From: Pseudomonadota bacterium
Lineage (GTDB): Bacteria > Pseudomonadota > Gammaproteobacteria > Burkholderiales > Ferrovaceae
Assembly: GCA_021796835.1 (NCBI GenBank)
Contig: JAKABO010000002.1
Coordinates: 60,659-124,658 of the forward strand
Length of the DNA: 64,000 nt
Reading direction: 5' to 3'
Under the pieces are notes generated by a model. The model searched no databases and was not told the origin of the DNA. It saw nothing but the letters and a program-made list of their open reading frames with translations. The translations under genes were made by a program, and so were the position numbers. Positions 1 to 64,000 of this stretch are shown here, piece by piece (within the stretch, counting starts at the first letter, position 1; every line of letters starts with the position of its first letter).

Positions 1-44
1 TTCTGAGCAACGCTTTTGCGGTCAGCGCCTCGACGGGCGAGTGA
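1..44 (+). CDS. 3' end of an upstream CDS (…LSNAFAVSASTGE*), possibly the RND periplasmic adaptor; truncated by window edge
   Basis: Open frame from the window start ending TGA at 42-44, just upstream of the RND pump start at 57; adaptor identity is inferred from position only. Confidence 0.4.
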   Translation, partial: LSNAFAVSASTGE

Positions 45-56
45 GGGTAGAGAGCC

Positions 57-3000
57 GTGTTGAAAAGCATTCTGTTGTTTTCGCTGTCCCGTCGTCCGAT
101 TGTGTTATTGGGGCTCCTGGTATTCGTTGCCGGTGGGGTCATGGCCTACCTGAAACTCAATGTGGAAGCCTATCCCAATCCGGCCCCGGTGATTCTCGAG
201 ATTACGGCCCAGGCACCCGGTCTCTCGGCCGAGGAAATGGAACGGTACTACACGGTGCCCATGGAAGTGGGGTTGGCGGCAACGCCGGGGGTCGATAACA
301 TCCGATCTACGTCCTTCTATGGACTGTCGTTTATTCGCGTCACCTTCAAATACGGCATCGATTATTATTTTGCCTATACTCAGGCCGCCCTGAGCCTGCA
401 ACAGAATGTCAGCCTGCCCAACAATGTTTCCCCCCAAATCCAGGCATCCAGTCTGGTGGGGGAAATTTTTCGGTATCAGGTCGTGGGCCCCCCCCATTTT
501 GGCTTGACCAACCTTCGCACGGTTCAGGATTGGGTGTTGCAACGGCGCTTGCTGACGGTTCCGGGGGTGGTTCAGGTCAACAGTTGGGGTGGGGCCACCA
601 AGGAATTCGACGTAGAAGCGGACCTGCATAAACTGGAAGCCTACAACATTACCATTCCCCAAATGGTGGCGGCCATCGGCAACGCCAACATCAACGTGGG
701 AGGGCGGACCATCAATATCGGCCAGCAGTCCCTCAATATACGGGGGGTTGGCTTGATCGATACCGGGGGAGCGCTGGATCTGACCCAGGGACGACGGGTG
801 ACCGATGTGGAAAACATCGTGCTTACACAGTCCAACGGGACACCGGTACTGGTCAAGGATGTGGCTCGGGTCAAGGTGGGGGTGGTGCCCCGCTTGAGCA
901 AGGCCGGACGCGATCGCCAGGATGATGTGGTGGCTGCCATCGTGGTGATGAACCGTACCATGCAAACCAACGACGTGGTGGCCCGGGTCAAGGCCGAAGT
1001 GGAAAAAATCAACCGTGACGGCAGTCTTCCTCCGGGTGTCAAGATCGTTCCTTTCTATGACCGGACTTCCCTGGTCAATGTCACCACCCACACCGTACTG
1101 CATAACCTGATCTTCGGATGTCTGCTCGTTTTCTTCATTCAGTGGGTTTTTCTGGGAGACCTGCGAAGTGCGCTCATCGTCGGAGTCAATATCCCGTTTG
1201 CCCTGTTTTTCAGCATCATCCTGTTGGTCATGACGGGGGAATCCGCCAACCTGCTTTCTCTGGGTGCGGTGGATTTCGGCATCATTGTGGATTCGGCCGT
1301 CATCCTGGTGGAAAACATCTTCCATAATTTCCAGAAAAACAAGGAGGATCGCAGTGCCTTGCTCGAGGCCTTACTGGAGGGGAATGAACGGGGGGACAGC
1401 CGGATTCTGGAACACGGCTATGGGTGGACCAACCGACTGCGCATGATTTTCATCAGTGTCCTGCAGGTGGATCGAGCCATTATCTTTTCGACCATGATCA
1501 CCGTGGCCGCTTTCCTGCCCCTCTTTACCATGGAGGGTGTGGAGGGTCAGATTTTCGGTCCGATGGCGCGTACCTACGGATACGCCCTGGCTGGGGCCCT
1601 GATTGCGACCTTTACCATTACGCCCGTTCTCTCTTCCTTTTTGTTGCCCAAGGAGGTGCGCGATACGGAAACCCTGGTGGTGCGTTGGCTGCGCGGGCGT
1701 TATGTGCCCATTCTGCGCTGGGCCCTGGCACATCGTCAGGCAACCATACTGGGGGGGATGGCCTTTTTGGGGGTCGCAGCGATCCTGTTGCGTTTGATCG
1801 GATCGGAATTTCTTCCTGCCCTCGAGGAAGGAAATTTGTGGATCCGGGCGACCATGCCGCCCACCATTTCACTGGAAGCGGGAATGCCGACCGTGACCCG
1901 GATCCGACAGATCCTGGACTCCTATCCCGAAGTCATTACGGTGGTTTCTCAGCATGGTCGGCCAGATAACGGGAGTGATGCTTCCAGTTTTGGGAATGCG
2001 GAATTTTTCGTGCCACTGAAACCCATGGAGGACTGGCCGGCCGGTGTGACCAAGGAAAAATTGGTGGCGGAATTGCAGAAGCGGTTCGCGCAGGAATTTG
2101 TGGGGATAGAATTCAACTTTTCACAGTATATTCAAGATAATGTGGAAGAGGGTCTGTCGGGGGTCAAGGGGGCCAATTCGGTCAAGATCCTGGGCCCGGA
2201 TCTGGTGGTGCTGGAAAAACTGGCCGATCGGGTGCACGATGAACTGGCCAAGGTCAAGGGGATTGCGGACCTGGGTGTTTTTCGAATCATGGGGCAACCC
2301 AATCTCAATATCGTGGTGGACCGGGTGCGGGCTGCCCGTTACGGGCTCAATACCGGCGATGTCAATACGGTGGTCCAGGCGGCTCTGGGTGGCGCCCAGA
2401 CCACAACGTTGATGGAAAGCGACCGGCAATTTTCCCTGGTGGTACGTCTGGCACCCGAGTTCAGACAGAATATCGATTCGATCCGTCAACTGAAAGTGGC
2501 CTATCAAACCCCGACGGGTACCAATGCCTACATTCCCCTCAGCGAGGTGGCGAATATTTCTCTCGATACAGGCGCTTCTTACATCTATCATGAAAAAAAC
2601 CAGCGTTTCATCCCGGTCAAATTCAGTGTGCGCGGACGGGATATCGGGAGTACGGTACTGGAAGCTCAGCAGGTCGTTGCGCGTCAGGTTCCCTTGCCGC
2701 AGGGGTACCGGATCGAGTGGGCCGGAGAGTTTGATGAATTGCAGCAGGCCAAACAGCGGCTTTTTGTGGTGGTTCCCATCGCCCTGGGCCTGATCCTGGT
2801 CTTGCTCTATGGTTTGTTCAATTCCGTGCGAGACAGCCTTCTGGTACTGGTGGCCATTCCCTTCTCCGCAGCAGGGGGGGTCATTGCCCTGTACCTGACG
2901 GGTTTGGATCTGAGCATCTCGGCGGCCATCGGTTTTGTTTCCCTGTTTGGCGTTTCGGTCATGAACGGCATTCTCATCATGACCTACTTCAATGGTCTGG

Positions 3001-3275
3001 TGAATTCGGGCATGCTTGCAGAGGAAGCCATGTTTACGGCGGCTGAGAAGCGCATGCGCCCACTTCTCATGACGGCGCTGTCGGCATGTATCGGACTGCT
3101 TCCTGCCGCGTTGTCACACGGCATCGGAAGCCAGGTACAACGGCCCCTGGCCATGGTGGTGGTGGGGGGGATGTTGCTGGGGCCGATCATGTTGCTGGTG
3201 GTGGCGCCTGCCTTGCAGATGGTATTCCTTGACAAGAGCCGGGGTAAACCCCGGGCCAGGCCAATGGATGAATGA
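57..3275 (+). CDS. czcA: CzcA/CusA-family heavy-metal efflux RND transporter (inner-membrane pump)
   Basis: 1072 aa; RND N-terminus, DFGIIVDSAVILVEN motif in TM4 typical of HME-RND divalent cation pumps, duplicated hydrophobic halves. Confidence 0.85.
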   Translation: MLKSILLFSLSRRPIVLLGLLVFVAGGVMAYLKLNVEAYPNPAPVILEITAQAPGLSAEEMERYYTVPMEVGLAATPGVDNIRSTSFYGLSFIRVTFKYGIDYYFAYTQAALSLQQNVSLPNNVSPQIQASSLVGEIFRYQVVGPPHFGLTNLRTVQDWVLQRRLLTVPGVVQVNSWGGATKEFDVEADLHKLEAYNITIPQMVAAIGNANINVGGRTINIGQQSLNIRGVGLIDTGGALDLTQGRRVTDVENIVLTQSNGTPVLVKDVARVKVGVVPRLSKAGRDRQDDVVAAIVVMNRTMQTNDVVARVKAEVEKINRDGSLPPGVKIVPFYDRTSLVNVTTHTVLHNLIFGCLLVFFIQWVFLGDLRSALIVGVNIPFALFFSIILLVMTGESANLLSLGAVDFGIIVDSAVILVENIFHNFQKNKEDRSALLEALLEGNERGDSRILEHGYGWTNRLRMIFISVLQVDRAIIFSTMITVAAFLPLFTMEGVEGQIFGPMARTYGYALAGALIATFTITPVLSSFLLPKEVRDTETLVVRWLRGRYVPILRWALAHRQATILGGMAFLGVAAILLRLIGSEFLPALEEGNLWIRATMPPTISLEAGMPTVTRIRQILDSYPEVITVVSQHGRPDNGSDASSFGNAEFFVPLKPMEDWPAGVTKEKLVAELQKRFAQEFVGIEFNFSQYIQDNVEEGLSGVKGANSVKILGPDLVVLEKLADRVHDELAKVKGIADLGVFRIMGQPNLNIVVDRVRAARYGLNTGDVNTVVQAALGGAQTTTLMESDRQFSLVVRLAPEFRQNIDSIRQLKVAYQTPTGTNAYIPLSEVANISLDTGASYIYHEKNQRFIPVKFSVRGRDIGSTVLEAQQVVARQVPLPQGYRIEWAGEFDELQQAKQRLFVVVPIALGLILVLLYGLFNSVRDSLLVLVAIPFSAAGGVIALYLTGLDLSISAAIGFVSLFGVSVMNGILIMTYFNGLVNSGMLAEEAMFTAAEKRMRPLLMTALSACIGLLPAALSHGIGSQVQRPLAMVVVGGMLLGPIMLLVVAPALQMVFLDKSRGKPRARPMDE

Positions 3276-3283
3276 AGCTGGCG

Positions 3284-3868
3284 TCAGGGTGTGATCAGGC
3301 CCAGGCTGGCTGCCCGGATCGCGGCTTCGATGCGGGTGGCGACCCCCAGTTTGGTGCGGGCGTTATCGATGTGAAAATCCACCGTTCTTTTGGACAGTCC
3401 CAGAATCAAGGCAATTTCACTCGAGGTCTTGCCGCGCGCCGACCAGGTCAGGACTTCCCGTTCCCTTTCTGCCAATTCCACGCCATTTCCGGCGGGCAGG
3501 AGTTCCCGCATCCGGCCCAAACGTGCGCGTAGAATTTCGTACAGTACGTCAAAGTCGATGGGTTTGGTGACATAGTCGTCCGCACCCAGTCGTCGTCCGT
3601 GCAATTCGCTTTCACGGTCGGTGAGGGCGGTCAGAAAAATGAACGGGGGGGGATTGGGCAGGGTGGCCAGGACTTTCTCCAGAACCTCGAATCCAGAAAG
3701 CGTGGGTAAGCCGATATCGCACAGCACCAGGTCCGGGCGCTCACGCTCGATGGCCTCGAGGCCGGCCTGACCGTCGTGGGTTAACTGGATGGATACGCCC
3801 CGGTCCTGTAACTCCTCCGCGATCAAATCGGCCATTTCATGGTCATCTTCGATACAAAGAACTTTCAT
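3284..3868 (-). CDS. Response regulator, REC domain + LuxR/FixJ-type HTH
   Basis: 194 aa; MKVLCIEDDHEMADLI…DLVLCDIGLPTLSGFEVL…TKP, then C-terminal LAEREREVLTWSARGKTSSEIALILGLSKRTVDFHI…KLG HTH. Confidence 0.9.
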   Translation of the reverse strand: MKVLCIEDDHEMADLIAEELQDRGVSIQLTHDGQAGLEAIERERPDLVLCDIGLPTLSGFEVLEKVLATLPNPPPFIFLTALTDRESELHGRRLGADDYVTKPIDFDVLYEILRARLGRMRELLPAGNGVELAEREREVLTWSARGKTSSEIALILGLSKRTVDFHIDNARTKLGVATRIEAAIRAASLGLITP

Positions 3869-3964
3869 CGACGTCCCGAAGTTGGCAAGAAAAGGGGAGA
3901 AACCACTTTCCTGGGTGGAAGGCGTACTTTATCAGGATTCTCACCGGGTTATCGATGCAAGTGT

Positions 3965-4855
3965 TCAATTATGGGATGCCGGGTCGTTTCCCAACACGTG
4001 ACCGTCGACCAGATGTCCGTAGAGAGAATTCCGGGAGCGATGAAACAGGGCGCGTGTTTCATCCACAGAACCGGTGAACCGCGGATCCTGGGGGCGATCG
4101 TGTCCATCCATGAAATAGGCCACATCCCAGGCTTCCTGATCGGAGAGCGATCCTCCCAGACTCAGGGGCATATTGGTCTTGATATAGGCTGCGGCCTTGT
4201 TCAGGTGGGCCATCCCGGCTCCCCAGTTGAAAGAACGGCTCCCCCACAGGGGCGGGAAGACCACGTGCCCGTCACCGGCCCGTCTCCCCTGGCCATCGAC
4301 CCCGTGACAGAGTGCACAATGATTCGCGTAAACGGTTTTTCCTCGTTCGTAACTGGGCGGAGTGCCGGGGGCCTGAATTTGCGGGATCCCCCGTTCCGGC
4401 AAGCGGGGGTTGATTTTTGCGTTTTTCTCCATCCAGTAGGCATACGACTCCAAAGCCACCAATATGGGGTCGCCCAAAGGAGGGGCTTTACCATTCATGC
4501 TGTAGAGAAAGCAATCCTGCAGACGTTCTGCGAAGGTATTGACCCGGTGGTTTTTGGATCGATAAGCGGGGTAGGACAGAAATGCTGCCCATAAGGGTGC
4601 CGATCCCGCCTTGCGGCCCTGGTCCAGATGACAATTGCGGCAACTCAAATCATTGCCTACATAGGCGCGTGCGTATTGACCGGTATTGGAAAAAATCAGT
4701 TGACCCTGGCGCACCATTTTTCCAAATTCATCCTTGGGAATATCACGATCCGCGGGCAAGAGGGAGGCTCCTCCCTCGGGAGGAGAGTCGGGCAGGCCGT
4801 CTCCCAGGGTCGTGAGGCTGGTCATCAACAGGGCAAGGGTCATCAGGTACTTCAC
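3965..4855 (-). CDS. tsdA: Diheme cytochrome c, thiosulfate dehydrogenase TsdA-like
   Basis: Two CXXCH motifs (CRNCH, CALCH); GNDLSCRNCHLDQGR…FAERLQDCFLYSMNGK TsdA-like block; GTG start at 4855 overlaps the upstream stop (GTGA) with AGGAGG SD. Confidence 0.72.
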   Translation of the reverse strand: MKYLMTLALLMTSLTTLGDGLPDSPPEGGASLLPADRDIPKDEFGKMVRQGQLIFSNTGQYARAYVGNDLSCRNCHLDQGRKAGSAPLWAAFLSYPAYRSKNHRVNTFAERLQDCFLYSMNGKAPPLGDPILVALESYAYWMEKNAKINPRLPERGIPQIQAPGTPPSYERGKTVYANHCALCHGVDGQGRRAGDGHVVFPPLWGSRSFNWGAGMAHLNKAAAYIKTNMPLSLGGSLSDQEAWDVAYFMDGHDRPQDPRFTGSVDETRALFHRSRNSLYGHLVDGHVLGNDPASHN

Positions 4856-5526
4856 GGTTGACCTCCTGGGGTCACGGCGGATGAGCCGGAATAGTAGAGC
4901 GAGACAGCGCGAATATCCTGGGCAGACAGTTTTCTGGAAATGTTTTCCATCAAGCGGAGGGGGCCCGGAGGGCGGCTGCCATTTTGAAATGCCCGCAACT
5001 GGTTTTCCAGATAGAGGGCCGGTTGCCCGTTCAAGGCCGGAAAGTTTTCGCCCACGCCTTTTCCATCGGGGCCATGACAATCATCACAGGAGGGAACGTT
5101 CTCGCTCCACCGGCCGTGAACGGCCAGCTCATGACCGGATTCGTCCCCGGCCCCCAGGGGGCGAGACCGGGGGGGTAACTGTGCGTAATAGTTGGCCGCA
5201 TGGGTGATGCCATCCGCCGTGAGCGCTTGGGCGATCGAGTTCATGATGGGGTTTTTCCGTTCGCCGGAGGCAAAGGCATGCAGTTGTTTCTCCAGATAGG
5301 TGGAAGGAAGCCCTCTCAAACCGGGTATTCCCCCTGCGGCATTCCCCTCGCCTTCGCTTCCGTGACAACCGGCACAGGCGGCACGGCTGAATCCGCTGCC
5401 CTCCCCGACGCCGAGGATCAGGGCATGGGGGGGAGAGGTTTCGGCGTGTGCGCCAAAGGCCAGGGGTAGAAACAGAAGGGCCTTGAGGAACACTTTTCCA
5501 CGCGCACGGTACTTTGTCCTGTTCAT
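4852..5526 (-). CDS. tsdB: Diheme cytochrome c (cyt c4/c553-like, TsdB-like electron acceptor)
   Basis: 224 aa; signal peptide plus two CXXCH (CAGCHG, CDDCHG); translationally coupled to the TsdA-like gene. Confidence 0.65.
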   Translation of the reverse strand: MNRTKYRARGKVFLKALLFLPLAFGAHAETSPPHALILGVGEGSGFSRAACAGCHGSEGEGNAAGGIPGLRGLPSTYLEKQLHAFASGERKNPIMNSIAQALTADGITHAANYYAQLPPRSRPLGAGDESGHELAVHGRWSENVPSCDDCHGPDGKGVGENFPALNGQPALYLENQLRAFQNGSRPPGPLRLMENISRKLSAQDIRAVSLYYSGSSAVTPGGQP

Positions 5527-5538
5527 GTCACGACCTCT

Positions 5539-6525
5539 TCATCGACGGACTGACGGTTCATCCGTAGATTGCGGATAAGGTTTGAAACCATAATGTGCAA
5601 AAATGGCCTGGGCCCTGGCCGACTTCAGGAAGTCGACCCAGGCTTGAGCCGCCTGGGGATGGGGTGCCCCTTTGACCACTCCTGCCGCGTAAACGGCAGT
5701 GGCATTCTGGGGGTCGGGAATCTCCACATGGGTGATCGGGTTCCCGGTTTCCTCCTGAAAAATTGCTTCGGATTGCCAGGTAACTCCGGCATCTGCAAGG
5801 CCCTTCATCAAGGTCATCGGGCTTTGTCGATGATGGATGTGGGTCAGTCGGGTTTCTCCCGTACGGACCTTACGGACATAAACCTCCTGAACCAGTTCAG
5901 GGCCTCCTGCCTTCATCAAGGCGGCCTTGATCTGCCGTCCAATCCCTTCGAATTCCGGATTGGGCATGACCAGTTTTACGCCGGGCTTGCCCAGATCGAC
6001 CAGCGTCCGGATGTGTGCGGGATTATTTTTCGGGACCATGATGGTCAGTTGATTGGTGGCGTAGGACACGATGGGGCCTTGTAATGACCCCTCACTGTCC
6101 ATGGCGCTGACCCGTTTCAATCCTGCGGCGTAGACGTCTGCCTTGACGGTCCAGGTCATGTTGCCTACCGTGATGGTACCGCCCTGGTGAATTTGATCGA
6201 ACAGCAGTCCCGGCGGGATGGTTTCGTAATAAATTTTTCCTTTCAGCGCAGGGTGTTCCTCCTCAAAGGCGGCTACCAGGGGGGCCATGGCAAAGAAGTA
6301 GTTGCCGCCCACAAAAATCGACAACTGAGCGCCCATGGGGTCCCCATGAAAATCCGGCAGATTGTCCACTTCGGGGACAGTGAATTCCAGTCCGCGTTGG
6401 ACGACGGGGTCGTTTCTTCCTTCGCTCCAGGGTGGGTTCACGCCGGCCTGGGTGTTCAGGGAGATACCGCCCAGCAGGGTCAGTAACATCGTCTTGATAA
6501 AGAAAGAAGTTCTGTCTATTTTCAT
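5539..6525 (-). CDS. Periplasmic substrate-binding protein, ModA-like (no permease nearby)
   Basis: Signal peptide MKIDRTSFFIKTMLLTLLGGISLNTQA; type-II PBP-like features (LSIFVGGNYFFAMAPLVAAFEEEHP, TNQLTIMVPKNNP, AAGVVKGAPHPQAAQAWVDFLKS); start chosen at ATG 6525 after an SD. Confidence 0.7.
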   Translation of the reverse strand: MKIDRTSFFIKTMLLTLLGGISLNTQAGVNPPWSEGRNDPVVQRGLEFTVPEVDNLPDFHGDPMGAQLSIFVGGNYFFAMAPLVAAFEEEHPALKGKIYYETIPPGLLFDQIHQGGTITVGNMTWTVKADVYAAGLKRVSAMDSEGSLQGPIVSYATNQLTIMVPKNNPAHIRTLVDLGKPGVKLVMPNPEFEGIGRQIKAALMKAGGPELVQEVYVRKVRTGETRLTHIHHRQSPMTLMKGLADAGVTWQSEAIFQEETGNPITHVEIPDPQNATAVYAAGVVKGAPHPQAAQAWVDFLKSARAQAIFAHYGFKPYPQSTDEPSVRR

Positions 6526-6535
6526 GAGTGTTCTC

Positions 6536-7327
6536 CTATTTGGCGTAATAAAATCCCCGTGCACCCAATTCGGGCATCGTTCCCATCACGCCGGGGGTCA
6601 ATACCGCCCCATCGATGAGGTGATTGGTGAGTTCGGCAGCCAATTGGGGGATGGATCGATGGTCTGGATTCACATCCGACTTGTGCAGGCGGGTAGCCAA
6701 CTCGAAGATGGCGTTGTGGCAGGCCAGAAAAACAACGCCACGGGACTGCAGTACGGGAATACTGTTATCCAGGGGGGAGAATGCGCCGGTGATGTCCTCA
6801 TATTGGGCGGGGTCCGTCTGGGCTGCAGCAGAGACCTTCAGGAAACTGTTGTCCTTGAATTTCCCCTGGGTCAGTTGGGACAATTGATACTTTTCCCACA
6901 GGTAATCATCGTAAAGCGCCAAATGGGCGGGTCCATGGGTGCCCGAGACCACCAGAAAATCCTTGTGTCCGAAAGCCCAAATCTGGGTATTCAGGGTATT
7001 TCTCATCAGATTGAGCCATGGGCCGTCCAGGACTACGTTGTCGAAAACCTGCTTATGCTGTCCCTGATACTGGAAAACCAGGCGCAAGGCCTCCTCATCC
7101 CATTCGTCGGGGTGGGTCAAAATCATGGGAACGCTCTTGAAGTCCCGACGTCGGGGCGTTTTTTCCAGGGATTGGTTCAAAAGGGATAACGTTGAGGTCC
7201 CTTCGGGAATCAAGGTCCTCAAGGAGGATTGGGCCGATTCGGCGTGCGCAATCGATCCGCCGCCCAGCGTCAGGGTTGCCAGACCGCTGGTCATGAAGCC
7301 CAACATTCCTCTGCGTGCATTGTTCAT
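6536..7327 (-). CDS. Tat-signal-like exported protein with DsrE-like C-terminal region
   Basis: MNNARRGMLGFMTSGLATLTLGGGSIAHA signal; C-terminal GVVFLACHNAIFELA…DGAVLTPGVMGTMPELGARGFYYAK resembles the DsrE-family fold pattern; single Cys in the protein. Confidence 0.55.
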   Translation of the reverse strand: MNNARRGMLGFMTSGLATLTLGGGSIAHAESAQSSLRTLIPEGTSTLSLLNQSLEKTPRRRDFKSVPMILTHPDEWDEEALRLVFQYQGQHKQVFDNVVLDGPWLNLMRNTLNTQIWAFGHKDFLVVSGTHGPAHLALYDDYLWEKYQLSQLTQGKFKDNSFLKVSAAAQTDPAQYEDITGAFSPLDNSIPVLQSRGVVFLACHNAIFELATRLHKSDVNPDHRSIPQLAAELTNHLIDGAVLTPGVMGTMPELGARGFYYAK

Positions 7328-7578
7328 GGTATGTGCTCCGAATAAAATTTGTTGTGGGAGATGCAGCCCCCTGAAAGGGGCTTAATATCATATCGTTCTA
7401 TCCTTAGAATTAGTGGTTGTATTATAAGTACTGGTTCAAAGATAAGTAAAATTCATTTTTATCATTAAACAATGAATATTATTCATCTGTTGGCCGGAGA
7501 GGACTGGATGTTTTCTTTGTTTGTGTAAAATTTGTTGAAATTCAATTGGTTTTAAGTATTTTTCGAATACAATAGACC

Positions 7579-9099
7579 ATGCGTTTCCACTCCCTGCGCA
7601 CACGCCTGTCCTTGGCCTATGCCCTTTTCCTTTTGCTGGTCGTGGGGTTGGGGGCGTTCAGCATCCGTCAGTTGGATGACTATAACCGGGTGACGGCAGA
7701 GATCCGTGACCGCTGGTTGCAATCTACGCGCATTCTGGGCGATCTCAATAACGATACCTCGGATTTTCGTTCGGCCGAGGGCAGTTTCCTGCTGGCGGAT
7801 ACGCCGTTGGAACGTCAGGACAGTGCACGCGAAATGGACGCTCTGGATGCTTCCATTGCCCATAGTCTGGTGCGATACCAGCGCATCCGCCACGACGACC
7901 AGGAAGATCGGCTGTATCAGGATTTTCTCGTCCATTGGCGCAGTTATCGTCGGCTGGTGAGGCAGGAACAGGCGTTGCCGCCTGAGAATGGCACAGCGAT
8001 CCGTCTATATCGCACCGATGCGCGCACCGCTTACGACCGGGCCAGTGAAACACTGGGACAGTTGACCCAGTGGAATCTGGTGGGGGCCAAAAATGCCGTA
8101 GAGCGGGAGAGTGCCACTTACCGGGATGCCAATGGCTGGATCGTGGCAGCCATTTTGACGGCGGGATTGCTGCTTTTTACGGCCATTGGTTTCATTACAC
8201 GCTCTGTTTCCAACCCGTTGCTCGATTTGGCGAGGAGCATGCAACGGATCGTGGACAAGGAAGCCGAGGTTCCCATCCAGGGGGTTGAACGGAGTGATGA
8301 AATTGGCGTCATGGCCCGTTCGGTACGGGTCTTCCAGGACAATGCCCGAGCGCTGTTGACCAGTCAGGCCCGCCTGGCGGAACAGGCGAAGAGCCTTGAA
8401 GATGCCCTGGCCAAAGCGCAGGAAATGACTCAGCAACAACATAATTTCGTTCTGATGACCTCCCATGAATTTCGTACGCCCCTGGCCCTGATCGACGGGT
8501 ATGCCCAGCGTCTGTATAACGCCCGCGGGCGTTTTGGGCCGGACGAGGTGGGGGAGCGTGCACTCAAGATCCGGCGTGCCACCCAGCGCCTGACCACGCT
8601 GCTCGACAATTTGCTGGACATCCCCAAACATTCCACCGAAACACAACCCTTCCATCCGCAACCACTGGAGGTCGGCGAATTGCTTCGTCGTTTGTGCCAG
8701 GAATACCGCGAGATGGCTCCCGATCGACATTTTCAGGAAGATCTGGAGAATTTCAGTTTGTTCATCACAGGGGATGCGGAGTTGCTTCACCAGGCATTCG
8801 GCAATCTATTGTCCAATGCCGTCAAATATTCGGCGCCGGGCAGTTCCATCACGCTCGGGGCACAGGACTGCGATGGTACCCTGGTGATTGAGATATCGGA
8901 TCAGGGCATCGGCATTCCCGAGCGGGATCGGCCCCATATTTTCGAGCGATATTACCGTGGCTCCAACGTCGGGTCGCACAGTGGGACGGGCGTGGGGCTC
9001 ACCCTCGTGAACCAGATCATTGCTCTGCACCACGGGACATTGGAAGTTGTCAGTACGGAGGGAGTGGGGAGCCGGTTTACCGTCCGCCTTCCCTATTGA
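7579..9099 (+). CDS. Membrane sensor histidine kinase (periplasmic helical sensor, HAMP, HisKA, HATPase_c)
   Basis: 506 aa; two TM segments flanking a helical ~170 aa region, HAMP-like linker, MTSHEFRTPLALIDGY H-box, NLLSNAVKYS N-box, DQGIGIPE, GTGVGLTLV. Confidence 0.9.
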   Translation: MRFHSLRTRLSLAYALFLLLVVGLGAFSIRQLDDYNRVTAEIRDRWLQSTRILGDLNNDTSDFRSAEGSFLLADTPLERQDSAREMDALDASIAHSLVRYQRIRHDDQEDRLYQDFLVHWRSYRRLVRQEQALPPENGTAIRLYRTDARTAYDRASETLGQLTQWNLVGAKNAVERESATYRDANGWIVAAILTAGLLLFTAIGFITRSVSNPLLDLARSMQRIVDKEAEVPIQGVERSDEIGVMARSVRVFQDNARALLTSQARLAEQAKSLEDALAKAQEMTQQQHNFVLMTSHEFRTPLALIDGYAQRLYNARGRFGPDEVGERALKIRRATQRLTTLLDNLLDIPKHSTETQPFHPQPLEVGELLRRLCQEYREMAPDRHFQEDLENFSLFITGDAELLHQAFGNLLSNAVKYSAPGSSITLGAQDCDGTLVIEISDQGIGIPERDRPHIFERYYRGSNVGSHSGTGVGLTLVNQIIALHHGTLEVVSTEGVGSRFTVRLPY

Positions 9100-9120
9100 T
9101 GTGACTGAGGGCGTCGAGTC

Positions 9121-10002
9121 TCAGGCGTGCGTGAGGGCAGTGACGGCTTCCTGATACCGCGCCAGGGTGCCCCGGATGATTTCTTCGGGAAGGGCGGGTG
9201 CCGGAGGGCGCTTGTTCCAGTGTTGGGTTTCCAGCCAGTTGCGGACGAACTGTTTGTCGAAACTTTGCGGGCTGGTGCCGGGCTGGTAACTGTCTCTGGG
9301 CCAGAATCTGGAGGAGTCCGGCGTGAGTACTTCATCCATGAGGGTCAGGCGGTTTTGGTCGTCGAGTCCGAATTCGAATTTGGTGTCCGCAATCAGGATG
9401 CCGCGCCCTTCGGCGTAGTGTGCGGCTCCAGAGTAAAGTTTGAAGGCCGTGCATTTCACTTCTTCTGCGCGTTGTTCTCCGACCAGATCGATCATTCGTT
9501 CAAAAGAAATGTTTTCGTCATGATCGCCCACCGCCGCCTTGGTCGCCGGGGTAAAAATCGGGTGAGGAAGTTTTTCGGCACGTTGCAGGCCAGACGGAAG
9601 GTCGATGCCACAAACCTTTCCGGTCACTTGATAGTCCTTCCAGCCCGATCCCTCCAGATAACCCCGTACCACTGCCTCCAGAGGCAGTGGTTTGAGACGT
9701 TTGACGACCATCGCACGGTCCCTGACCTGATCTCTTTCGGCTGTGGTCACGACGTCTTCGGGGGCGATCCCGGTGAGGTGGTTGGGAATATCCCTGAAAT
9801 GGTCGAACCAGAAGTTGGAGAGGGTCTGGAGCAGTTTGCCCTTGCCCGGAATGGGGGAAGGAAAGACGACATCGAAGGCGGACAGGCGATCGGTAGTCAC
9901 CATGAGCAGGAATTGGGTTCCGACGGCATAGATGTCCCGTACTTTCCCTCGGGAAATCAAGGGCAATGAAGTGATGCTCGTTTCAAAAACGGCATCACTC
10001 AT
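9121..10002 (-). CDS. purC: Phosphoribosylaminoimidazole-succinocarboxamide synthase
   Basis: 293 aa; [35 protein letters not shown]; 4-bp overlap with pyk. Confidence 0.95.
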
Positions 10003-11477
10003 GCCGTATGCTCTCCCACCCGTATGATCTTCATCGTGTTGGTTCCCCCTGCTTTGCCAATGGGCTCGCCCATGGTCAACAACATCAGGTCCCCTTCCAC
10101 GACGGCGCCCATCCTGAGCAGTTCGGCCTCGGCTTCGGCGATCACCGCCGCAGGTTCCAGGTGGCTGTGATGGAAGGTCACCGGGTAGACTCCACGGTAC
10201 AGGGTAGTCCGTTGCTGAGTCTCTTCGGAAGGGGTCATGGCATAGATCGGCACGGGCGTATCCGAACGGGAAATCAGCAAAGCCGTGGTTCCGCTCTGGG
10301 TCAAGGCGGCCACGGCCTTGACGTTCAGGTGGCGGGTGGTGTGGATCACGGCGCGTGCGACGGCTTTCTCGATGCGATCCACGGGGTCGAAGGCTCCCCG
10401 CTCCACCATCGGGAGCATATCCTGTTTCTCGGCTTCGGTGCAGACTCTCGCCATGGCCGCAATGGATTCCACCGGATATTGCCCTGCAGCCGATTCGGCA
10501 GAGAGCATGACGGCATCCGTCCCATCCAGCACGGCATTGGCCACATCGGAGACCTCTGCGCGGGTGGGGACCGGACTGGAGATCATGGATTCCATCATCT
10601 GGGTGGCTGTAATGATGGTTTTGTTCATCTGGCGCGCCAGACGGATCATGCGCTTTTGCAGGGCGGGCACGGCGGCATCGCCTACCTCCACGGCCAGATC
10701 TCCGCGCGCCACCATGATGGAGTCGCTGGCGGCAATGATGTCTTCCAGTGCATCGATGGCTTCTGCCCGTTCGATTTTTGCCTGTAACTGGGCCTGTCCC
10801 CCGGCCGCAGTGAGCAGCGCACGGGCCTGATCCATGTCGGCCCCGGAGCGGGGGAAGGAAACGGCCAGGTAGTCCACCTTCAGGCGCGCGGCCAACTTGA
10901 TGTCTTCACGATCCTTGTCGGTGAGCGCGGGCGCAGTTAACCCGCCGCCCCGACGGTTGATGCCCTTGTTGTTGGACAGGGTGCCCCCCTGAATGACGAT
11001 GGTGTGAACTTCATTGCCGTGGACGGCGGTGACGCAGAGTTCGATTTTTCCATCGTCCAGAAGAAGGGAATCGCCGGCTTGAACATCCTGGGGCAATTCC
11101 TTGTAATCCAGTCCGACCCGCTCCTGATTCCCCAGAGGGCAATCTGCATCGAGGATGAAGGGGGTGCCGGCCTGAAGAAGGATTTTGTTGTCCTGAAACT
11201 TGCCCACGCGGATTTTGGGGCCCTGCAGGTCGCCCAGAATACCCACTGTTCGTCCCAGTTTTTTGGCCAGAGTACGGATGGTTTCGACCCGTTCGCGGTG
11301 GTCTGCTTCCGTGCCGTGGGAAAAGTTGAGGCGGGCCATGTCCATCCCGGCCAGGATCATGCGCTCGAGGATTTCGGGGGAACTGGAAGCGGGGCCGATG
11401 GTGGCGACAATTTTGGTGCGACGCTGCATTTGAATGACAACTCCTGTGGGCGATGGAGGGGCAGGGAATGGTTCCAT
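9999..11477 (-). CDS. pyk: Pyruvate kinase
   Basis: [51 protein letters not shown]. Confidence 0.95.
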
Positions 11478-11552
11478 ACCACGGTTCGAACTCCACCAGC
11501 GATAAAGCCGTGATTATCTCATGGGTAGCCTGGGTCCGTGTGGTTTGGGGGC

Positions 11553-11579
11553 GTGGAGCCCCCTCTGCGGGGTCTCCAC
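11553..11579 (-). repeat. Intergenic hairpin GTGGAG-A-CCCC-GCAGA-GGGG-G-CTCCAC (pgk-pyk spacer)
   Basis: Inverted repeat read directly; overlaps an alternative GGGGGC/GCCCCC stem at 11547-11563. Confidence 0.6.
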
Positions 11580-11588
11580 CAAGACAGG

Positions 11589-12767
11589 TTATTGTCCCCG
11601 TGCTTCGAGAATCTTGACGGCGGGTAGATCCCGTCCCTCGAGGAACTCGAGAAATGCCCCTCCCCCTGTGGAAATGTAGGACACGCGGTCACCGATCTCG
11701 TACTTGGATACAGCGGCCAGGGTGTCCCCTCCCCCAGCGATGGAGAAAGCCGGAGATTCGGCGATGGCCAGGGCCAAGGCTTCGGTGCCTGCTCCAAACT
11801 GGTCGAACTCGAATACGCCCACGGGACCGTTCCACACGATGGTGCCCGCATTCTTGATGATCTCTGCCAGACGTGCCGCTGTTCTGGGACCGATATCAAA
11901 AATCATGTCATCGTCAGCCACGGCATCCACGTCCTTCAGGGTGGCCTCGGCATCTTCTGCAAATTTCTTTGCAGTGACCACGTCTACCGGAATGGGTACG
12001 TCACCGCCGCGCGCCCGTGCCGCATCGATGATTTTACGGGCTTCGGGTACCAGGTCGGGTTCGGCCAGGGATTTGCCGATCTTGTGCCCTTCAGCCAGCA
12101 GGAAGGTGTTGGCGATGCCACCGCCGACGATCAGTTGATCGACCTTGTGGGACAGCGTGGAGAGCACCGTCAACTTGGTGGAAACCTTGGATCCTGCCAC
12201 GATGGCCACCAAGGGGCGGGCAGGTTCCTTGAGCGCGCGTCCCAGAGCGTCCAGTTCTGCCGCCAACAGAGGGCCGGCACAGGCGATCGGGGCGAATTTG
12301 GCCACACCATGTGTGGAGGCTTCGGCGCGGTGAGCCGTTCCAAAGGCATCCATCACGAACACATCGCACAGGGCGGCCATTTTTCTGGACAGCGTGTCAT
12401 CGTCCTTTTTCTCGCCCACGTTGAAGCGCACATTTTCGAGCAGGACCACCTGACCCGGTTCGACATTCAAGGGATGGTCGAGCCAATGCCGGACCAGAGG
12501 AACCGGCTGTCCCAGAAGTTCGGACAGGCGCTGGGCGACAGGCGCCAGGGAATGGGCTTCGTCAAAAGTGCCTTCGGCGGGACGGCCCAGGTGGGACATC
12601 AGCATGAGGCAGGCGCCTGCCTTCAAGGCATGTTGGATTCCGGGCAGACTGGCGCGGATGCGCGTGTCGTCGGAGATGCGCCCCTCCTTGAGAGGGACGT
12701 TGAGATCAACGCGCACCAATACACGTTTTTTGGCAAGATCCATGTCCTGCATGCGAAGGATACTCAT
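11589..12767 (-). CDS. pgk: Phosphoglycerate kinase
   Basis: [54 protein letters not shown]. Confidence 0.95.
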
Positions 12768-12796
12768 GACAATTTCCTGTGGTGACTCAAAAATTC

Positions 12797-12836
12797 AAAA
12801 AAATCAGCCCGAAATCTCTGGAGAATCAGGGCTGAT
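12797..12836 (-). terminator. Intrinsic terminator/attenuator between gap and pgk
   Basis: Minus-strand ATCAGCCC…GGGCTGAT perfect 8-bp stem (12829-12836 / 12803-12810) followed by TTTTTT. Confidence 0.75.
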
Positions 12837-12860
12837 GCGTGACACATGGGCAGAACTTGG

Positions 12861-13877
12861 TCAGGATGCTGCCATCCAGGCGGCGGTGACATCCAGCATA
12901 CGGTTGCTGAAGCCCCATTCATTGTCATACCAGGACAGAACCTTGACCAGGTTTCCGCCGGAAACTTTGGTGAGGGTGGCGTCGAAGGTGCTGGAAGCCG
13001 AATCGTGGTTGAAATCCACGGAGACCAGAGGGCCTTCGTTGTAGTTCAGGATCCCTTTCAGGGCAGCGGAGCCTGCAGCCTCTTTCATGATGTTGTTGAT
13101 TTCCTCCACGGTGGTGGTCCGTGCGGCTTCAAACGTCAGGTCGACCAAAGAGACATTGATGGTGGGGACCCGAACGGCAAAACCATCCAGTTTTCCGTTC
13201 AATTCCGGCAGAACCAGGCCCACGGCCGCTGCCGCACCGGTTTTGGTGGGAATCATGGACATGGTGGCGGAACGGGCACGGCGCAGGTCGGAGTGGTACA
13301 CGTCGGTCAGAACCTGATCGTTGGTGTAGGAATGGACGGTCGTCATCAGGCCTTTGACCACGCCGATTTTTTCATGCAGCGGCTTCACCAGGGGGGCCAG
13401 ACAATTGGTGGTACAGGAGGCATTGGAAATGACGGTCATGTCCGAACGCAGGACGTGGTGGTTGACACCATATACCACGGTGGCATCGACATCGTTTCCG
13501 CCCGGTGCGGAAATGACGACTTTTTTGGCGCCACCCTTCAGGTGGGCTGAAGCCTTTTCCTTGGAGGTAAACAAACCGGTGCATTCCAGAACCACGTCCA
13601 CTCCCACGCTGCCCCAGGGGATTTCAGCGGGGTTGCGTTGGGAAAAAACCGGGATGCGGTCGCCATTGATGATCATGGCGTTGCCTTCCACCGAGATTTC
13701 TCCATTGAACCGGCCGTGGGCGGTATCAAAACGGGTCAGATGAGCATTGGTTTCCGAATTGCCCAAATCGTTGATCGCTACGATCTGAATGCCTTGCTTG
13801 TTACCGGTCTCGTACAGGGCACGCAATACATTGCGACCGATGCGACCATAACCGTTGATACCGACGCGAACAGCCAT
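12861..13877 (-). CDS. gap: Glyceraldehyde-3-phosphate dehydrogenase, type I
   Basis: [52 protein letters not shown] upstream of ATG at 13877. Confidence 0.95.
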
Positions 13878-13932
13878 GTGATTTCTCCTCAAGGTTGACA
13901 ATGGTGGGGGAATATGGTGATTCTTTCCCCCT

Positions 13933-13961
13933 ATTATAGAAAATTGCACGGATATTATGAA
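13933..13961 (-). promoter_or_regulatory. Putative sigma-70 promoter of gap: TTCATA-N17-TATAAT
   Basis: Perfect -10 (revcomp of ATTATA 13933-13938) and 4/6 -35 with 17-bp spacer; overlaps the cbbR promoter. Confidence 0.5.
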
Positions 13962-13972
13962 GGCTTTATGAT
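13944..13972 (+). promoter_or_regulatory. Putative sigma-70 promoter of the cbbR-like gene: TTGCAC-N17-TATGAT
   Basis: -10 5/6, -35 weak, 17-bp spacer, upstream of the ATG at 13995. Confidence 0.45.
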
Positions 13973-13994
13973 GGGTTTGTCATCAGGGGGGGGC

Positions 13995-14912
13995 ATGCAT
14001 TTTACCTTTCGGCAGTTACAAATCTTCGAGGCAGTGGCCAGGTTGCTCAGTTTTTCGCGGGCGAGCGAGGAGTTGCATCTGACCCAGCCGGCGGTATCCA
14101 TGCAAATCAAGCAGTTGGAAGATTTTGTGGGGATGCCCCTGTTCGAACAGATGGGCAAGCGCATTTTTCTGACCCATGCAGGAGAGGAACTCTACCAGCA
14201 TGCGCGTGTGATCGCGCGCCAGTTGAAGGATGCCCGGGAGGCGCTGGAGAGTTTGCGCGAGGGAATCAGCGGGCGTCTCGACATTGCCATCATCAGCACG
14301 GCCAAATATTTTGCGCCTGCGCTTCTATCCCGTTTCTGTATGCTGCATCCATCGGTCCAATTGAAACTGTCCGTTTCGAATCGGGCGGGAATCGTCCAGC
14401 AGTTGCACCATAACGAAGTGGATCTGGTCATCATGGGACAGCCTCCAGAGGAAATGGGCGTGGTCATGGAGCCTTTTGCCCGCAATGCCCATATCATCGT
14501 GGCTCCTCCCACGCATCCCCTGACCACGGAAAAGAGTGTGGAAGTGGTGGACCTGGCCGGGGAAGATTTCTTGTTGCGCGAGAAAGGGTCGGGAACGCGC
14601 CAGTTGCTGGAACGGTTCCTGCTGGCCCATGGCGTGGAGATACAGCCGCGCATGGAGATGAGTAGTAACGAAACCATCAAGCAGGCCACGATTGCCGGCA
14701 TGGGGATTGCCTTCCTGTCCGAACATTCGGTGACGCTGGAACTGGAAACCAAACGACTCAAGGTATTGCCGGTGGTTGGATTGCCCATCATCCGCGACTG
14801 GAATCTGGTTCATCATCGGGACAAGCGCCTGTCTCCGGTGGCGCGGGCTTTCAAGGCATTTTTGCTGGAACAGGCCCCGCACATGCTGCTATCAGTCCAA
14901 GAGGACCTGTAG
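13995..14912 (+). CDS. cbbR: LysR-family transcriptional regulator, CbbR-like
   Basis: MHFTFRQLQIFEAVARLLSFSRASEELHLTQPAVSMQIKQLED; FARNAHIIVAPPTHPL; divergent from gap. Confidence 0.8.
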   Translation: MHFTFRQLQIFEAVARLLSFSRASEELHLTQPAVSMQIKQLEDFVGMPLFEQMGKRIFLTHAGEELYQHARVIARQLKDAREALESLREGISGRLDIAIISTAKYFAPALLSRFCMLHPSVQLKLSVSNRAGIVQQLHHNEVDLVIMGQPPEEMGVVMEPFARNAHIIVAPPTHPLTTEKSVEVVDLAGEDFLLREKGSGTRQLLERFLLAHGVEIQPRMEMSSNETIKQATIAGMGIAFLSEHSVTLELETKRLKVLPVVGLPIIRDWNLVHHRDKRLSPVARAFKAFLLEQAPHMLLSVQEDL

Positions 14913-14913
14913 G

Positions 14914-15651
14914 ATGAGCCTGCCGCGTTTCTATTGCCCTGACCGCAACCTTCTGGTGCAGGGAGGCGAGTTGCCGCTCGAGGCGGCACACCATGCGGTG
15001 CGGGTGCTCCGAATGGGGGCGGGAGAGGATCTGGTGCTGTTCGACGGCCAGGGGGGGGAGTTCCGGACTCGGATCCTGACTGTCGAGGGTCCCCGCGTGG
15101 CGGTGGCGGCGGGCTCCTTTGATCCCGTGGAACGTGAGTCGCCCCTCCGGACGGTTTTGATTCAGGGACTCTGTGCCACCGAAAAGATGGACTGGATCTT
15201 CCAGAAAGCCGTGGAATTGGGGGTCACTGCCCTGTGGGCGGTCCCGATGGAGCGCAGCGTGATTCGCCTGAAGGGAGAGCGTGAGACACGGCGCCTCGAA
15301 CATTGGCGCAAGGTCGTCCTTTCGGCATGTGCCCAGTGTGGGCGCAACCGGGTACCGGAACTACGTGTCCTGGGGGCGCTGCAGGACTGTTGGGACCAAC
15401 TTCCCGAACCGGGGCTTCGTCTCCTGCTGAACCCGGAGGGACGCCACGGGCGGGCGGATCTCGTCTTGCCGGACGGAACCGTGGTTCTGCTGGTGGGGCC
15501 CGAGGGTGGATTGAGTACGGCCGAGATAGACCAGGCCCACCGGGCCGGATTTGTGGATGGGCGCATCGGTCCCCGCATCCTTCGTACGGAAACTGCTGCA
15601 TTGGCCGTACTGGCGACCCTTCAGTCCCGTCACGAGGACTGGACCTTGTGA
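14914..15651 (+). CDS. rsmE: 16S rRNA (uracil1498-N3)-methyltransferase
   Basis: MSLPRFYC start; LVGPEGGLS…E…A…LGPRILRTETA-type SPOUT motif (GPRILRTETAALAVLATLQ). Confidence 0.92.
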   Translation: MSLPRFYCPDRNLLVQGGELPLEAAHHAVRVLRMGAGEDLVLFDGQGGEFRTRILTVEGPRVAVAAGSFDPVERESPLRTVLIQGLCATEKMDWIFQKAVELGVTALWAVPMERSVIRLKGERETRRLEHWRKVVLSACAQCGRNRVPELRVLGALQDCWDQLPEPGLRLLLNPEGRHGRADLVLPDGTVVLLVGPEGGLSTAEIDQAHRAGFVDGRIGPRILRTETAALAVLATLQSRHEDWTL

Positions 15652-15696
15652 TCTACAAAAAAGCAGGTACGGACCCATCGATGCGTTGGGGGGTGC

Positions 15697-15712
15697 CTTC
15701 CCGGCCGGGAAG
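15697..15712. repeat. Perfect 16-bp palindrome CTTCCCGGCCGGGAAG upstream of argA
   Basis: Read directly; self-reverse-complementary. Confidence 0.6.
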
Positions 15713-15753
15713 TGCGTTGATAGAATCACGCTTGGGCAACTTGGGGGTTATCG

Positions 15754-17070
15754 ATGAAGAACAGTCAGGACTTCGTGGCCTGGTTTCGGGCTGCCGCTCC
15801 CTACATCCACGGGTTTCGGGGCCACACTTTCGTGGTGGCCTTTGGGGGAGAGGTGGTCAGCGATGGTAAATTCGTGGCGCTCACCCATGACCTCAACCTC
15901 CTTCACAGTTTGGGCGTGCGCCTGGTGTTGGTGTATGGCGCCCGTCCGCAGACGGAAGGGCGACTTTCGCAGCGCGGTCATGTGCCCCATTACGTGGACG
16001 GGATCCGGGTCACCGATGCCGTGGCGCTGGAATGTCTGATTGAGGCTTCCGGGACGCTGGGGGTCGAAATCAGTGCCCTGCTTTCAGTAGGGGTAGCCGA
16101 ATCGCCCATGGCGGGTGCTGCCCTGCGCGTGGCCACTGGCAATTTTGTCACGGCCCGTCCGGTGGGTGTGGTGGAGGGCGTGGATTTTCAGTATACCGGT
16201 CGCGTACGCAAGATCGACGCGCTGGGGATTCGGCGTCGTCTGGAGGACGAGGAGTTTGTGTTGCTGCCTCCTCTGGGTTACTCCCCAACGGGCGAGATAT
16301 ATAACCTGACCGTGGAAGAAGTGGCCACTGCCGCCGCTGTGGCCCTGAAAGCCGCCAAACTGATTTTTTTGACGGATGCCGCCGGCGTGGTCAACGGCGC
16401 TGGCGAATTGATCGGGACGCTGTCAGCCCAACAAGCCGAAGAAATTCTTCAGCATCCCGGTACGCAGGGTGAGGATGTGGGGTATTACCTGCCCTGCGCG
16501 GTGCGGGCCTGTCGTCAGGGCGTGGCGCGCGTCCACCTGCTCGATCGTCACCGCGACGGCGCACTGTTGCTGGAACTCTTCACCCTGCAAGGGATCGGGA
16601 CCCTGGTCACTCCGGACATCGAGGATGTGTTGCGCCCTGCGACGCTGGAAGACGTGCCGGGGTTGTTGAGTGTGATTGAACCGCTGGAGGCCGAAGGCGC
16701 TTTGGTCAAGCGCGATCGCGTCTTGCTGGAAACCGAAATCGACCGTTTCACGGTATTGTTGCACGACGGGCGGGTGATCGGTTGTGTGGCGCTGTACCCT
16801 TATCCCGAGGAAGAATGTGCAGAACTGGCCTGTCTGGCCGTGATGCCCGAGTTTCGTAGCCAGGGACGGGGCGACGTTTTGCTGGGTTATGTGGCAGAAC
16901 GGGCTCGCGCTCTGGGCGTAAAGCACCTCTTTCTGCTGAGTGCACGGGCCGGACAATGGTTTGCGGAACGGGGCTTCGTGGAAACCGGCGTGCATGCCCT
17001 GCCGCCTCAGCGGCAGCAGATGTACAACTACCGGCGCCGTTCCAAAGTATTCGTCAAGCCTCTGGGATGA
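15754..17070 (+). CDS. argA: Amino-acid N-acetyltransferase (N-acetylglutamate synthase)
   Basis: AAK-kinase-like N-domain plus GNAT C-domain (ELACLAVMPEFRSQGRGDVLL), FVETGVHALPPQRQQMYNYRRRSKVF. Confidence 0.92.
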   Translation: MKNSQDFVAWFRAAAPYIHGFRGHTFVVAFGGEVVSDGKFVALTHDLNLLHSLGVRLVLVYGARPQTEGRLSQRGHVPHYVDGIRVTDAVALECLIEASGTLGVEISALLSVGVAESPMAGAALRVATGNFVTARPVGVVEGVDFQYTGRVRKIDALGIRRRLEDEEFVLLPPLGYSPTGEIYNLTVEEVATAAAVALKAAKLIFLTDAAGVVNGAGELIGTLSAQQAEEILQHPGTQGEDVGYYLPCAVRACRQGVARVHLLDRHRDGALLLELFTLQGIGTLVTPDIEDVLRPATLEDVPGLLSVIEPLEAEGALVKRDRVLLETEIDRFTVLLHDGRVIGCVALYPYPEEECAELACLAVMPEFRSQGRGDVLLGYVAERARALGVKHLFLLSARAGQWFAERGFVETGVHALPPQRQQMYNYRRRSKVFVKPLG

Positions 17071-17119
17071 ACGGGTTTCCGGTATCATGCACTTTTTCAG
17101 TCGATTTCGAAGGTGAACC

Positions 17120-17392
17120 ATGAGCCGAACCGTGCAGTGCATCAAATTGAAAAAAGAAGCCAAGGGACTGGATCTTCCCCCCTATCCAGGACCCTTGGGG
17201 GCTCGGATCTACAATGAGGTCTCGGAAGAAGCGTGGCAACAGTGGTTGGGTCATCAGACCATGCTGATCAATGAAAACCGTCTCAACCTGGCCGATCCGG
17301 AAGCCCGCAAGTACCTGGCCCAACAAATGGAGGCTCATTTCTTCGGGGAGGGGGCAGAGCAGGCCTCCGGCTATGTCCCCCCTCGTTCGTGA
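17120..17392 (+). CDS. yggX: Oxidative damage protection / Fe(2+)-trafficking protein YggX
   Basis: 90 aa; [24 protein letters not shown]…[19 protein letters not shown]. Confidence 0.93.
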
Positions 17393-17395
17393 GGG

Positions 17396-18109
17396 TCAGG
17401 AATCGCTGATGACGGTACGTTCCACCTCCTCCATGGAGGTGTGACGTACGTCCTTGCCCTTGACCAGATAGATCACATATTCCGCCATGTTTTTGGCATG
17501 GTCCCCAATGCGCTCCACGGCTTTGGCTGCAAACAGGATGTCGATGGCATTGGAAATGGTTCGCGGATCTTCCATCATGAAAGTGATGAGTTGACGCAGG
17601 ATGCCCCGGAAGGACTCATCCACGTCGCGGTCATCGCGTAATACCTGGGCAGCGGTGGTGGCATCCAGACGGGCAAAGGCATCGAGGGAATGTCCCAGCA
17701 TCTGCACAGCCAAATGGGCTGCATGACGAAGATCCACGGGAAGATGGGGTTGGAGCAGACGGTCGCTGTCATGGAGCAGGATGGCCATGCGGGCCATTTT
17801 CTTTGCCTCGTCACCGATTCGCTCCAGATCGGTGATGGTCTTGATGATGGCCAGAATCAGGCGCAGATCGCCCGCTGCAGGCTGCCGCCGGGCGATGATG
17901 TGGGTACAGTCCTCATCGATGCTCACCTCCAGTCCGTTGATCCGACGGTCGGTTTCAATGACCTGGCGGGCCTGGGAGACATTGCCATCCTGTAACGCAC
18001 TGACTGCCGATTCAATCTGTTCTTCAATCAGGCCGCCCATGCGCAGGACTTTGGCGCGGACATTCTCGAGTTCTACATCAAACTGCTTGGCAATATGTTC
18101 TTGAGGCAA
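17396..18109 (-). CDS. phoU: Phosphate-specific transport system accessory protein PhoU
   Basis: Two PhoU repeats (RIGDEAKKMARMA, RIGDHAKNMAEYVIYLVKGKD); TTG start at 18109 preceded by GGGAGG. Confidence 0.9.
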   Translation of the reverse strand: MPQEHIAKQFDVELENVRAKVLRMGGLIEEQIESAVSALQDGNVSQARQVIETDRRINGLEVSIDEDCTHIIARRQPAAGDLRLILAIIKTITDLERIGDEAKKMARMAILLHDSDRLLQPHLPVDLRHAAHLAVQMLGHSLDAFARLDATTAAQVLRDDRDVDESFRGILRQLITFMMEDPRTISNAIDILFAAKAVERIGDHAKNMAEYVIYLVKGKDVRHTSMEEVERTVISDS

Positions 18110-18126
18110 GGTGAACCTCCCTGAAA

Positions 18127-18786
18127 TTAACGTGTCGAGACCCGGATTCCCGAGGATGTGGCCAGAATCAGTACGTCCGCGGGGCGGCGTGCAAAGAGGC
18201 CGCACATCACGACGCCGGTGAGGGCAGACAGGCGTGTTTCCATCTCCACGGGATCGAGGATCTGCAGATTATGGATGTCCAGGATGAGATTGCCATTGTC
18301 GGTGGTAAATCCCTCGCGCAGGATCGGCTGTCCGCCCAGACGAACCACTTCGCGCGCCACGTAACTGCGTGCCATGGGAATCACCTCGAGGGGCAGAGGA
18401 AATTTGCCGAGGAGTGACACCTGCTTTTTCTCATCCGCAATGCAGACGAATTTTCTGGCGACGGCGGCCACGATTTTTTCTCGTGTGAGGGCTCCTCCCC
18501 CACCCTTGATCATGGCCAGACTTGCCGTGATTTCGTCCGCTCCGTCCACATAGACGGGAAGATCGTCGACGCCGTTCAGGTCGAAAACCTGGATGCCGGC
18601 AGCCCGGAGGCGCGCTGTGGATGCCTCGGAACTGGAGACGGCTCCCGCGATGCGATGCCTGCGTGAGGCCAGGGCTTCGATGAAGAAATTGACGGTGGAA
18701 CCGGTGCCAACGCCGATGACTGCATCGTCGGGAAGGTAGTCTAAGGCAGCTTGGGCAGCCGCTTTCTTGAGTTCGTCCTGATTCAT
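18127..18786 (-). CDS. rpiA: Ribose-5-phosphate isomerase A
   Basis: [35 protein letters not shown]. Confidence 0.95.
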
Positions 18787-18922
18787 GAATTCTCCCTGAA
18801 AACTTCCAGCATAACTGCAACTTGTGACAGACTCAACCCGTGTTTCTCCATTTTATTGGCGATTGGAGTGGGGGAGGGGCATAAAGTTTGTTAATCTTCG
18901 GGTATTGAGTGAGGAAAATTTC

Positions 18923-20446
18923 ATGACGGATCGTTATCTGGAACGCATCCTGCGCGCCGGTCGCGTGTATGACGTGGCCATGGAGAGCCCTTTGCAGCGT
19001 TTGCCGCGTCTCTCTGCCCGACTGGACAACGAACTCTGGCTCAAGCGCGAAGACCTGCAGCCCGTGTTCTCCTTCAAATTGCGTGGGGCCTACAACAAGA
19101 TGGCCAGTCTTTCGCCAGAGACACTGGCGCGTGGGGTGATCGCGGCCAGTGCCGGAAATCATGCCCAGGGCGTGGCTCTGGCTGCGCAGCGCATGGGCGT
19201 GCGTGCGCTCATCGTCATGCCCGTCACCGCACCGAGGATCAAGGTGGAAGCGGTGCAGGCCCTGGGCGGTGAAGTGGTGCTGGAAGGGGTGTCTTACTCG
19301 GAGGCCTACGAACATGCTCTGACCCTGGTGGAAAAGGAAGGGTTGACGTTTGTGCATCCCTATGATGACCCCGAGGTCATCGCCGGACAAGGGACCATCG
19401 GACAGGAAATCCTGCGTCAGCACGCTGCGCCACTGGAGGCGATTTTTGTGCCCATCGGTGGCGGAGGGTTGATTGCGGGCGTGGCCGCCCTGGTCAAGCA
19501 ACTGCGCCCCGAGATTCGCATCATCGGAGTACAACCCCAGGATTCCGATGCCATGCGTCAGTCCCTGGCGGCAGGGCGACGGGTCGTGCTGGATCAGGTG
19601 GGACTGTTTGCCGACGGGGTGGCGGTTCGTCAGGTAGGACAGGAAACTTTTCGTTTATGCCAGAAGTACGTGGATGAAGTGGTGACGGTGGACACGGATG
19701 CGCTCTGTGCCGCGGTCAAGGATGTCTTCGACGATACCCGCGCCGTGCTCGAGCCGGCGGGGGCTCTGGCGGTGGCCGGACTCAAGCAGGTCGCGCAGCG
19801 CGCGGAATGGCGGGGCAAATCCGTCATCGCCATTGCCAGCGGCGCCAACCTCAATTTTGACCGGCTGCGTTTCGTGGCGGAACGGGCCGAACTGGGGGAA
19901 CAGCGCGAAGGCCTGTTTGCCGCGACCATCCCCGAACGTCCCGGTAGTTTTCGCCAGTTCTGTGCGCTGTTGGGATCGAGAGCGGTGACGGAATTCAATT
20001 ATCGCTATGCAGATCACCAGCAGGCCCACGTTTTTGTGGGGGTCTCTTTGACACAGCCCGATGAGTTGCCGGAATTATTGAATCGTCTGCACGGGCAGGG
20101 TATTCGTACGCTTGACCTGACTCACAACGAAATGGCCAAACTTCATGTTCGTCATTTGGTGGGCGGGCATGCCCCGCAGGCCGAGCATGAAATCCTGTAC
20201 CGCTTCGAGTTTCCCGAGCGTCCTGGCGCCCTGGCCTGTTTTCTTGAACGCCTGAGCGCGCACTGGAACATCAGTCTCTTTCACTACCGCAACCACGGAG
20301 CCGACTACGGGAGGGTGTTGGTGGGATTGCAGGTTCCTCCGTCGGATCAGGAGGATTTCCGGAATTTCCTGAACATCCTGGGTTACCCCTGGGTGGATGA
20401 AACCCGGAATTCTGCGTACCAACTGTTTCTGGGAGGCGGCGCATGA
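18923..20446 (+). CDS. ilvA: Threonine ammonia-lyase, biosynthetic (two ACT-like domains)
   Basis: LWLKREDLQPVFSFKLRGAYNKM, SAGNHAQG, GGGGLIAG; C-terminal duplicated regulatory domain. Confidence 0.93.
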   Translation: MTDRYLERILRAGRVYDVAMESPLQRLPRLSARLDNELWLKREDLQPVFSFKLRGAYNKMASLSPETLARGVIAASAGNHAQGVALAAQRMGVRALIVMPVTAPRIKVEAVQALGGEVVLEGVSYSEAYEHALTLVEKEGLTFVHPYDDPEVIAGQGTIGQEILRQHAAPLEAIFVPIGGGGLIAGVAALVKQLRPEIRIIGVQPQDSDAMRQSLAAGRRVVLDQVGLFADGVAVRQVGQETFRLCQKYVDEVVTVDTDALCAAVKDVFDDTRAVLEPAGALAVAGLKQVAQRAEWRGKSVIAIASGANLNFDRLRFVAERAELGEQREGLFAATIPERPGSFRQFCALLGSRAVTEFNYRYADHQQAHVFVGVSLTQPDELPELLNRLHGQGIRTLDLTHNEMAKLHVRHLVGGHAPQAEHEILYRFEFPERPGALACFLERLSAHWNISLFHYRNHGADYGRVLVGLQVPPSDQEDFRNFLNILGYPWVDETRNSAYQLFLGGGA

Positions 20447-22653
20447 GTTGGGATGGGGCTGGAAAGCGGTGGTGGGCGCATTTCTGGGCGGGGATATTTC
20501 TTCTGGCGTGCTGGTTGCCGGGGCAGGCGGCGGAAGAAGGGCAGGGACCGGCCGACCGGATTTTCCGTGCGTTGGGGCCGGAGGGGCAGAGTACCATCCG
20601 GCTCCTGACCACCGCTGCCACCTGCCCGACACTCGTGGTGGATGGGCAGCCCCGCCCCATGGATTTGAGGGTCGGCCCCCGCCTGGAACCCCGTGACGAT
20701 CATCCGGGATCGGTATTTCCGGAGCGTGTTTGCGAGGCTGCCCACATACCGGCGGCGGCCTCGGTGCAGTGGCAGGGGCGGGTTTTGCCTGCGTTGACTC
20801 ATCCGCCGCGCAGGATCGTGGTGCTGGGGGATACGGGATGTCGGATCAAATGGCCCGGTTTCTACCAGTCCTGCAACGATCCGCTTCAGTGGCCGCTGGC
20901 TCAGGTGGCACACAGTGCGGCGGCAGAACATCCTGATCTGGTATTGCACGTGGGCGACTATGCGTATCGCGAAAGCCCCTGCCTGGCCAGCGGCTGTGTC
21001 GGGACGCCTCATGGTTACGGGGGAGACGTGTGGCAGGCCGATTTTTTCGAACCCATGGCTCCCTTGCTGGAAGCAGCCCCCTGGGTGATGGTGCGGGGCA
21101 ATCATGAGTCCTGTGCCCGGGCAGGACAGGGATGGTTTCGTTATCTCGATCCTTTTCCCTATGATCCCGCTCATTCCTGTTCCGTGTCGGGCGGAACCCG
21201 GGAAGCGCCGGATCCTCCCTATGGCGTGTTGCTGGGGGACGGATTGCAGTGGGTCGTGATGGATTCCACGGCCGTTTCGGAAAAGAAACCGCGTCCGGGC
21301 AGTGCCACGGTGGAGACCTATTTCCGTCAATTTGCGCAGGTTGCCCGATTGACGGCTCGCTCAACCCAGAACTGGCTCACGCTTCATCATCCGATCCTGG
21401 GGTACGGTTACCTGCCTCTGGTGGGGTATGAACCCGCCAATTATCAACTCAGCGCGGCCCTGGCCGAACATCATTATCCCGACTGGACTCCTCCCGGCGT
21501 TCAGTTGGTGGTGCAGGGGCATATCCATACCTTTGAGTTGTCCCGATTCGAGGGAACTTCGGCGCTTGGTTTGATCGCCGGTTTTGGTGGGTCCATGCTG
21601 GAACCAGGTTTCCCGGTCTGGGTCCCCGGTCACAACGAAGTGGCCCCCGGCGTACGGGTGGCCCAGTCTTACAACGACCAGCATTATGGCTATCTGCTCA
21701 TGGAACGGATGGAAGGGGGGCAATGGCGCCTGACGGAAAAGGATGCACAGGGTCAGATCCGCCGCACTTGTCTGTTGGCACTGGACCGGACTCCCACTGG
21801 TTTTCATTGTGAGGGGACGTTGCCTGCGGTACAGTCCCTCGATCTGCCGGATTCCGCCGGGGCGGCGGATTACCTGTTGCTGGGCGAGGTGCATGACAAC
21901 CAGGCCGGGCATGCACTGCGCCAGCATTGGCTGGAATCCCTGGTCAAGCGCAGGGATTACGTCCTGGCCATGGAACAGTTGAATCGTGCGCGCCAAACCC
22001 CCCTCACCGAAGCCGAGGATAAAGTCCGGGGGCCCGTGGCCCAGAGTGATCCGGCACTGCATGCCGTGGCAGAAGCCGGAGGGTTTGACTTCAAGGGCTG
22101 GCACTGGGATTTTTATGCCCCTGTCCTGGCGCTGGCGGTGAATCAACGCTGGCCTCTGGGGGCGACCAATCTGGATCGTCAGACCCTGATGAAACTCATG
22201 ACCGGTAAGGAACCCATGCCGCCCGAACCGTTGCACTGGAGTGCGCGGCAGCAGGAAATTTTGACGGACGAAGTGCGTGAAGGACACTGTCGCCTGTTAC
22301 CGGAAACCCAGTTGCCCGGCATGGTGGCCGCGCAGCAGGCACGCGACCGCAGCATGGCCGAAAGCCTGGTAGCCTGGCACCACCAGACGGGCAAGCCTGT
22401 GATTTTGCTGGCAGGGAACGGACATCTGCGCAAGGACACGGCGGTTCCTCTGTGGTTGCAGCAACTGGATCCGGGCGCTCGGGTCGTGAGTGTGGCGATA
22501 CTGGAGCCCGAACAGATGCACGACCCCAAACTGGCGGGCGTCTACGATGAAACTTTCGAGGTTCCCCTGCAGGCCCGGGCAGATCCCTGCGTGGCGCTAC
22601 GGGAACGCCTCAGTGGGAAACGACCCCTCCCGACAGACCAAAAAGCTCCTTGA
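20443..22653 (+). CDS. Secreted calcineurin-like metallophosphoesterase fused to a ChaN-family (heme-binding uptake, Tiki-like) domain
   Basis: N-term signal; VVLGDTG, LHVGDYAYRE, VRGNHESC, VVQGHIHTFE metallophosphatase motifs; C-term YLLLGEVHDN…AMEQLNR…ILLAGNGHLRKDTAVPLW ChaN motifs; ATGA overlap with ilvA. Confidence 0.75.
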   Translation: MSWDGAGKRWWAHFWAGIFLLACWLPGQAAEEGQGPADRIFRALGPEGQSTIRLLTTAATCPTLVVDGQPRPMDLRVGPRLEPRDDHPGSVFPERVCEAAHIPAAASVQWQGRVLPALTHPPRRIVVLGDTGCRIKWPGFYQSCNDPLQWPLAQVAHSAAAEHPDLVLHVGDYAYRESPCLASGCVGTPHGYGGDVWQADFFEPMAPLLEAAPWVMVRGNHESCARAGQGWFRYLDPFPYDPAHSCSVSGGTREAPDPPYGVLLGDGLQWVVMDSTAVSEKKPRPGSATVETYFRQFAQVARLTARSTQNWLTLHHPILGYGYLPLVGYEPANYQLSAALAEHHYPDWTPPGVQLVVQGHIHTFELSRFEGTSALGLIAGFGGSMLEPGFPVWVPGHNEVAPGVRVAQSYNDQHYGYLLMERMEGGQWRLTEKDAQGQIRRTCLLALDRTPTGFHCEGTLPAVQSLDLPDSAGAADYLLLGEVHDNQAGHALRQHWLESLVKRRDYVLAMEQLNRARQTPLTEAEDKVRGPVAQSDPALHAVAEAGGFDFKGWHWDFYAPVLALAVNQRWPLGATNLDRQTLMKLMTGKEPMPPEPLHWSARQQEILTDEVREGHCRLLPETQLPGMVAAQQARDRSMAESLVAWHHQTGKPVILLAGNGHLRKDTAVPLWLQQLDPGARVVSVAILEPEQMHDPKLAGVYDETFEVPLQARADPCVALRERLSGKRPLPTDQKAP

Positions 22654-24478
22654 TGTCGAGGATCAACACGATTTCTCCATCGCTGGACATGGTCACGCCC
22701 GCCACGCCACTGGGGCGGAAGGTATCGAGAGATTTGATGACGACGTCATCGTGGCCGTCAAACCCATCCACCGACAGAATGAAACTCTGATTTTCCACCT
22801 GCATCAGAACCCCCGTATGGGCCTGGTTTGACTCTTCCCAATGGAGAAGTTGAGCCAGGGACACCATGGGTAGAATTTCTCCCCGCACGACCAGGGTGGT
22901 CTTGCCGCCCACATGCTGAATCTGGTTATGTTCAAGCGCGATGATTTCACGGACCAGAGACAACGGCACGGCAAAGGACTGTGCGCCGATGCGTACCATG
23001 AGGACCGGCAGAATGGCCAGGGTCAGCGGCAGCGAAATGGTCAGTTCCGATCCTTTTCCGACCTCCGAACGAATGGTGACATTGCCATTCAATTTCTTTA
23101 TGTTGGTTTTGACCACATCCATTCCCACCCCCCGCCCGGAGACGCTGGAGATCTGCTCCTTGGTGGAAAAACCGGGCAGGAATATGAGTTCCAGGCACTG
23201 CGTTTCGTCCAGGCTGCTGGCGACTTCAGGGCTGATCAACCCCTTGGCGATGGCTTTGGCCCGGATGGCTTCGGGGTCCATGCCCTTGCCGTCATCGGCG
23301 ATGACGATGTTGATGTGGTCGCCAATCTGGCGCGCTTGCAACTGGATGAGACTTTTGACGGGTTTGCCTGCTGCGGTACGCTCTGCCGGTAATTCCACGC
23401 CATGGTCCACGGCATTACGAATCAGGTGGACCAGAGGATCATTCAGGTCTTCGATCATGGTCTTGTCGATTTCCGTTTCTTCTCCGACCAGAACCAATTC
23501 CACTTCCTTGTTCAACTGCCGCGCCAGGTCCCGCGCCAGGCGGGGAAATTTTTTGAACAGGCGGCCGATGGGCTGCATGCGTGTTTTCATGACCGAGTTT
23601 TGCAGGCTGACCACCAGCATGTCTAACTGGTTGACGGCCTCATCGAGCGCGCGCAGGGTGTTGGCATCCTGTTTTCCCAACAGAATGTCGGAGCGTAACT
23701 GATTCAGGCGGTTCTTGGTCAGGCCGATTTCCCCGGACAGATTGAGCACCTGGTCCAGGCGCTCCGTATCGACCCGAATAGTGTTTTCCTTGACGTTTTC
23801 TGACTCCCGACGTCCACCTGGGCTGGCATTGGCCGGGGAATCGGTGGCGCGGCGACCGTAACTTCTGATTTCCTGAGGCGCTTCGGCGGAGGATTCCGGG
23901 GTCGGGTGGAGGTTTTGAGACGGAGGAGGCGCGTTCGCGGCGGGTTTGTCCTGAGCATGGGGAACGGCGGGTGGGAGCGGTTCCGGGGGAGTACCAGCGC
24001 TAGTCAGGGCCGCAAACAGGGCATTCCAGTCTGGGCCGGGGGGTGGAGAAGCCGGAGCAGAGGCAGGCGTTGCCTTTGCCAGCGGTTTTCCTTCCAGAAT
24101 GGCTTCCAGTGCCTGGGTGATGGCGGGCGGCGCCGAGGACGGCTGGGTATTTTGAGAGAGTGCGCCAAACATGTGACGAACTTCGCTGGTGGCGGACAGA
24201 ATGGCATCCATGATGTTGGCATCGAGGGCCAGTTGATCGTTACGAAGGCGATCAAAGAGATTTTCTGTCAGGTGACACAGGGTGACCAATTCTGTGGCAT
24301 TGAGGAAGCCTGCGCCCCCCTTGATGGTGTGAAATCCCCGGAAGATATCGTTGAGCAGACCGTGGTCGTGGGGGGCCTGTTCGAGCATCAGGAGTTTGCT
24401 GTCCACATCGTCCAGCAGTTCCGAAGATTCCTGCAGAAAATCCTGCAGCAGTTCTTCCATTCCGGAAAAGTCGCTCAT
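22610..24478 (-). CDS. cheA: Chemotaxis histidine kinase CheA
   Basis: 622 aa; HPT IFRGFHTIKGGAGFLN, LVHLIRNAVDHGVE, SGRGVGMDVV, CheW-like C-term. Confidence 0.95.
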   Translation of the reverse strand: MSDFSGMEELLQDFLQESSELLDDVDSKLLMLEQAPHDHGLLNDIFRGFHTIKGGAGFLNATELVTLCHLTENLFDRLRNDQLALDANIMDAILSATSEVRHMFGALSQNTQPSSAPPAITQALEAILEGKPLAKATPASAPASPPPGPDWNALFAALTSAGTPPEPLPPAVPHAQDKPAANAPPPSQNLHPTPESSAEAPQEIRSYGRRATDSPANASPGGRRESENVKENTIRVDTERLDQVLNLSGEIGLTKNRLNQLRSDILLGKQDANTLRALDEAVNQLDMLVVSLQNSVMKTRMQPIGRLFKKFPRLARDLARQLNKEVELVLVGEETEIDKTMIEDLNDPLVHLIRNAVDHGVELPAERTAAGKPVKSLIQLQARQIGDHINIVIADDGKGMDPEAIRAKAIAKGLISPEVASSLDETQCLELIFLPGFSTKEQISSVSGRGVGMDVVKTNIKKLNGNVTIRSEVGKGSELTISLPLTLAILPVLMVRIGAQSFAVPLSLVREIIALEHNQIQHVGGKTTLVVRGEILPMVSLAQLLHWEESNQAHTGVLMQVENQSFILSVDGFDGHDDVVIKSLDTFRPSGVAGVTMSSDGEIVLILDIKELFGLSGGVVSH

Positions 24479-24482
24479 GATG

Positions 24483-25199
24483 TCAGAATCCCAGGCTTTC
24501 CAGCAATTCGTCTACCTGATCCTGGCTCGTGACCACGTCACTGCGTCCTGATGTCGCTCCCACCAGGGGGCCGTTGAGCAGTCCCTCGTCCACACGGGAC
24601 AGGGCGGGGGCATTTTCCACCAGTAGGGCGATGAGTTGTTTTTCCATGTTTTGAGTGACTTCCAGGGTTTTTTTGATGACCTGGCCCGTCAAGTCCTGAA
24701 AGTCCTGAGCCATCACGATTTCCATGAGAAAGGTCTGGATCGCTTTGGTTTGTTTCGGGATTTCGAACAGTTGGGCATGGGTGCGGGTGACCAGGGCCTT
24801 GAACTGTTCCACCGATACCTTGCCCTCGAAAAGGGACTGCCATTCGTTGGACAACCGGAGGCAATCCGACTGTATCTTCTCCACGATGGGCTGGGCCGCA
24901 TCCGTGGCATTGAGTACCCGTTCTGCCGCCTGTTGGGTCATGGCCGCCACATAGCCGAGACGATCGCGTGCATCGGGAATGGAAGAGGCCACGGTTTCCA
25001 GGCTTTTATCCAATCCCAATTCGCGCAAACTGTCATGGAGCGTTCGAGTCAACTGACCAATTTCATTGAATACTTTTTCGGTCGTGTCGCAAGTGGGGCA
25101 ACTGCTCTCGTCTTCCTTGTTTTCCCCATTCATGCCGTTCTGGGCGGCGACGATGCTGTCGAAAAGGGATTCCAGATCATCGTTGTCTTGGACGCTCAT
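24483..25199 (-). CDS. cheZ: Chemotaxis protein phosphatase CheZ
   Basis: 238 aa; IVMAQDFQDLTGQVIKK active-site helix, C-terminal DQVDELLESLGF. Confidence 0.93.
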   Translation of the reverse strand: MSVQDNDDLESLFDSIVAAQNGMNGENKEDESSCPTCDTTEKVFNEIGQLTRTLHDSLRELGLDKSLETVASSIPDARDRLGYVAAMTQQAAERVLNATDAAQPIVEKIQSDCLRLSNEWQSLFEGKVSVEQFKALVTRTHAQLFEIPKQTKAIQTFLMEIVMAQDFQDLTGQVIKKTLEVTQNMEKQLIALLVENAPALSRVDEGLLNGPLVGATSGRSDVVTSQDQVDELLESLGF

Positions 25200-25206
25200 G
25201 GCATTC

Positions 25207-25602
25207 TCACTTCTTCATGTTCTGAAAGATTTTCTTTAACTTTTCATCCATGGTGGCCGCGGTGAAAGGTTTGACGATATAACCACTGGCCCCTGCCTGA
25301 GCGGCTTCTATGATGTTTTCCTTCTTGGCTTCGGCCGTGACCATGAGTACGGGCAGATGTCTGAGGGAAGGGTCCTTGCGGATGGCTCGCAACAAGTCGA
25401 TTCCCGTCATGTTGGGCATGTTCCAGTCCGACACGACAAACTCGATGTCTCCGGCGCGCAACTTGCTGAGGGCATCCACCCCGTCTTCTGCTTCGATCAC
25501 ATTGGTAAAGCCCAACTCTTTCAAAAGGTTGCGGACGATCCGCCGCATCGTGGAAAAATCATCCACCACCAGAAACTTCATGTTGGCATCAACCACGCTC
25601 AT
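25207..25602 (-). CDS. cheY: Chemotaxis response regulator CheY
   Basis: 131 aa; [34 protein letters not shown]. Confidence 0.95.
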
Positions 25603-25612
25603 TCTCCATCAT

Positions 25613-26575
25613 TCAACTCAGCAAGGGGCGCAAGGTTTCCGACAGCATGGCCGCGTCAAACTTCGCAACGTAATAGTCTACGCCGACCCGGTTACCCATG
25701 GCTCGATTGGCCTGCGACGAGAGCGATGAATGCATGACAACGGGAATTTCGTCAAAACGTTTGTCCGCTTTCAATTGTTGCGTCAACACATACCCATCCA
25801 TTTCAGGCATCTCCGCATCCACCAGAATCACCTGAATCTGGTTGCGCAGGGGATAATTTCCATGCGAAGCGCTGTCCGCCAAGCCGCACAACCGCTCCCA
25901 CGCCTCTCGTCCGTTATTGGCACGCAAATGCTTGACTCCCATTTTATCCAGCAATTCCGCTATTGTCTTGCGTGCAACGGAAGAATCATCTGCAAAAAAG
26001 ACGCACTTTTCATGGCCACTTTCTATTTTCGGAACATTACCTACCACATTTTCCCCAAAAGCCGAGGCCAATACCTGCTCCACGTCGACGATGGAGATCA
26101 GTTCTCCCGTGGGAAGTTCGGTAATGGCATTGATGAGGTTGTCACCACTTCCGGAGAAGTCGTTCTCTGGTGCGCGGACGGTACTCCAGTCGACGCGGAT
26201 GATTCGGTCCACGCCGGCGACCAGAAACCCCAGCGTGTGGCGGCTGTATTCGGTGACCAGCATGGTGGTGCGCTCGTGCGCGCGGGCGTTTTCCAACTTC
26301 ATGAAACTGACCAGATCCAGAACGGGGATGATGTGTCCGCGCAGGCTGACGATGCCGGAAACGCCAGCGGGCATGTTGGGCGTCCGGGTGACCTTCATGG
26401 CGTGGGTGACTTCGCGCACCTTGAACACATTGATGCCAAATTTTTCTTCCGTCCCCAGAGAAAACAGCAAGATCTCCATCTTGTTGGATCCTGCCAGATT
26501 GGTCCGCGCATTCACGGCATCCAGCAGTTCATCTCCCACCGGGGAAAATGTTTGGGGCTGATTCTGAAAAGTCAT
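25613..26575 (-). CDS. cheV: Chemotaxis coupling protein CheV (CheW + REC)
   Basis: N-term CheW-like domain, C-term REC (FFADDSSVARK, VDAEMPEMDGY). Confidence 0.92.
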   Translation of the reverse strand: MTFQNQPQTFSPVGDELLDAVNARTNLAGSNKMEILLFSLGTEEKFGINVFKVREVTHAMKVTRTPNMPAGVSGIVSLRGHIIPVLDLVSFMKLENARAHERTTMLVTEYSRHTLGFLVAGVDRIIRVDWSTVRAPENDFSGSGDNLINAITELPTGELISIVDVEQVLASAFGENVVGNVPKIESGHEKCVFFADDSSVARKTIAELLDKMGVKHLRANNGREAWERLCGLADSASHGNYPLRNQIQVILVDAEMPEMDGYVLTQQLKADKRFDEIPVVMHSSLSSQANRAMGNRVGVDYYVAKFDAAMLSETLRPLLS

Positions 26576-27531
26576 GGGGCCTCCGCACCTTTCAGCAGGC
26601 GAGTCAGTGTGCTCGCCAAACGATTGGGTTCAAATTTCGAGATATATTCGTCCACCCCCACGGTCTTGCCCAATTGCTGGTTGGAACTGCCGGACAACGA
26701 GGAATGCATGAGCACCGGGATGCCTGCGAACCGTTTGTCTTCCTTGATCTTTCGGGTCAGCATGTAGCCATCCATCTCGGGCATTTCCACATCGGTCAGG
26801 ATGAGTTGAAGCGTATCCTTCAGCGGGGTGTGGGCACTTTCGGCAACCTCTGCCAGATGACGCAACTCATCCCATGCCTGGCGACCATTCACCGCCGAAA
26901 TGCCCTGTACGCCCATGGCTTCCAGGGTACGGGCAATCTGTTTGCGGGCGACAGAGGAATCATCGGCATAGAACACCCGCCGATTGTTCAGGCCGAGAGG
27001 CCTCACGTTGCGGTAGATGGATTCGTCCTCGCCGATCTGAGCGGTTTCGGCCAGTACGCGTTCCACATCCAGCATCATGACCAGTCGTCCATCCGGCAGT
27101 TCCGTCACGGCGGTGACCAGTCCTCCCAGAGGGGTATTCACCATTTCGGGAGGGACCCGCATGGCCGACCAGTCGAGACGCAGGATGGTATCCACCGATT
27201 CCACCAGAAATCCCTGGGTGTGACCGTTGTATTCCGTGATGATCGTGATGTCCGGAACGGTTTCGAGTGGAATGCCGATGTACTTGGCCAGTCCGATGAT
27301 GGGAATCAGGATGCCGCGCAGGCTGACCATTCCCTCCACGGCTTCGGGCATTTCCGGAGCGCGCGTGATGGGTGGGGTGCGCAGTACCTCGCGTACCTTG
27401 AAGACATTGATGCCATAAGTTTCGCGGCGTTCGGTTCGGGGGTTGATCCCCAACGTGAACATCAGAATTTCCAACTTGTTGGTTCCCGCCAACTTGGTTC
27501 GGGCATCGATTTTGGAAAGTAGTTCAGACAT
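26572..27531 (-). CDS. cheV: Chemotaxis coupling protein CheV, second tandem paralog
   Basis: Same architecture as 25613-26575; FYADDSSVARK, TDVEMPEMDGY; 4-bp overlap. Confidence 0.92.
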   Translation of the reverse strand: MSELLSKIDARTKLAGTNKLEILMFTLGINPRTERRETYGINVFKVREVLRTPPITRAPEMPEAVEGMVSLRGILIPIIGLAKYIGIPLETVPDITIITEYNGHTQGFLVESVDTILRLDWSAMRVPPEMVNTPLGGLVTAVTELPDGRLVMMLDVERVLAETAQIGEDESIYRNVRPLGLNNRRVFYADDSSVARKQIARTLEAMGVQGISAVNGRQAWDELRHLAEVAESAHTPLKDTLQLILTDVEMPEMDGYMLTRKIKEDKRFAGIPVLMHSSLSGSSNQQLGKTVGVDEYISKFEPNRLASTLTRLLKGAEAP

Positions 27532-27611
27532 GGATCATCCTTGGTTCACTGTCTTTGAGCATGGCCGTTCTTCATGATAAGGGATAGCGACTTTTTTGCC
27601 GGAAACTTTAA

Positions 27612-28592
27612 TCAGCGGGTCGGGCTGACGGGCAGCGGGGGAGCCGGCGCGGCGGGAGAGGGAGGTGCCGGTGGAACACTGTTTTCCACCTGAATGACAC
27701 CGCCGTCATGGCGTGCCGTATCCTCGGCCCGTTTGTTCATGACAATGATGCTGATGCGCCGATTGGTCGGATCGTTGGGATCGTTTTTATTCAGCAGGAC
27801 GGCCGACGCCAGTCCGACGACGCGCAGGACCTTGTCGGGGTCCATGCCCCCCGTGATCAGTTCACGCCGGGAGGCGTTGGCTCGGTCGGCAGAGAGGTCC
27901 CAATTGTTGTATCCACCTTTGGCTCCTTTCATGTCCACGGAGTAGGGGCGCGCATCCGTATGTCCGGACAAACTGATAAAATTGGGGACATCATTGAGGC
28001 TTTTACCGATTTCACGGAGGATATCGCGGGTGTAGGGTTCCAGTTGGGCGCTTCCCACCCGGAACATGGGACGATTCTGGCGATCCACGATCTGAATGCG
28101 CAATCCCTCGCTGGTGAGGTCCAGAAGGATCTGGTCCTTGAATTTCTCCAGGTTGGGGTTATGGGCGATGACCCCTTCGATCCTTGTCTTCAATTCCTTG
28201 AGTTTGGCCAATTCATCGGCCTGCTCCTTACGTTTGAAGTCGGTATCGGATGTCTTGAGACTGATGATTTTTTTCCTGGAAGGAAGGTCTCCCCTCTTGA
28301 CTTGTCCCTCGCTACGTGACAGGTCTTTCCCGCCCCCCTTGATAACGCTGGAACTGTTTCCGCTGCCGGATCCCCCTTCAAGGGCAATCTTCAGGGGGGT
28401 TTTGAAATAATCCTCGATCCCTTGCAGATCTCCCCGAGTGGTGGAGCCCAGTAGCCACATCAGGAGAAAGAACGCCATCATGGCCGTCACAAAATCGGCA
28501 TAGGCGATTTTCCAGGCTCCTCCGTGGTGCCCGCCACCCGCAACCTTTTTGATGCGTTTGACGACGATGGGGCGTTTGTCTTCGGCGGTCAT
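27612..28592 (-). CDS. motB: Flagellar motor stator MotB
   Basis: KIAYADFVTAMMAFFLLMWLL plug/TM; OmpA-like LSGHTDARPY. Confidence 0.95.
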   Translation of the reverse strand: MTAEDKRPIVVKRIKKVAGGGHHGGAWKIAYADFVTAMMAFFLLMWLLGSTTRGDLQGIEDYFKTPLKIALEGGSGSGNSSSVIKGGGKDLSRSEGQVKRGDLPSRKKIISLKTSDTDFKRKEQADELAKLKELKTRIEGVIAHNPNLEKFKDQILLDLTSEGLRIQIVDRQNRPMFRVGSAQLEPYTRDILREIGKSLNDVPNFISLSGHTDARPYSVDMKGAKGGYNNWDLSADRANASRRELITGGMDPDKVLRVVGLASAVLLNKNDPNDPTNRRISIIVMNKRAEDTARHDGGVIQVENSVPPAPPSPAAPAPPLPVSPTR

Positions 28593-28610
28593 CGACCCGG
28601 TTCCTCAGGA

Positions 28611-29465
28611 TCAGCGTTTCTGTTTGACGTGGGTTTCCAACTCGGCAAAGCCGGGGCGCTCGGGTGTATTGAGTACCTTGCGTCCGAATTCCACCGCCAT
28701 GGCAGGCGCATAACCGTTGAGACTGGCCAGCAAGGTTACCTTGATGGTTTGAAACATCTTGGTGGATTCGTCGGCCTTTTGTTCCAGCAGTCCCCCCAGC
28801 GGTCCCACAAACCCATAAGCCAGCAGGATCCCCAGGAAGGTTCCGACCAGGGCGTGCGCGATGAGCATGCCCAGTTCGGCAGGGGGGGCGCCCACCGATT
28901 CCATGGTGTGCACCACACCCATCACGGCGGCCACGATCCCGAAAGCAGGGAGTCCGTCACCGAGTTTGGAGATGACGTGGGCGGGTACCAGTGCCTCATG
29001 GTGATGAGTGTCAATTTCCACATCCATCAGATTTTCGATCTCCATGGCGTTCAGGTTTCCACTGACCATGATGCGCAGATAATCCGTGATGAATTCGATC
29101 ACATGGTGGTCACCCAGAATTTTTGGATATTTGGAAAAGAGGGCGCTTTGCTCGGGGTTTTCTACATCCCCTTCCACGGCCATCAGCCCTTCCTTGCGGA
29201 TTTTTCCCAGGATCTCGTAGAGCAGGGCCATCAACTCCATATAGGTTTCTTTGTTGTATTTTGCTCCCTTGAATACCGAGGGGAGGGCTTTAGATGTGGC
29301 TTTGACGGCCGTTCCCGTATTGCCGACGAACAAGGCGCCGGAGGCGGCGCCTCCAATCATGAGCAGTTCAACCGGTTGGAAGAGGGCGCCCAAATGCCCT
29401 CCTCCTATGGCAAACCCCCCGAACACGGCGCCCAGGACGACGACATAGCCGATGATGACAAACAT
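28611..29465 (-). CDS. motA: Flagellar motor stator MotA
   Basis: MFVIIGYVVVLGAVFGGFA, GDGLPAFGIVAAVMGVVHTM, LGILLAYGFVGPL. Confidence 0.95.
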   Translation of the reverse strand: MFVIIGYVVVLGAVFGGFAIGGGHLGALFQPVELLMIGGAASGALFVGNTGTAVKATSKALPSVFKGAKYNKETYMELMALLYEILGKIRKEGLMAVEGDVENPEQSALFSKYPKILGDHHVIEFITDYLRIMVSGNLNAMEIENLMDVEIDTHHHEALVPAHVISKLGDGLPAFGIVAAVMGVVHTMESVGAPPAELGMLIAHALVGTFLGILLAYGFVGPLGGLLEQKADESTKMFQTIKVTLLASLNGYAPAMAVEFGRKVLNTPERPGFAELETHVKQKR

Positions 29466-29556
29466 GGAAAGGCTCCAGATACGTTATAAATTCTTGGAGG
29501 GTTTACAAGGCGCCATTCAACCATGAATCGAGCGCGCGCGCATCCCGTTTTCGGGG

Positions 29557-29583
29557 TTTTCGGCTAATTTTTTTTGAACTTTA
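29557..29583 (-). promoter_or_regulatory. Sigma-28 (FliA) promoter of motAB-che operon: TAAAGTTC-N11-GCCGAAAA
   Basis: Read on minus strand; exact 11-bp spacer; -35 embedded in the flhC stop codon. Confidence 0.75.
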
Positions 29584-30135
29584 CAGGGAAGGTTCGGAAG
29601 AGACGGGTTTTTGGCTGAGTTTCTTGGTTTTTCCTGCGCGGGATGGAGGGGCGCAGATGCCGCAGACATAATCGGCAGTCAGGTCGTGGGTATGGACCAC
29701 GAACTCCCCGTTGCAACGGGTACACGGGGTTGTTTTCAGCATGCCGGCAGCACAGAAGCGAAGTAAAAACCAGGCGCGGGTGACGCTGAGAATGTTTTCT
29801 TCCTTGCTGATGACATTTTGCTCGAGATAGAGCTGATAACTCTTGATGAGCAATTCAAGGGGGGGGAGGTCGATGTTCTTTTCGAGGTAGCGGTAAATCC
29901 CGAGGAACAGGGATGCGTGGATATTCGGCTGCCAGGTGATGAACCAGTCGGTGGAATAGGGCAACATGCCCTTGGAAGGAGAATGCCCGGCGACTTCCCG
30001 ATACAGGCGCAACAGCCGCTCGCGGCTCAGATGGGTCTCTTCCTGCAACAACTGAAGACGAGCCCCCAACTCAATCAACTCGACGGCCCACTGGACCTCC
30101 TGGGCTTCGGCAACGATGCTGCGCGGAGCAACCAA
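29581..30135 (-). CDS. flhC: Flagellar master transcriptional activator FlhC
   Basis: 184 aa; QWAVELIELGARLQLLQEET, CxxC…CxxC zinc ligands (CTRCNG, CGIC). Confidence 0.92.
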   Translation of the reverse strand: MVAPRSIVAEAQEVQWAVELIELGARLQLLQEETHLSRERLLRLYREVAGHSPSKGMLPYSTDWFITWQPNIHASLFLGIYRYLEKNIDLPPLELLIKSYQLYLEQNVISKEENILSVTRAWFLLRFCAAGMLKTTPCTRCNGEFVVHTHDLTADYVCGICAPPSRAGKTKKLSQKPVSSEPSL

Positions 30136-30141
30136 GGGAGG

Positions 30142-30462
30142 TCAGATCGCCAGTTGTTCGGCCGGTTGGCCGGCCATGAGGATGGCTGCATGGGGTTGGG
30201 CCATGAGCCGGTCTTTGGTGTGGTCGGTGATCATGTTGAGCAGCAGGTTCTCATCGAAACGCAAACGGCACACCAGCATATTCGATGCGGCCATTTTAAT
30301 CAACTGGGCAGGGGTCAGACTGGCGATCAGATCGGCCATTTCCGCGTTGATCCCCAGTCGGAACAGGGCGGCGGCCATGTCCTGATTGATCATGTTCTGA
30401 GCCAGCATCAGATAGGAAAGGTTGGTGTCCTTGATCTCTGCGTGTAATTGGGTGGGGTTCAC
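30142..30462 (-). CDS. flhD: Flagellar master transcriptional activator FlhD
   Basis: EIKDTNLSYLMLAQNMINQDMAAALFRLGI, GTG start at 30462 with GGAGAA SD. Confidence 0.9.
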   Translation of the reverse strand: MNPTQLHAEIKDTNLSYLMLAQNMINQDMAAALFRLGINAEMADLIASLTPAQLIKMAASNMLVCRLRFDENLLLNMITDHTKDRLMAQPHAAILMAGQPAEQLAI

Positions 30463-30597
30463 GGAAATTCTCCTTAGTGTTGGACTGCGCCGGTGACCAC
30501 GGGTCACGATGGGCCCATTGTGCCGAACGAAAAAAGGAGAATAAATCAGTAATTTGATGAATTTGTCGTAGGAATAAAACCTATGGGCGACACAAAC

Positions 30598-30630
30598 ACC
30601 CGCTTTGCCATCGGGGCAAAAAAAGCGGGT
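30598..30630 (-). promoter_or_regulatory. Leader hairpin between the sigma-28 promoter and flhD: ACCCGC…GCGGGT with inner TTTGCC/GGCAAA
   Basis: Inverted repeat read directly with 4-nt A bulge. Confidence 0.5.
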
Positions 30631-30688
30631 AAAATAAAAAATCAATATTTTCAGTCGATTGCGGTGTTCTGCTTCGTCTATGAACAGG

Positions 30689-30715
30689 TTATCGGCAGAC
30701 TTTTGGAAAACTTTA
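30689..30715 (-). promoter_or_regulatory. Perfect-consensus sigma-28 promoter toward flhDC: TAAAGTTT-TCCAAAAGTCT-GCCGATAA
   Basis: Both hexamer regions match the FliA consensus exactly with N11 spacer; ~227 bp upstream of the flhD start. Confidence 0.85.
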
Positions 30716-30892
30716 GGGTTTTTTTAAAAAATAAAAAAATTTTTTCACCCTCAAAATAAAGGCAAAAAGTGTCTCTCTCTTGCACCGTCCGGAGAAATGA
30801 CGGGGTAAATCCCCGGTTGTTCCCGCCTTTGAGGTGGGCTTCCCCTCTGGATAATGGCGTGTCGATGTGTCCCCTAATCTCAGAGAGTTCCT

Positions 30893-32041
30893 ATGGACAG
30901 CGAGAGTGATCTCGAAAAAACCGAACAACCTTCGCAGCGACGTCTCGATCAGGCGCACGAAGAAGGTCAGGTCGCCCGTTCCCGCGAACTGTCCACCTTC
31001 ATGGCGTTGTTGGCGGGTGGCGGCGGGTTGTGGTTCATGGGGGGGCATCTGCGTCAATCGTTGTTGGGGTTGGTTCGCCAGGGACTGAGTTTCGATGCGG
31101 GGGTGGCCACGGACCCCGTACGCATGATGGAACGGTTTTCACGATTGTCGCTGGAGATCGTGGGCGTGTTTTTGCCCTTTTTGGGTTTGCTCCTGATGAC
31201 GGCCATTTTTTCTCCCCTGCTCCTGAATGGGTGGTTGTTCAGTTTCAAACCGTTGCAACCAAATTTTTCCCGCCTGGACCCCCTGGCCGGTATCGGACGC
31301 ATGTTTTCTGCCCAGGGGGGGGTGGAATTGGTGAAAAGCATTGCCAAGGCGGGAGTGGTGGGTGGGGCAGGGGTCTGGGCGGTGTGGCACTATCTGGATC
31401 AGACCCTGATGCTCCCCGCGTTGTCCATTCCTGCCGCCACCTTGCAGATGGGGACCCTGGTGGGACAGGCCTTTTTGGCCATGTTGGCAGGGATGATGCT
31501 GGTGGCCGCGGTGGATGTGCCTTTTCAGTTGTGGGAGCACAATCGTCAACTTCGCATGACGAAGGATGAAATTCGCCAGGAGGCCAAGGAAACCGAAGGG
31601 GATCCCCAGATCAAGGGCAAGATCCGGAGTATGCAGCGTGAACGGGCGCGTCGGCGCATGATGGCTCAGGTCCCGAGTGCGGACGTGGTGGTGACCAATC
31701 CTACCCACTATGCGGTGGCCCTGCGCTACCAGGAGGGCGTCATGCGCGCCCCCATCGTGGTGGCCAAAGGGGTCCATCAGGTGGCGGAACGCATTCGCGC
31801 GCTGGCGGCCACACATCGCATTCCCGTGGTGGAGGCCCCTGCATTGGCACGGGCATTACATGCCCATACCGAGTTGGAACATCCCGTACCAGAGGCGCTC
31901 TATCTTGCAGTCGCCGAGATATTGGCCTATGCCTACCAGTTACAACGACAGCGCAAGGAAGGAGGCGATGTTCCTCCTCCGCCTCAAAACCTTCCTGTTC
32001 CCAAGGAACTTGATCCCGAAAGCCGGGTGAGCACATCATGA
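30893..32041 (+). CDS. flhB: Flagellar export protein FlhB
   Basis: DLEKTEQPSQRRLDQAHEEGQVARSREL, NPTH autocleavage motif (VVVTNPTHYAVALRY). Confidence 0.95.
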   Translation: MDSESDLEKTEQPSQRRLDQAHEEGQVARSRELSTFMALLAGGGGLWFMGGHLRQSLLGLVRQGLSFDAGVATDPVRMMERFSRLSLEIVGVFLPFLGLLLMTAIFSPLLLNGWLFSFKPLQPNFSRLDPLAGIGRMFSAQGGVELVKSIAKAGVVGGAGVWAVWHYLDQTLMLPALSIPAATLQMGTLVGQAFLAMLAGMMLVAAVDVPFQLWEHNRQLRMTKDEIRQEAKETEGDPQIKGKIRSMQRERARRRMMAQVPSADVVVTNPTHYAVALRYQEGVMRAPIVVAKGVHQVAERIRALAATHRIPVVEAPALARALHAHTELEHPVPEALYLAVAEILAYAYQLQRQRKEGGDVPPPPQNLPVPKELDPESRVSTS

Positions 32042-34128
32042 ACAATGCATTGATGACGGTTCAGGGCTTGTTCAAAGGGGCCGGAAGCAAGGGATTGGCC
32101 GGTCCCGTGCTCATCATTCTGGTATTGAGCATGATGGTGTTGCCTCTGCCTGCCTTTTTGCTGGATATCTTTTTTACCTTCAACATCTCCGTTTCGATCA
32201 TGGTGTTGCTGGTCAGCATGAATACGCTGAAACCCCTCGAGTTTTCTGCCTTTCCGACAGTCTTGCTGATGACCACGCTGCTGCGTCTGTCCCTGAATGT
32301 GGCCTCCACCCGGATCGTATTGCTGGAAGGGCATACCGGGCCGGATGCGGCGGGGAAGGTCATCGAGTCCTTTGGACACTTTTTGGTGGGGGGGAATTTT
32401 GCAGTGGGGATCGTGGTTTTCCTGATCCTGGTGGTCATCAACTTTGTCGTGATCACCAAAGGAGCGGGGCGAATTGCTGAGGTGGGCGCCCGTTTTACCC
32501 TGGATGCCATGCCCGGTAAACAAATGGCCATCGATGCCGATCTCAATGCCGGTTTGATCGGTGAGGAAGAAGCCCGTAAGCGTCGCCTCAACATTGCCCA
32601 GGAAGCGGATTTTTATGGGTCCATGGATGGGGCCAGCAAGTTTGTGCGCGGAGATGCCGTGGCAGGGATCATGATTCTGCTCATCAATATCATTGGTGGG
32701 TTCATCGTCGGAGTCCTGCAGCATAATCTGGATGTGGCGACGGCGGCCAAGAACTACACGCTGTTGACCATCGGGGACGGGCTGGTGGCACAGATTCCTT
32801 CGCTGGTCATTTCCACCGCAGCCGGTGTGGTGGTCAGCCGCGTTTCCACCGACGAAAACATCGGTCAGCAACTGATGGGTCAGGTCTTCACCCAGCCTCT
32901 GGTTCTCATGTTGACCGGAACCATCGTGGGTGCCTTGGGGTTGGTGCCGGGCATGCCGCACTTTGCTTTTCTGCTCTTTGCGGCCATTCTGGGCGGGTGG
33001 GGGACCACATTGTGGAAACGCCAGCGCCTCGAGGCGGTGCAGGCCGCCCTGCCCCAGGCCCCGCCCCAGGTTTCCCTCGAGGCGCCGGAGGCCACCTGGG
33101 AAGATGTGACCCCCATCGATGTCCTGGGTCTGGAAGTCGGCTACCGTCTGATCTCTCTGGTGGATAAGGAGCGGGATGGGGATCTGTTACGGCGGATCAA
33201 GGGGTTGCGGCGCAAGTTTGCCCAGGAAATAGGGTTTCTGCCCCCTGCCATTCATATTCGCGATAATCTGGAATTGCGCCCCAACGCCTATCGGATCACG
33301 CTGAAAGGTGCTGAAATCGGGAGTGGGGAAGCATTGCCCGGACAGTTTCTGGCCATCAACCCCGGGCAGGTTACGGGGACATTGCAGGGAACGCCCACCC
33401 AGGATCCGGCTTTTGGGTTGCCCGCCATCTGGATCGAGGCCGTACTCAAGGATCATGCGCAGGCGCTGGGCTATACGGTCGTGGACGTCAGTACGGTGGT
33501 GGCCACGCATCTCAGCCACCTCATCCATCTGCAGGCGGCTTCCCTGTTAGGGATACAGGAGTTGCACCAGTTGCTGGAGCATGTGGCCAAGTCCAGTCCC
33601 AAACTGATCGAGGAGTTGGTTCCCAAACTTCTCTCTCATGCCCTGTTGCAAAAGGTTCTCCAGAACCTGCTGGAGGAGGGAGTACCCATTCGGGATATGC
33701 GCAGCATTCTGGAAACACTGTCCAAATATGTGCCTGTGTCGCAAGACCCTGTTTACCTGACGGCTCAGGTCAGGGTGGCACTGGGTCCGGCGATCATTCA
33801 ACAACTCTATCCCGCCTCACAGGAATTACAGGTGATTGCCATGGACAAGGAACTGGAACATCTTCTGGCTCAGGCCATGCAGGCCGGGGGACTACAGCAG
33901 GCCATCGAGCCGGGCCTGGCGGATACCCTGTTGCGCGAGACACGAATGGCGGCGGAACGTCAGGAAATGATGGGGTTTCCGGTGGTCCTGCTGGTGCCGG
34001 GACAATTGCGGGATTTGCTGGCGCGCTTTCTCAAGCGGGCCTTGCCTCAATTGAAAGTGATTGCTCAGGATGAGGTGCCTGGGTTTAGAACCGTGAAAGT
34101 GACATCGCTGGTAGGGGGGCGAGTATGA
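32038..34128 (+). CDS. flhA: Flagellar export protein FlhA
   Basis: 696 aa; NVASTRIVLLEGH, GAGRIAEVGARFTLDAMPGKQMAIDADLNAG. Confidence 0.96.
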   Translation: MNNALMTVQGLFKGAGSKGLAGPVLIILVLSMMVLPLPAFLLDIFFTFNISVSIMVLLVSMNTLKPLEFSAFPTVLLMTTLLRLSLNVASTRIVLLEGHTGPDAAGKVIESFGHFLVGGNFAVGIVVFLILVVINFVVITKGAGRIAEVGARFTLDAMPGKQMAIDADLNAGLIGEEEARKRRLNIAQEADFYGSMDGASKFVRGDAVAGIMILLINIIGGFIVGVLQHNLDVATAAKNYTLLTIGDGLVAQIPSLVISTAAGVVVSRVSTDENIGQQLMGQVFTQPLVLMLTGTIVGALGLVPGMPHFAFLLFAAILGGWGTTLWKRQRLEAVQAALPQAPPQVSLEAPEATWEDVTPIDVLGLEVGYRLISLVDKERDGDLLRRIKGLRRKFAQEIGFLPPAIHIRDNLELRPNAYRITLKGAEIGSGEALPGQFLAINPGQVTGTLQGTPTQDPAFGLPAIWIEAVLKDHAQALGYTVVDVSTVVATHLSHLIHLQAASLLGIQELHQLLEHVAKSSPKLIEELVPKLLSHALLQKVLQNLLEEGVPIRDMRSILETLSKYVPVSQDPVYLTAQVRVALGPAIIQQLYPASQELQVIAMDKELEHLLAQAMQAGGLQQAIEPGLADTLLRETRMAAERQEMMGFPVVLLVPGQLRDLLARFLKRALPQLKVIAQDEVPGFRTVKVTSLVGGRV

Positions 34129-35225
34129 ATGCACAAACAAGAACCATCAGGGCTCTGACCGCGCGGGATGCGTTACGTCAGGTACGGGTGGAAATGGGGG
34201 AAGATGCCGTTATTCTGTCCAACCGGCGGGTGGGCGACCATGTGGAAATCGTGGCGGCTGCGCCCGCTGCCCTTGCTCAACTGGAGCAGGGCGGGAAAAA
34301 CAACGAAGAAAAAGAGAATGTCTCCCAGTTGATGAAGGAGATCCGAAGGTTGCAATCGGATTTGCAGGGCCAACTGGTTTCGCTGGCAACGCCTACTGCG
34401 CACGCCACCAAAAAAGGCAAGATTCAGCGCAGCATGGTGCGGATGGGGTTCAGTTCGGCCCTGACTGAGCAGATTCTCGACCAGATGCCCGAACAGGCCA
34501 GCCTGAGTTGGGTGACGCAAGTGTTGGAGCGGAATTTGTGCGCCTTGCGTGGGGATGAAACGATCGTCGGGGGGGGTGGGGTTTTTGCCCTGGTGGGCCC
34601 AACGGGAGTGGGGAAGACCACGACCACCGCCAAACTGGCAGCTCGGGCCGTGGTTCGTTATGGGGCCGCCCGGGTGGGGCTCGTGACCACGGACAGTTAT
34701 CGCGTGGGTGCCCATGAGCAGTTGCGCGTCTACGGGCGGATTCTCGGGGTCCCGGTGCACACGGTCAAGGATGCGGCGGATCTCAAGACGACGTTGAATG
34801 GATTGCGCGACAAACATCTGGTCTTGGTCGATACCATGGGCATGGGTCAGCGCGATGGCCGCGTTCAGGAACAGAATGATCAGCTGGATTCGTTGGGTGT
34901 GCGACGCTTGTTGTTACTCAATGCCACCTGTAACTTGCACACCCTGGAAGATGTGGTTCGGGTCTACCGTACGCCCAATGTGTTGGGGTGCATCCCCACC
35001 AAACTGGATGAAGCGTTGGCCATGGGCGGGGTGCTCGACGTGGCGATTCGCCACCGCCTGCCGCTGTGTTATGTCGCCAACGGACAACGGGTGCCGGAAG
35101 ACTTGCGCGAAGCGAACCTGATGGCCCTCTTGCAGGCAACTTTCAACAGCCTTGAAATGGTGGGGTACAACATTGCCTTACCCCTCGAATTTTCTTTGGA
35201 GAATGGGGGCCTGAGCCATGCCTGA
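34125..35225 (+). CDS. flhF: Flagellar SRP-like GTPase FlhF
   Basis: FALVGPTGVGKTTTTAKLAAR, TTDSYRVGAHEQLRVYG. Confidence 0.94.
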   Translation: MNAQTRTIRALTARDALRQVRVEMGEDAVILSNRRVGDHVEIVAAAPAALAQLEQGGKNNEEKENVSQLMKEIRRLQSDLQGQLVSLATPTAHATKKGKIQRSMVRMGFSSALTEQILDQMPEQASLSWVTQVLERNLCALRGDETIVGGGGVFALVGPTGVGKTTTTAKLAARAVVRYGAARVGLVTTDSYRVGAHEQLRVYGRILGVPVHTVKDAADLKTTLNGLRDKHLVLVDTMGMGQRDGRVQEQNDQLDSLGVRRLLLLNATCNLHTLEDVVRVYRTPNVLGCIPTKLDEALAMGGVLDVAIRHRLPLCYVANGQRVPEDLREANLMALLQATFNSLEMVGYNIALPLEFSLENGGLSHA

Positions 35226-36084
35226 CCCCGGAGCGTGCGACCAGGCCAGCGGATTGCGGCGCCTGATTTCCCCTCCGCACTGTCGGATTCTTACCGTTCT
35301 GGGCAGTCGTCCGGGGGCGGGCGCCTCCCTGGTGGTGGCGGGGCTGGCCTGCATCGGCGATCACGCTTCGCCCATGTTGGTGCTGGATGAACACCGGGGA
35401 CCCCGTCATTTGGGCCGGATCCTCAACCTTCGCTTGCGCTACGACGCACGACAGGTCCTGGCGGGACATCTCGACTGGGCTCAGGCCCTGGTATCGATCG
35501 GGCCGCAGGTGGATTATCTCAACCTGGAGCGGGTCAAGGCAACGCCCGCAGCCGTGCCCTGGTCAGGGCTGGTTGCCTTGGCGCACCAACGTACCCATGT
35601 GCTGGTGGACAGTGCCTCACTGGAGTTGGCCCGTCGCATCCGGGGCCATCACGAAAATACCCGCGCTTCCGTTCTATGGGTGATTGACGAAGCCGATTCA
35701 TGGCCGGCCTGCCAGAAACGCCTGAGTCAATTGTTGTCCCATTCGCCGACGGCAGTGGGAGGGGTCATCAACCGGGCAACGAATGGGGACAGGGTGCTTG
35801 AATGGCAAGGACGCTGCCGTGCCCTGGTCCAGTCCATCGGGCTGGAGTACCGTGATTTTGGTTTCCTGCCCCTTGCTCAAAGGCCTGCTCATGACACACA
35901 ATGGCGTTTTAACACGATGGGAGGGTTGCCCTCGGTATCCCTGTCCCAATCCTTGATGCGCCTCAGGACTCAGATCTTGTCCTGGGACCCGGCGGTACGA
36001 AACCAGAGGACCGCCCAGAGGAATGAAAGCGACGGATTTTCATGGGGGGAGAGGAAAGCGCGGGTGGCTTGGGGAGGGAGGTAA
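35218..36084 (+). CDS. FlhG/FleN/MinD-like protein with degenerate P-loop
   Basis: Position between flhF and fliA; ILTVLGSRPGAGASLVVAGLACIGDHASPMLVLDE resembles a MinD N-terminus but lacks Walker-A Lys. Confidence 0.6.
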   Translation: MPDPGACDQASGLRRLISPPHCRILTVLGSRPGAGASLVVAGLACIGDHASPMLVLDEHRGPRHLGRILNLRLRYDARQVLAGHLDWAQALVSIGPQVDYLNLERVKATPAAVPWSGLVALAHQRTHVLVDSASLELARRIRGHHENTRASVLWVIDEADSWPACQKRLSQLLSHSPTAVGGVINRATNGDRVLEWQGRCRALVQSIGLEYRDFGFLPLAQRPAHDTQWRFNTMGGLPSVSLSQSLMRLRTQILSWDPAVRNQRTAQRNESDGFSWGERKARVAWGGR

Positions 36085-36086
36085 GG

Positions 36087-36803
36087 ATGTATACACCCGC
36101 AGGTCTGGAAGACAAGGAAGATTGTCTGAAAACCTTTGCGCCTCTGGTCAAGCGTATTGCGCATCACCTGATGACCCGATTGCCAGGCAGCGTGGAGGTG
36201 GATGATCTGATTCAGGCGGGAATGATGGGTTTGCTGGAGGCTTCGACGCGCTATGACGAGTTGCGCGGCGCACAGTTCGAGACCTATGCCGGGCAACGCA
36301 TTCGGGGAGCCATGCTGGACGAACTGCGTCAGTCGGACTGGATGCCGCGTAATTTGCGGCGTGACACCAAACGGATCGAACAGGCGATCAGCCGTCTCCA
36401 GCAACGGCAAGGCAAGACTCCCAGTGAATCCGAGGTGGCCAGCGAACTGGAGATGAGTCTGGCCGATTACCAGGCATTGCTGTTTGAAGCGCGGGGCGCG
36501 CAGTTGCTGTACTACGAAGATTTTCGTGAACAGGACGGTGAAGAATCCTTCTTTGATCGCCATGAGTTCGGGCATGAACTCGAACCCCTGGCATTGCTGG
36601 GAAATCAACGTTTTCAGACGGCGTTGGTGGAGGCCATCGAAGAGTTGCCGGAACGTGAACGGTTGATGATGGGATTGCATTACGAACAGGAGATGAACTT
36701 GAAGGAAATTGGCGAAGTCCTGGGGGTTAGCGAGTCGCGCGTCAGTCAGATTCATACCCAGGCAGTGACGCGTCTGCGCAGCCGTCTCAAGAGTCATCAC
36801 TGA
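36087..36803 (+). CDS. fliA: RNA polymerase sigma factor FliA (sigma-28)
   Basis: DDLIQAGMMGLLEA, GAMLDELRQSDW, LKEIGEVLGVSESRVSQIHTQAVTRLRSRL. Confidence 0.95.
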   Translation: MYTPAGLEDKEDCLKTFAPLVKRIAHHLMTRLPGSVEVDDLIQAGMMGLLEASTRYDELRGAQFETYAGQRIRGAMLDELRQSDWMPRNLRRDTKRIEQAISRLQQRQGKTPSESEVASELEMSLADYQALLFEARGAQLLYYEDFREQDGEESFFDRHEFGHELEPLALLGNQRFQTALVEAIEELPERERLMMGLHYEQEMNLKEIGEVLGVSESRVSQIHTQAVTRLRSRLKSHH

Positions 36804-36805
36804 GC

Positions 36806-37546
36806 ATGGATATTCTGAGTATTTTCGGGCTGGTTTTCGGGCTGATGGCGGTTCTGATCGGTCAATGGCTGGAGGGTGGGGCTCTGTCCAGCCTGTTTCA
36901 GTTGACTGCGTTTGTGATCGTGATGGGCGGGACGCTGGGGGCAATGCTTCTGCAGACCCCCTGGAATGTCTTCTCGCTGGGCATGCGAATGCTGCTTTGG
37001 GTATGGTGGAAACCCGTGTTTCATACGGCAGAACTGCACAGCCAGGTGGTTGAATGGAGCAAGATTGCGCGGCGGGACGGGTTGCTGGCGCTGGAACCTC
37101 ATGTGGCGCGGCAAACGGACCCGCTGATCAGCAAGGGGCTGCAGATGGTGGTGGACGGGCTGGATGCGCAGCATATTCGCGCGGCCCTGCAAGTGGATAT
37201 TCAGGGATACGAGCGACTGCGTTGGCCAGCTGCGCGAATGTGGGAACAGGCAGCCGGTTATGCGCCCACCATCGGTATGCTGGGCGCGGTGTTGGGGCTG
37301 GTGCAGGTCATGGAACGACTGGGGGATCCTGCCCAGTTGGGTGCAGGGATTGCGGTAGCCTTCGTTTCCACGATTTACGGAGTAGGCTTTGCCAACCTGT
37401 TTTTCTTTCCCGTTGCCAATAAATTGAAATTCCTGGTTCAGCAGCAAATCGCCACCTACGAAATGGTGGTGGACGGTTTTTTATTGATCTCGCGCGGTGA
37501 GAACCCACATTTTGTCCAAGGTAAACTCGAGGGATATCTCTCCTGA
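36806..37546 (+). CDS. motC: Flagellar motor protein MotC (second MotA paralog)
   Basis: MDILSIFGLVFGLMAVLIGQWLEGG, PTIGMLGAVLGLVQVMERLGDP. Confidence 0.9.
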   Translation: MDILSIFGLVFGLMAVLIGQWLEGGALSSLFQLTAFVIVMGGTLGAMLLQTPWNVFSLGMRMLLWVWWKPVFHTAELHSQVVEWSKIARRDGLLALEPHVARQTDPLISKGLQMVVDGLDAQHIRAALQVDIQGYERLRWPAARMWEQAAGYAPTIGMLGAVLGLVQVMERLGDPAQLGAGIAVAFVSTIYGVGFANLFFFPVANKLKFLVQQQIATYEMVVDGFLLISRGENPHFVQGKLEGYLS

Positions 37547-37547
37547 G

Positions 37548-38321
37548 TTGGCGCGGCATTCCCGCCGCGCCGAACGGGATCACAGCGAACAGCGCTGGCT
37601 GGTGTCCTATTCGGACTTCATTACGTTGCTTTTTGCTTTCTTTGTGGTGATGTACGCCATTTCTGCGGTGAACGAGACGAAATATGCACGTTTCCACAGT
37701 GCCATCAATTCGGCGTTCAAGGAAAATATTCGTCAGGGATCTTCCGGCGTGTTGGTCATCGAGCAGGACTCGGTGCTCAAGTCGTTGATCGACGAGCGGA
37801 ATTTGCAATTCATTGAACTTCAACGTCGCCAACAGGAGAGTATCCGCGCCATGCTCCATCAGTTGGGCAGTGTGCTGGCCCCACTGGTAAAGCAAGGTAT
37901 GGTACGGGTTCTGCAAACCGGACGGGGCATCGTGATCGACTTGAATGCGAAGGTACTGTTTCAGGAAGGAGATGCGGAACTTCAGGCCAATGCCCGTCCC
38001 ACCCTGGACGAGGTGGCCAGGGTATTGAATACCAACCGGCTGGCGGTGGAGGTCAAGGGGCATACGGATAATATTCCCATCCGCACCGCTCTTTATCCCT
38101 CCAATTGGGAACTGTCCACTGCCCGTGCCAGTCGGGTCGTTCGTTTCTTTATCGATGATGGCGTGGCCAGCCAGCGTTTGACCGCAGCAGGGGATGCGGA
38201 GAACGATCCCATTGTGCCGAATGATTCTCCGGAGGATCGGGCGCGCAATCGTCGGGTTACCGTCACGGTTCTGACGCCGACGCTCAAACCCGTGGAACAG
38301 GGCGACTATTGGGGAAAGTGA
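37548..38321 (+). CDS. motD: Flagellar motor protein MotD (second MotB paralog)
   Basis: RWLVSYSDFITLLFAFFVVMYAIS, VKGHTDNIPI; TTG start giving MARHSRRAER favoured over upstream GTG at 37497, which overlaps motC. Confidence 0.88.
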   Translation: MARHSRRAERDHSEQRWLVSYSDFITLLFAFFVVMYAISAVNETKYARFHSAINSAFKENIRQGSSGVLVIEQDSVLKSLIDERNLQFIELQRRQQESIRAMLHQLGSVLAPLVKQGMVRVLQTGRGIVIDLNAKVLFQEGDAELQANARPTLDEVARVLNTNRLAVEVKGHTDNIPIRTALYPSNWELSTARASRVVRFFIDDGVASQRLTAAGDAENDPIVPNDSPEDRARNRRVTVTVLTPTLKPVEQGDYWGK

Positions 38322-38771
38322 TCAACCCGAGGCCAGGGGGCGTCCCGACCCTGTGGCGGGCGCGAGAGTCTGGCCATCCGGGCCATAAAGTGTGGCTTTC
38401 TGGGCGGCTTGCTGAAGAATCGTCAGGGCTTGCTGATTGTGACGCAGGCGAATCTGAATCAGTTCCCCATTGGTCCGGTTGGTGGTTTCGGCTTTCTGGG
38501 TATTGGCCAGAAGGGCATTCAGGCGGTCGATATTGTGTCCAACCGGTGGCGTCCCCAGTTCACGACGGTAGGTGGTCAGGTCGATCAACCGTTGGGCAAG
38601 CCGGTTTTTCTTTTCGGCCAGGGGAATGAGCGGGAGGGTCTCCCCGGACATCAACAACCCTTGCTCTTCGTCCAGAAGGGCCTGAAATTGTGCCAGAGCC
38701 AGAATTTCTTCATCCAGAGCCGCTTCCCAGGCTGAGATGGAAGAACTGGACATCGAGGTCTCAGTGCCCAC
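38322..38771 (-). CDS. flgN: Flagellar chaperone FlgN
   Basis: 149 aa, helical, adjacent to flgM; LLDEEQGLLMSGETLPLIPLAEKKNRLAQRL. Confidence 0.85.
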   Translation of the reverse strand: MGTETSMSSSSISAWEAALDEEILALAQFQALLDEEQGLLMSGETLPLIPLAEKKNRLAQRLIDLTTYRRELGTPPVGHNIDRLNALLANTQKAETTNRTNGELIQIRLRHNQQALTILQQAAQKATLYGPDGQTLAPATGSGRPLASG

Positions 38772-39108
38772 TCGCCTGAATCAAACTCTTGACCGAAGCA
38801 ATGAGGCCAGAGGCTACGGCGTGGGCATTGACCTGAAAGCGCCCTTCACTGATGGCCTGGCGTACCGCAGCGACCTTGCTGAGGTCGACGCTGGAGGTCG
38901 CGGCAATGGTTGCCTTCAGTTGGGTTGCGGTTCCGCCGATATGAACGGTGGTTCCCGAAGCGGCCCCTGAAGCGGCGGTACCGGCTTCACTGGTCGTACG
39001 GGCCCCCTGCGGTGATGAGGAAGAAGAGGTTGAAGCGGAAGAAGTTCGACCGGAACCGCCCTGGATCGGGGTGGGTGGGGCGGACTTGACGGTTTTGTCT
39101 ATTTTCAC
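38761..39108 (-). CDS. flgM: Anti-sigma-28 factor FlgM
   Basis: MKIDKTVKSAPPTPI start, C-term VDLSKVAAVRQAISEGRFQVNAHAVASGLIAS. Confidence 0.92.
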   Translation of the reverse strand: MKIDKTVKSAPPTPIQGGSGRTSSASTSSSSSPQGARTTSEAGTAASGAASGTTVHIGGTATQLKATIAATSSVDLSKVAAVRQAISEGRFQVNAHAVASGLIASVKSLIQASGH

Positions 39109-39141
39109 GGGAGTCTCCCAGTAAGGCTGCTCATGGCTGGG

Positions 39142-39168
39142 TTATCGGCAACCCAGAGCGATACTTTA
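39142..39168 (-). promoter_or_regulatory. Sigma-28 promoter of flgMN: TAAAGTAT-N11-GCCGATAA
   Basis: Read on minus strand; exact -10, near-exact -35, N11 spacer, ~34 bp upstream of flgM. Confidence 0.82.
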
Positions 39169-39330
39169 GGGCGAATTCTGATGCTCGAACCGACTTTTTA
39201 TGGATTCTACACGACTTTTCAACGGATTGAGCGGAAAAACTGCTTCATTTCTCCCCTTCGGTATGGGGGGCTGGGCCGCATACTAGGGCGACTCTGGGGA
39301 GCGGATTTTCTGAGGCGTGAAAGGAGCGGC

Positions 39331-40101
39331 ATGGGTGTCATTGCGGTATTCAATCAGAAGGGAGGCGTAGGAAAGACCACGACCTGCCTCAATCTGGCGG
39401 CTGCCTGGGTGCGTGCCGGCGCGAATCCGTTGTTGCTCGACCTCGACCCTCAAAGCCATCTCAGTCTGGCCAGTGGGGTGGTGGCACCACCCGGGGCAGG
39501 GATGGCTGCGTTTTTCCAACACCAAACGCCCCTCTTGCGCTTGCTCGAAAGGACGCGTTCGGGTTGGGACTTGATCCCCGCCACCGCAGATCTTTCCAAA
39601 ATCGATGCGCTCAAGGGAGGGGATCCCAAGGCGGCTACGCTCTTGAGCCGGGGCATGAATGCCGTAGTACGTGAACGTTCACCCATCCTGATGGATTGTT
39701 GTCCCAATCTGGGGGTGCTGACCTTGAATGCGTTGCTGGCAGCGGATTACGTCCTGATTCCGGTGGCCGCCGACTATTTGTCCCTGCAGGGGGTCTATCG
39801 GATCGAGTCCGCTCTGGATGTTCTGGAAAAACGTCTCAAACGGACCTACCCGCGACGAATCGTGGTAACCCGATTCAACCCGCGCCGCAGACTGGCATTC
39901 GAGGTCGATCGCCAATTGCGTGAACGCTACGGAGAGGATGTCTGCAAAACCAGAATTGCGGAAAACGTCGCATTGGCCACCAGTCCTTCCGTCGGTCAGG
40001 ATGTCTTTCGTTATGCCCCGCACAGCGGGGGCGCGTCAGATTACGCAGCGTTGGCAAAAGAATTGTCAGAGGCGGGGTTTTTGCGGGCGGTCCGAAAGTA
40101 A
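39331..40101 (+). CDS. ParA/Soj-family ATPase
   Basis: MGVIAVFNQKGGVGKTTTCLNLAAAW deviant Walker A, LLLDLDPQSHLSLA; start at ATG 39331 after AGGAG. Confidence 0.88.
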   Translation: MGVIAVFNQKGGVGKTTTCLNLAAAWVRAGANPLLLDLDPQSHLSLASGVVAPPGAGMAAFFQHQTPLLRLLERTRSGWDLIPATADLSKIDALKGGDPKAATLLSRGMNAVVRERSPILMDCCPNLGVLTLNALLAADYVLIPVAADYLSLQGVYRIESALDVLEKRLKRTYPRRIVVTRFNPRRRLAFEVDRQLRERYGEDVCKTRIAENVALATSPSVGQDVFRYAPHSGGASDYAALAKELSEAGFLRAVRK

Positions 40102-40124
40102 TAAGCAGGAAAAAAAGGGGGGAG

Positions 40125-40877
40125 ATGATCATGAGCAGGGCACTTCAGAGACATTGGATTCAGGATGAGGCGTCACCAGACCTGGAAGAGGGGTTGGCGA
40201 CCATACGGGCTGCCCGGTCTCAGGTGGAAGCCGAAACCCATGCCTTTTTGGAAGAACAGGCCAAATTGCGCGCGGAAGCCGTTTTGCGGGCGGTTCCCGT
40301 GGATCAACTGGTACAGTCGCGCAACGGGGATCTGAAACGGCTGGAAGGAGAACGACAGCAGGCGGAACGGCTTGCCATCGAAACCATCGAACGGCGAATG
40401 GAAATAGCCCTGCGTGCCATCGAGGCCGATAATGCAAGGATTTTGGAAGAGGAACGGGCCACGGTCCTGGCAACGGAGCGTTTGCGTGCGGCACAGGAAG
40501 CCATGAGCACGGCACGGGCAAGACAGGAGGAGGAAGTTGCCCTGACGCTTCAGATACAGGCGCGCCAGAAGCAGGAGCAGAGTGCCCGGGAGGAAATGGA
40601 ACGGCGCATCGAAGCAGAACAGGAACTTCTGGAACGTGCCATGGAGAAACAAACCCTGGAAGCACGGTTGCACACCACCGTCAGGGCGGAAATCGACGAG
40701 ATGCAATGGGCCCAACGGGTGTTGGGCATGGAGGTACAACTGCGTCAGGTGCGGCGCAGAAATCGTGTACTGTGGGTCGCCTTGGGAAGCATGGTTTTCA
40801 TTGGGGTCATCGGGTATTGGCAGCCCTGGGGGGGAAATGTTTCTGTTGGGTTCAAAATCCTTTTCGGGTTGCACTGA
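40125..40877 (+). CDS. Coiled-coil protein with C-terminal transmembrane segment, unknown function
   Basis: Glu/Arg/Ala-rich heptad-like region followed by VLWVALGSMVFIGVIGYW. Confidence 0.6.
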   Translation: MIMSRALQRHWIQDEASPDLEEGLATIRAARSQVEAETHAFLEEQAKLRAEAVLRAVPVDQLVQSRNGDLKRLEGERQQAERLAIETIERRMEIALRAIEADNARILEEERATVLATERLRAAQEAMSTARARQEEEVALTLQIQARQKQEQSAREEMERRIEAEQELLERAMEKQTLEARLHTTVRAEIDEMQWAQRVLGMEVQLRQVRRRNRVLWVALGSMVFIGVIGYWQPWGGNVSVGFKILFGLH

Positions 40878-40934
40878 GCCAGAGTACAATTCCTTTCTGA
40901 TCTGACGCCAAAAACTGTCACGCAAGAGTACCTC

Positions 40935-42605
40935 ATGGCCTCTGAACCCACCCCCGCCGAATTGGCGGGTAAAACCCTGAAAGCCCTGGTGGCGCGAAAA
41001 CTGTCCCCCACCCCGGAGAATTACGTCCGTCTTTACGCGGAAATCAGTGGCAAGGAAACCTTTCGGCCCGCTGCACCCTCTTCCGGGATGAGCGCCGGTT
41101 CCTCGACGGTTCCCTCCTCGTCCTGGGCTGCCCTGATTCGCGACTTATTGCGACAAATCGATTTGCCTCACAAGGGGATGACTCTCTCCCGCAAAAAAGA
41201 AGGGGTGAATACCGTATTGACGCGCTTTGGCAATGATTCGGATCTCCTTTATGAAAAAATGCAGGGTTTGATACTGTCCTGGGGGCGGACAGGCGACACT
41301 TCAGGGGAAGTCGCTGAACCCGCCGAAAACAGCCCCCGAATTTCCTCCCCCGCTGTACCCGGTGCTTCTGCGCCGTCTGCGGCAAGTGGCATGGATACGG
41401 CCATCGATCCGGTGGTCATGACGCATTTGCGTGACTTATTGGCTCAGACGCTGGAAAGCAACAAATTGCTTCAACCGGAACTGGGCGAGGAGATCAATGC
41501 CCTGGTGACGCAGATCAGGGCGGCGGTCGATGGAGATCAGGTCACGGATGTCGCCAAGAAATTGCGCCATTTCTGGGTCAAAATGGAATTGCGGGGAGGG
41601 GACAAGGTAAAGATCCAGGAAGGTCTGCTCAGTCTGTTGCGTTTGCTGGTGGAGAATGTGGGTGAATTGGTGGCGGACGATAAATGGTTGCACGGGCAAA
41701 TTTCCATTTTGCGCGACATCATGGAACAACCCCTCGACAAACGAAGTATTGCCGATGCGGAAAAGAATTTGCGCGATGCCCTGGTCAAGCAGAGTTCCCT
41801 CAAGCAAAGTCTGGCGGACGCCAAGGATACCCTCAAGAGCCTGATGACCAGTTTTATCGACCGCATGGGTGAAATGACGGAAAGCACGGGGGATTACCAG
41901 GCCAAGATCGAAGGCTATAACCTCAAGATCGGGCTGGCCGACAATCTTACCGAGTTGGGACATATTCTGGAAGACCTGATGCAGGATACCCGAGTCATCC
42001 AGGCCAGTACCCTGCGCTCCCACGAAGAATTGGTCGTGGCGCGCCGGCAGGCGGTGGAAGCCCAGGAAAAAATTCGTCTGCTGGAGCAGGAACTGGAACA
42101 GGTCAGTGAATTGGTGCGTGAAGATCAGTTGACCGGGACTCTCAACCGGCGGGGGATGGAGGACGTGCTGCAGCGTGAGATCACCCGATCTGACCGCACG
42201 CAATCGCCGCTGTGCATTAGTTTGCTGGATATCGACAATTTCAAGTTGTTCAACGACCTTCTGGGACATAAAGCCGGGGATCTGGCCCTGATGCACGTGT
42301 CTGAAACCATCAAGAACGCTCTGCGCCCCACGGATGCGGTAGCCCGTTATGGCGGAGAAGAGTTTCTGCTGGTGCTTCCTGCCACACACCTCCATGAGGG
42401 GGTGGACATTCTGCAACGCCTGCAACGTTTGCTGACCCAGAAGTTGTTTGTCCATGATGGGGAGGAGATCATCATCACCTTCAGTGCCGGCGTGGCCATG
42501 CGGGGTTTGAATGAGACCGCTGAAGAAGTCATTGGGCGCGCCGATCAGGCCATGTATCAGGCCAAGGCTGCGGGCAAGAATCGTGTGGTCAAGGCGGAAT
42601 CATGA
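40935..42605 (+). CDS. Diguanylate cyclase (GGDEF)
   Basis: DQLTGTLNRRGMEDVL…YGGEEFLLVLP; RxxD I-site (RPTD) five residues upstream of GGEEF. Confidence 0.92.
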   Translation: MASEPTPAELAGKTLKALVARKLSPTPENYVRLYAEISGKETFRPAAPSSGMSAGSSTVPSSSWAALIRDLLRQIDLPHKGMTLSRKKEGVNTVLTRFGNDSDLLYEKMQGLILSWGRTGDTSGEVAEPAENSPRISSPAVPGASAPSAASGMDTAIDPVVMTHLRDLLAQTLESNKLLQPELGEEINALVTQIRAAVDGDQVTDVAKKLRHFWVKMELRGGDKVKIQEGLLSLLRLLVENVGELVADDKWLHGQISILRDIMEQPLDKRSIADAEKNLRDALVKQSSLKQSLADAKDTLKSLMTSFIDRMGEMTESTGDYQAKIEGYNLKIGLADNLTELGHILEDLMQDTRVIQASTLRSHEELVVARRQAVEAQEKIRLLEQELEQVSELVREDQLTGTLNRRGMEDVLQREITRSDRTQSPLCISLLDIDNFKLFNDLLGHKAGDLALMHVSETIKNALRPTDAVARYGGEEFLLVLPATHLHEGVDILQRLQRLLTQKLFVHDGEEIIITFSAGVAMRGLNETAEEVIGRADQAMYQAKAAGKNRVVKAES

Positions 42606-42613
42606 AATCTCCC

Positions 42614-42640
42614 TAAAGTTTCTCAGGGGTTGTCCGATAA
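42614..42640 (+). promoter_or_regulatory. Sigma-28 promoter of flagellin: TAAAGTTT-N11-TCCGATAA
   Basis: Perfect -35, 7/8 -10, exact N11 spacing, ~92 bp upstream of the flagellin ATG. Confidence 0.87.
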
Positions 42641-42732
42641 CTGGGTCAAAGGGCCAGTCATTCCGACCGGTCACCGAGTCAGGAGCAAGGCAGTCAGGCC
42701 TGCGCCAGGATCAACCAATAAGGAGTTTTATC

Positions 42733-44466
42733 ATGGCTATCTACCTCAATACCAACATTGTCTCGATGATGGCGCAGCAGAACCTGAGCAATGCCCAGAC
42801 GCAAATGGCCACGGCCATTCAGCAACTGTCCTCCGGGTTGTCGATCAACAGTGCCAAGGACAACGCGGCAGGCTATGCCATCGCCACCGTGATGGGCAGT
42901 CAGCTTGGGGGGTACGCCCAGGCCACCCGCAATGCCAACGATGCCATCTCCCTGGCACAGACCGCTGGTGGCGCCATGCAGTCCATCATCAATAACTTGC
43001 AGACCATGCGCAGTCTGGCCGTGCAATCTGCCAACTCTACCTATTCCAACGCCAACCGCGCGTCCATGAACGCCGAAGTTCAACAACTGTCGTCGGAAAT
43101 CCAGCGCGTGGCCATGTCCACAAAATTCAACGGGGTGAACCTGCTCGATGGCACCTTTACGGCCCAGAACTTTCAGATCGGGGCCAACAATACCGCCAAT
43201 TCCGTCATCCAGTTGTCCGGTATTTCCAGCATGCAGACCAGCCAGTTGGGCAGTGCAGGGAATAGTTATCTGTCGACGGTCAATGGGACCGCCACGACGA
43301 CCCAACTGTCGGCTGGGTCGCTGACCCTGAATGGGATACAGGTGGGCGCTTCCGTGGCCGGGGCCGGGTCGGGTGAAAGTGCCGCCAGCGCTTTTTCCAT
43401 CGCCAATGCCATCAATGCCGTTACGGCGCAATCGGGTGTCACTGCCACGGCCAATGCAACGACGGATACGGGGGCTGCGGCCACCGCTTTTACCGGAGTG
43501 GCTGCGGGCTCATTTTCCGTCAATGGCATTCAGGTCGGGGCCGTTGCAGCGGGAGGGAATGCCGCAGGGGAAGGTGCGAATGTGGCGGCAGCGATCAATG
43601 CCGTCTCTGCCCAATCAGGAGTCACTGCCACAGCCAATGCGACGACGGGGGCGGTTACCCTGACGGCATCGGCGGGGCAGGACATCAATATCACACCCAG
43701 TTCGACGTACACGACATTGACAGCAGATACCGGGTTGACGGCGGCCACCAATACGGCAACGGGGACGGCAGCAGTCGCTGCGACGACGGCCCAGAGTTCT
43801 GTGATCAACGGCGTAACAGTCACGGCCGCTTCCACAGGTACGACGGCGGCTCAACAGGCCGCGGCTTTTGTCAATGCCTTCAATACGGCCGCCGCCAGCA
43901 ATACGGCGCTGGCCGGGATTACAGCATCCAGTAGTTCTACCGGGGTGATTACCCTGACGTCATCGGGGACTGCGATGACCTTCGGGGCGCAGACCAATAC
44001 CAATTTGCCCACGTCTGGTACGGTGTCTGCGGTGCATGGTACGGTGACGTTGACCAGCAACAGTTCCAGTGGGATCGTGCTGTCGGGTGGGGGAACCTCG
44101 TATGGAGGATTTACGGCAGGGACCACCGCCGCCAGCATCACTTCAGGGGTCAACAGTATCGCCGCCATGAATGTCAGTACTCAGGCCAACGCGCAGCAGG
44201 CCATCACCACCATCGATGGGGCGATCAATACGGTGTTGCAGGCCCAGGGGTTGCTGGGGGCCATACAGAATCGGTTGACTTCGGTGGTGAGCAATTTGGC
44301 CACCAGTACGCAAAATCTGACGGCGGCCCAAAGCCAGATTCAGAGTACGGACTTTGCCGCAGTGACGGCGACTTTGACCCGTACCCAGATTTTGCAACAG
44401 GCGGGCACGGCCATGCTGGCGCAAGCCAACGCCATGCCCAATGCAGTATTGACCCTGTTGAAGTAA
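42733..44466 (+). CDS. fliC: Flagellin
   Basis: MAIYLNTNIVSMMAQQNLSNAQTQMATAIQQLSSGLSINSAKDNAAGYAIA; C-term RTQILQQAGTAMLAQANAMPNAVLTLLK; Flagellin_IN-like central repeats. Confidence 0.95.
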   Translation: MAIYLNTNIVSMMAQQNLSNAQTQMATAIQQLSSGLSINSAKDNAAGYAIATVMGSQLGGYAQATRNANDAISLAQTAGGAMQSIINNLQTMRSLAVQSANSTYSNANRASMNAEVQQLSSEIQRVAMSTKFNGVNLLDGTFTAQNFQIGANNTANSVIQLSGISSMQTSQLGSAGNSYLSTVNGTATTTQLSAGSLTLNGIQVGASVAGAGSGESAASAFSIANAINAVTAQSGVTATANATTDTGAAATAFTGVAAGSFSVNGIQVGAVAAGGNAAGEGANVAAAINAVSAQSGVTATANATTGAVTLTASAGQDINITPSSTYTTLTADTGLTAATNTATGTAAVAATTAQSSVINGVTVTAASTGTTAAQQAAAFVNAFNTAAASNTALAGITASSSSTGVITLTSSGTAMTFGAQTNTNLPTSGTVSAVHGTVTLTSNSSSGIVLSGGGTSYGGFTAGTTAASITSGVNSIAAMNVSTQANAQQAITTIDGAINTVLQAQGLLGAIQNRLTSVVSNLATSTQNLTAAQSQIQSTDFAAVTATLTRTQILQQAGTAMLAQANAMPNAVLTLLK

Positions 44467-44492
44467 GCGGGGCGATACGGTAGGACGAAGTT

Positions 44493-44520
44493 CGGACCGA
44501 GGAAAGTCCTTCTCGGTCCG
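44493..44520 (+). terminator. Stem-loop CGGACCGAG-N10-CTCGGTCCG between flagellin and flaG (no T-run)
   Basis: Perfect 9-bp inverted repeat read directly. Confidence 0.55.
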
Positions 44521-44556
44521 ATGCTTCATCCTCTCTATATAAAGTGAGGGATAATC

Positions 44557-44928
44557 ATGGTTATCCAGTCGGTCAATCCAACAGGAGTTCCTGCGGCTAC
44601 GGGTGCGGTTCTTCCCGCCCCCTCGGGGGATTCACCTCCTTCGACCGCAGGAACCGCTGCAGCAGCCAGCAACCCTGTGACTTCGGGCCAGGCGGCGCCG
44701 TCCGCGCAGGTGAACGGCGCCGTTCATACCCTCAATCAATCCCCTTTTCTCAACCGCGACTTGACCTTCAGTGTGGATAAAACCACTCATGAAACGGTGG
44801 TCAAAGTGGTGGAAGCACGGACCGGGGCGGTAATCGCCCAGATTCCTTCCCGTCAGGCCTTGTCCATTGCCCAGGCCATCGATGCTCTGCCCCAGCACCA
44901 AGGGGTATTGCTCAACCAGAAGGCGTAA
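44557..44928 (+). CDS. flaG: FlaG family protein
   Basis: 123 aa; LTFSVDKTTHETVVKVVEARTGAVIAQIPSRQAL. Confidence 0.9.
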   Translation: MVIQSVNPTGVPAATGAVLPAPSGDSPPSTAGTAAAASNPVTSGQAAPSAQVNGAVHTLNQSPFLNRDLTFSVDKTTHETVVKVVEARTGAVIAQIPSRQALSIAQAIDALPQHQGVLLNQKA

Positions 44929-44934
44929 ACGATC

Positions 44935-46956
44935 ATGACCGTCTCTTCCGCAACCAGTTCCGGGATCATCCCCAGTGGCTCGGTAACCTCAAGTTCCATC
45001 GATGTGGCGAGCATCGTCAGTCAGTTGATGCAGGTGGAAAGTCAACCGGTCACCCAACTTCAGAATGAGCAATCGGGATTTCAGTCCCAGATCACGGCGC
45101 TGAACACGGTTCAGGGTGCGGTCTCTTCCTTTCAGCAAGCGATTCAGGGTTTGACGACGCTCGGGCAGTATCAGAACTATTCGACGACCTCCAGTTCCAG
45201 TGCCGTCAGTGCCACAGCATCTTCCACCGCGACACCGGGAAATTACAGCGTCTCGGTGTCGCAGTTGGCGCAGGCGCAAAGTTTGGTGGCAGCAGGGCAG
45301 ACCAGCGAAACGGCGCCCATCGGCAGTGGGGCGTCCACCACCCTGACGTTTACTTTTGGAACCATCAGTGGTGGGACCCTGAGCGGCGGAACCTACACTG
45401 GGGCGAGTTTCACGCCCAATGGGAATGGCAGCAAAACGGTGACGATCAACAGCAGCAACAATTCGCTGGAGGGAATTGCTGCCGCCATCAACGGGGCCAA
45501 TATGGGGGTGACTGCCACCATCGTCAACGATGGCAGCAGCACCCCCTATCATCTGGTGCTGACCGGTCCGACGGGCGTGAGCAACAGCATGCAGATCGGT
45601 GTCTCTGGCGATGCCACCCTGACCTCGCTTCTGAGCGAGAATCCGGCCGGGACTCAGGATCTGACTCAATCGAGCGCGGCGCTGAATGCCCAGATGACCG
45701 TCAATGGGATTCCTGTTTCGCAAAGCAGCAATACCGTGAGCAATGTCATTCAAGGGGTCACCTTTAACCTGAGTGGGGTCACGTCTACCCCCGCCACGGT
45801 TTCAGTGTCCCAGAATACGGGGGCGGTGACGAGCGCGGTCAACCAGTTGGTGACTGCTTACAACGCCTTGAACACGGCGATTCAGGGGGTGGCCAGTTAC
45901 GACAGTACCAGCAAGAAGGCGGGGCCCCTGTTTGGGGACCCCATGGTCAATAACATTCAGAATCAGATCCGCAGCATTCTCAATACGCCTATCTCGGGCA
46001 CCACATCGGTTTATTCGACCCTGGCAGAAATCGGCGTGACCTTTCAGCAAGACGGGTCCATGACGGTAAACAGCAATCAGTTGAATACGGCCATTGCCAC
46101 GCAACCTTCGGACATCGCCAGTTTGTTTGGCACGGTGGGCAAGGCCACCGACAGTCTGGTGCAATTTTCGGGGTCCACGCCCAGCACCCAGCCCGGGACC
46201 TACGCCGTCAATGTTACCCAGGTGGCCACCCAGGGGCAATTGACCGGTTCGGCGGCGCCGAATCTGGCCATCACGGCGGGGTCCAACGACACGATCAATT
46301 TGAACGTGGACGGAAACTCGGTGGCGGTGACTCTTCCGGCGGGAACTTATAGCAGCGCCAGCGCCCTGGCCACTCAGTTACAGTCTTCCATCAATAGCAA
46401 TTCGACTCTGTCTGCGGCCGGGGTATTCGTGGATGCCACCGTCAATGCCAGCGGCTATCTGAATCTGACCAGCAATGTCTATGGATCTGCCTCTTCCGTG
46501 GCGGTGACTGGCGGAAACGGAAGTTCCGGGCTATTGGGCAGTGCGCCGGTCCAGACCAACGGGCTGGATGTGGCGGGCAGTATCAATGGGGCGGCGGCGA
46601 CGGGATCGGGCCAGTTGTTGACCTCCACGTCGGGGAACAGTTCGGGATTATCCCTGACCATCAATGGGGGCAGTGCGGGCAGTCGCGGGACGGTTTCATT
46701 CTCGCAGGGCTATGCAGTCAGTCTGAGCAACCTCGCAACTTCCTTGCTGGATCCCATCAGCGGACCGATTGCCGCCGAGATCAGTGGACTCAACAGCAGC
46801 ATCAGCAATATCGGAAGCCAGATCACCAACTGGCAAAGCCGTTTGACCAGTATTCAACAGTCCTTGACCGCCCAATATACTGCCTTGAATGTCATGCTCG
46901 GCACCATGAGCCAAACCAGTAGTTATCTGTCCACCCAGTTGGCCCAACTTCGTTAG
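44935..46956 (+). CDS. fliD: Flagellar filament capping protein FliD
   Basis: IDVASIVSQLMQVESQPVTQLQNEQSGFQSQITAL; C-term YTALNVMLGTMSQTSSYLSTQLAQL. Confidence 0.94.
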   Translation: MTVSSATSSGIIPSGSVTSSSIDVASIVSQLMQVESQPVTQLQNEQSGFQSQITALNTVQGAVSSFQQAIQGLTTLGQYQNYSTTSSSSAVSATASSTATPGNYSVSVSQLAQAQSLVAAGQTSETAPIGSGASTTLTFTFGTISGGTLSGGTYTGASFTPNGNGSKTVTINSSNNSLEGIAAAINGANMGVTATIVNDGSSTPYHLVLTGPTGVSNSMQIGVSGDATLTSLLSENPAGTQDLTQSSAALNAQMTVNGIPVSQSSNTVSNVIQGVTFNLSGVTSTPATVSVSQNTGAVTSAVNQLVTAYNALNTAIQGVASYDSTSKKAGPLFGDPMVNNIQNQIRSILNTPISGTTSVYSTLAEIGVTFQQDGSMTVNSNQLNTAIATQPSDIASLFGTVGKATDSLVQFSGSTPSTQPGTYAVNVTQVATQGQLTGSAAPNLAITAGSNDTINLNVDGNSVAVTLPAGTYSSASALATQLQSSINSNSTLSAAGVFVDATVNASGYLNLTSNVYGSASSVAVTGGNGSSGLLGSAPVQTNGLDVAGSINGAAATGSGQLLTSTSGNSSGLSLTINGGSAGSRGTVSFSQGYAVSLSNLATSLLDPISGPIAAEISGLNSSISNIGSQITNWQSRLTSIQQSLTAQYTALNVMLGTMSQTSSYLSTQLAQLR

Positions 46957-46967
46957 GAGAAATCAGC

Positions 46968-47477
46968 ATGAGTATGTTGTCGAAACTCAATAAGTATGAA
47001 GAAGTGGGGATCGATTCCAGTGTCCATTCGGCAGATGCGCATAAACTCGTTCTGTTGCTCTATCAAGGCGCTCTGCTTTCCATTGCGGCGGCCCGCAATC
47101 ATTTGTTGAACAATGAGATTGCCGCCAAAGGGAAATCCATTTCCCAGGCCATTTCCATCATCGAAGATGGGTTGATGGCCAGTTTGAACCTGTCGGTGGG
47201 GGGGGAACTGGTGCAAAATCTGAGCGCATTGTATGCCTATATGAGCGCTCGTCTGCTCGAAGCCAATCTGAGGAATGATGTGGCCCTGCTGGATGAGATA
47301 TCCAAACTTCTGATCGAATTGCGGGGAGGCTGGGAAGCCATTCGTCCGGGCGAAAGCGGGACAGTCTCTCAATCCTCCCCTGCGGTTCGGGAGAATGTCG
47401 TGGCCCTGAATGTCCGGGGGAACGAAGGGGTGTCCCCGGGCGTGCGCCAGGCCCTGAATGCCTATCAACAAATCTAA
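46968..47477 (+). CDS. fliS: Flagellin export chaperone FliS
   Basis: 169 aa; AHKLVLLLYQGALLSIAAARNHL, LYAYMSARLLEANLRND. Confidence 0.92.
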   Translation: MSMLSKLNKYEEVGIDSSVHSADAHKLVLLLYQGALLSIAAARNHLLNNEIAAKGKSISQAISIIEDGLMASLNLSVGGELVQNLSALYAYMSARLLEANLRNDVALLDEISKLLIELRGGWEAIRPGESGTVSQSSPAVRENVVALNVRGNEGVSPGVRQALNAYQQI

Positions 47478-47495
47478 AACAGGTATAATGCCCCC

Positions 47496-47831
47496 ATGAG
47501 TCTCGCCTTCCCAGCCGCCATTCAGAACTATGAGGCCCTGTCTTCGTTGATGGGACTGATGCGCGAGGCTGCGGCCTCCGGTCAGTGGGACCAACTGGTG
47601 GCGCTGGAAAAGCAATGCCAGGAACGGGTGCAGATCATGCGTCAGGTCGATGCCCAGAGTGCGCTGGCTGAATCTGCACGCGAGCGCAAAAAAACTCTGA
47701 TCCTCAAGATCCTGGCGGACGATGCCAGTATTCGCCAGAATACCCAGCCGTGGATGGAAAAGTTGCAATGGGCCCTGCGCAATACGCGCCAGGAAAAAAA
47801 GGTGCGTCAAGCCTATACGCCTTCCCGTTGA
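47496..47831 (+). CDS. fliT: FliT-like flagellar chaperone
   Basis: Short helical protein directly after fliS; MREAAASGQWDQLVALEKQCQERV. Confidence 0.75.
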   Translation: MSLAFPAAIQNYEALSSLMGLMREAAASGQWDQLVALEKQCQERVQIMRQVDAQSALAESARERKKTLILKILADDASIRQNTQPWMEKLQWALRNTRQEKKVRQAYTPSR

Positions 47832-47850
47832 GGAGGGATGAGTTGGAACC

Positions 47851-49002
47851 ATGCTGCCCGCCGACCTCCTGAGCGCGCTGCAGGCCTATGCGCTGAACCG
47901 TGATCCATTGCCTTCGGGAACCTCCCCTGCGCCTTCTGCGCCATCGCCTTCGCTGGCCAGCACGTTGCAATTGGGGCAGCAGGTTCAGGGGACGGTTCTG
48001 GCGGAGATCTCGTCCGGTCTTTATACGGTGCGCGTGAACACGCAAGTGATCCAGTTGCCTTTGCCGATGTCTTTGCCGGCGGGTTCGGGCATTACCCTTC
48101 AGGTATTGACCTTGCAACCCCGCCTGACTTTTGGGGTGGTAAATGCTTCCTCGACGCCGGAGGCGGGAACCACCGCACAACTGGGAACCACCGCGCGCAT
48201 GTTGTCCGACTTGATGCAGGCACCACAGTCCCAGGTTCAAGGCCCCTTGTCTCGTGCCCCTCTGGTCGCATCTTCCGGGACTCTGGATCCCGTGGCATTG
48301 GCCCAGTCGCTTCAGCAGGCCCTGACCGCCAGTGGTTTGTTTTACGAATCCCATCAGGGACAATGGGTGAGTGGGCAACAAAGTACCGCGCAGTTGCGCG
48401 CCGAGCCCCAGAACCAGCCCCAGGCTGTGCTTCTGTCGGGCCATTCCGGGCCGATGAGCGGAAATGGCGTTGCAGGAGCGGTCCCTTCCTCCGAACTTGC
48501 GGCAGGGACGCCAGCCCCTCGGCAGGCACTGGTCCAGCCCTTGCCGGGCAACGCCGGGTCGGTGAGCGGAACAGATACTGCGGGCGCGATCCTTTCCCCT
48601 GTGGTCGCGCCCGGGGTACCGGCGCACCTGCAGACGCTGGTCCAGCAACAGTTGGGCATTCTGGAATCGGGGCGTGTGCTTTGGCAGGGAATGCTGACAT
48701 CCCAACAGGCTCTGAAATGGCAGATCTGGCCGGAGTCTTCCTCTCGCTCGGCGCAGGACCAGACGACCTCGACCTGGCACACGGAAGTGCATCTGGGGTT
48801 GCCGGTGCTGGGTGCCGTCACTGCCCACCTGACCCTGGACTCCCGAGGCGTGAAGGTGCGTTTGGGGACTGTCTCCGCTTCGACCCGTGCCACCTTGACA
48901 CAACATGGGCCGGATCTGGTGGAATCCCTGCAGTCCCGTGGACTTGAGGTCACAAATTTATCCGTCGTGACCTCTGTCCCTCCGACGGAGGGAGAAGAGT
49001 GA
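47851..49002 (+). CDS. FliK-like flagellar hook-length control C-terminal domain protein
   Basis: 383 aa Ala/Gln/Ser-rich; C-term STWHTEVHLGLPVLGAVTAHLTLDSRGVKVRLGTVSASTRATLTQHGPDLVESLQSRGLEV. Confidence 0.75.
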   Translation: MLPADLLSALQAYALNRDPLPSGTSPAPSAPSPSLASTLQLGQQVQGTVLAEISSGLYTVRVNTQVIQLPLPMSLPAGSGITLQVLTLQPRLTFGVVNASSTPEAGTTAQLGTTARMLSDLMQAPQSQVQGPLSRAPLVASSGTLDPVALAQSLQQALTASGLFYESHQGQWVSGQQSTAQLRAEPQNQPQAVLLSGHSGPMSGNGVAGAVPSSELAAGTPAPRQALVQPLPGNAGSVSGTDTAGAILSPVVAPGVPAHLQTLVQQQLGILESGRVLWQGMLTSQQALKWQIWPESSSRSAQDQTTSTWHTEVHLGLPVLGAVTAHLTLDSRGVKVRLGTVSASTRATLTQHGPDLVESLQSRGLEVTNLSVVTSVPPTEGEE

Positions 49003-49298
49003 GTACAAACCTACCGCACCCGCAGATGGCCGTGGCTTTGGCCTATCTGGATCAAGACGGCAGCGCACCCAAGGTAGTGGCCAAGGGGAGAGGACTGCTG
49101 GCTCAAGCCATCATCGAAAAGGCTCGGGAGCATGGCGTCTTCGTACACGAGTCGGCAGAGTTGGTGGGTCTGCTCATGCAGGTGGAATTGGATCGTCATA
49201 TTCCCCCCCAACTCTATTTGGCAGTTGCCGAATTGCTGGCTTGGTTGTATCGTCTGGAAGGTAAGCAATCCATTTACAGCGAGAACCCGTTGGTATGA
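48999..49298 (+). CDS. fhlB: FlhB C-terminal-domain homolog (FhlB/YlqH type) lacking the NPTH motif
   Basis: MAVALAYLDQDGSAPKVVAKGRGLLAQAIIEKAREHGVFVHESAELVGLLMQVELDRHIPPQLYLAVAELLAWLY. Confidence 0.85.
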   Translation: MSTNLPHPQMAVALAYLDQDGSAPKVVAKGRGLLAQAIIEKAREHGVFVHESAELVGLLMQVELDRHIPPQLYLAVAELLAWLYRLEGKQSIYSENPLV

Positions 49299-50044
49299 TC
49301 AATCCTGATGTTGCCCTGACCATAGAATCTTTTACGCCGGATGAGGAACACGCCTTTCGAATCGATGCGCCCATGGCCGTGCGCGGAATCCTGCGCGACA
49401 TTGCCCGGCACGGAGAAAGGGTGGCTTTGTACTATGGAGCCCAGGCCGGGGGGGTGATCGTCACGGTCATTCTGGATTTGGAGGCGGGCGGATTCTGGCT
49501 CGATGCGACGCGCGATGCCGAGGTCAATCAGCGCATCGAGGCGAGTCCGGGAAAATTTTTTGTGAGCGCACACTTGCAGGCCAAGATCCAGTTTCCGGTG
49601 AAACAACTTGAACTGCAGCGACGAGACGATTCGAACCAATTTTATGTGCCCTTTCCCGAGTATCTGACCAGGCTTCAGCGAAGGGATTTTTTTCGGCTGT
49701 ATCTTCCTCCGGGGTTGCTGAAATGTCAGGTGGAAGCGCAGGTTGGACAGGAACCTCTGCGTTTTGCCGTGCGCGATATCAGCGAAGGGGGGGTGGCTTT
49801 GTACAGTGAGAGAGCGGAGAATTCCCCGCTCAAACCGGGCGATCAGGTTCAGGACTGTCGTTTGATTCTTGAAGATGGCAGCGAGATCGTGTTTGATATT
49901 CAGGTGCGTCACTCTGCGCTGACACGCATGCCCTCCGGCGAGGAGTTGACCGTGTTCGGGTGTCGCTTCATCACCCTGTCCTCCCGCATGGCCATGCAAT
50001 TGCAACGGTATATTACCCGTCGCCAGCGAGAACAACTGCCCTGA
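49295..50044 (+). CDS. ycgR: Flagellar brake protein YcgR (c-di-GMP-binding PilZ)
   Basis: RRDFFRL and DISEGGVALYSE PilZ signature after YcgR-N domain. Confidence 0.9.
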   Translation: MINPDVALTIESFTPDEEHAFRIDAPMAVRGILRDIARHGERVALYYGAQAGGVIVTVILDLEAGGFWLDATRDAEVNQRIEASPGKFFVSAHLQAKIQFPVKQLELQRRDDSNQFYVPFPEYLTRLQRRDFFRLYLPPGLLKCQVEAQVGQEPLRFAVRDISEGGVALYSERAENSPLKPGDQVQDCRLILEDGSEIVFDIQVRHSALTRMPSGEELTVFGCRFITLSSRMAMQLQRYITRRQREQLP

Positions 50045-50368
50045 TCAGACCTGCATGTTCATGATATCCGTATAAGCCGTGACGACCTTGTTGCGGATCT
50101 GGATGCCGGTTTGAAGGGTGATGGTGGCTTTTTGCAGGGCCATCATGGCGTCGCTCAGACTGACGTCGGAACTTCCCGAGGTGAATTTCTGGGTCAGAGA
50201 GTCCGCCTGGGATTGGGATTGGGCGATCTGATCCACGGAATTTTTGAGCAGGGTGGCAAAATCCGGGGCGGTGGAGGGACCGGAACGGGTGGGCGAGCGT
50301 CCACCCTGGGCCGTTGTGGCCGCCGCCTGCATCTGCGCCAACAGACTGTCAACCGCCGAAACATTCAT
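50045..50368 (-). CDS. fliE: Flagellar hook-basal body protein FliE
   Basis: 107 aa; C-term LSDAMMALQKATITLQTGIQIRNKVVTAYTDIMNMQV. Confidence 0.94.
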   Translation of the reverse strand: MNVSAVDSLLAQMQAAATTAQGGRSPTRSGPSTAPDFATLLKNSVDQIAQSQSQADSLTQKFTSGSSDVSLSDAMMALQKATITLQTGIQIRNKVVTAYTDIMNMQV

Positions 50369-50526
50369 GATCTGGACTCCTCCATCCTCATGCCCAGAGT
50401 GTAGGTTTGTCTCCGTGGGTTTGATCGGTGAATTACCTTGAGGTTTCCGTTTCTGTTTGACGGACGGAGGGGATGGAAAGAACGCATAATAAAGGGGTTG
50501 ACCACTCCGTATTTCTTTAGACCGCC

Positions 50527-52266
50527 ATGGCTGAACTGGTAGAAAACGCGCCGCCTCCCTCGCTTCTCAATCAAGCGTGGGGGCGTTTGACGGCGGGCCA
50601 GAAAATGGGTCTGGGGGTGGCCCTGGCAGCCTTGGTGGCTTTGGTCACAGGTTTGTGGTTGTGGGGGGCGGCACCAGACTATCGGGTTCTCTACAGTAAC
50701 CTCTCGGATCGGGACGGCGGGGCCATCATCGATTCACTGCAACAGATGAATGTACCCTACAAGTTTGCTGAGGGCGGCGGGGTTTTGATGGTTCCGGCCG
50801 ACCAGGTTCACGAAGTGAGGCTGCATCTGGCGGGTCAAGGCTTGCCCAAGGGCGGTACCGTTGGCTTTGAGTTGATGGAGAACGAAAAATTCGGAACCAG
50901 CGAATTTCTGGAGCAGGTCAATTACAAGCGTGCCCTGGAAGGGGAGTTGGCCCGTTCGGTGCAAACACTTTCGGCAGTACAGGCGGCGCGCATACATCTG
51001 GCCATTCCCAAGCCTACGGTGTTCGTGCGCGAGCAGGAACTTCCGACGGCATCTGTCGTCCTGGCGTTATATCCGGGCAGGGTACTGGATCCCGGGCAGG
51101 TGAACGCCATCGTCCATCTGGTCTCCAGCAGCGTCCCCAAACTGACTCCGCACAATGTGACGGTGGTGGATCAAAGCGGCAATCTGTTGAGTGCTCCTCC
51201 TTCTGGAGAAAATTCGGCTCTGGATGCGGAGCAGTTGAAGTATGTGCATCAGATCGAACAGGACGATATCAAGCGTATCGAGGATATTCTGTCGCCACTG
51301 GTGGGGTTGGCCAACGTGCATGCTCAGGTGACTGCCGAGGTGGATTTTACCCAGTCGGAACAAACCACCGAGGCCTACAAACCCAATCAACCCCCCAATC
51401 AGGCAGCCGTGGTCAGCCAGCAAACCACGGAATCCAGCAGTGTCAATGCGCCTGTTGTGGGGGGGGTTCCCGGTGCCCTGACCAACCAGCCTCCCGTTCC
51501 GGCAGCGGCGCCACTGACGGCACCCAATGCCGCGCCCAATCCTGCTAATCCCGTGGCTGGGGCCAATCCCACGGCGCCCGGTGTGAAATTGGGCCAACCG
51601 CCTTCTGGCCCGGCCAATGGGACAGCCGTTCAGAATTCTGAAAATACGCACAAGGAAATGACCACCAACTATGACGTCGATCGGACCATCAGCCATACCC
51701 GTCTGCCCGTGGGGATGGTCCGGCGTTTGTCCGTCGCGGTCATCCTCAACAATCATCGGGTCACGGACAGTGCCGGGAAAGTGAGTGTGCGGCCCTTCAG
51801 TGAGGCAGAAAAAAACCAGATGTCTCTGCTGATCAAGGATGCGGTGGGTTTCGATGCGAAACGTGGCGACGCGCTCAGTCTGCTCAATAGTCCCTTTGCT
51901 GACCAGAAGGAAAAAGAATCGGAAATTCCTCTCTGGAAACAGCCGGAAAGCGTGGCTCTGGCCAAGAACGCCTTGAAATACCTGGTGATCCTTGGGGTGG
52001 CGCTGTACCTGATGCTGGGAATCATCCGGCCAGCCCTGCGTAATTTCAACCAGGCGCTCAAGGCACCGGTGGCTCCAGTCGCGGATGTGCTCGAGCAGGG
52101 GAGGGAAGGAGAGGAGGCGCTGGAAGGTGCGGGGTATGGGTCCGATGGGCAGACGCTTTCCGATACTTCCCGCCATGAAGCCAGGTTGACCAAGGCGCGC
52201 GCGATTGCGGTTCAGGAACCGGCGATCGTGGCTTCGGTGCTCAGAGACTGGATGCACGGGGAATGA
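50527..52266 (+). CDS. fliF: Flagellar MS-ring protein FliF
   Basis: LYSNLSDRDGGAIIDSLQQMNVPYKF, ALEGELARSVQTLSAVQAARIHLAIPK. Confidence 0.95.
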   Translation: MAELVENAPPPSLLNQAWGRLTAGQKMGLGVALAALVALVTGLWLWGAAPDYRVLYSNLSDRDGGAIIDSLQQMNVPYKFAEGGGVLMVPADQVHEVRLHLAGQGLPKGGTVGFELMENEKFGTSEFLEQVNYKRALEGELARSVQTLSAVQAARIHLAIPKPTVFVREQELPTASVVLALYPGRVLDPGQVNAIVHLVSSSVPKLTPHNVTVVDQSGNLLSAPPSGENSALDAEQLKYVHQIEQDDIKRIEDILSPLVGLANVHAQVTAEVDFTQSEQTTEAYKPNQPPNQAAVVSQQTTESSSVNAPVVGGVPGALTNQPPVPAAAPLTAPNAAPNPANPVAGANPTAPGVKLGQPPSGPANGTAVQNSENTHKEMTTNYDVDRTISHTRLPVGMVRRLSVAVILNNHRVTDSAGKVSVRPFSEAEKNQMSLLIKDAVGFDAKRGDALSLLNSPFADQKEKESEIPLWKQPESVALAKNALKYLVILGVALYLMLGIIRPALRNFNQALKAPVAPVADVLEQGREGEEALEGAGYGSDGQTLSDTSRHEARLTKARAIAVQEPAIVASVLRDWMHGE

Positions 52267-53258
52267 GCGACGAGGGCGTCGACAAATGTGCGGTTTTTCT
52301 CATGGCCTTGGGAGAGAGCGAGGCAGCTGAAGTTTTGAAGCAGTTGTCTCCCAAGGAGGTTCAGAAGATCAGTACGGCCATGGCTTCCATGAAGTCCTTG
52401 ACCAGGGAACAGATCAGCACGGTGTTTGATGAATTCCACCAACTGGCAGGAGAAAAAACATCGGTGGGCAGTAATTCGTCCGACTACATCAAGAAAATGC
52501 TCAATCAGGCGCTGGGGGATGACAAGGCTGCCGGATTGATCGAGCGGATTTTGCATGGAGGGGATACCAGCGGGATCGAAAGCCTGAAATGGATGGATGC
52601 CATCAGCATTGCCGAGTTGATCAGCAATGAACATCCGCAGATCATTGCGACCATTCTGGCGCACCTCGAACCGGATCAGTGCGCGGGGGTCCTGAATGCG
52701 CTGACGGAGCGAACCCGGAATGATGTGATTCTGCGCATCGCTACGCTGGATGGTGTGCAACCCCTGGCCTTGCGTGAACTCAATGATGTACTGACCAAGT
52801 TGTTGATGGGGTCGGCGACCACGAAAAAGCGCATCAAGGGGGGAACCAAGGCGACGGCCGAAATTCTCAACTATGTGGGAGGAACGACGGAAGCCTCGGT
52901 GATTGAAGCGATGCGCGCCTATGATCCAGAATTGGCCCAGAAGATTCTCGATGAGATGTTCGTATTCGACAATATCATGGAGATCGATGATCGGGGCATC
53001 CAGTTGATTTTGCGTGAGATACAGTCCGAGTCGTTGATTGTGGCGCTCAAGGGCGCCAGTCCCGAGTTGCGTGAAAAAATCTTCAAGAACATGTCGCAGC
53101 GTGCGGCTGAAATGATGCGTGAGGATCTGGATGCCAAGGGACCGGTGCGGGTCAGCGACGTGGAAGCCGAGCAGAAGGAGATCATCAAGGTCATCCGGCG
53201 CATGGCCGATGAAGGGCAGATTGCCCTGGGAGGAAAGGGAGATGACGCTTTTGTCTGA
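52263..53258 (+). CDS. fliG: Flagellar motor switch protein FliG
   Basis: KCAVFLMALGESEAAEVLKQLSPKEVQKI, MFVFDNIMEIDDRGIQLILRE. Confidence 0.96.
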   Translation: MSDEGVDKCAVFLMALGESEAAEVLKQLSPKEVQKISTAMASMKSLTREQISTVFDEFHQLAGEKTSVGSNSSDYIKKMLNQALGDDKAAGLIERILHGGDTSGIESLKWMDAISIAELISNEHPQIIATILAHLEPDQCAGVLNALTERTRNDVILRIATLDGVQPLALRELNDVLTKLLMGSATTKKRIKGGTKATAEILNYVGGTTEASVIEAMRAYDPELAQKILDEMFVFDNIMEIDDRGIQLILREIQSESLIVALKGASPELREKIFKNMSQRAAEMMREDLDAKGPVRVSDVEAEQKEIIKVIRRMADEGQIALGGKGDDAFV

Positions 53259-53946
53259 ATTTGGCGGAAAAGGCCGGACGCCCGTCGGCGTATTCACGCG
53301 TTGGGAATTGCCGAACTTTGATCCGGCGCATGCCGGGGGAAGCCCTTCGGCGCTCGCTCCATCTCCATCGTCCGCGACAGTCGCATCCCCGCTGGCTTTG
53401 CCCACGGCTGCAGAACTTGAACGCATTCACCAGCAAGCCGAACAGGAAGGGCATCGCCAGGGCTACCAGACCGGTTATGAAGAGGGGTACGCGGAGGGCC
53501 GAAACAAAGTGAACGAGGTGGTTTCCCATCTGACTGCCACGCTGGACTCGTTGACGAAACAACGACAGGAGGTGGATCACCGGGTGGTGGAAGATCTTCT
53601 GGCATTGTCCCTCGAGGTGGCGCGCCAGATGGTTCGTCAGGCGCTGCAAGTGCGCCCCGAACTGGTTTTGCCGGTGATTCGGGAAGCCTTGCAGATGTTG
53701 CCTCATTTCAACCAGGCCGCCCACCTCACCTTGAACCCGGCCGACGCGGTCCTGGTCCGGGAGAGTTTGGGCGAGCATCTGTCCCATAGCGGATGGAAGA
53801 TTCTGGAAGATGCCACCTTGGAACGGGGAGGATGCCGGCTGGATACGGCCCACAGTCAGATCGATGCTTCGTTGACGCACCGCTGGCAGGGTGTGGTGGC
53901 CACCCTGGGTCTGGGATCCGATTGGTTGGAAGGAAACGGATCATGA
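53242..53946 (+). CDS. fliH: Flagellar assembly protein FliH
   Basis: GxxxG-like [38 protein letters not shown]; 17-bp overlap with fliG. Confidence 0.9.
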
Positions 53947-55358
53947 CGATGTCTTTTTCCGATCGAAGCGAAGGCTGGCGTGAAAGTTTGGCGGCTGCCC
54001 GTGATGCCGTGACCCTGGCCAACCCTTTGCAGGTGAGCGGACAGTTGGTCAAGGCAACGGGACTGGTGATGGAAGCGGTGGGGTTGCGCCTTCCGGTGGG
54101 GAGCACCTGCATGATCGAATTGCCCCATCACCGGATCGAAGCGGAAGTGGTGGGGTTTTCGGGAGAGCGCCTGTTTCTCATGCCGGAAAATGAAGTCCAT
54201 GGTTTGATTCCCGGAGCGCGCGTCGTTCCGGCAGAAATTCCGCCCACGTTTACCCCGTTGGGTAAACGCCTCCCTCCCCGTCGTCGTCTCAGTGACCGGG
54301 TGCGTCACCTGCCCGTCGGGGAAAGATTGTTGGGGCGTGTGGTGGATGGGGCCGGGCGTCCGTTGGACGCATTGGGTCCTCTGGGGGAGGGAGAGGCTGC
54401 GCCGCTGCAAAGCCGTCCCATCAACCCTCTGGATCGAACGCCCATCAGCACCCCTCTGGATGTGGGGGTGCGCGCCATCAATGCTTTGTTGACCGTTGGC
54501 CGGGGTCAGCGAATGGGGTTGTTTGCGGGTAGCGGCGTCGGCAAGAGCGTTTTGTTGGGCATGATGGCCCGTTTTACCGAGGCTGAAGTGATCGTGGTGG
54601 GCCTGATCGGGGAACGGGGGCGCGAGGTACGCGAGTTCATCGATGATATTCTGGGTGAGGAGGGGATGGCACGGGCCGTGGTTGTGGCGGCCCCGGCAGA
54701 TACCAGTCCGCTCCTGCGGCTGCAGGGAGCCGCCTATGCCACCACCATCGCGGAATACTTTCGTGATCAGGGACAGAATGTTCTTCTCATCATGGATTCA
54801 CTGACGCGCTATGCCATGGCCCAGCGCGAAATCGCCCTGGCGATTGGAGAGCCGCCGGCTACCAAGGGTTATCCTCCCTCGGTCTTTGCCCGCCTGCCCA
54901 AGTTGGTGGAACGCGCAGGGAATGGAGTCGAAGGGGGCGGATCGATCACTGCCTTTTATACTGTTCTCACCGAAGGGGATGACCAACAGGACCCGATCGC
55001 AGACAGTGCGCGCGCCATTCTTGACGGGCATATCGTGTTGTCGCGCCGTCTGGCGGAACAGGGCCATTATCCGGCCATCGACGTGGAGGCTTCCATCAGT
55101 CGGGCGATGAATCAACTGGTTCCTGCGCGGCAGATGACGCAGGTGCAGCGTTTCAAGCAACTGTATGCGCACTTCCAGCGCAACCGCGATCTGGTCAGTG
55201 TGGGGGCTTACGTTCCGGGTTCGGATCCCTTGCTGGATGAAGCCATACAGAGGTATCCTGACATGGAGCATTATCTGGTACAAGGGATTCAGGAGCAGGC
55301 AAGCCTGGAGTCTGGGAATGAGCAATTTCTTAACCTGTTTGGGAGCGTTGCGCTGTGA
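53943..55358 (+). CDS. fliI: Flagellum-specific ATPase FliI
   Basis: [49 protein letters not shown]. Confidence 0.96.
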
Positions 55359-55807
55359 CACGTCCTTTCCCATTGGAAACCCTGAAGACGCTCTCCAGGA
55401 CACGGAGCGATCAGGCGAGCCGGAAGTTGGGTCAGGTCAACCGCCGACACCATGAAGAACAAAAAAAACTGGATATGTTGATCCGGTTTCGCGCAGACTA
55501 CGAAGGACGTTACCAGGCGGTGATGCGGGCGGGCGGTGCCTTTGAAACCTTGATGAATTTCCAGCATTTTCTGGAGCGACTGGATGAGGCGGTCCGGCAG
55601 CAGCGGGCCGTGGTGGCACAAGTGGGTGGCGAAGTGAGTCAGGGGCAGGTAATGGTTCAGGAGGCACATCGTCAGGTGCGCTCCATGGAGGTGTTATCCG
55701 AACGTCATTGCGCCAGAGAACAGGAACGGACGAACCGAAGCGAACAAAAAGCCCTGGACGAGCAGGTGGGGCAGAGGATCGCGCATTTGTTATCGGAAGC
55801 CAAGTGA
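55355..55807 (+). CDS. fliJ: Flagellar protein FliJ
   Basis: 150 aa coiled coil following fliI; GTG start overlapping stop of fliI. Confidence 0.86.
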
Positions 55808-55817
55808 AAGGAGTGTC

Positions 55818-57194
55818 ATGATGCAACCCGTACCCGCGGTTCGTAGCACGCCAGTTTCCGGGGCCAACAGAACCGTCCGTTCCACGGACCAACCGCCCGG
55901 AGGAGAAAGTTTTACGGCGCTCTTGTCCCAGCATCTGTCGGACAGTGGCGCCTCGGCTCAACGCCCGCAAAGCGTGTCGGCCACCCCTGTCCCGGTTCAT
56001 GGTTCAGAGGCAAATCCTCCCCAGGCCTCCGAGGGCCGGCCCCCTTCCGCGCAGGGTTTGCGGTCAGAGGTCACCGCCCGTTCCGGGGGCACCAGAAGTC
56101 AGCAATCAACTGCTCAAACAGGTTCTGCGCCTCCTCCTGTGGAAAAGAAGCCATCCCATCAGGCTCAAACGCCGGTCACTGTTCCGCCTCCTCTGGTCGG
56201 TGGTACCGTCGCGGCCGGGATGATCGCTACCACAGCGGCTGCAAACCCGGGAACGAACGTTTCTACCAATGGAACGGCAGCCGGGTCGAATATTTCCACG
56301 GCCAGCGGAACGGCACCTGCTCAACCGGCCCCCAAAAAGCCTCTTCAGAGTGCTTTGGCAGGGCAATTGGGCGTGGCGGCATCGATGCCCTCCCATGTAT
56401 GGATGCCGCCCGCGAAACCGGAACAAGCGCCCGCGGCACCCTCAGGGACTGCCATCGAGGGAGCCTTGTCATCGCCCTCGGAGAGCGGTGGTGCAGGGCC
56501 GCAAGGTTCGGTGGTGCAGAAGAACGCGGAAGCGACGTCCCCGACTTCCGGAAACGAGGCGAATTTTTCGCTTTCGATGGGAGGAGGAAACGGGGCTTTT
56601 ATTTCATCCGCCAACCCGGGGACTTCTGGTGGGCCTGGGGGCACCGATTCTTCGGCGGTTTCCTTGTCCTCACCCTCTGCGCACACGGCACCGGGGCATT
56701 CTGAACTCAATGCCCTCCTGATGTCCTCGGGCGGTACCTCCGTTGGCGCAGGGACGTCCTCTTCAAGTGTGATGGTTCCTGTGGGGCAAGCGGGTTGGGG
56801 GCAGGAATTTTCTCAAAAGGTGACCTGGATGGTCGGGCAGTCCCAGCAAAGCGCCGAGTTGCATCTCAATCCCCCGGATCTGGGGCCTCTGAGCGTCGTG
56901 GTGCAAGTGTCAGGGGCACAGGCTGATGCTTTCTTCAGTTCGCCTCACGCGGCTGTGCGCGAGGCCATTCAACAGGCACTGCCTCATTTGCGTGAGATGT
57001 TGGCCGGGAGCGGGTTGTCGCTCGGTCAGGCAACCGTGAGCGACCAGGGGGCACGGGGTTCTCCCTCACAGCGGCAGATGGCGCGAGAAAATTTCTCTGC
57101 CACGAAGCGCACGCTTGAGGTATCCTCTGTGCCCACGGGCGTAGGGGGCAGAGCGATCCGGCAAGGCGTTGGGTTGGTCGATACCTTTGCGTGA
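55818..57194 (+). CDS. fliK: Flagellar hook-length control protein FliK
   Basis: Low-complexity N-term; C-term ELHLNPPDLGPLSVVVQVSGAQADAFFSSPHAAVREAIQQALPHLREMLAGSGLSLGQATV. Confidence 0.9.
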   Translation: MMQPVPAVRSTPVSGANRTVRSTDQPPGGESFTALLSQHLSDSGASAQRPQSVSATPVPVHGSEANPPQASEGRPPSAQGLRSEVTARSGGTRSQQSTAQTGSAPPPVEKKPSHQAQTPVTVPPPLVGGTVAAGMIATTAAANPGTNVSTNGTAAGSNISTASGTAPAQPAPKKPLQSALAGQLGVAASMPSHVWMPPAKPEQAPAAPSGTAIEGALSSPSESGGAGPQGSVVQKNAEATSPTSGNEANFSLSMGGGNGAFISSANPGTSGGPGGTDSSAVSLSSPSAHTAPGHSELNALLMSSGGTSVGAGTSSSSVMVPVGQAGWGQEFSQKVTWMVGQSQQSAELHLNPPDLGPLSVVVQVSGAQADAFFSSPHAAVREAIQQALPHLREMLAGSGLSLGQATVSDQGARGSPSQRQMARENFSATKRTLEVSSVPTGVGGRAIRQGVGLVDTFA

Positions 57195-57206
57195 CAGGGA
57201 CCTTAT

Positions 57207-57923
57207 TTGGGGACGAGTGACGAGATGTCAACGAAAAAAGATGACAAAAAAGCATCCGCTGAGGGAGAGGAAGTTCCTCGCAAGTCCAAGAAAATTCTGA
57301 TCCTCATCCTCGTGGCTGTGGTGGTGCTGGCAGCCGGCGGTGGTGCCGCCTGGTTTTTTCTGGTCAAGAACAAATCCCATGCGGAGGAAAACAAGAAAAA
57401 ACCGTCCGAATCCACGGCGCCTGCCTTATTCGTTCCTCTGGATCGATTCACGGTCAATCTGGTCCAGGAGCAGGGAGATCAGGTGATGCAATTGGGTGTA
57501 ACCTTAAAGACCTACGACCCGGAACTGGAAGAAAAAATCAAGAAAGAAATGCCGGAGATCCGCAGTCGCCTGCTGGAATTGCTGTCCAGTAAACGGGCTT
57601 CGGAATTGCAAACCCTGCAGGGCAAGAAACGGCTGGCCGCAGAAATCCTCTATCTGACCAACAAGATTCTGGGATTCAAGAAAAACCCTCCACCCGACCT
57701 TGCCCCGTCTGCGGCCCCCGTGGCACAAGCCCCTGTTACCCCTCCTGCCTTGGGGAATTCAGGAGGGTTGGCTGCGGCTTTGAAACAGGCTGATGCCAAA
57801 GCCGTGGTCACCGCGCCTCCCAAGCCGGTATCGGTCAGGGATTTCTTGCCCGAGCCCGACGAGGACGGGGGGAGCCGGGATGGCGTGGTGGACGTCTTGT
57901 TCACGGATTTCATCATCCAGTAG
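57207..57923 (+). CDS. fliL: Flagellar basal body-associated protein FliL
   Basis: KKILILILVAVVVLAAGGGAAWFF TM; PLDRFTVNLVQEQGDQVMQLGVTLK. Confidence 0.92.
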   Translation: MGTSDEMSTKKDDKKASAEGEEVPRKSKKILILILVAVVVLAAGGGAAWFFLVKNKSHAEENKKKPSESTAPALFVPLDRFTVNLVQEQGDQVMQLGVTLKTYDPELEEKIKKEMPEIRSRLLELLSSKRASELQTLQGKKRLAAEILYLTNKILGFKKNPPPDLAPSAAPVAQAPVTPPALGNSGGLAAALKQADAKAVVTAPPKPVSVRDFLPEPDEDGGSRDGVVDVLFTDFIIQ

Positions 57924-57926
57924 ACC

Positions 57927-58937
57927 ATGAACAGCGATTTTCTTTCTCAGGAGGAAGTCGATTCCCTGTTACGCGGTGTAACGGGTGAGGGGGTGGAGGA
58001 GACTGCCGAGGCAAAGGAGGACTCTCATGAAGAGGCACGCCTCTACAATCTGGGAAAGCAGGAACGCATCGTGCGTGGGCGCATGCCCACCATGGAGATC
58101 ATCAATGAACGTTTTACGCGTTTGTTCAGAATCGAATTGTTCAATCTGGTACGGCGTGCGGCGGATGTTTCCGTAGGGCAATTGCGCGTCCTCAAGTTCA
58201 GCGAATTCATTCGTAACCTGCAGGTCCCCGCCAACATCAATCTGGTTCAAGCCAAGCCGTTGCGGGGAAATGCCCTCTTCGTCTTTGATCCCAATCTGAT
58301 TTTTCTGGTGGTGGACAATCTGTTCGGGGGGGACGGACGATTTCATACGCGCGTCGAAGGACGGGAATTTACCCAGACGGAACACCGCATCATCCAGAAG
58401 ATGCTGGAGGCTTTGTTCCTGGCTTACGGCAAGTCCTGGGACGGGATTTATCCGCTGGAATTCCAGTTCGTTCGTTCCGAGATGAATCCCCAGTTTGCCA
58501 ACATCGCGACTCCCAATGAAGTGGTGGTTGCGACCACTTTCGATGTGGAATTCGGGGGCGGTGGTGGGGGAGGGGTCCATATCTGTTTGCCTTATTCCAT
58601 GATCGAACCCATTCGGGAACTGCTCTACAGTTCCATGCAGGGAGATCACCTGTCCCTGGATCGGCGATGGATGCAACTGCTTTCGCTTCAGGTGCAATCC
58701 GCCATGATCGAGTTGGTGGCGGAATTGGCAGAGGCGCGCGTTACCGTGGAGCAACTTCTGAACCTCAGACCTGGCGATGTGATTCCGCTCGAAATGAATG
58801 AACTGGTACAGGGGAAGGTGGACAATGTGCCCGTCATGGAGTGCCACTACGGCGTTTTCAACAACCAGTATGCCTTGAAAGTCGAGCGTCTTTTGTCTGC
58901 TTCGGAGGGGCTCAACGGAGAAGGAATGAAACGATGA
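57927..58937 (+). CDS. fliM: Flagellar motor switch protein FliM
   Basis: FLSQEEVDSLLRGV, GRMPTMEIINERFTRLFRI, VDNLFGGDGRFHTRVEGREFT. Confidence 0.96.
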   Translation: MNSDFLSQEEVDSLLRGVTGEGVEETAEAKEDSHEEARLYNLGKQERIVRGRMPTMEIINERFTRLFRIELFNLVRRAADVSVGQLRVLKFSEFIRNLQVPANINLVQAKPLRGNALFVFDPNLIFLVVDNLFGGDGRFHTRVEGREFTQTEHRIIQKMLEALFLAYGKSWDGIYPLEFQFVRSEMNPQFANIATPNEVVVATTFDVEFGGGGGGGVHICLPYSMIEPIRELLYSSMQGDHLSLDRRWMQLLSLQVQSAMIELVAELAEARVTVEQLLNLRPGDVIPLEMNELVQGKVDNVPVMECHYGVFNNQYALKVERLLSASEGLNGEGMKR

Positions 58938-59392
58938 ATGAAGAAGATCAGGAAATCAGTGCGGACGATTGGGGTGCGGCCATGGCGGAGCAGGCGGCGT
59001 CCAGCGGGGCAGGCAGCCCTTCGCTGACGGTGTCCCCCGGTGGGGCCGGAGAGCAGCACTTTTCTTCGCCGCCGCACACGGAACCCCATGTCTTTCAGAC
59101 TTTTGGGCAGGAGCCGCCGGTGTCCGGGCACCAGGATCTGGAAATGATCATGGACATCCCGGTCAATATCACCGTGGAGTTGGGGCGCACCAAGATGCCC
59201 ATCAAAAACCTGTTGCAGTTGGCTCAGGGATCTGTGGTGGAATTGAATGGGATGGCGGGCGAGCCTCTGGATGTTCTGGTGAACGGGTTTTTGATTGCCC
59301 AGGGGGAGGTGGTGGTGGTCAACGAAAAATTTGGCATTCGTCTGACGGACATCATTACGCCTTCGGAACGTATGCGTCGTTTGAACCGATGA
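58934..59392 (+). CDS. fliN: Flagellar motor switch protein FliN
   Basis: [47 protein letters not shown]. Confidence 0.95.
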
Positions 59393-59781
59393 AATTTCCT
59401 GTTTTTGTGATGGGGCTGTGGGTCCTGGGACCGGAACTGGTTTGGGCCCTGGAATCCGGGAGTGGACATGCCACTTACGCGCCTCCGACCGTGTTGACCT
59501 GGACGACCGGGGTACAGATCGTTCTGAGTTTGGGGTTGGTATTGGCTCTGATGGCGGGAGTGGCCTGGGCATTGAAAAAGTTTCAGTGGTCATCATCGTC
59601 CGCAGGTGGCGGCAGGCAGCCCCTGCGCATCGTCAGTTCCCTGGCCGTGGGTCAGCGCGAACGGGTGGTGGTGGTGGAAGTCCAGGATACGTGGGTGGTG
59701 GTGGGCGTCGCACCGGGTCAGGTCCGGTCCCTGCACATATTGCCCAAGCCAGGGCGAAAGGATGGGGAGTTGGAAGGTTGA
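59389..59781 (+). CDS. fliO: Flagellar biosynthesis protein FliO
   Basis: Single TM then [44 protein letters not shown] overlap with fliN. Confidence 0.9.
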
Positions 59782-60527
59782 GAAATTCGGTGAAGTGGGG
59801 TCTGGGGCTCTTGCTGGGCGGGTGTGTCGGGTGTGCGTGGGGGGCGCCTCTCCCGGGCGTCGGGGTGATCAGTACCCCCGGAGCAGGCGGGGTGCAAACC
59901 TACTCTTTCAGCCTGCAAACCCTGATCCTGCTCACTTCCCTCAGTTTTCTGCCGGCCTTGCTGTTGATGATGACCGGGTTTACACGCATCATCATCGTAC
60001 TTTCGTTGATGCGTTCGGCGCTTGGAACCCAGACCTCTCCGCCCAACCAGGTCCTGATCGGGTTGGCCCTGTTTCTGACCTTTTTTGTCATGACTCCGGT
60101 TTACGATAAGGTGTATACCACAGCCTGGGCCCCTTACAGCGAGGAAAAAATCTCTCTCCAGGAAGCGGTGGATCGGGGGAGTATTCCCCTCAAGACATTC
60201 ATGCTCCATCAAACCCGTGAAAGTGACCTGGCTCTGTTCGTCAAGATTTCCAGCAGCGCAGCGTTACAGACCCCGGATCAGGTGCCCTTCAAGGTGTTGG
60301 TTCCGGCCTTTGTGACGAGCGAGTTGAAAACCGCTTTTCAGATTGGATTCGTCATCTTCATTCCATTCCTGATCATCGACATGGTCGTGGCCAGCGTGCT
60401 GATGTCCATGGGGATGATGATGGTTTCCCCTTCGGTGATCTCCCTGCCTTTCAAATTGATGCTGTTCGTTCTGGCGGATGGCTGGAACCTGCTCATCGGT
60501 TCCCTGGTTCAGAGTTTCAATCCATGA
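59778..60527 (+). CDS. fliP: Flagellar export protein FliP
   Basis: [54 protein letters not shown] (59778) or GTG (59790) start. Confidence 0.94.
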
Positions 60528-60796
60528 TGACGCCTGAAAGTGTCATGACGCTGGGTCAGCAGGCACTGACCCTGGCGGTGGTCGTGTCGGCCCCCATCCT
60601 GCTGGTGGCGCTGGGTATCGGATTGATCATCAGCATCTTTCAGGCGGCGACCCAGATCAATGAGATGACCCTGTCCTTCATTCCAAAAATGCTGGGTCTG
60701 GTATTGGTGCTGGTCATTCTCGGACCCTGGATGATCAGTTTGATGGTGGACTACATTCACCGTCTTTATGAAGGAATCCCCGCCATGGTGGGTTGA
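60524..60796 (+). CDS. fliQ: Flagellar export protein FliQ
   Basis: 90 aa; [35 protein letters not shown]. Confidence 0.95.
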
Positions 60797-60798
60797 TC

Positions 60799-61596
60799 AT
60801 GGACCTGTTGACGGTCACCTCCACGCAGTGGGATGCCTGGATCGCACAGTTTTTTCTCCCTCTGGCACGAATTTTGTCCGTATTGGCCACGGCGCCCGTG
60901 CTGGGACAATCGCCCGCGCCGGCACAGGTTCGGATTGGTCTTGGCCTGGTCCTGACCCTGATCATTGCGCCGGCCCTTCCGCCCGCCCATTCCTCCGTGA
61001 GTCTGGTTTCGCCCGAAGGTGTGGTGCTTCTGCTGGAGCAGGTGGGGATTGGTCTCATCCTGGGTTTTTGCCTGAACGTCGTTTTTGCGGCAGTGACCAT
61101 GGCCGGAGACATGATGGGACTGCAAATGGGGCTGGGCTTCGCCAGTTTCTACGATCCTGCTCATGCGACTTTCCGACCCTTGGTCGGACAGTTCTTGACG
61201 ATTCTTTTTACGCTGATTTTTCTTTCCATGGACGGACATTTGCTGGTCATCGATGCATTGGCCGACAGTTTTCGGCAAATCCCCCTGGATCCTGCCTTGC
61301 AATTCGATTCTCAGGGGTGGCAAACCGGGCTGGTCTGGGCGGGGTCGCTGTTCGTGGATGCGTTGCGCCTGTCCTTGCCTGTACTGGCGGCTTTGCTGGT
61401 CACCAATCTGGGGCTGGGCGTATTGACGCGCGCGGCTCCCCAGTTGAATCTTTTTGCAGTAGGCTTTCCGTTGACCCTGGCGGTGGGGTTCATCGTGCTG
61501 GACTTCTCATTGCCTGTCCTGCCGGTTCTGGCGGAACGGATGATTCGTTCCGGTATCGAGATGGGGCTGCGAATGACCGCCGGGTTGCTGCATTGA
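60799..61596 (+). CDS. fliR: Flagellar export protein FliR
   Basis: FFLPLARILSVLATAPVLGQ, GDMMGLQMGLGFASFYDP. Confidence 0.94.
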   Translation: MDLLTVTSTQWDAWIAQFFLPLARILSVLATAPVLGQSPAPAQVRIGLGLVLTLIIAPALPPAHSSVSLVSPEGVVLLLEQVGIGLILGFCLNVVFAAVTMAGDMMGLQMGLGFASFYDPAHATFRPLVGQFLTILFTLIFLSMDGHLLVIDALADSFRQIPLDPALQFDSQGWQTGLVWAGSLFVDALRLSLPVLAALLVTNLGLGVLTRAAPQLNLFAVGFPLTLAVGFIVLDFSLPVLPVLAERMIRSGIEMGLRMTAGLLH

Positions 61597-61612
61597 CTTT
61601 GGGAAAATTCGA

Positions 61613-62863
61613 TCAGCGCAGATAGTTGAACAGGGACAGACTGGAGATGGAAGTGAAGGACTGCATGGCGGCCTGCAAACTGAGTTTTTCCTGAGACAGG
61701 AGACTGAGGGCCGAAGTGTAATTGGTGTCCTGTATCTGGGATATGGTCGACTGATACTGAATGTTCAGACTGTTTTCTGTCGCCGTCAGGTTGGTCAGCG
61801 TGCTGAGGTTGGTCCCCAGGGTGACATTGCCGGTCAGGATGGCATTGAGTCCCTGATTCAGATTTCCTTCGGCGGTCTGGAGTTGCTGGGTGAAATTGCT
61901 GGCCGCCGTAGGGTTTCCCGCCGGTAAGGGCGTGTTGAGCAGATTGATGAGGTTTTGTATGGTCTGAAAAATGGGGACATGGGTGCTCGGCGCGATGTTG
62001 AAACTGTCTCCGTTGGCCGGTTGACCCTGGATGTTGAACTGGATGCCGTTGAAACCGATGGTTTGACCGCTGGTGTAGGGTTGGTTGGGCGATGGAAGGC
62101 TGGCGGGAGGCAGGGCTGCGCCACTGGCGTCCGTGCCGGATACCGTGTAGGTCGTGACCCCGCCGGTGATGCTGAAAGTCAGTGTGTAATGGTTGCCCTG
62201 CTGGGTGGGAGTAGGCGGTGGGGAGGCCAGGCCGCCCTGACTGATGGCGCCAGAACCCGCATTGCTGGAAGAGTTGCTGGTGACGAAGTATCCATTCCCA
62301 TTGGGAATGTTCATGAACAGGTCGGCTCCGTTGACGTTGGTGGGCATGCTGCGCCCATCGGCCACCTGCATCTGTTGCTGTCCACTGTTGCCCTGATATT
62401 GTACCCCGCTCGAGGTGACGACAAAGGGCTTGGTGGATCCTTTGGTGCCTGAAAACAGATAGTTTCCCGTTCCATCCTGACTGTTGGCCAGCCCGATCAG
62501 TTGGGTGAGTTGCTGCTGGAGGGTGGTGGCCAGAGTCTGTCGGTTGGAATCGTTGAGGGACGCATTATTGGCTGAGATGGCGGTGGACTGGACGTTTTGT
62601 ACCAGGGTTGTGATGCTCTGCAGGACGCTGGAGGCCATGGACATCTGGTTCTGGGCAGCGGTGATATTGTTCTGATATTGGGTATTCATGCCGGCAGCCT
62701 GCGTCAGATCGATGACCTGGGCGGCGCCGGCGGGATTGTCTGCCGGGGTGTTGATCCGTTTTCCAGAAGACAGTTGCAACTGGGTATTGAGCAGGGCCGA
62801 CTGCTGCTGGTTCATGGTCTGGATGCTGGTATCGTAATAGGTGTTGGTACTGATGCGGACCAT
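61613..62863 (-). CDS. flgL: Flagellar hook-filament junction protein FlgL
   Basis: MVRISTNTYYDTSIQTMNQQQSALLNTQLQLSSGKRINTPADNPAGAAQVIDL. Confidence 0.94.
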   Translation of the reverse strand: MVRISTNTYYDTSIQTMNQQQSALLNTQLQLSSGKRINTPADNPAGAAQVIDLTQAAGMNTQYQNNITAAQNQMSMASSVLQSITTLVQNVQSTAISANNASLNDSNRQTLATTLQQQLTQLIGLANSQDGTGNYLFSGTKGSTKPFVVTSSGVQYQGNSGQQQMQVADGRSMPTNVNGADLFMNIPNGNGYFVTSNSSSNAGSGAISQGGLASPPPTPTQQGNHYTLTFSITGGVTTYTVSGTDASGAALPPASLPSPNQPYTSGQTIGFNGIQFNIQGQPANGDSFNIAPSTHVPIFQTIQNLINLLNTPLPAGNPTAASNFTQQLQTAEGNLNQGLNAILTGNVTLGTNLSTLTNLTATENSLNIQYQSTISQIQDTNYTSALSLLSQEKLSLQAAMQSFTSISSLSLFNYLR

Positions 62864-62874
62864 GACGTCCTCCT

Positions 62875-64000
62875 TTAGTTGAGCATACCGAGGACGGTGG
62901 AAAACATGGTGTTGGACACTTGGATGGCTTTTCCGGCGGCCTGGTAGGCTTGCTGAAATTGAATCAGGTTGGCTGCTTCCTCGTTCAGGTTGACCCCCGA
63001 GATGGATTGTTGGCTCTGGGTCGTCTGGCTGACCAGGTTGGCCTGGGCGGTGGACTGGACTTGCAGTTGACTGGTCTGCGTCCCTACCTGACTGACCAAC
63101 TGGGCGTAGGCCCCTGAAAAACTGGTGGTTCCGCCCAGCAAGGTGTTCTGGGCTTGCAGCGCGCCCAGGGCCACGGCATTGTTGCCGTCCGTGCTCGCAC
63201 CGGTGTTGGCGCTGATGGTGAAAACGTCATTGGTCTGCGGCGTTCCGTTCAGGGTGGCGCTCCATCCGTTGTAACTGATCGTTCCGCCGGGGTTATAGGG
63301 GACGCCAGTGGCAAGCGTCGTTCCCGTGGTGCTGTCTGCGACGGTGTAGGTTGTGGGACTGGTGAAGGTGAGGGTGACCGTGTCCTGCAGATTCGGGTTG
63401 AGGGGGAGGCCCGAGGTGACGGCAGGTGCGGACAAACTCCCGGTTCCGATGTTGCTCGCGGAGGCATTGCCTTGAACGGGAATGGCGGCAGCAATTTTTG
63501 TGGGATCGGTGAGTGTGACCCTCAAATTCTGGGCCCCATTGATGGTGGGTTCGATCAGATAACTGTTCCCAGCATTGGGCGTGGCTGAGACGTTCAGGGA
63601 AATTCCGTCGACGCTCATGGGCATCGTGCTGCTGGTGGTGGTCGTGTGGTCGGACAGTCGCGTCAGGGTGTACTGGCTCCCGTTATAGGACAGGGTGTAA
63701 TTGCTCCCCGTCAATGCACTGGCCTGGGTGATGGTCGCGCTGACCGTGGCGGTCCCCGTATTGGCCTGGTTGGCGATGACCACCGGCGAAGCAATGTGGA
63801 ACAGCGGGGTGCCCAGGGCGCCGTTGAGATCCTGACCCTGAAGTTGCTGGGTATTGATGGCCATGCCCAGACCGGTGGCGATCAATCCCAACTGGCTCTG
63901 GGTCGGAACCAGACTTTGATTCTGAAAGGCCATCAACCCGCCCAGATTCCCCCCCTGAATGCTGCTGGAAGGGAGGCGAAGGGTGGCGCCGAGATCGGAA
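62875..64000 (-). CDS. flgK: Flagellar hook-associated protein FlgK, C-terminal part (N-terminus beyond window)
   Basis: C-term SGVNLNEEAANLIQFQQAYQAAGKAIQVSNTMFSTVLGMLN; frame remains open to the window edge. Confidence 0.9.
   Translation of the reverse strand, partial: SDLGATLRLPSSSIQGGNLGGLMAFQNQSLVPTQSQLGLIATGLGMAINTQQLQGQDLNGALGTPLFHIASPVVIANQANTGTATVSATITQASALTGSNYTLSYNGSQYTLTRLSDHTTTTSSTMPMSVDGISLNVSATPNAGNSYLIEPTINGAQNLRVTLTDPTKIAAAIPVQGNASASNIGTGSLSAPAVTSGLPLNPNLQDTVTLTFTSPTTYTVADSTTGTTLATGVPYNPGGTISYNGWSATLNGTPQTNDVFTISANTGASTDGNNAVALGALQAQNTLLGGTTSFSGAYAQLVSQVGTQTSQLQVQSTAQANLVSQTTQSQQSISGVNLNEEAANLIQFQQAYQAAGKAIQVSNTMFSTVLGMLN

Follow-up and report, generated by a model that had tools for sequence, protein, structure and literature searches.

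The closest described relative of the locus analysed here is the tsd-sbp-doxDA-rhd cluster of Acidithiobacillus ferrooxidans (AFE_0042-0050), in which the gene for a thiosulfate dehydrogenase (TSD) is followed by one for an orphan solute-binding protein (SBP). That tsd, sbp and doxDA cluster together in Acidithiobacillus is known already, and such clusters are drawn in PMC6335251. According to that source, AFE_0042 is biochemically a thiosulfate dehydrogenase with an optimum at pH 2.5 that does not reduce ubiquinone or horse cytochrome c; it is the only member of its family (NCBIfam NF052225) for which thiosulfate-to-tetrathionate activity at acid pH is known. Levels of AFE_0042, AFE_0043 and AFE_0044 on sulfur each exceed those on Fe(II) (PMC2754497). 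A second kind of thiosulfate dehydrogenase, the cytochrome TsdA, is paired with TsdB in Thiomonas, Marichromatium (PDB 5lo9) and Halomonas; TsdA is a bifunctional type of enzyme whose direction in Campylobacter is reductive (PMC5146829). Our literature search found no description of a variant of tsd-sbp with TsdBA and a two-component system, of tsd-sbp-TsdBA in the 'iron-only' Ferrovum myxofaciens, or of a recurrent swap between TsdA-type and DoxDA modules beside tsd-sbp.

The window, a stretch of 64,000 nucleotides from the genome of an iron-oxidising Ferrovum bacterium (Ferrovaceae), carries such a variant. Four minus-strand genes, tsd, sbp, tsdB and tsdA, lie between a response regulator gene (RR) on the same strand and a histidine kinase gene (HK) on the plus strand. 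The sequence-only reading had given this gene order, with a divergent promoter region of about 250 bp; all six genes proved intact, their order is not a product of chance or artefact, and 251 bp separate the divergent start codons of tsd and HK. The synteny of the cluster is kept entire in five Ferrovum genomes, and comparison with F. myxofaciens P3G indicates purifying selection on every gene (dN/dS 0.08-0.22). PADLOC returned no result. The window locus shares with the A. ferrooxidans cluster, which is likewise from an acidophile and whose genes are sulfur-induced, a TSD of the same family followed by an SBP of the same orphan type. It differs in having TsdBA where A. ferrooxidans has the membrane protein DoxDA; furthermore, the A. 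ferrooxidans cluster occurs in two copies with rhodanese genes, and no flanking HK/RR pair is reported for it.

The product of tsd (6536..7327, minus strand) matches the NF052225 equivalog model over residues 5-263 of 263 (1.4e-107; 358.9 bits against a curated cut-off of 300). It has no match in Pfam, and a sequence search of the PDB gave just a chance match to a deacetylase. Its AlphaFold model (pLDDT 94) comes closest in the PDB to DsrE-family proteins, if weakly, the best E-value being 0.006: MTH1491, the Swol_2425 DsrE and an SSO DsrE/F protein are matched at E-values of 0.006-0.12 and probabilities of 1.0-0.6. A profile of TSD also matches, at the Cys motif, DsrE proteins that are exported (probability 64%), and Cys203 is invariant across 41 homologues. 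Structural similarity and a conserved cysteine at the strand-helix turn together place TSD in the DsrE fold, in agreement with the earlier description of a Tat-exported DsrE-like protein. A Cys-S-thiosulfonate on a DsrE protein has a precedent (PMC4175335). A role as mere sulfur carrier was considered for this protein and dropped after the NF052225 match.

The partner genes tsdA (3965..4855, minus strand) and tsdB (4852..5526, minus strand) overlap by 4 bp, as in relatives, comparison with which led us to revise the tsdA start to a GTG codon. TsdA finds its best PDB match in TsdBA 5lo9 (1.8e-79), followed by Allochromatium vinosum TsdA (4wqc, 4v2k and 4wq7, about 1e-48). Alignment to 5lo9, 4wqc and 4v2k identifies two CxxCH motifs, the Cys ligand of haem 1 and the Met ligand of haem 2, all as expected of a dihaem cytochrome c thiosulfate dehydrogenase/tetrathionate reductase. 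TsdB, the predicted electron acceptor of TsdA, matches the N-terminal half of 5lo9 (2.6e-30) and cytochrome c4 (2.5e-23), and is thus a c4-type cytochrome with two haems, whose gene immediately precedes tsdA. The TsdBA-like pair seen by the sequence-only reading is therefore upheld. In this gene order and in its haem and ligand motifs the pair resembles TsdBA of Thiomonas, Marichromatium and Halomonas, but, unlike in those systems, the window pair shares one operon with TSD and SBP. Since the DsrE-like protein belongs to the NF052225 thiosulfate dehydrogenase family, the locus brings together two unrelated thiosulfate dehydrogenases. The earlier proposal of sulfur-oxyanion oxidation probably holds for thiosulfate, going by the TSD family match and the identity of TsdBA.

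Between these enzymes lies sbp (5539..6525, minus strand), whose exported product is a type II solute-binding protein of the oxyanion kind (PF13531, 4.9e-53). It scores 48.8 bits against the modA model TIGR01256, under the cut-off of 62.5, and modBC is not nearby, so that it does not qualify as ModA. The best profile matches are the sulfate-binding protein SubI and 1sbp, with scores against the Sbp/CysP sulfate/thiosulfate-binding families far under their cut-offs. With 1sbp, SubI (6ddn) and ModA the protein shares the type II fold, the oxyanion class and an invariant Trp equivalent to Trp192 of 1sbp; Gly131 is also kept, whereas an invariant Glu takes the place of Ser130 and His-His-Arg-Gln stands at the Ala173 loop. 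Unlike those proteins it has no ABC genes beside it: neither permease nor ATPase was found near the window sbp, as the sequence-only reading had remarked, and its proposed refutation, that homologues occur mainly with ABC permeases, proved false, a ModB-like permease being present near tsd/sbp in 0 of 40 loci. The fold and the weak modA similarity could be taken to indicate an orphan molybdate or sulfate uptake protein served by permeases encoded elsewhere. We consider this very improbable and reject a role in ABC transport, given the sub-threshold modA score, the 0/40 count, the tight linkage to tsd/DsrE genes, and a separate, real modA-modB in this genome, on another contig beside nif-like genes.

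What sbp does accompany is oxidising enzymes. Of 40 loci, mostly from metagenome-assembled genomes, 33 have it immediately after tsd, and only four of those 33 also have this HK. As third module beside tsd-sbp, 16 loci carry DoxDA; the Ferrovum subclade and seven other loci carry a TsdA-type cytochrome, and about 7 switches between modules are required on the tree. In one of those seven loci (L060) the order is TsdB-TsdA-TSD-SBP, and its tsd frame is broken. The five Ferrovum genomes with TsdBA all lack DoxDA, which within the genus occurs only in G002. In the TSD tree the window clade is placed with another genus, apart from its congeners (support 97/94). Ten Ferrovaceae genomes from three genera have the SBP but not the HK; in seven of these (two genera) its neighbours include a small DsrE protein, also exported, and a pentahaem TsdA. 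Those seven are without NF052225, and in one of the genera a sulfur-transport protein (PF04143) lies alongside. SoxB was not found in a search of nine g1/g2 genomes.

These distributions bear directly on the sequence-only reading's central idea, that an SBP with bound thiosulfate or tetrathionate docks on the four-helix periplasmic domain of the HK, with the RR then controlling the cytochromes. The models for it are TorT/TorS, AioX/AioS and LuxP/LuxQ, where an orphan SBP gene likewise lies close to a kinase gene. The SBP has no ABC partners, the HK diverges from the operon and is present in 5/5 SBP-TsdBA clusters of the Ferrovum subclade, and 4HB domains of chemoreceptors bind SBPs. However, in a co-conservation test over 32 Ferrovaceae genomes the two genes do not travel together as in those systems: ten genomes have the SBP without the HK, and three congeners have HK and RR without an adjacent SBP, with a sensor domain still 68-74% identical to that of the window. 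We therefore rejected this pairing as the main reading and now think it improbable. As the SBP instead tracks DsrE-fold, TsdA and DoxDA proteins, it is, judging from these sequence comparisons, most likely the partner of an oxidising enzyme and not of a sensor.

The mechanism that we favour, and hold to be probable, is a periplasmic thiosulfate-to-tetrathionate operon, tsd-sbp-tsdB-tsdA, inserted in one Ferrovum subclade between older, divergent HK and RR genes, in which the SBP feeds TSD and electrons pass to TsdBA. Building on the observed gene identities, recurrent tsd-sbp pair, third-module exchange and cassette-free two-component locus of the congeners, we infer the ligand of the SBP and its handover, the Cys intermediate and the electron routes. 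In the acidic periplasm the SBP would bind thiosulfate (or tetrathionate) for transfer to the DsrE-fold TSD, whose invariant Cys would carry a thiosulfonate intermediate. Electrons would leave TSD via TsdA/TsdB for cytochrome c oxidase in Ferrovum, and via DoxDA for quinone in other species; the gene set suggests what accepts the electrons of TSD. Alternatively, TSD and TsdA could be two dehydrogenases acting in parallel, with no electron flow from TSD to TsdBA. Reverse operation, with a bifunctional TsdA making the operon a tetrathionate reductase, seems to us improbable. The window TsdA does have Asn at the position of A. vinosum Lys208, as in C. jejuni, and reduction by TsdA is documented in Campylobacter, yet the Marichromatium TsdBA (5lo9) has the same Asn, the activity reported for the TSD family at pH 2.5 (PMC6335251) is oxidative, and elsewhere tsd-sbp pairs with DoxDA, an oxidative enzyme.

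More tentatively, and with rather less confidence than in the favoured mechanism, we suggest that an exported DsrE-fold protein, an orphan oxyanion SBP and an interchangeable module (TsdBA, pentahaem TsdA or DoxDA) may together make up a single complex, of general occurrence, that oxidises thiosulfate in the periplasm. Its substrate-delivery subunit would be the SBP, and the module would be the electron acceptor of TSD; thiosulfate would be an overlooked second electron donor for the 'iron-only' F. myxofaciens, and the HK/RR pair would have been captured for control by insertion of the operon. Counting against thiosulfate oxidation, F. myxofaciens P3G is described with ferrous iron as sole electron donor (PMC4886054). 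A 2026 survey of the Ferrovaceae lists Ferrovum without sulfur oxidation. The module swap yields concrete candidates for work with purified proteins, a likely role is assigned to an orphan SBP found in many sulfur oxidisers, and thiosulfate oxidation is predicted in a genus whose type strain was described as living on ferrous iron only.

The flanking genes encode a two-component system, as the sequence-only reading had supposed. HK (7579..9099, plus strand) is a histidine kinase with a four-helix-bundle periplasmic sensor (Pfam: 4HB_MCP_1-HAMP-HisKA-HATPase_c), and its cognate RR (3284..3868, minus strand) joins a receiver (Response_reg, 8.7e-24) to a LuxR/FixJ-type DNA-binding domain (GerE, 1.1e-16). 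Orthologues of both are present in 8/8 Ferrovum genomes and in that genus only, HK orthologues occurring in 0/24 other Ferrovaceae; in G002, G004 and G007 the two genes are immediate neighbours at this same site of the chromosome, and the cassette is absent. Insertion of the cassette into a two-component locus that was already in place is therefore the most likely history, an order of events (insertion, not loss) that rests on eight genomes, several of them incomplete. A lack of co-occurrence with the cytochromes was another refuting condition of the sequence-only reading; the system does accompany them, but within one Ferrovum subclade only. Two-component systems also lie beside thiosulfate/tetrathionate genes in A. 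caldus (RsrS/RsrR and TspS/TspR), in A. ferrooxidans (TcsS/TcsR) and as TtrS/TtrR. The window pair differs from these in its 4HB-type HK, its LuxR/FixJ-type RR with no sigma-54 regulator, and its probably greater age than the cassette. A response of the pair to sulfur is hypothetical.

Upstream of tsd, a putative sigma-70 promoter of the operon (7421..7450, minus strand; TTTACT-18-TATAAT, 10/12 consensus matches) is overlapped at its -35 box by a conserved AT-rich inverted element (7442..7487, minus strand; ATTCAT-15-ATGAATTTTACTTAT in the window), which is possibly an activator site. Both TATAAT and AAAATGAATTTTACTTAT are invariant at the tsd promoter in five genomes. The core ATGAATTTTACTTAT occurs exactly at the tsd promoter only, in the genomes searched, so no regulon can be defined from it, and inspection by eye showed no similar element in G004 and G007, where only short gaps separate HK from RR. 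The flanking pair may regulate the cassette, having perhaps been recruited as a switch for the operon, but it has no tie to the SBP. The alternative that HK/RR serves an old, non-sulfur target, the cassette merely lying within the locus and being driven by a constitutive promoter of its own or by some other regulator, is less likely but far from negligible: three congeners have the pair at the corresponding place but no cassette there, divergent LysR genes serve other tsd units in nine loci, and an RR binding site at the tsd promoter is putative at most. Against it, the cassette lies between both genes with a shared divergent promoter region kept in five genomes, co-regulation could readily follow from an insertion there, and an invariant element occupies the -35 position. 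The HK/RR locus with and without its insert offers a natural comparison of how a new operon is wired to an old two-component system.

The host genome, from the genus Ferrovum, measures 2.15 Mb; in it the cluster is flanked by purC-pyk-pgk-gap and an RND pump gene. Reading down the minus strand from 7327, tsd (6536-7327) is followed by sbp (5539-6525), tsdB (4852-5526) and tsdA (3965-4855), the last overlapping tsdB by 4 bp; the regulator gene (3284-3868, also minus) lies 96 bp beyond tsdA, and the kinase gene (7579-9099) is opposite in orientation to the operon. F. myxofaciens P3G, described as using ferrous iron as its sole electron donor (PMC4886054), has the same locus, with a TSD 89% identical to that of the window, and pairwise comparison with P3G indicates purifying selection on all cluster genes (dN/dS 0.08-0.22). 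The window also holds a large, ordinary chemotaxis and flagellar cluster (22610-52266; CheA, CheZ, two CheV-like, MotAB, FlhB, FlhA, flagellin, FliD, FliK, FliF), and elsewhere in the genome (L001, G000:C38) a modA-modB pair adjoins nif-like genes.

The identities of the cluster genes are established as follows. No Pfam family was found for the Tat-exported DsrE-like protein, and NCBIfam NF052225 (thiosulfate dehydrogenase) matches it at 358.9 bits (cut-off 300). The top PDB neighbours of its AlphaFold model (pLDDT 94) are DsrE-family structures, with weak E-values, and the DsrE fold assigned in the sequence-only reading is therefore right. One cysteine of the protein is invariant across 41 homologues extending to Gemmatimonadota and Acidobacteriota. 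The distant TSD-like, DsrE-fold proteins from these two phyla (L061-L070) are about 25-31% identical, and several carry Tat-like signal peptides; that of L069 sits directly after tsdA. By its size, Tat signal, sbp/doxDA neighbours and family name, TSD is tentatively equated with AFE_0042. In Acidithiobacillus a tsd-sbp-doxDA-rhd cluster is already known (PMC6335251), and AFE_0042, AFE_0043 and AFE_0044 are all raised on sulfur (PMC2754497).

Among type II binding proteins, SBP is closest in sequence to sulfate-binding SubI and 1sbp, and it scores under the modA cut-off. Ser130, Ala173 and Trp192 are sulfate ligands of 1sbp. Of these, the SBP family keeps Trp192 without exception, has Glu throughout at the Ser130 position, and carries His-His-Arg-Gln where 1sbp has the Ala173 loop. 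TsdA and TsdB correspond to the two halves of the crystallised fusion 5lo9, TsdBA being already known, and TsdA shares with it the haem-1 cysteine and an Asn at the Lys208 position. Another Ferrovum genome (G004) has a solo tsdA, 66% identical (L082:7314-8282), between pyrE-like and PTS-type genes, with no tsdB or tsd nearby. A further, gap-interrupted multihaem TsdA-type cytochrome occurs in Ferrovum genome G005 (L083:1950-3431, G005:C21), a few kb from a gene resembling a hydrogenase small subunit.

Linkage of tsd to sbp recurs across 40 loci encoding a TSD relative (L021-L060): in 33 of them sbp is the next gene downstream in the same orientation, and of the other seven, two lie at the end of a contig. 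A single ModB query found no ModB-like permease in the 40. Since metagenome-assembled genomes supply most of these loci, absences in them carry little weight. The third module is exchanged. In 16 loci it is DoxDA. The Ferrovum subclade has a TsdA-type cytochrome instead, as do seven other loci, namely five pentahaem fusions (Candidatus Gallionella acididurans among them), a Hyphomicrobiales genome with TsdA upstream of tsd, and a locus ordered TsdB-TsdA-TSD-SBP in which the tsd frame is broken. In Gemmatimonadaceae, too, a distant TSD relative directly follows a tsdA. DoxDA is absent from all five Ferrovum genomes with TsdBA and present in the Ferrovum genome G002. On the TSD tree the third module switches about 7 times (6-7 in bootstraps), with at least two switches forced by well-supported branches. 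Nine TSD loci have a divergent LysR gene at the place that the kinase occupies in Ferrovum. In a Ferrovum metagenome-assembled genome (L014:10193-10579 and 6585-6923), tsd-sbp-doxDA has a rhodanese upstream and an ArsR regulator and RND pump downstream; the ArsR/RND block follows tsd-sbp again in L016 and L020.

All eight Ferrovum genomes have the kinase, which is missing from all 24 genomes of other Ferrovaceae. In three of the eight (G002, G004 and G007), kinase and regulator genes are adjacent beside purC, at the same chromosomal site, and lack the cassette. In G002 and G004 tsd-sbp is located elsewhere, with DoxDA or beside the ArsR/RND block, and the solo tsdA of G004 is on another contig. 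Neither tsd nor sbp was found in G007, which may reflect incompleteness, since that genome is 73% complete. The window-clade TSD clusters with another genus, apart from those of the G002 and G004 congeners (97/94). These arrangements are most simply explained if a tsd-sbp-tsdB-tsdA operon was inserted into the gap between divergent kinase and regulator genes. In the cassette-free loci the periplasmic domain of the kinase (68-74% conserved) is kept as well as the catalytic parts (HATPase 52-54%, HisKA 63-80%), and its input therefore looks older than the cassette. Upstream of tsd, a putative sigma-70 site (7450-7421, TTTACT-18-TATAAT) shares part of its length with an element that five genomes keep unchanged, an arrangement consistent with a putative activator; the core of the element is unique to the tsd promoter among the genomes searched.

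Gene identities, linkage, module exchange and the two-component pair without the cassette are observed; the way in which the proteins work is an inference from them. Most likely, SBP captures thiosulfate and hands it to TSD, whose cysteine would hold a thiosulfonate, by analogy to DsrE3A of Metallosphaera, where the cysteine carries one (PMC4175335), electrons then passing to TsdA/TsdB. Less probably, TSD and TsdBA act side by side. Were electrons to pass from TSD to TsdA/TsdB, the c4-type TsdB could supply a cbb3 oxidase (PMC9237845).

A 2026 survey of Ferrovaceae lists Ferrovum as without sulfur oxidation and leaves tsd unmentioned (PMC13390463). Our search, which mostly lay outside the subscription literature, found no published account of the TsdBA/two-component variant, of the pentahaem and small-DsrE variants, or of module exchange. 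In two Ferrovaceae genera that have no TSD, an SBP 62-70% identical has a pentahaem TsdA on one side and, on the other, a small DsrE protein (PF02635) that is exported; this small protein aligns to TSD at the cysteine motif, and in one of the two genera a PF04143 sulfur-transport protein follows the set. In four loci of a Ferrovaceae genus other than Ferrovum (L085, L086, L087 and L091), the operon pentahaem TsdA-SBP-exported DsrE-PF04143 adjoins a gene for a small monohaem cytochrome and is suggestive of a unit that both oxidises thiosulfate and takes it up.

Follow-up and report, generated by a model that had tools for sequence, protein, structure and literature searches.

The flagellar master operon flhDC of an iron-oxidising, Ferrovum-like bacterium is preceded by a sequence that matches the FliA (sigma-28) promoter consensus at 16 of 16 positions (TAAAGTTT-N11-GCCGATAA; minus strand, 30689-30715; in full, TAAAGTTTTCCAAAAGTCTGCCGATAA). 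We consider it likely that this is a working FliA promoter for flhDC, and probably for the motAB and che genes as well, so that feedback gated by assembly would go together with late transcription of the motor genes. The parts of this reading differ in strength: judged from its sequence and conservation, the promoter is very probably functional, whereas a physiologically relevant feedback of FliA on the master regulator is a more tentative proposal, since much of what is seen could equally come from late expression of the motor genes. In the textbook flagellar cascade flhDC comes first and FliA last. If the first step has a conserved FliA promoter, this cascade would become a loop with the checkpoint inside, which predicts commitment or bistable motility.

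Table 1. Features of the flagellar locus in the window (the whole 64,000-nucleotide stretch of DNA analysed).
Feature	Position	Strand	Basis or remark
CheV-like coupling protein gene, next after motB	26572-27531	-	
Sigma-28-like site ahead of the CheV-like gene	27584-27610	-	13/16
motB	27612-28592	-	Pfam and NCBIfam
motA	28611-29465	-	Pfam and NCBIfam
motA-proximal sigma-28-like site, overlapping the flhC stop	29557-29583	-	14/16; decayed or lost in many relatives
flhC, adjoining flhD	29581-30135	-	Pfam and NCBIfam
flhD, GTG start	30142-30462	-	Pfam and NCBIfam
Leader of the predicted sigma-28 transcript, ~220 nt	30463-30682	-	
CACAAT block, ~55 bp before flhD	30517-30522	-	conserved
Palindrome TAGG-N7-CCTA	30567-30585	.	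family consensus TGTAGG-N7-CCTACA; many Burkholderiales have it conserved 5' of flhD
Stem-loop in the flhDC leader	30597-30631	-	same place, different sequence in several genera
Predicted sigma-28 (FliA) promoter of flhDC, -10 box GCCGATAA after an 11-bp spacer	30689-30696	-	
Predicted sigma-28 (FliA) promoter of flhDC, -35 box TAAAGTTT	30708-30715	-	consensus match and conservation
CCC and A/T tract, immediately 5' of the -35 box	30716-30745	-	conserved in Ferrovaceae
flhB, first of the divergent flhB-flhA-flhF-flhG-fliA run	30893-32041	+	
fliA (sigma-28)	36042-36803	+	NF005413 and TIGR02479 above cut-off
flgM (anti-sigma-28)	38761-39108	-	PF04316 and TIGR03824
Sigma-28 site of flgM	39142-39168	-	15/16
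Sigma-28 site of flagellin (fliC)	42614-42640	+	15/16

The closest named relatives of this genome are Ferrovum myxofaciens P3G and Ferrovum MAGs. The initial annotation had described an exact FliA consensus aimed at flhD from about 227 bp away, with no other gene between, and both points hold: the 16/16 match lies on the minus strand with none expected in shuffles, 227 bp separate the -10 box from the GTG start of flhD (30462), which has a good Shine-Dalgarno sequence, and no plausible ORF was found in the interval. No convincing candidate for an overlooked gene in this interval emerged in the window or in the 14 site-positive relatives, and flhB is ruled out as a target by its orientation. 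Transcription would be expected to start near 30682, and the conserved CCC and A/T tract could possibly act as an UP-like element.

The genome also encodes the cognate sigma factor and its antagonist. FliA shares 48% identity with its E. coli counterpart, with regions 2 and 4 well aligned and promoter-recognition regions of FliA type, and FlgM is encoded by a gene with a sigma-28 site of its own. Together with the 16/16 site and the conservation of its boxes, the intact fliA and flgM support one part of the earlier proposal, a FliA-type promoter that reads into flhDC; its other part, a feedback loop gated by FlgM export, is more tentative.

Dinucleotide shuffles gave an expectation of zero exact matches in the window, and a genome-wide pattern search (2.15 Mb, 64 contigs) recovered the flhD site as the sole exact match. 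Allowing one mismatch, five sites were found, ahead of flhD, flgM, fliC, flgK and a chemoreceptor (MCP) gene; allowing two, there were seven, one of the two-mismatch sites preceding motA. The flhD site is thus, as first noticed, the best sigma-28 match, scoring 16/16 against 15/16 for both flagellin and flgM. Most of these sites have C-rich sequence ahead of TAAAG and a GATAAC context around the -10 box, so that the flhD site appears to belong to the sigma-28 set of this genome.

Conservation in close relatives, which had been put forward as a check, was found: among Ferrovaceae genomes with enough flank, 17 of 18 keep the site at 15-16/16 on the flhD strand, at a constant distance from the flhD start codon (-247 to -256). 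Across these 17, all eight columns of the -35 box and six of the eight of the -10 box are invariant, whereas the spacer has no invariant column (0/11) and the flanks have none more than 10 bp away from the site. Boxes that are kept while spacer and flanks drift are the pattern expected of a working promoter, and the alignment indicates that the boxes are under strong purifying selection. The one Ferrovaceae exception, G018, has unrelated upstream sequence; in G012, G017, and G022, which form a deeper genus within the family, matches near -220 reach 13-14/16.

In a survey of 68 regions upstream of flhD across Burkholderiales, a match of 14/16 or better on the strand of flhD turned up in 14, compared with 1/68 on the opposite strand, 0/68 for the reversed motif and 0/340 in shuffles. 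The site is present in some Gallionella-type relatives (-267 to -314), and most other families sampled are without it. When 48 flhDC loci of 5.7-7 kb each were scanned (560,080 strand positions), 20 sites of at least 14/16 were obtained. Of these, 19 precede flhD in the same orientation and the remaining one stands ahead of motA; the rest of the loci had none. Two or three sites in tandem are frequent in families f26, f35, and f8 (labels that are anonymous handles, not taxon names). Tandem sites are evenly spaced in L198 (genome G143), by 189 bp twice, and in L228 (genome G102), by ~113 and 118 bp, a regularity that suggests tandem duplication of the promoter. In E. coli K-12, O157:H7 Sakai and the other Enterobacterales sampled, no sigma-28 site precedes flhD (11/16 at most), and a consensus site shared with that order was accordingly rejected. 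With its 16/16 match, the operon described here departs from a strict class I flhDC of E. coli type, which has no sigma-28 consensus upstream of flhD.

The genes that follow flhDC, which the initial annotation missed, bear on what the promoter is kept for. Same-strand motAB and che genes follow in 40 of 48 loci, flhDC usually standing first in a flhDC-(methyltransferase)-motAB-che string, and the flhD site is often the sole sigma-28 site in such loci. Nine of the 17 Ferrovaceae that keep the flhD site score no more than 12/16 at motA, their site there having decayed or disappeared, and in several Ferrovum species and in other families motA is without its own sigma-28 site. The window showed no terminator separating flhC from motA. 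Late motor genes may therefore depend on the flhD site, which probably also serves as their late promoter; co-transcription of flhDC with motAB is further suggested by families that have the flhD site alone.

These observations would also suit a promoter that is kept only for the late expression of motAB and che, its leader poorly translated for FlhD and any feedback without meaning, an explanation we regard as unlikely. Within ~6 kb, the main sigma-28 sites of families f35, f26, and f8 precede flhD and motAB comes after, f16 genomes without motAB downstream have no sites of at least 14/16, and for Salmonella fliA the sigma-28 transcript is reported to be inert (Tanabe et al. 2011), which sets a precedent. 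However, eight Ferrovaceae retain both the flhD and the motA site, and any transcript that reaches motA must include flhDC with normal ribosome-binding sites. Genome G143, moreover, has three sigma-28 sites before flhD, followed by flhDC and one methyltransferase gene with no motAB within 5 kb, which favours a role for flhDC itself. The site is present in 13 of 40 loci with motAB adjacent and in 1 of 8 without, a difference that is not significant as sampled and does not decide between the readings.

The predicted leader folds into a stem-loop that keeps its place but not its sequence in several genera, with fold z-scores from -1.2 to -4.9. Its stem pairs across genera include CAGTTTTTTC/GAAAAAACTG, AGCAATTTTTCGGTT/AACCGAAAAATTGCT, and TACCCGCTTT/AAAGCGGGTG. 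Such a structured leader of 220 nt could itself be the main product, a sigma-28-dependent regulatory RNA rather than flhDC mRNA; E. coli has sigma-28-dependent, UTR-derived flagellar sRNAs (PMC10578931), and MotR is annotated at its flhC-motA junction. We hold this to be quite improbable, as no canonical terminator was found after the stem-loop, the long stem is clear in some genomes only, and leader sequence conservation is too low for a conserved target. The reading of 30689-30715 as a chance or decayed match without function was rejected and retains practically no weight, given the zero expectation in shuffles and a phylogenetic conservation that is restricted to the boxes, spans genera and holds a constant distance from flhD.

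Closer to flhD, the palindrome and the CACAAT block probably form a second, proximal control region that the initial annotation missed. The palindrome is conserved 110-190 bp before flhD across many Burkholderiales families (loci L017, L019-L023, L055, L061, L070, L071, L076-L079, and others, besides the window copy at 30567-30585); some families have it as TGTAAG-N7-CTTACA. This genome has no exact copy of TGTAGG-N7-CCTACA, and the copy at flhD is degenerate. The motif resembles a GacA/LuxR-type response-regulator box; it is a probable response-regulator binding site and a candidate for a class I control element of flhDC that these families have in common. The CACAAT block is a candidate -10 element of a proximal promoter, although a sigma-70 scan did not call it as a promoter. 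Since G018 lacks a sigma-28 site but has retained the CACAAT block and, in degenerate form, the palindrome, a proximal class I promoter at flhD is likely. Proximal region and sigma-28 site together fit a dual class I/class III operon.

Several neighbouring genes were noted alongside. In several families a gene between flhC and motA (3' of flhC in L104, L107-L109, L111, L114, L115, L118, and L122-L124) encodes a predicted membrane protein of ~265 aa that has a methyltransferase-like motif (IDIGSGLGGLVL); this gene stays with flhDC in G143 even without motAB. Between flgM and flagellin (39133-42605), genes for a ParA/BcsQ-like ATPase, a coiled-coil membrane protein and a GGDEF protein lie within the flagellar cluster in the direction of flagellin. 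A second, distant FlhD-like ORF (G000:C5:13151-13411), with ~26% identity to the FlhD of the window, is found elsewhere in the genome and has equivalents in nearly all Ferrovaceae.

With a FliA promoter serving flhDC and probably the motor genes, the operon would be transcribed early (class I) from the proximal promoter near flhD. Completion of the hook would lead to export of FlgM and release of FliA, and free FliA would renew flhDC transcription through the 220-nt leader; the extra FlhDC would amount to a positive feedback that acts on the master regulator and is gated by assembly, and the same transcript would give late (class III) expression of the motor genes. FlhDC would in turn activate flhB-fliA, a step assumed, like FlhDC activation of class II operons including fliA in Ferrovum generally, by analogy with E. 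coli and with Acidovorax, in which FlhDC boxes have been reported (PMC12888815); a search by eye for such boxes upstream of flhB or fliE/fliF gave no clear result. Feedback and late motor-gene expression are compatible, because a transcript that reaches motA carries flhDC. Feedback of FliA on flhDC is likely in this sense, yet it may not be the target of selection.

It is conceivable, though we propose it with reserve, that flhDC itself is class III in the Ferrovaceae, as well as in parts of several further Burkholderiales families, and is driven again at hook completion via FlgM export. If so, a hard-wired, assembly-gated positive feedback would replace the one-way cascade known from E. coli, whose layout would be one option among several, and in an iron-oxidising Ferrovum the completed hook could switch the flagellar starter genes back on. 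The loci fall into a compact comparative series, with the site ahead of flhD, ahead of motA, ahead of both genes or of neither, which offers a way to ask whether selection keeps the feedback or the late expression of motor genes.

The E. coli locus has the same flhDC-motAB string with a sigma-28 promoter of motA at the end of flhC, scoring 14/16 in Sakai, as does its counterpart in the window. Ferrovaceae and several other families, unlike E. coli, have their stronger or only sigma-28 site before flhD rather than motA. No prior report of FliA control of flhDC in betaproteobacteria was found in the open-access literature. In EHEC, FliA is reported to take part in flhDC transcription, with QseBC (Clarke & Sperandio 2005, Mol Microbiol 57:1734). 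Both systems thus link FliA to flhDC, but the best match in the uspC-flhD interval of O157:H7 Sakai is 11/16, near chance, compared with 16/16 here, at a site conserved across the family. Salmonella fliAZ, like flhDC here, is a regulator locus with early and sigma-28 promoters; there, however, the regulator is FliA itself, and the fliA sigma-28 transcript is reported to be translationally inert (Tanabe et al. 2011), which counts against the feedback reading, since a long sigma-28 leader can be inert. Salmonella flhDC is likewise subject to feedback through multiple promoters, including P1 and P5, but via the regulators FliZ-HilD and RflM (PMC3946378) and not through direct sigma-28 recognition. 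FliA control of flhDC had therefore been reported before, for EHEC, a precedent that the initial annotation missed.
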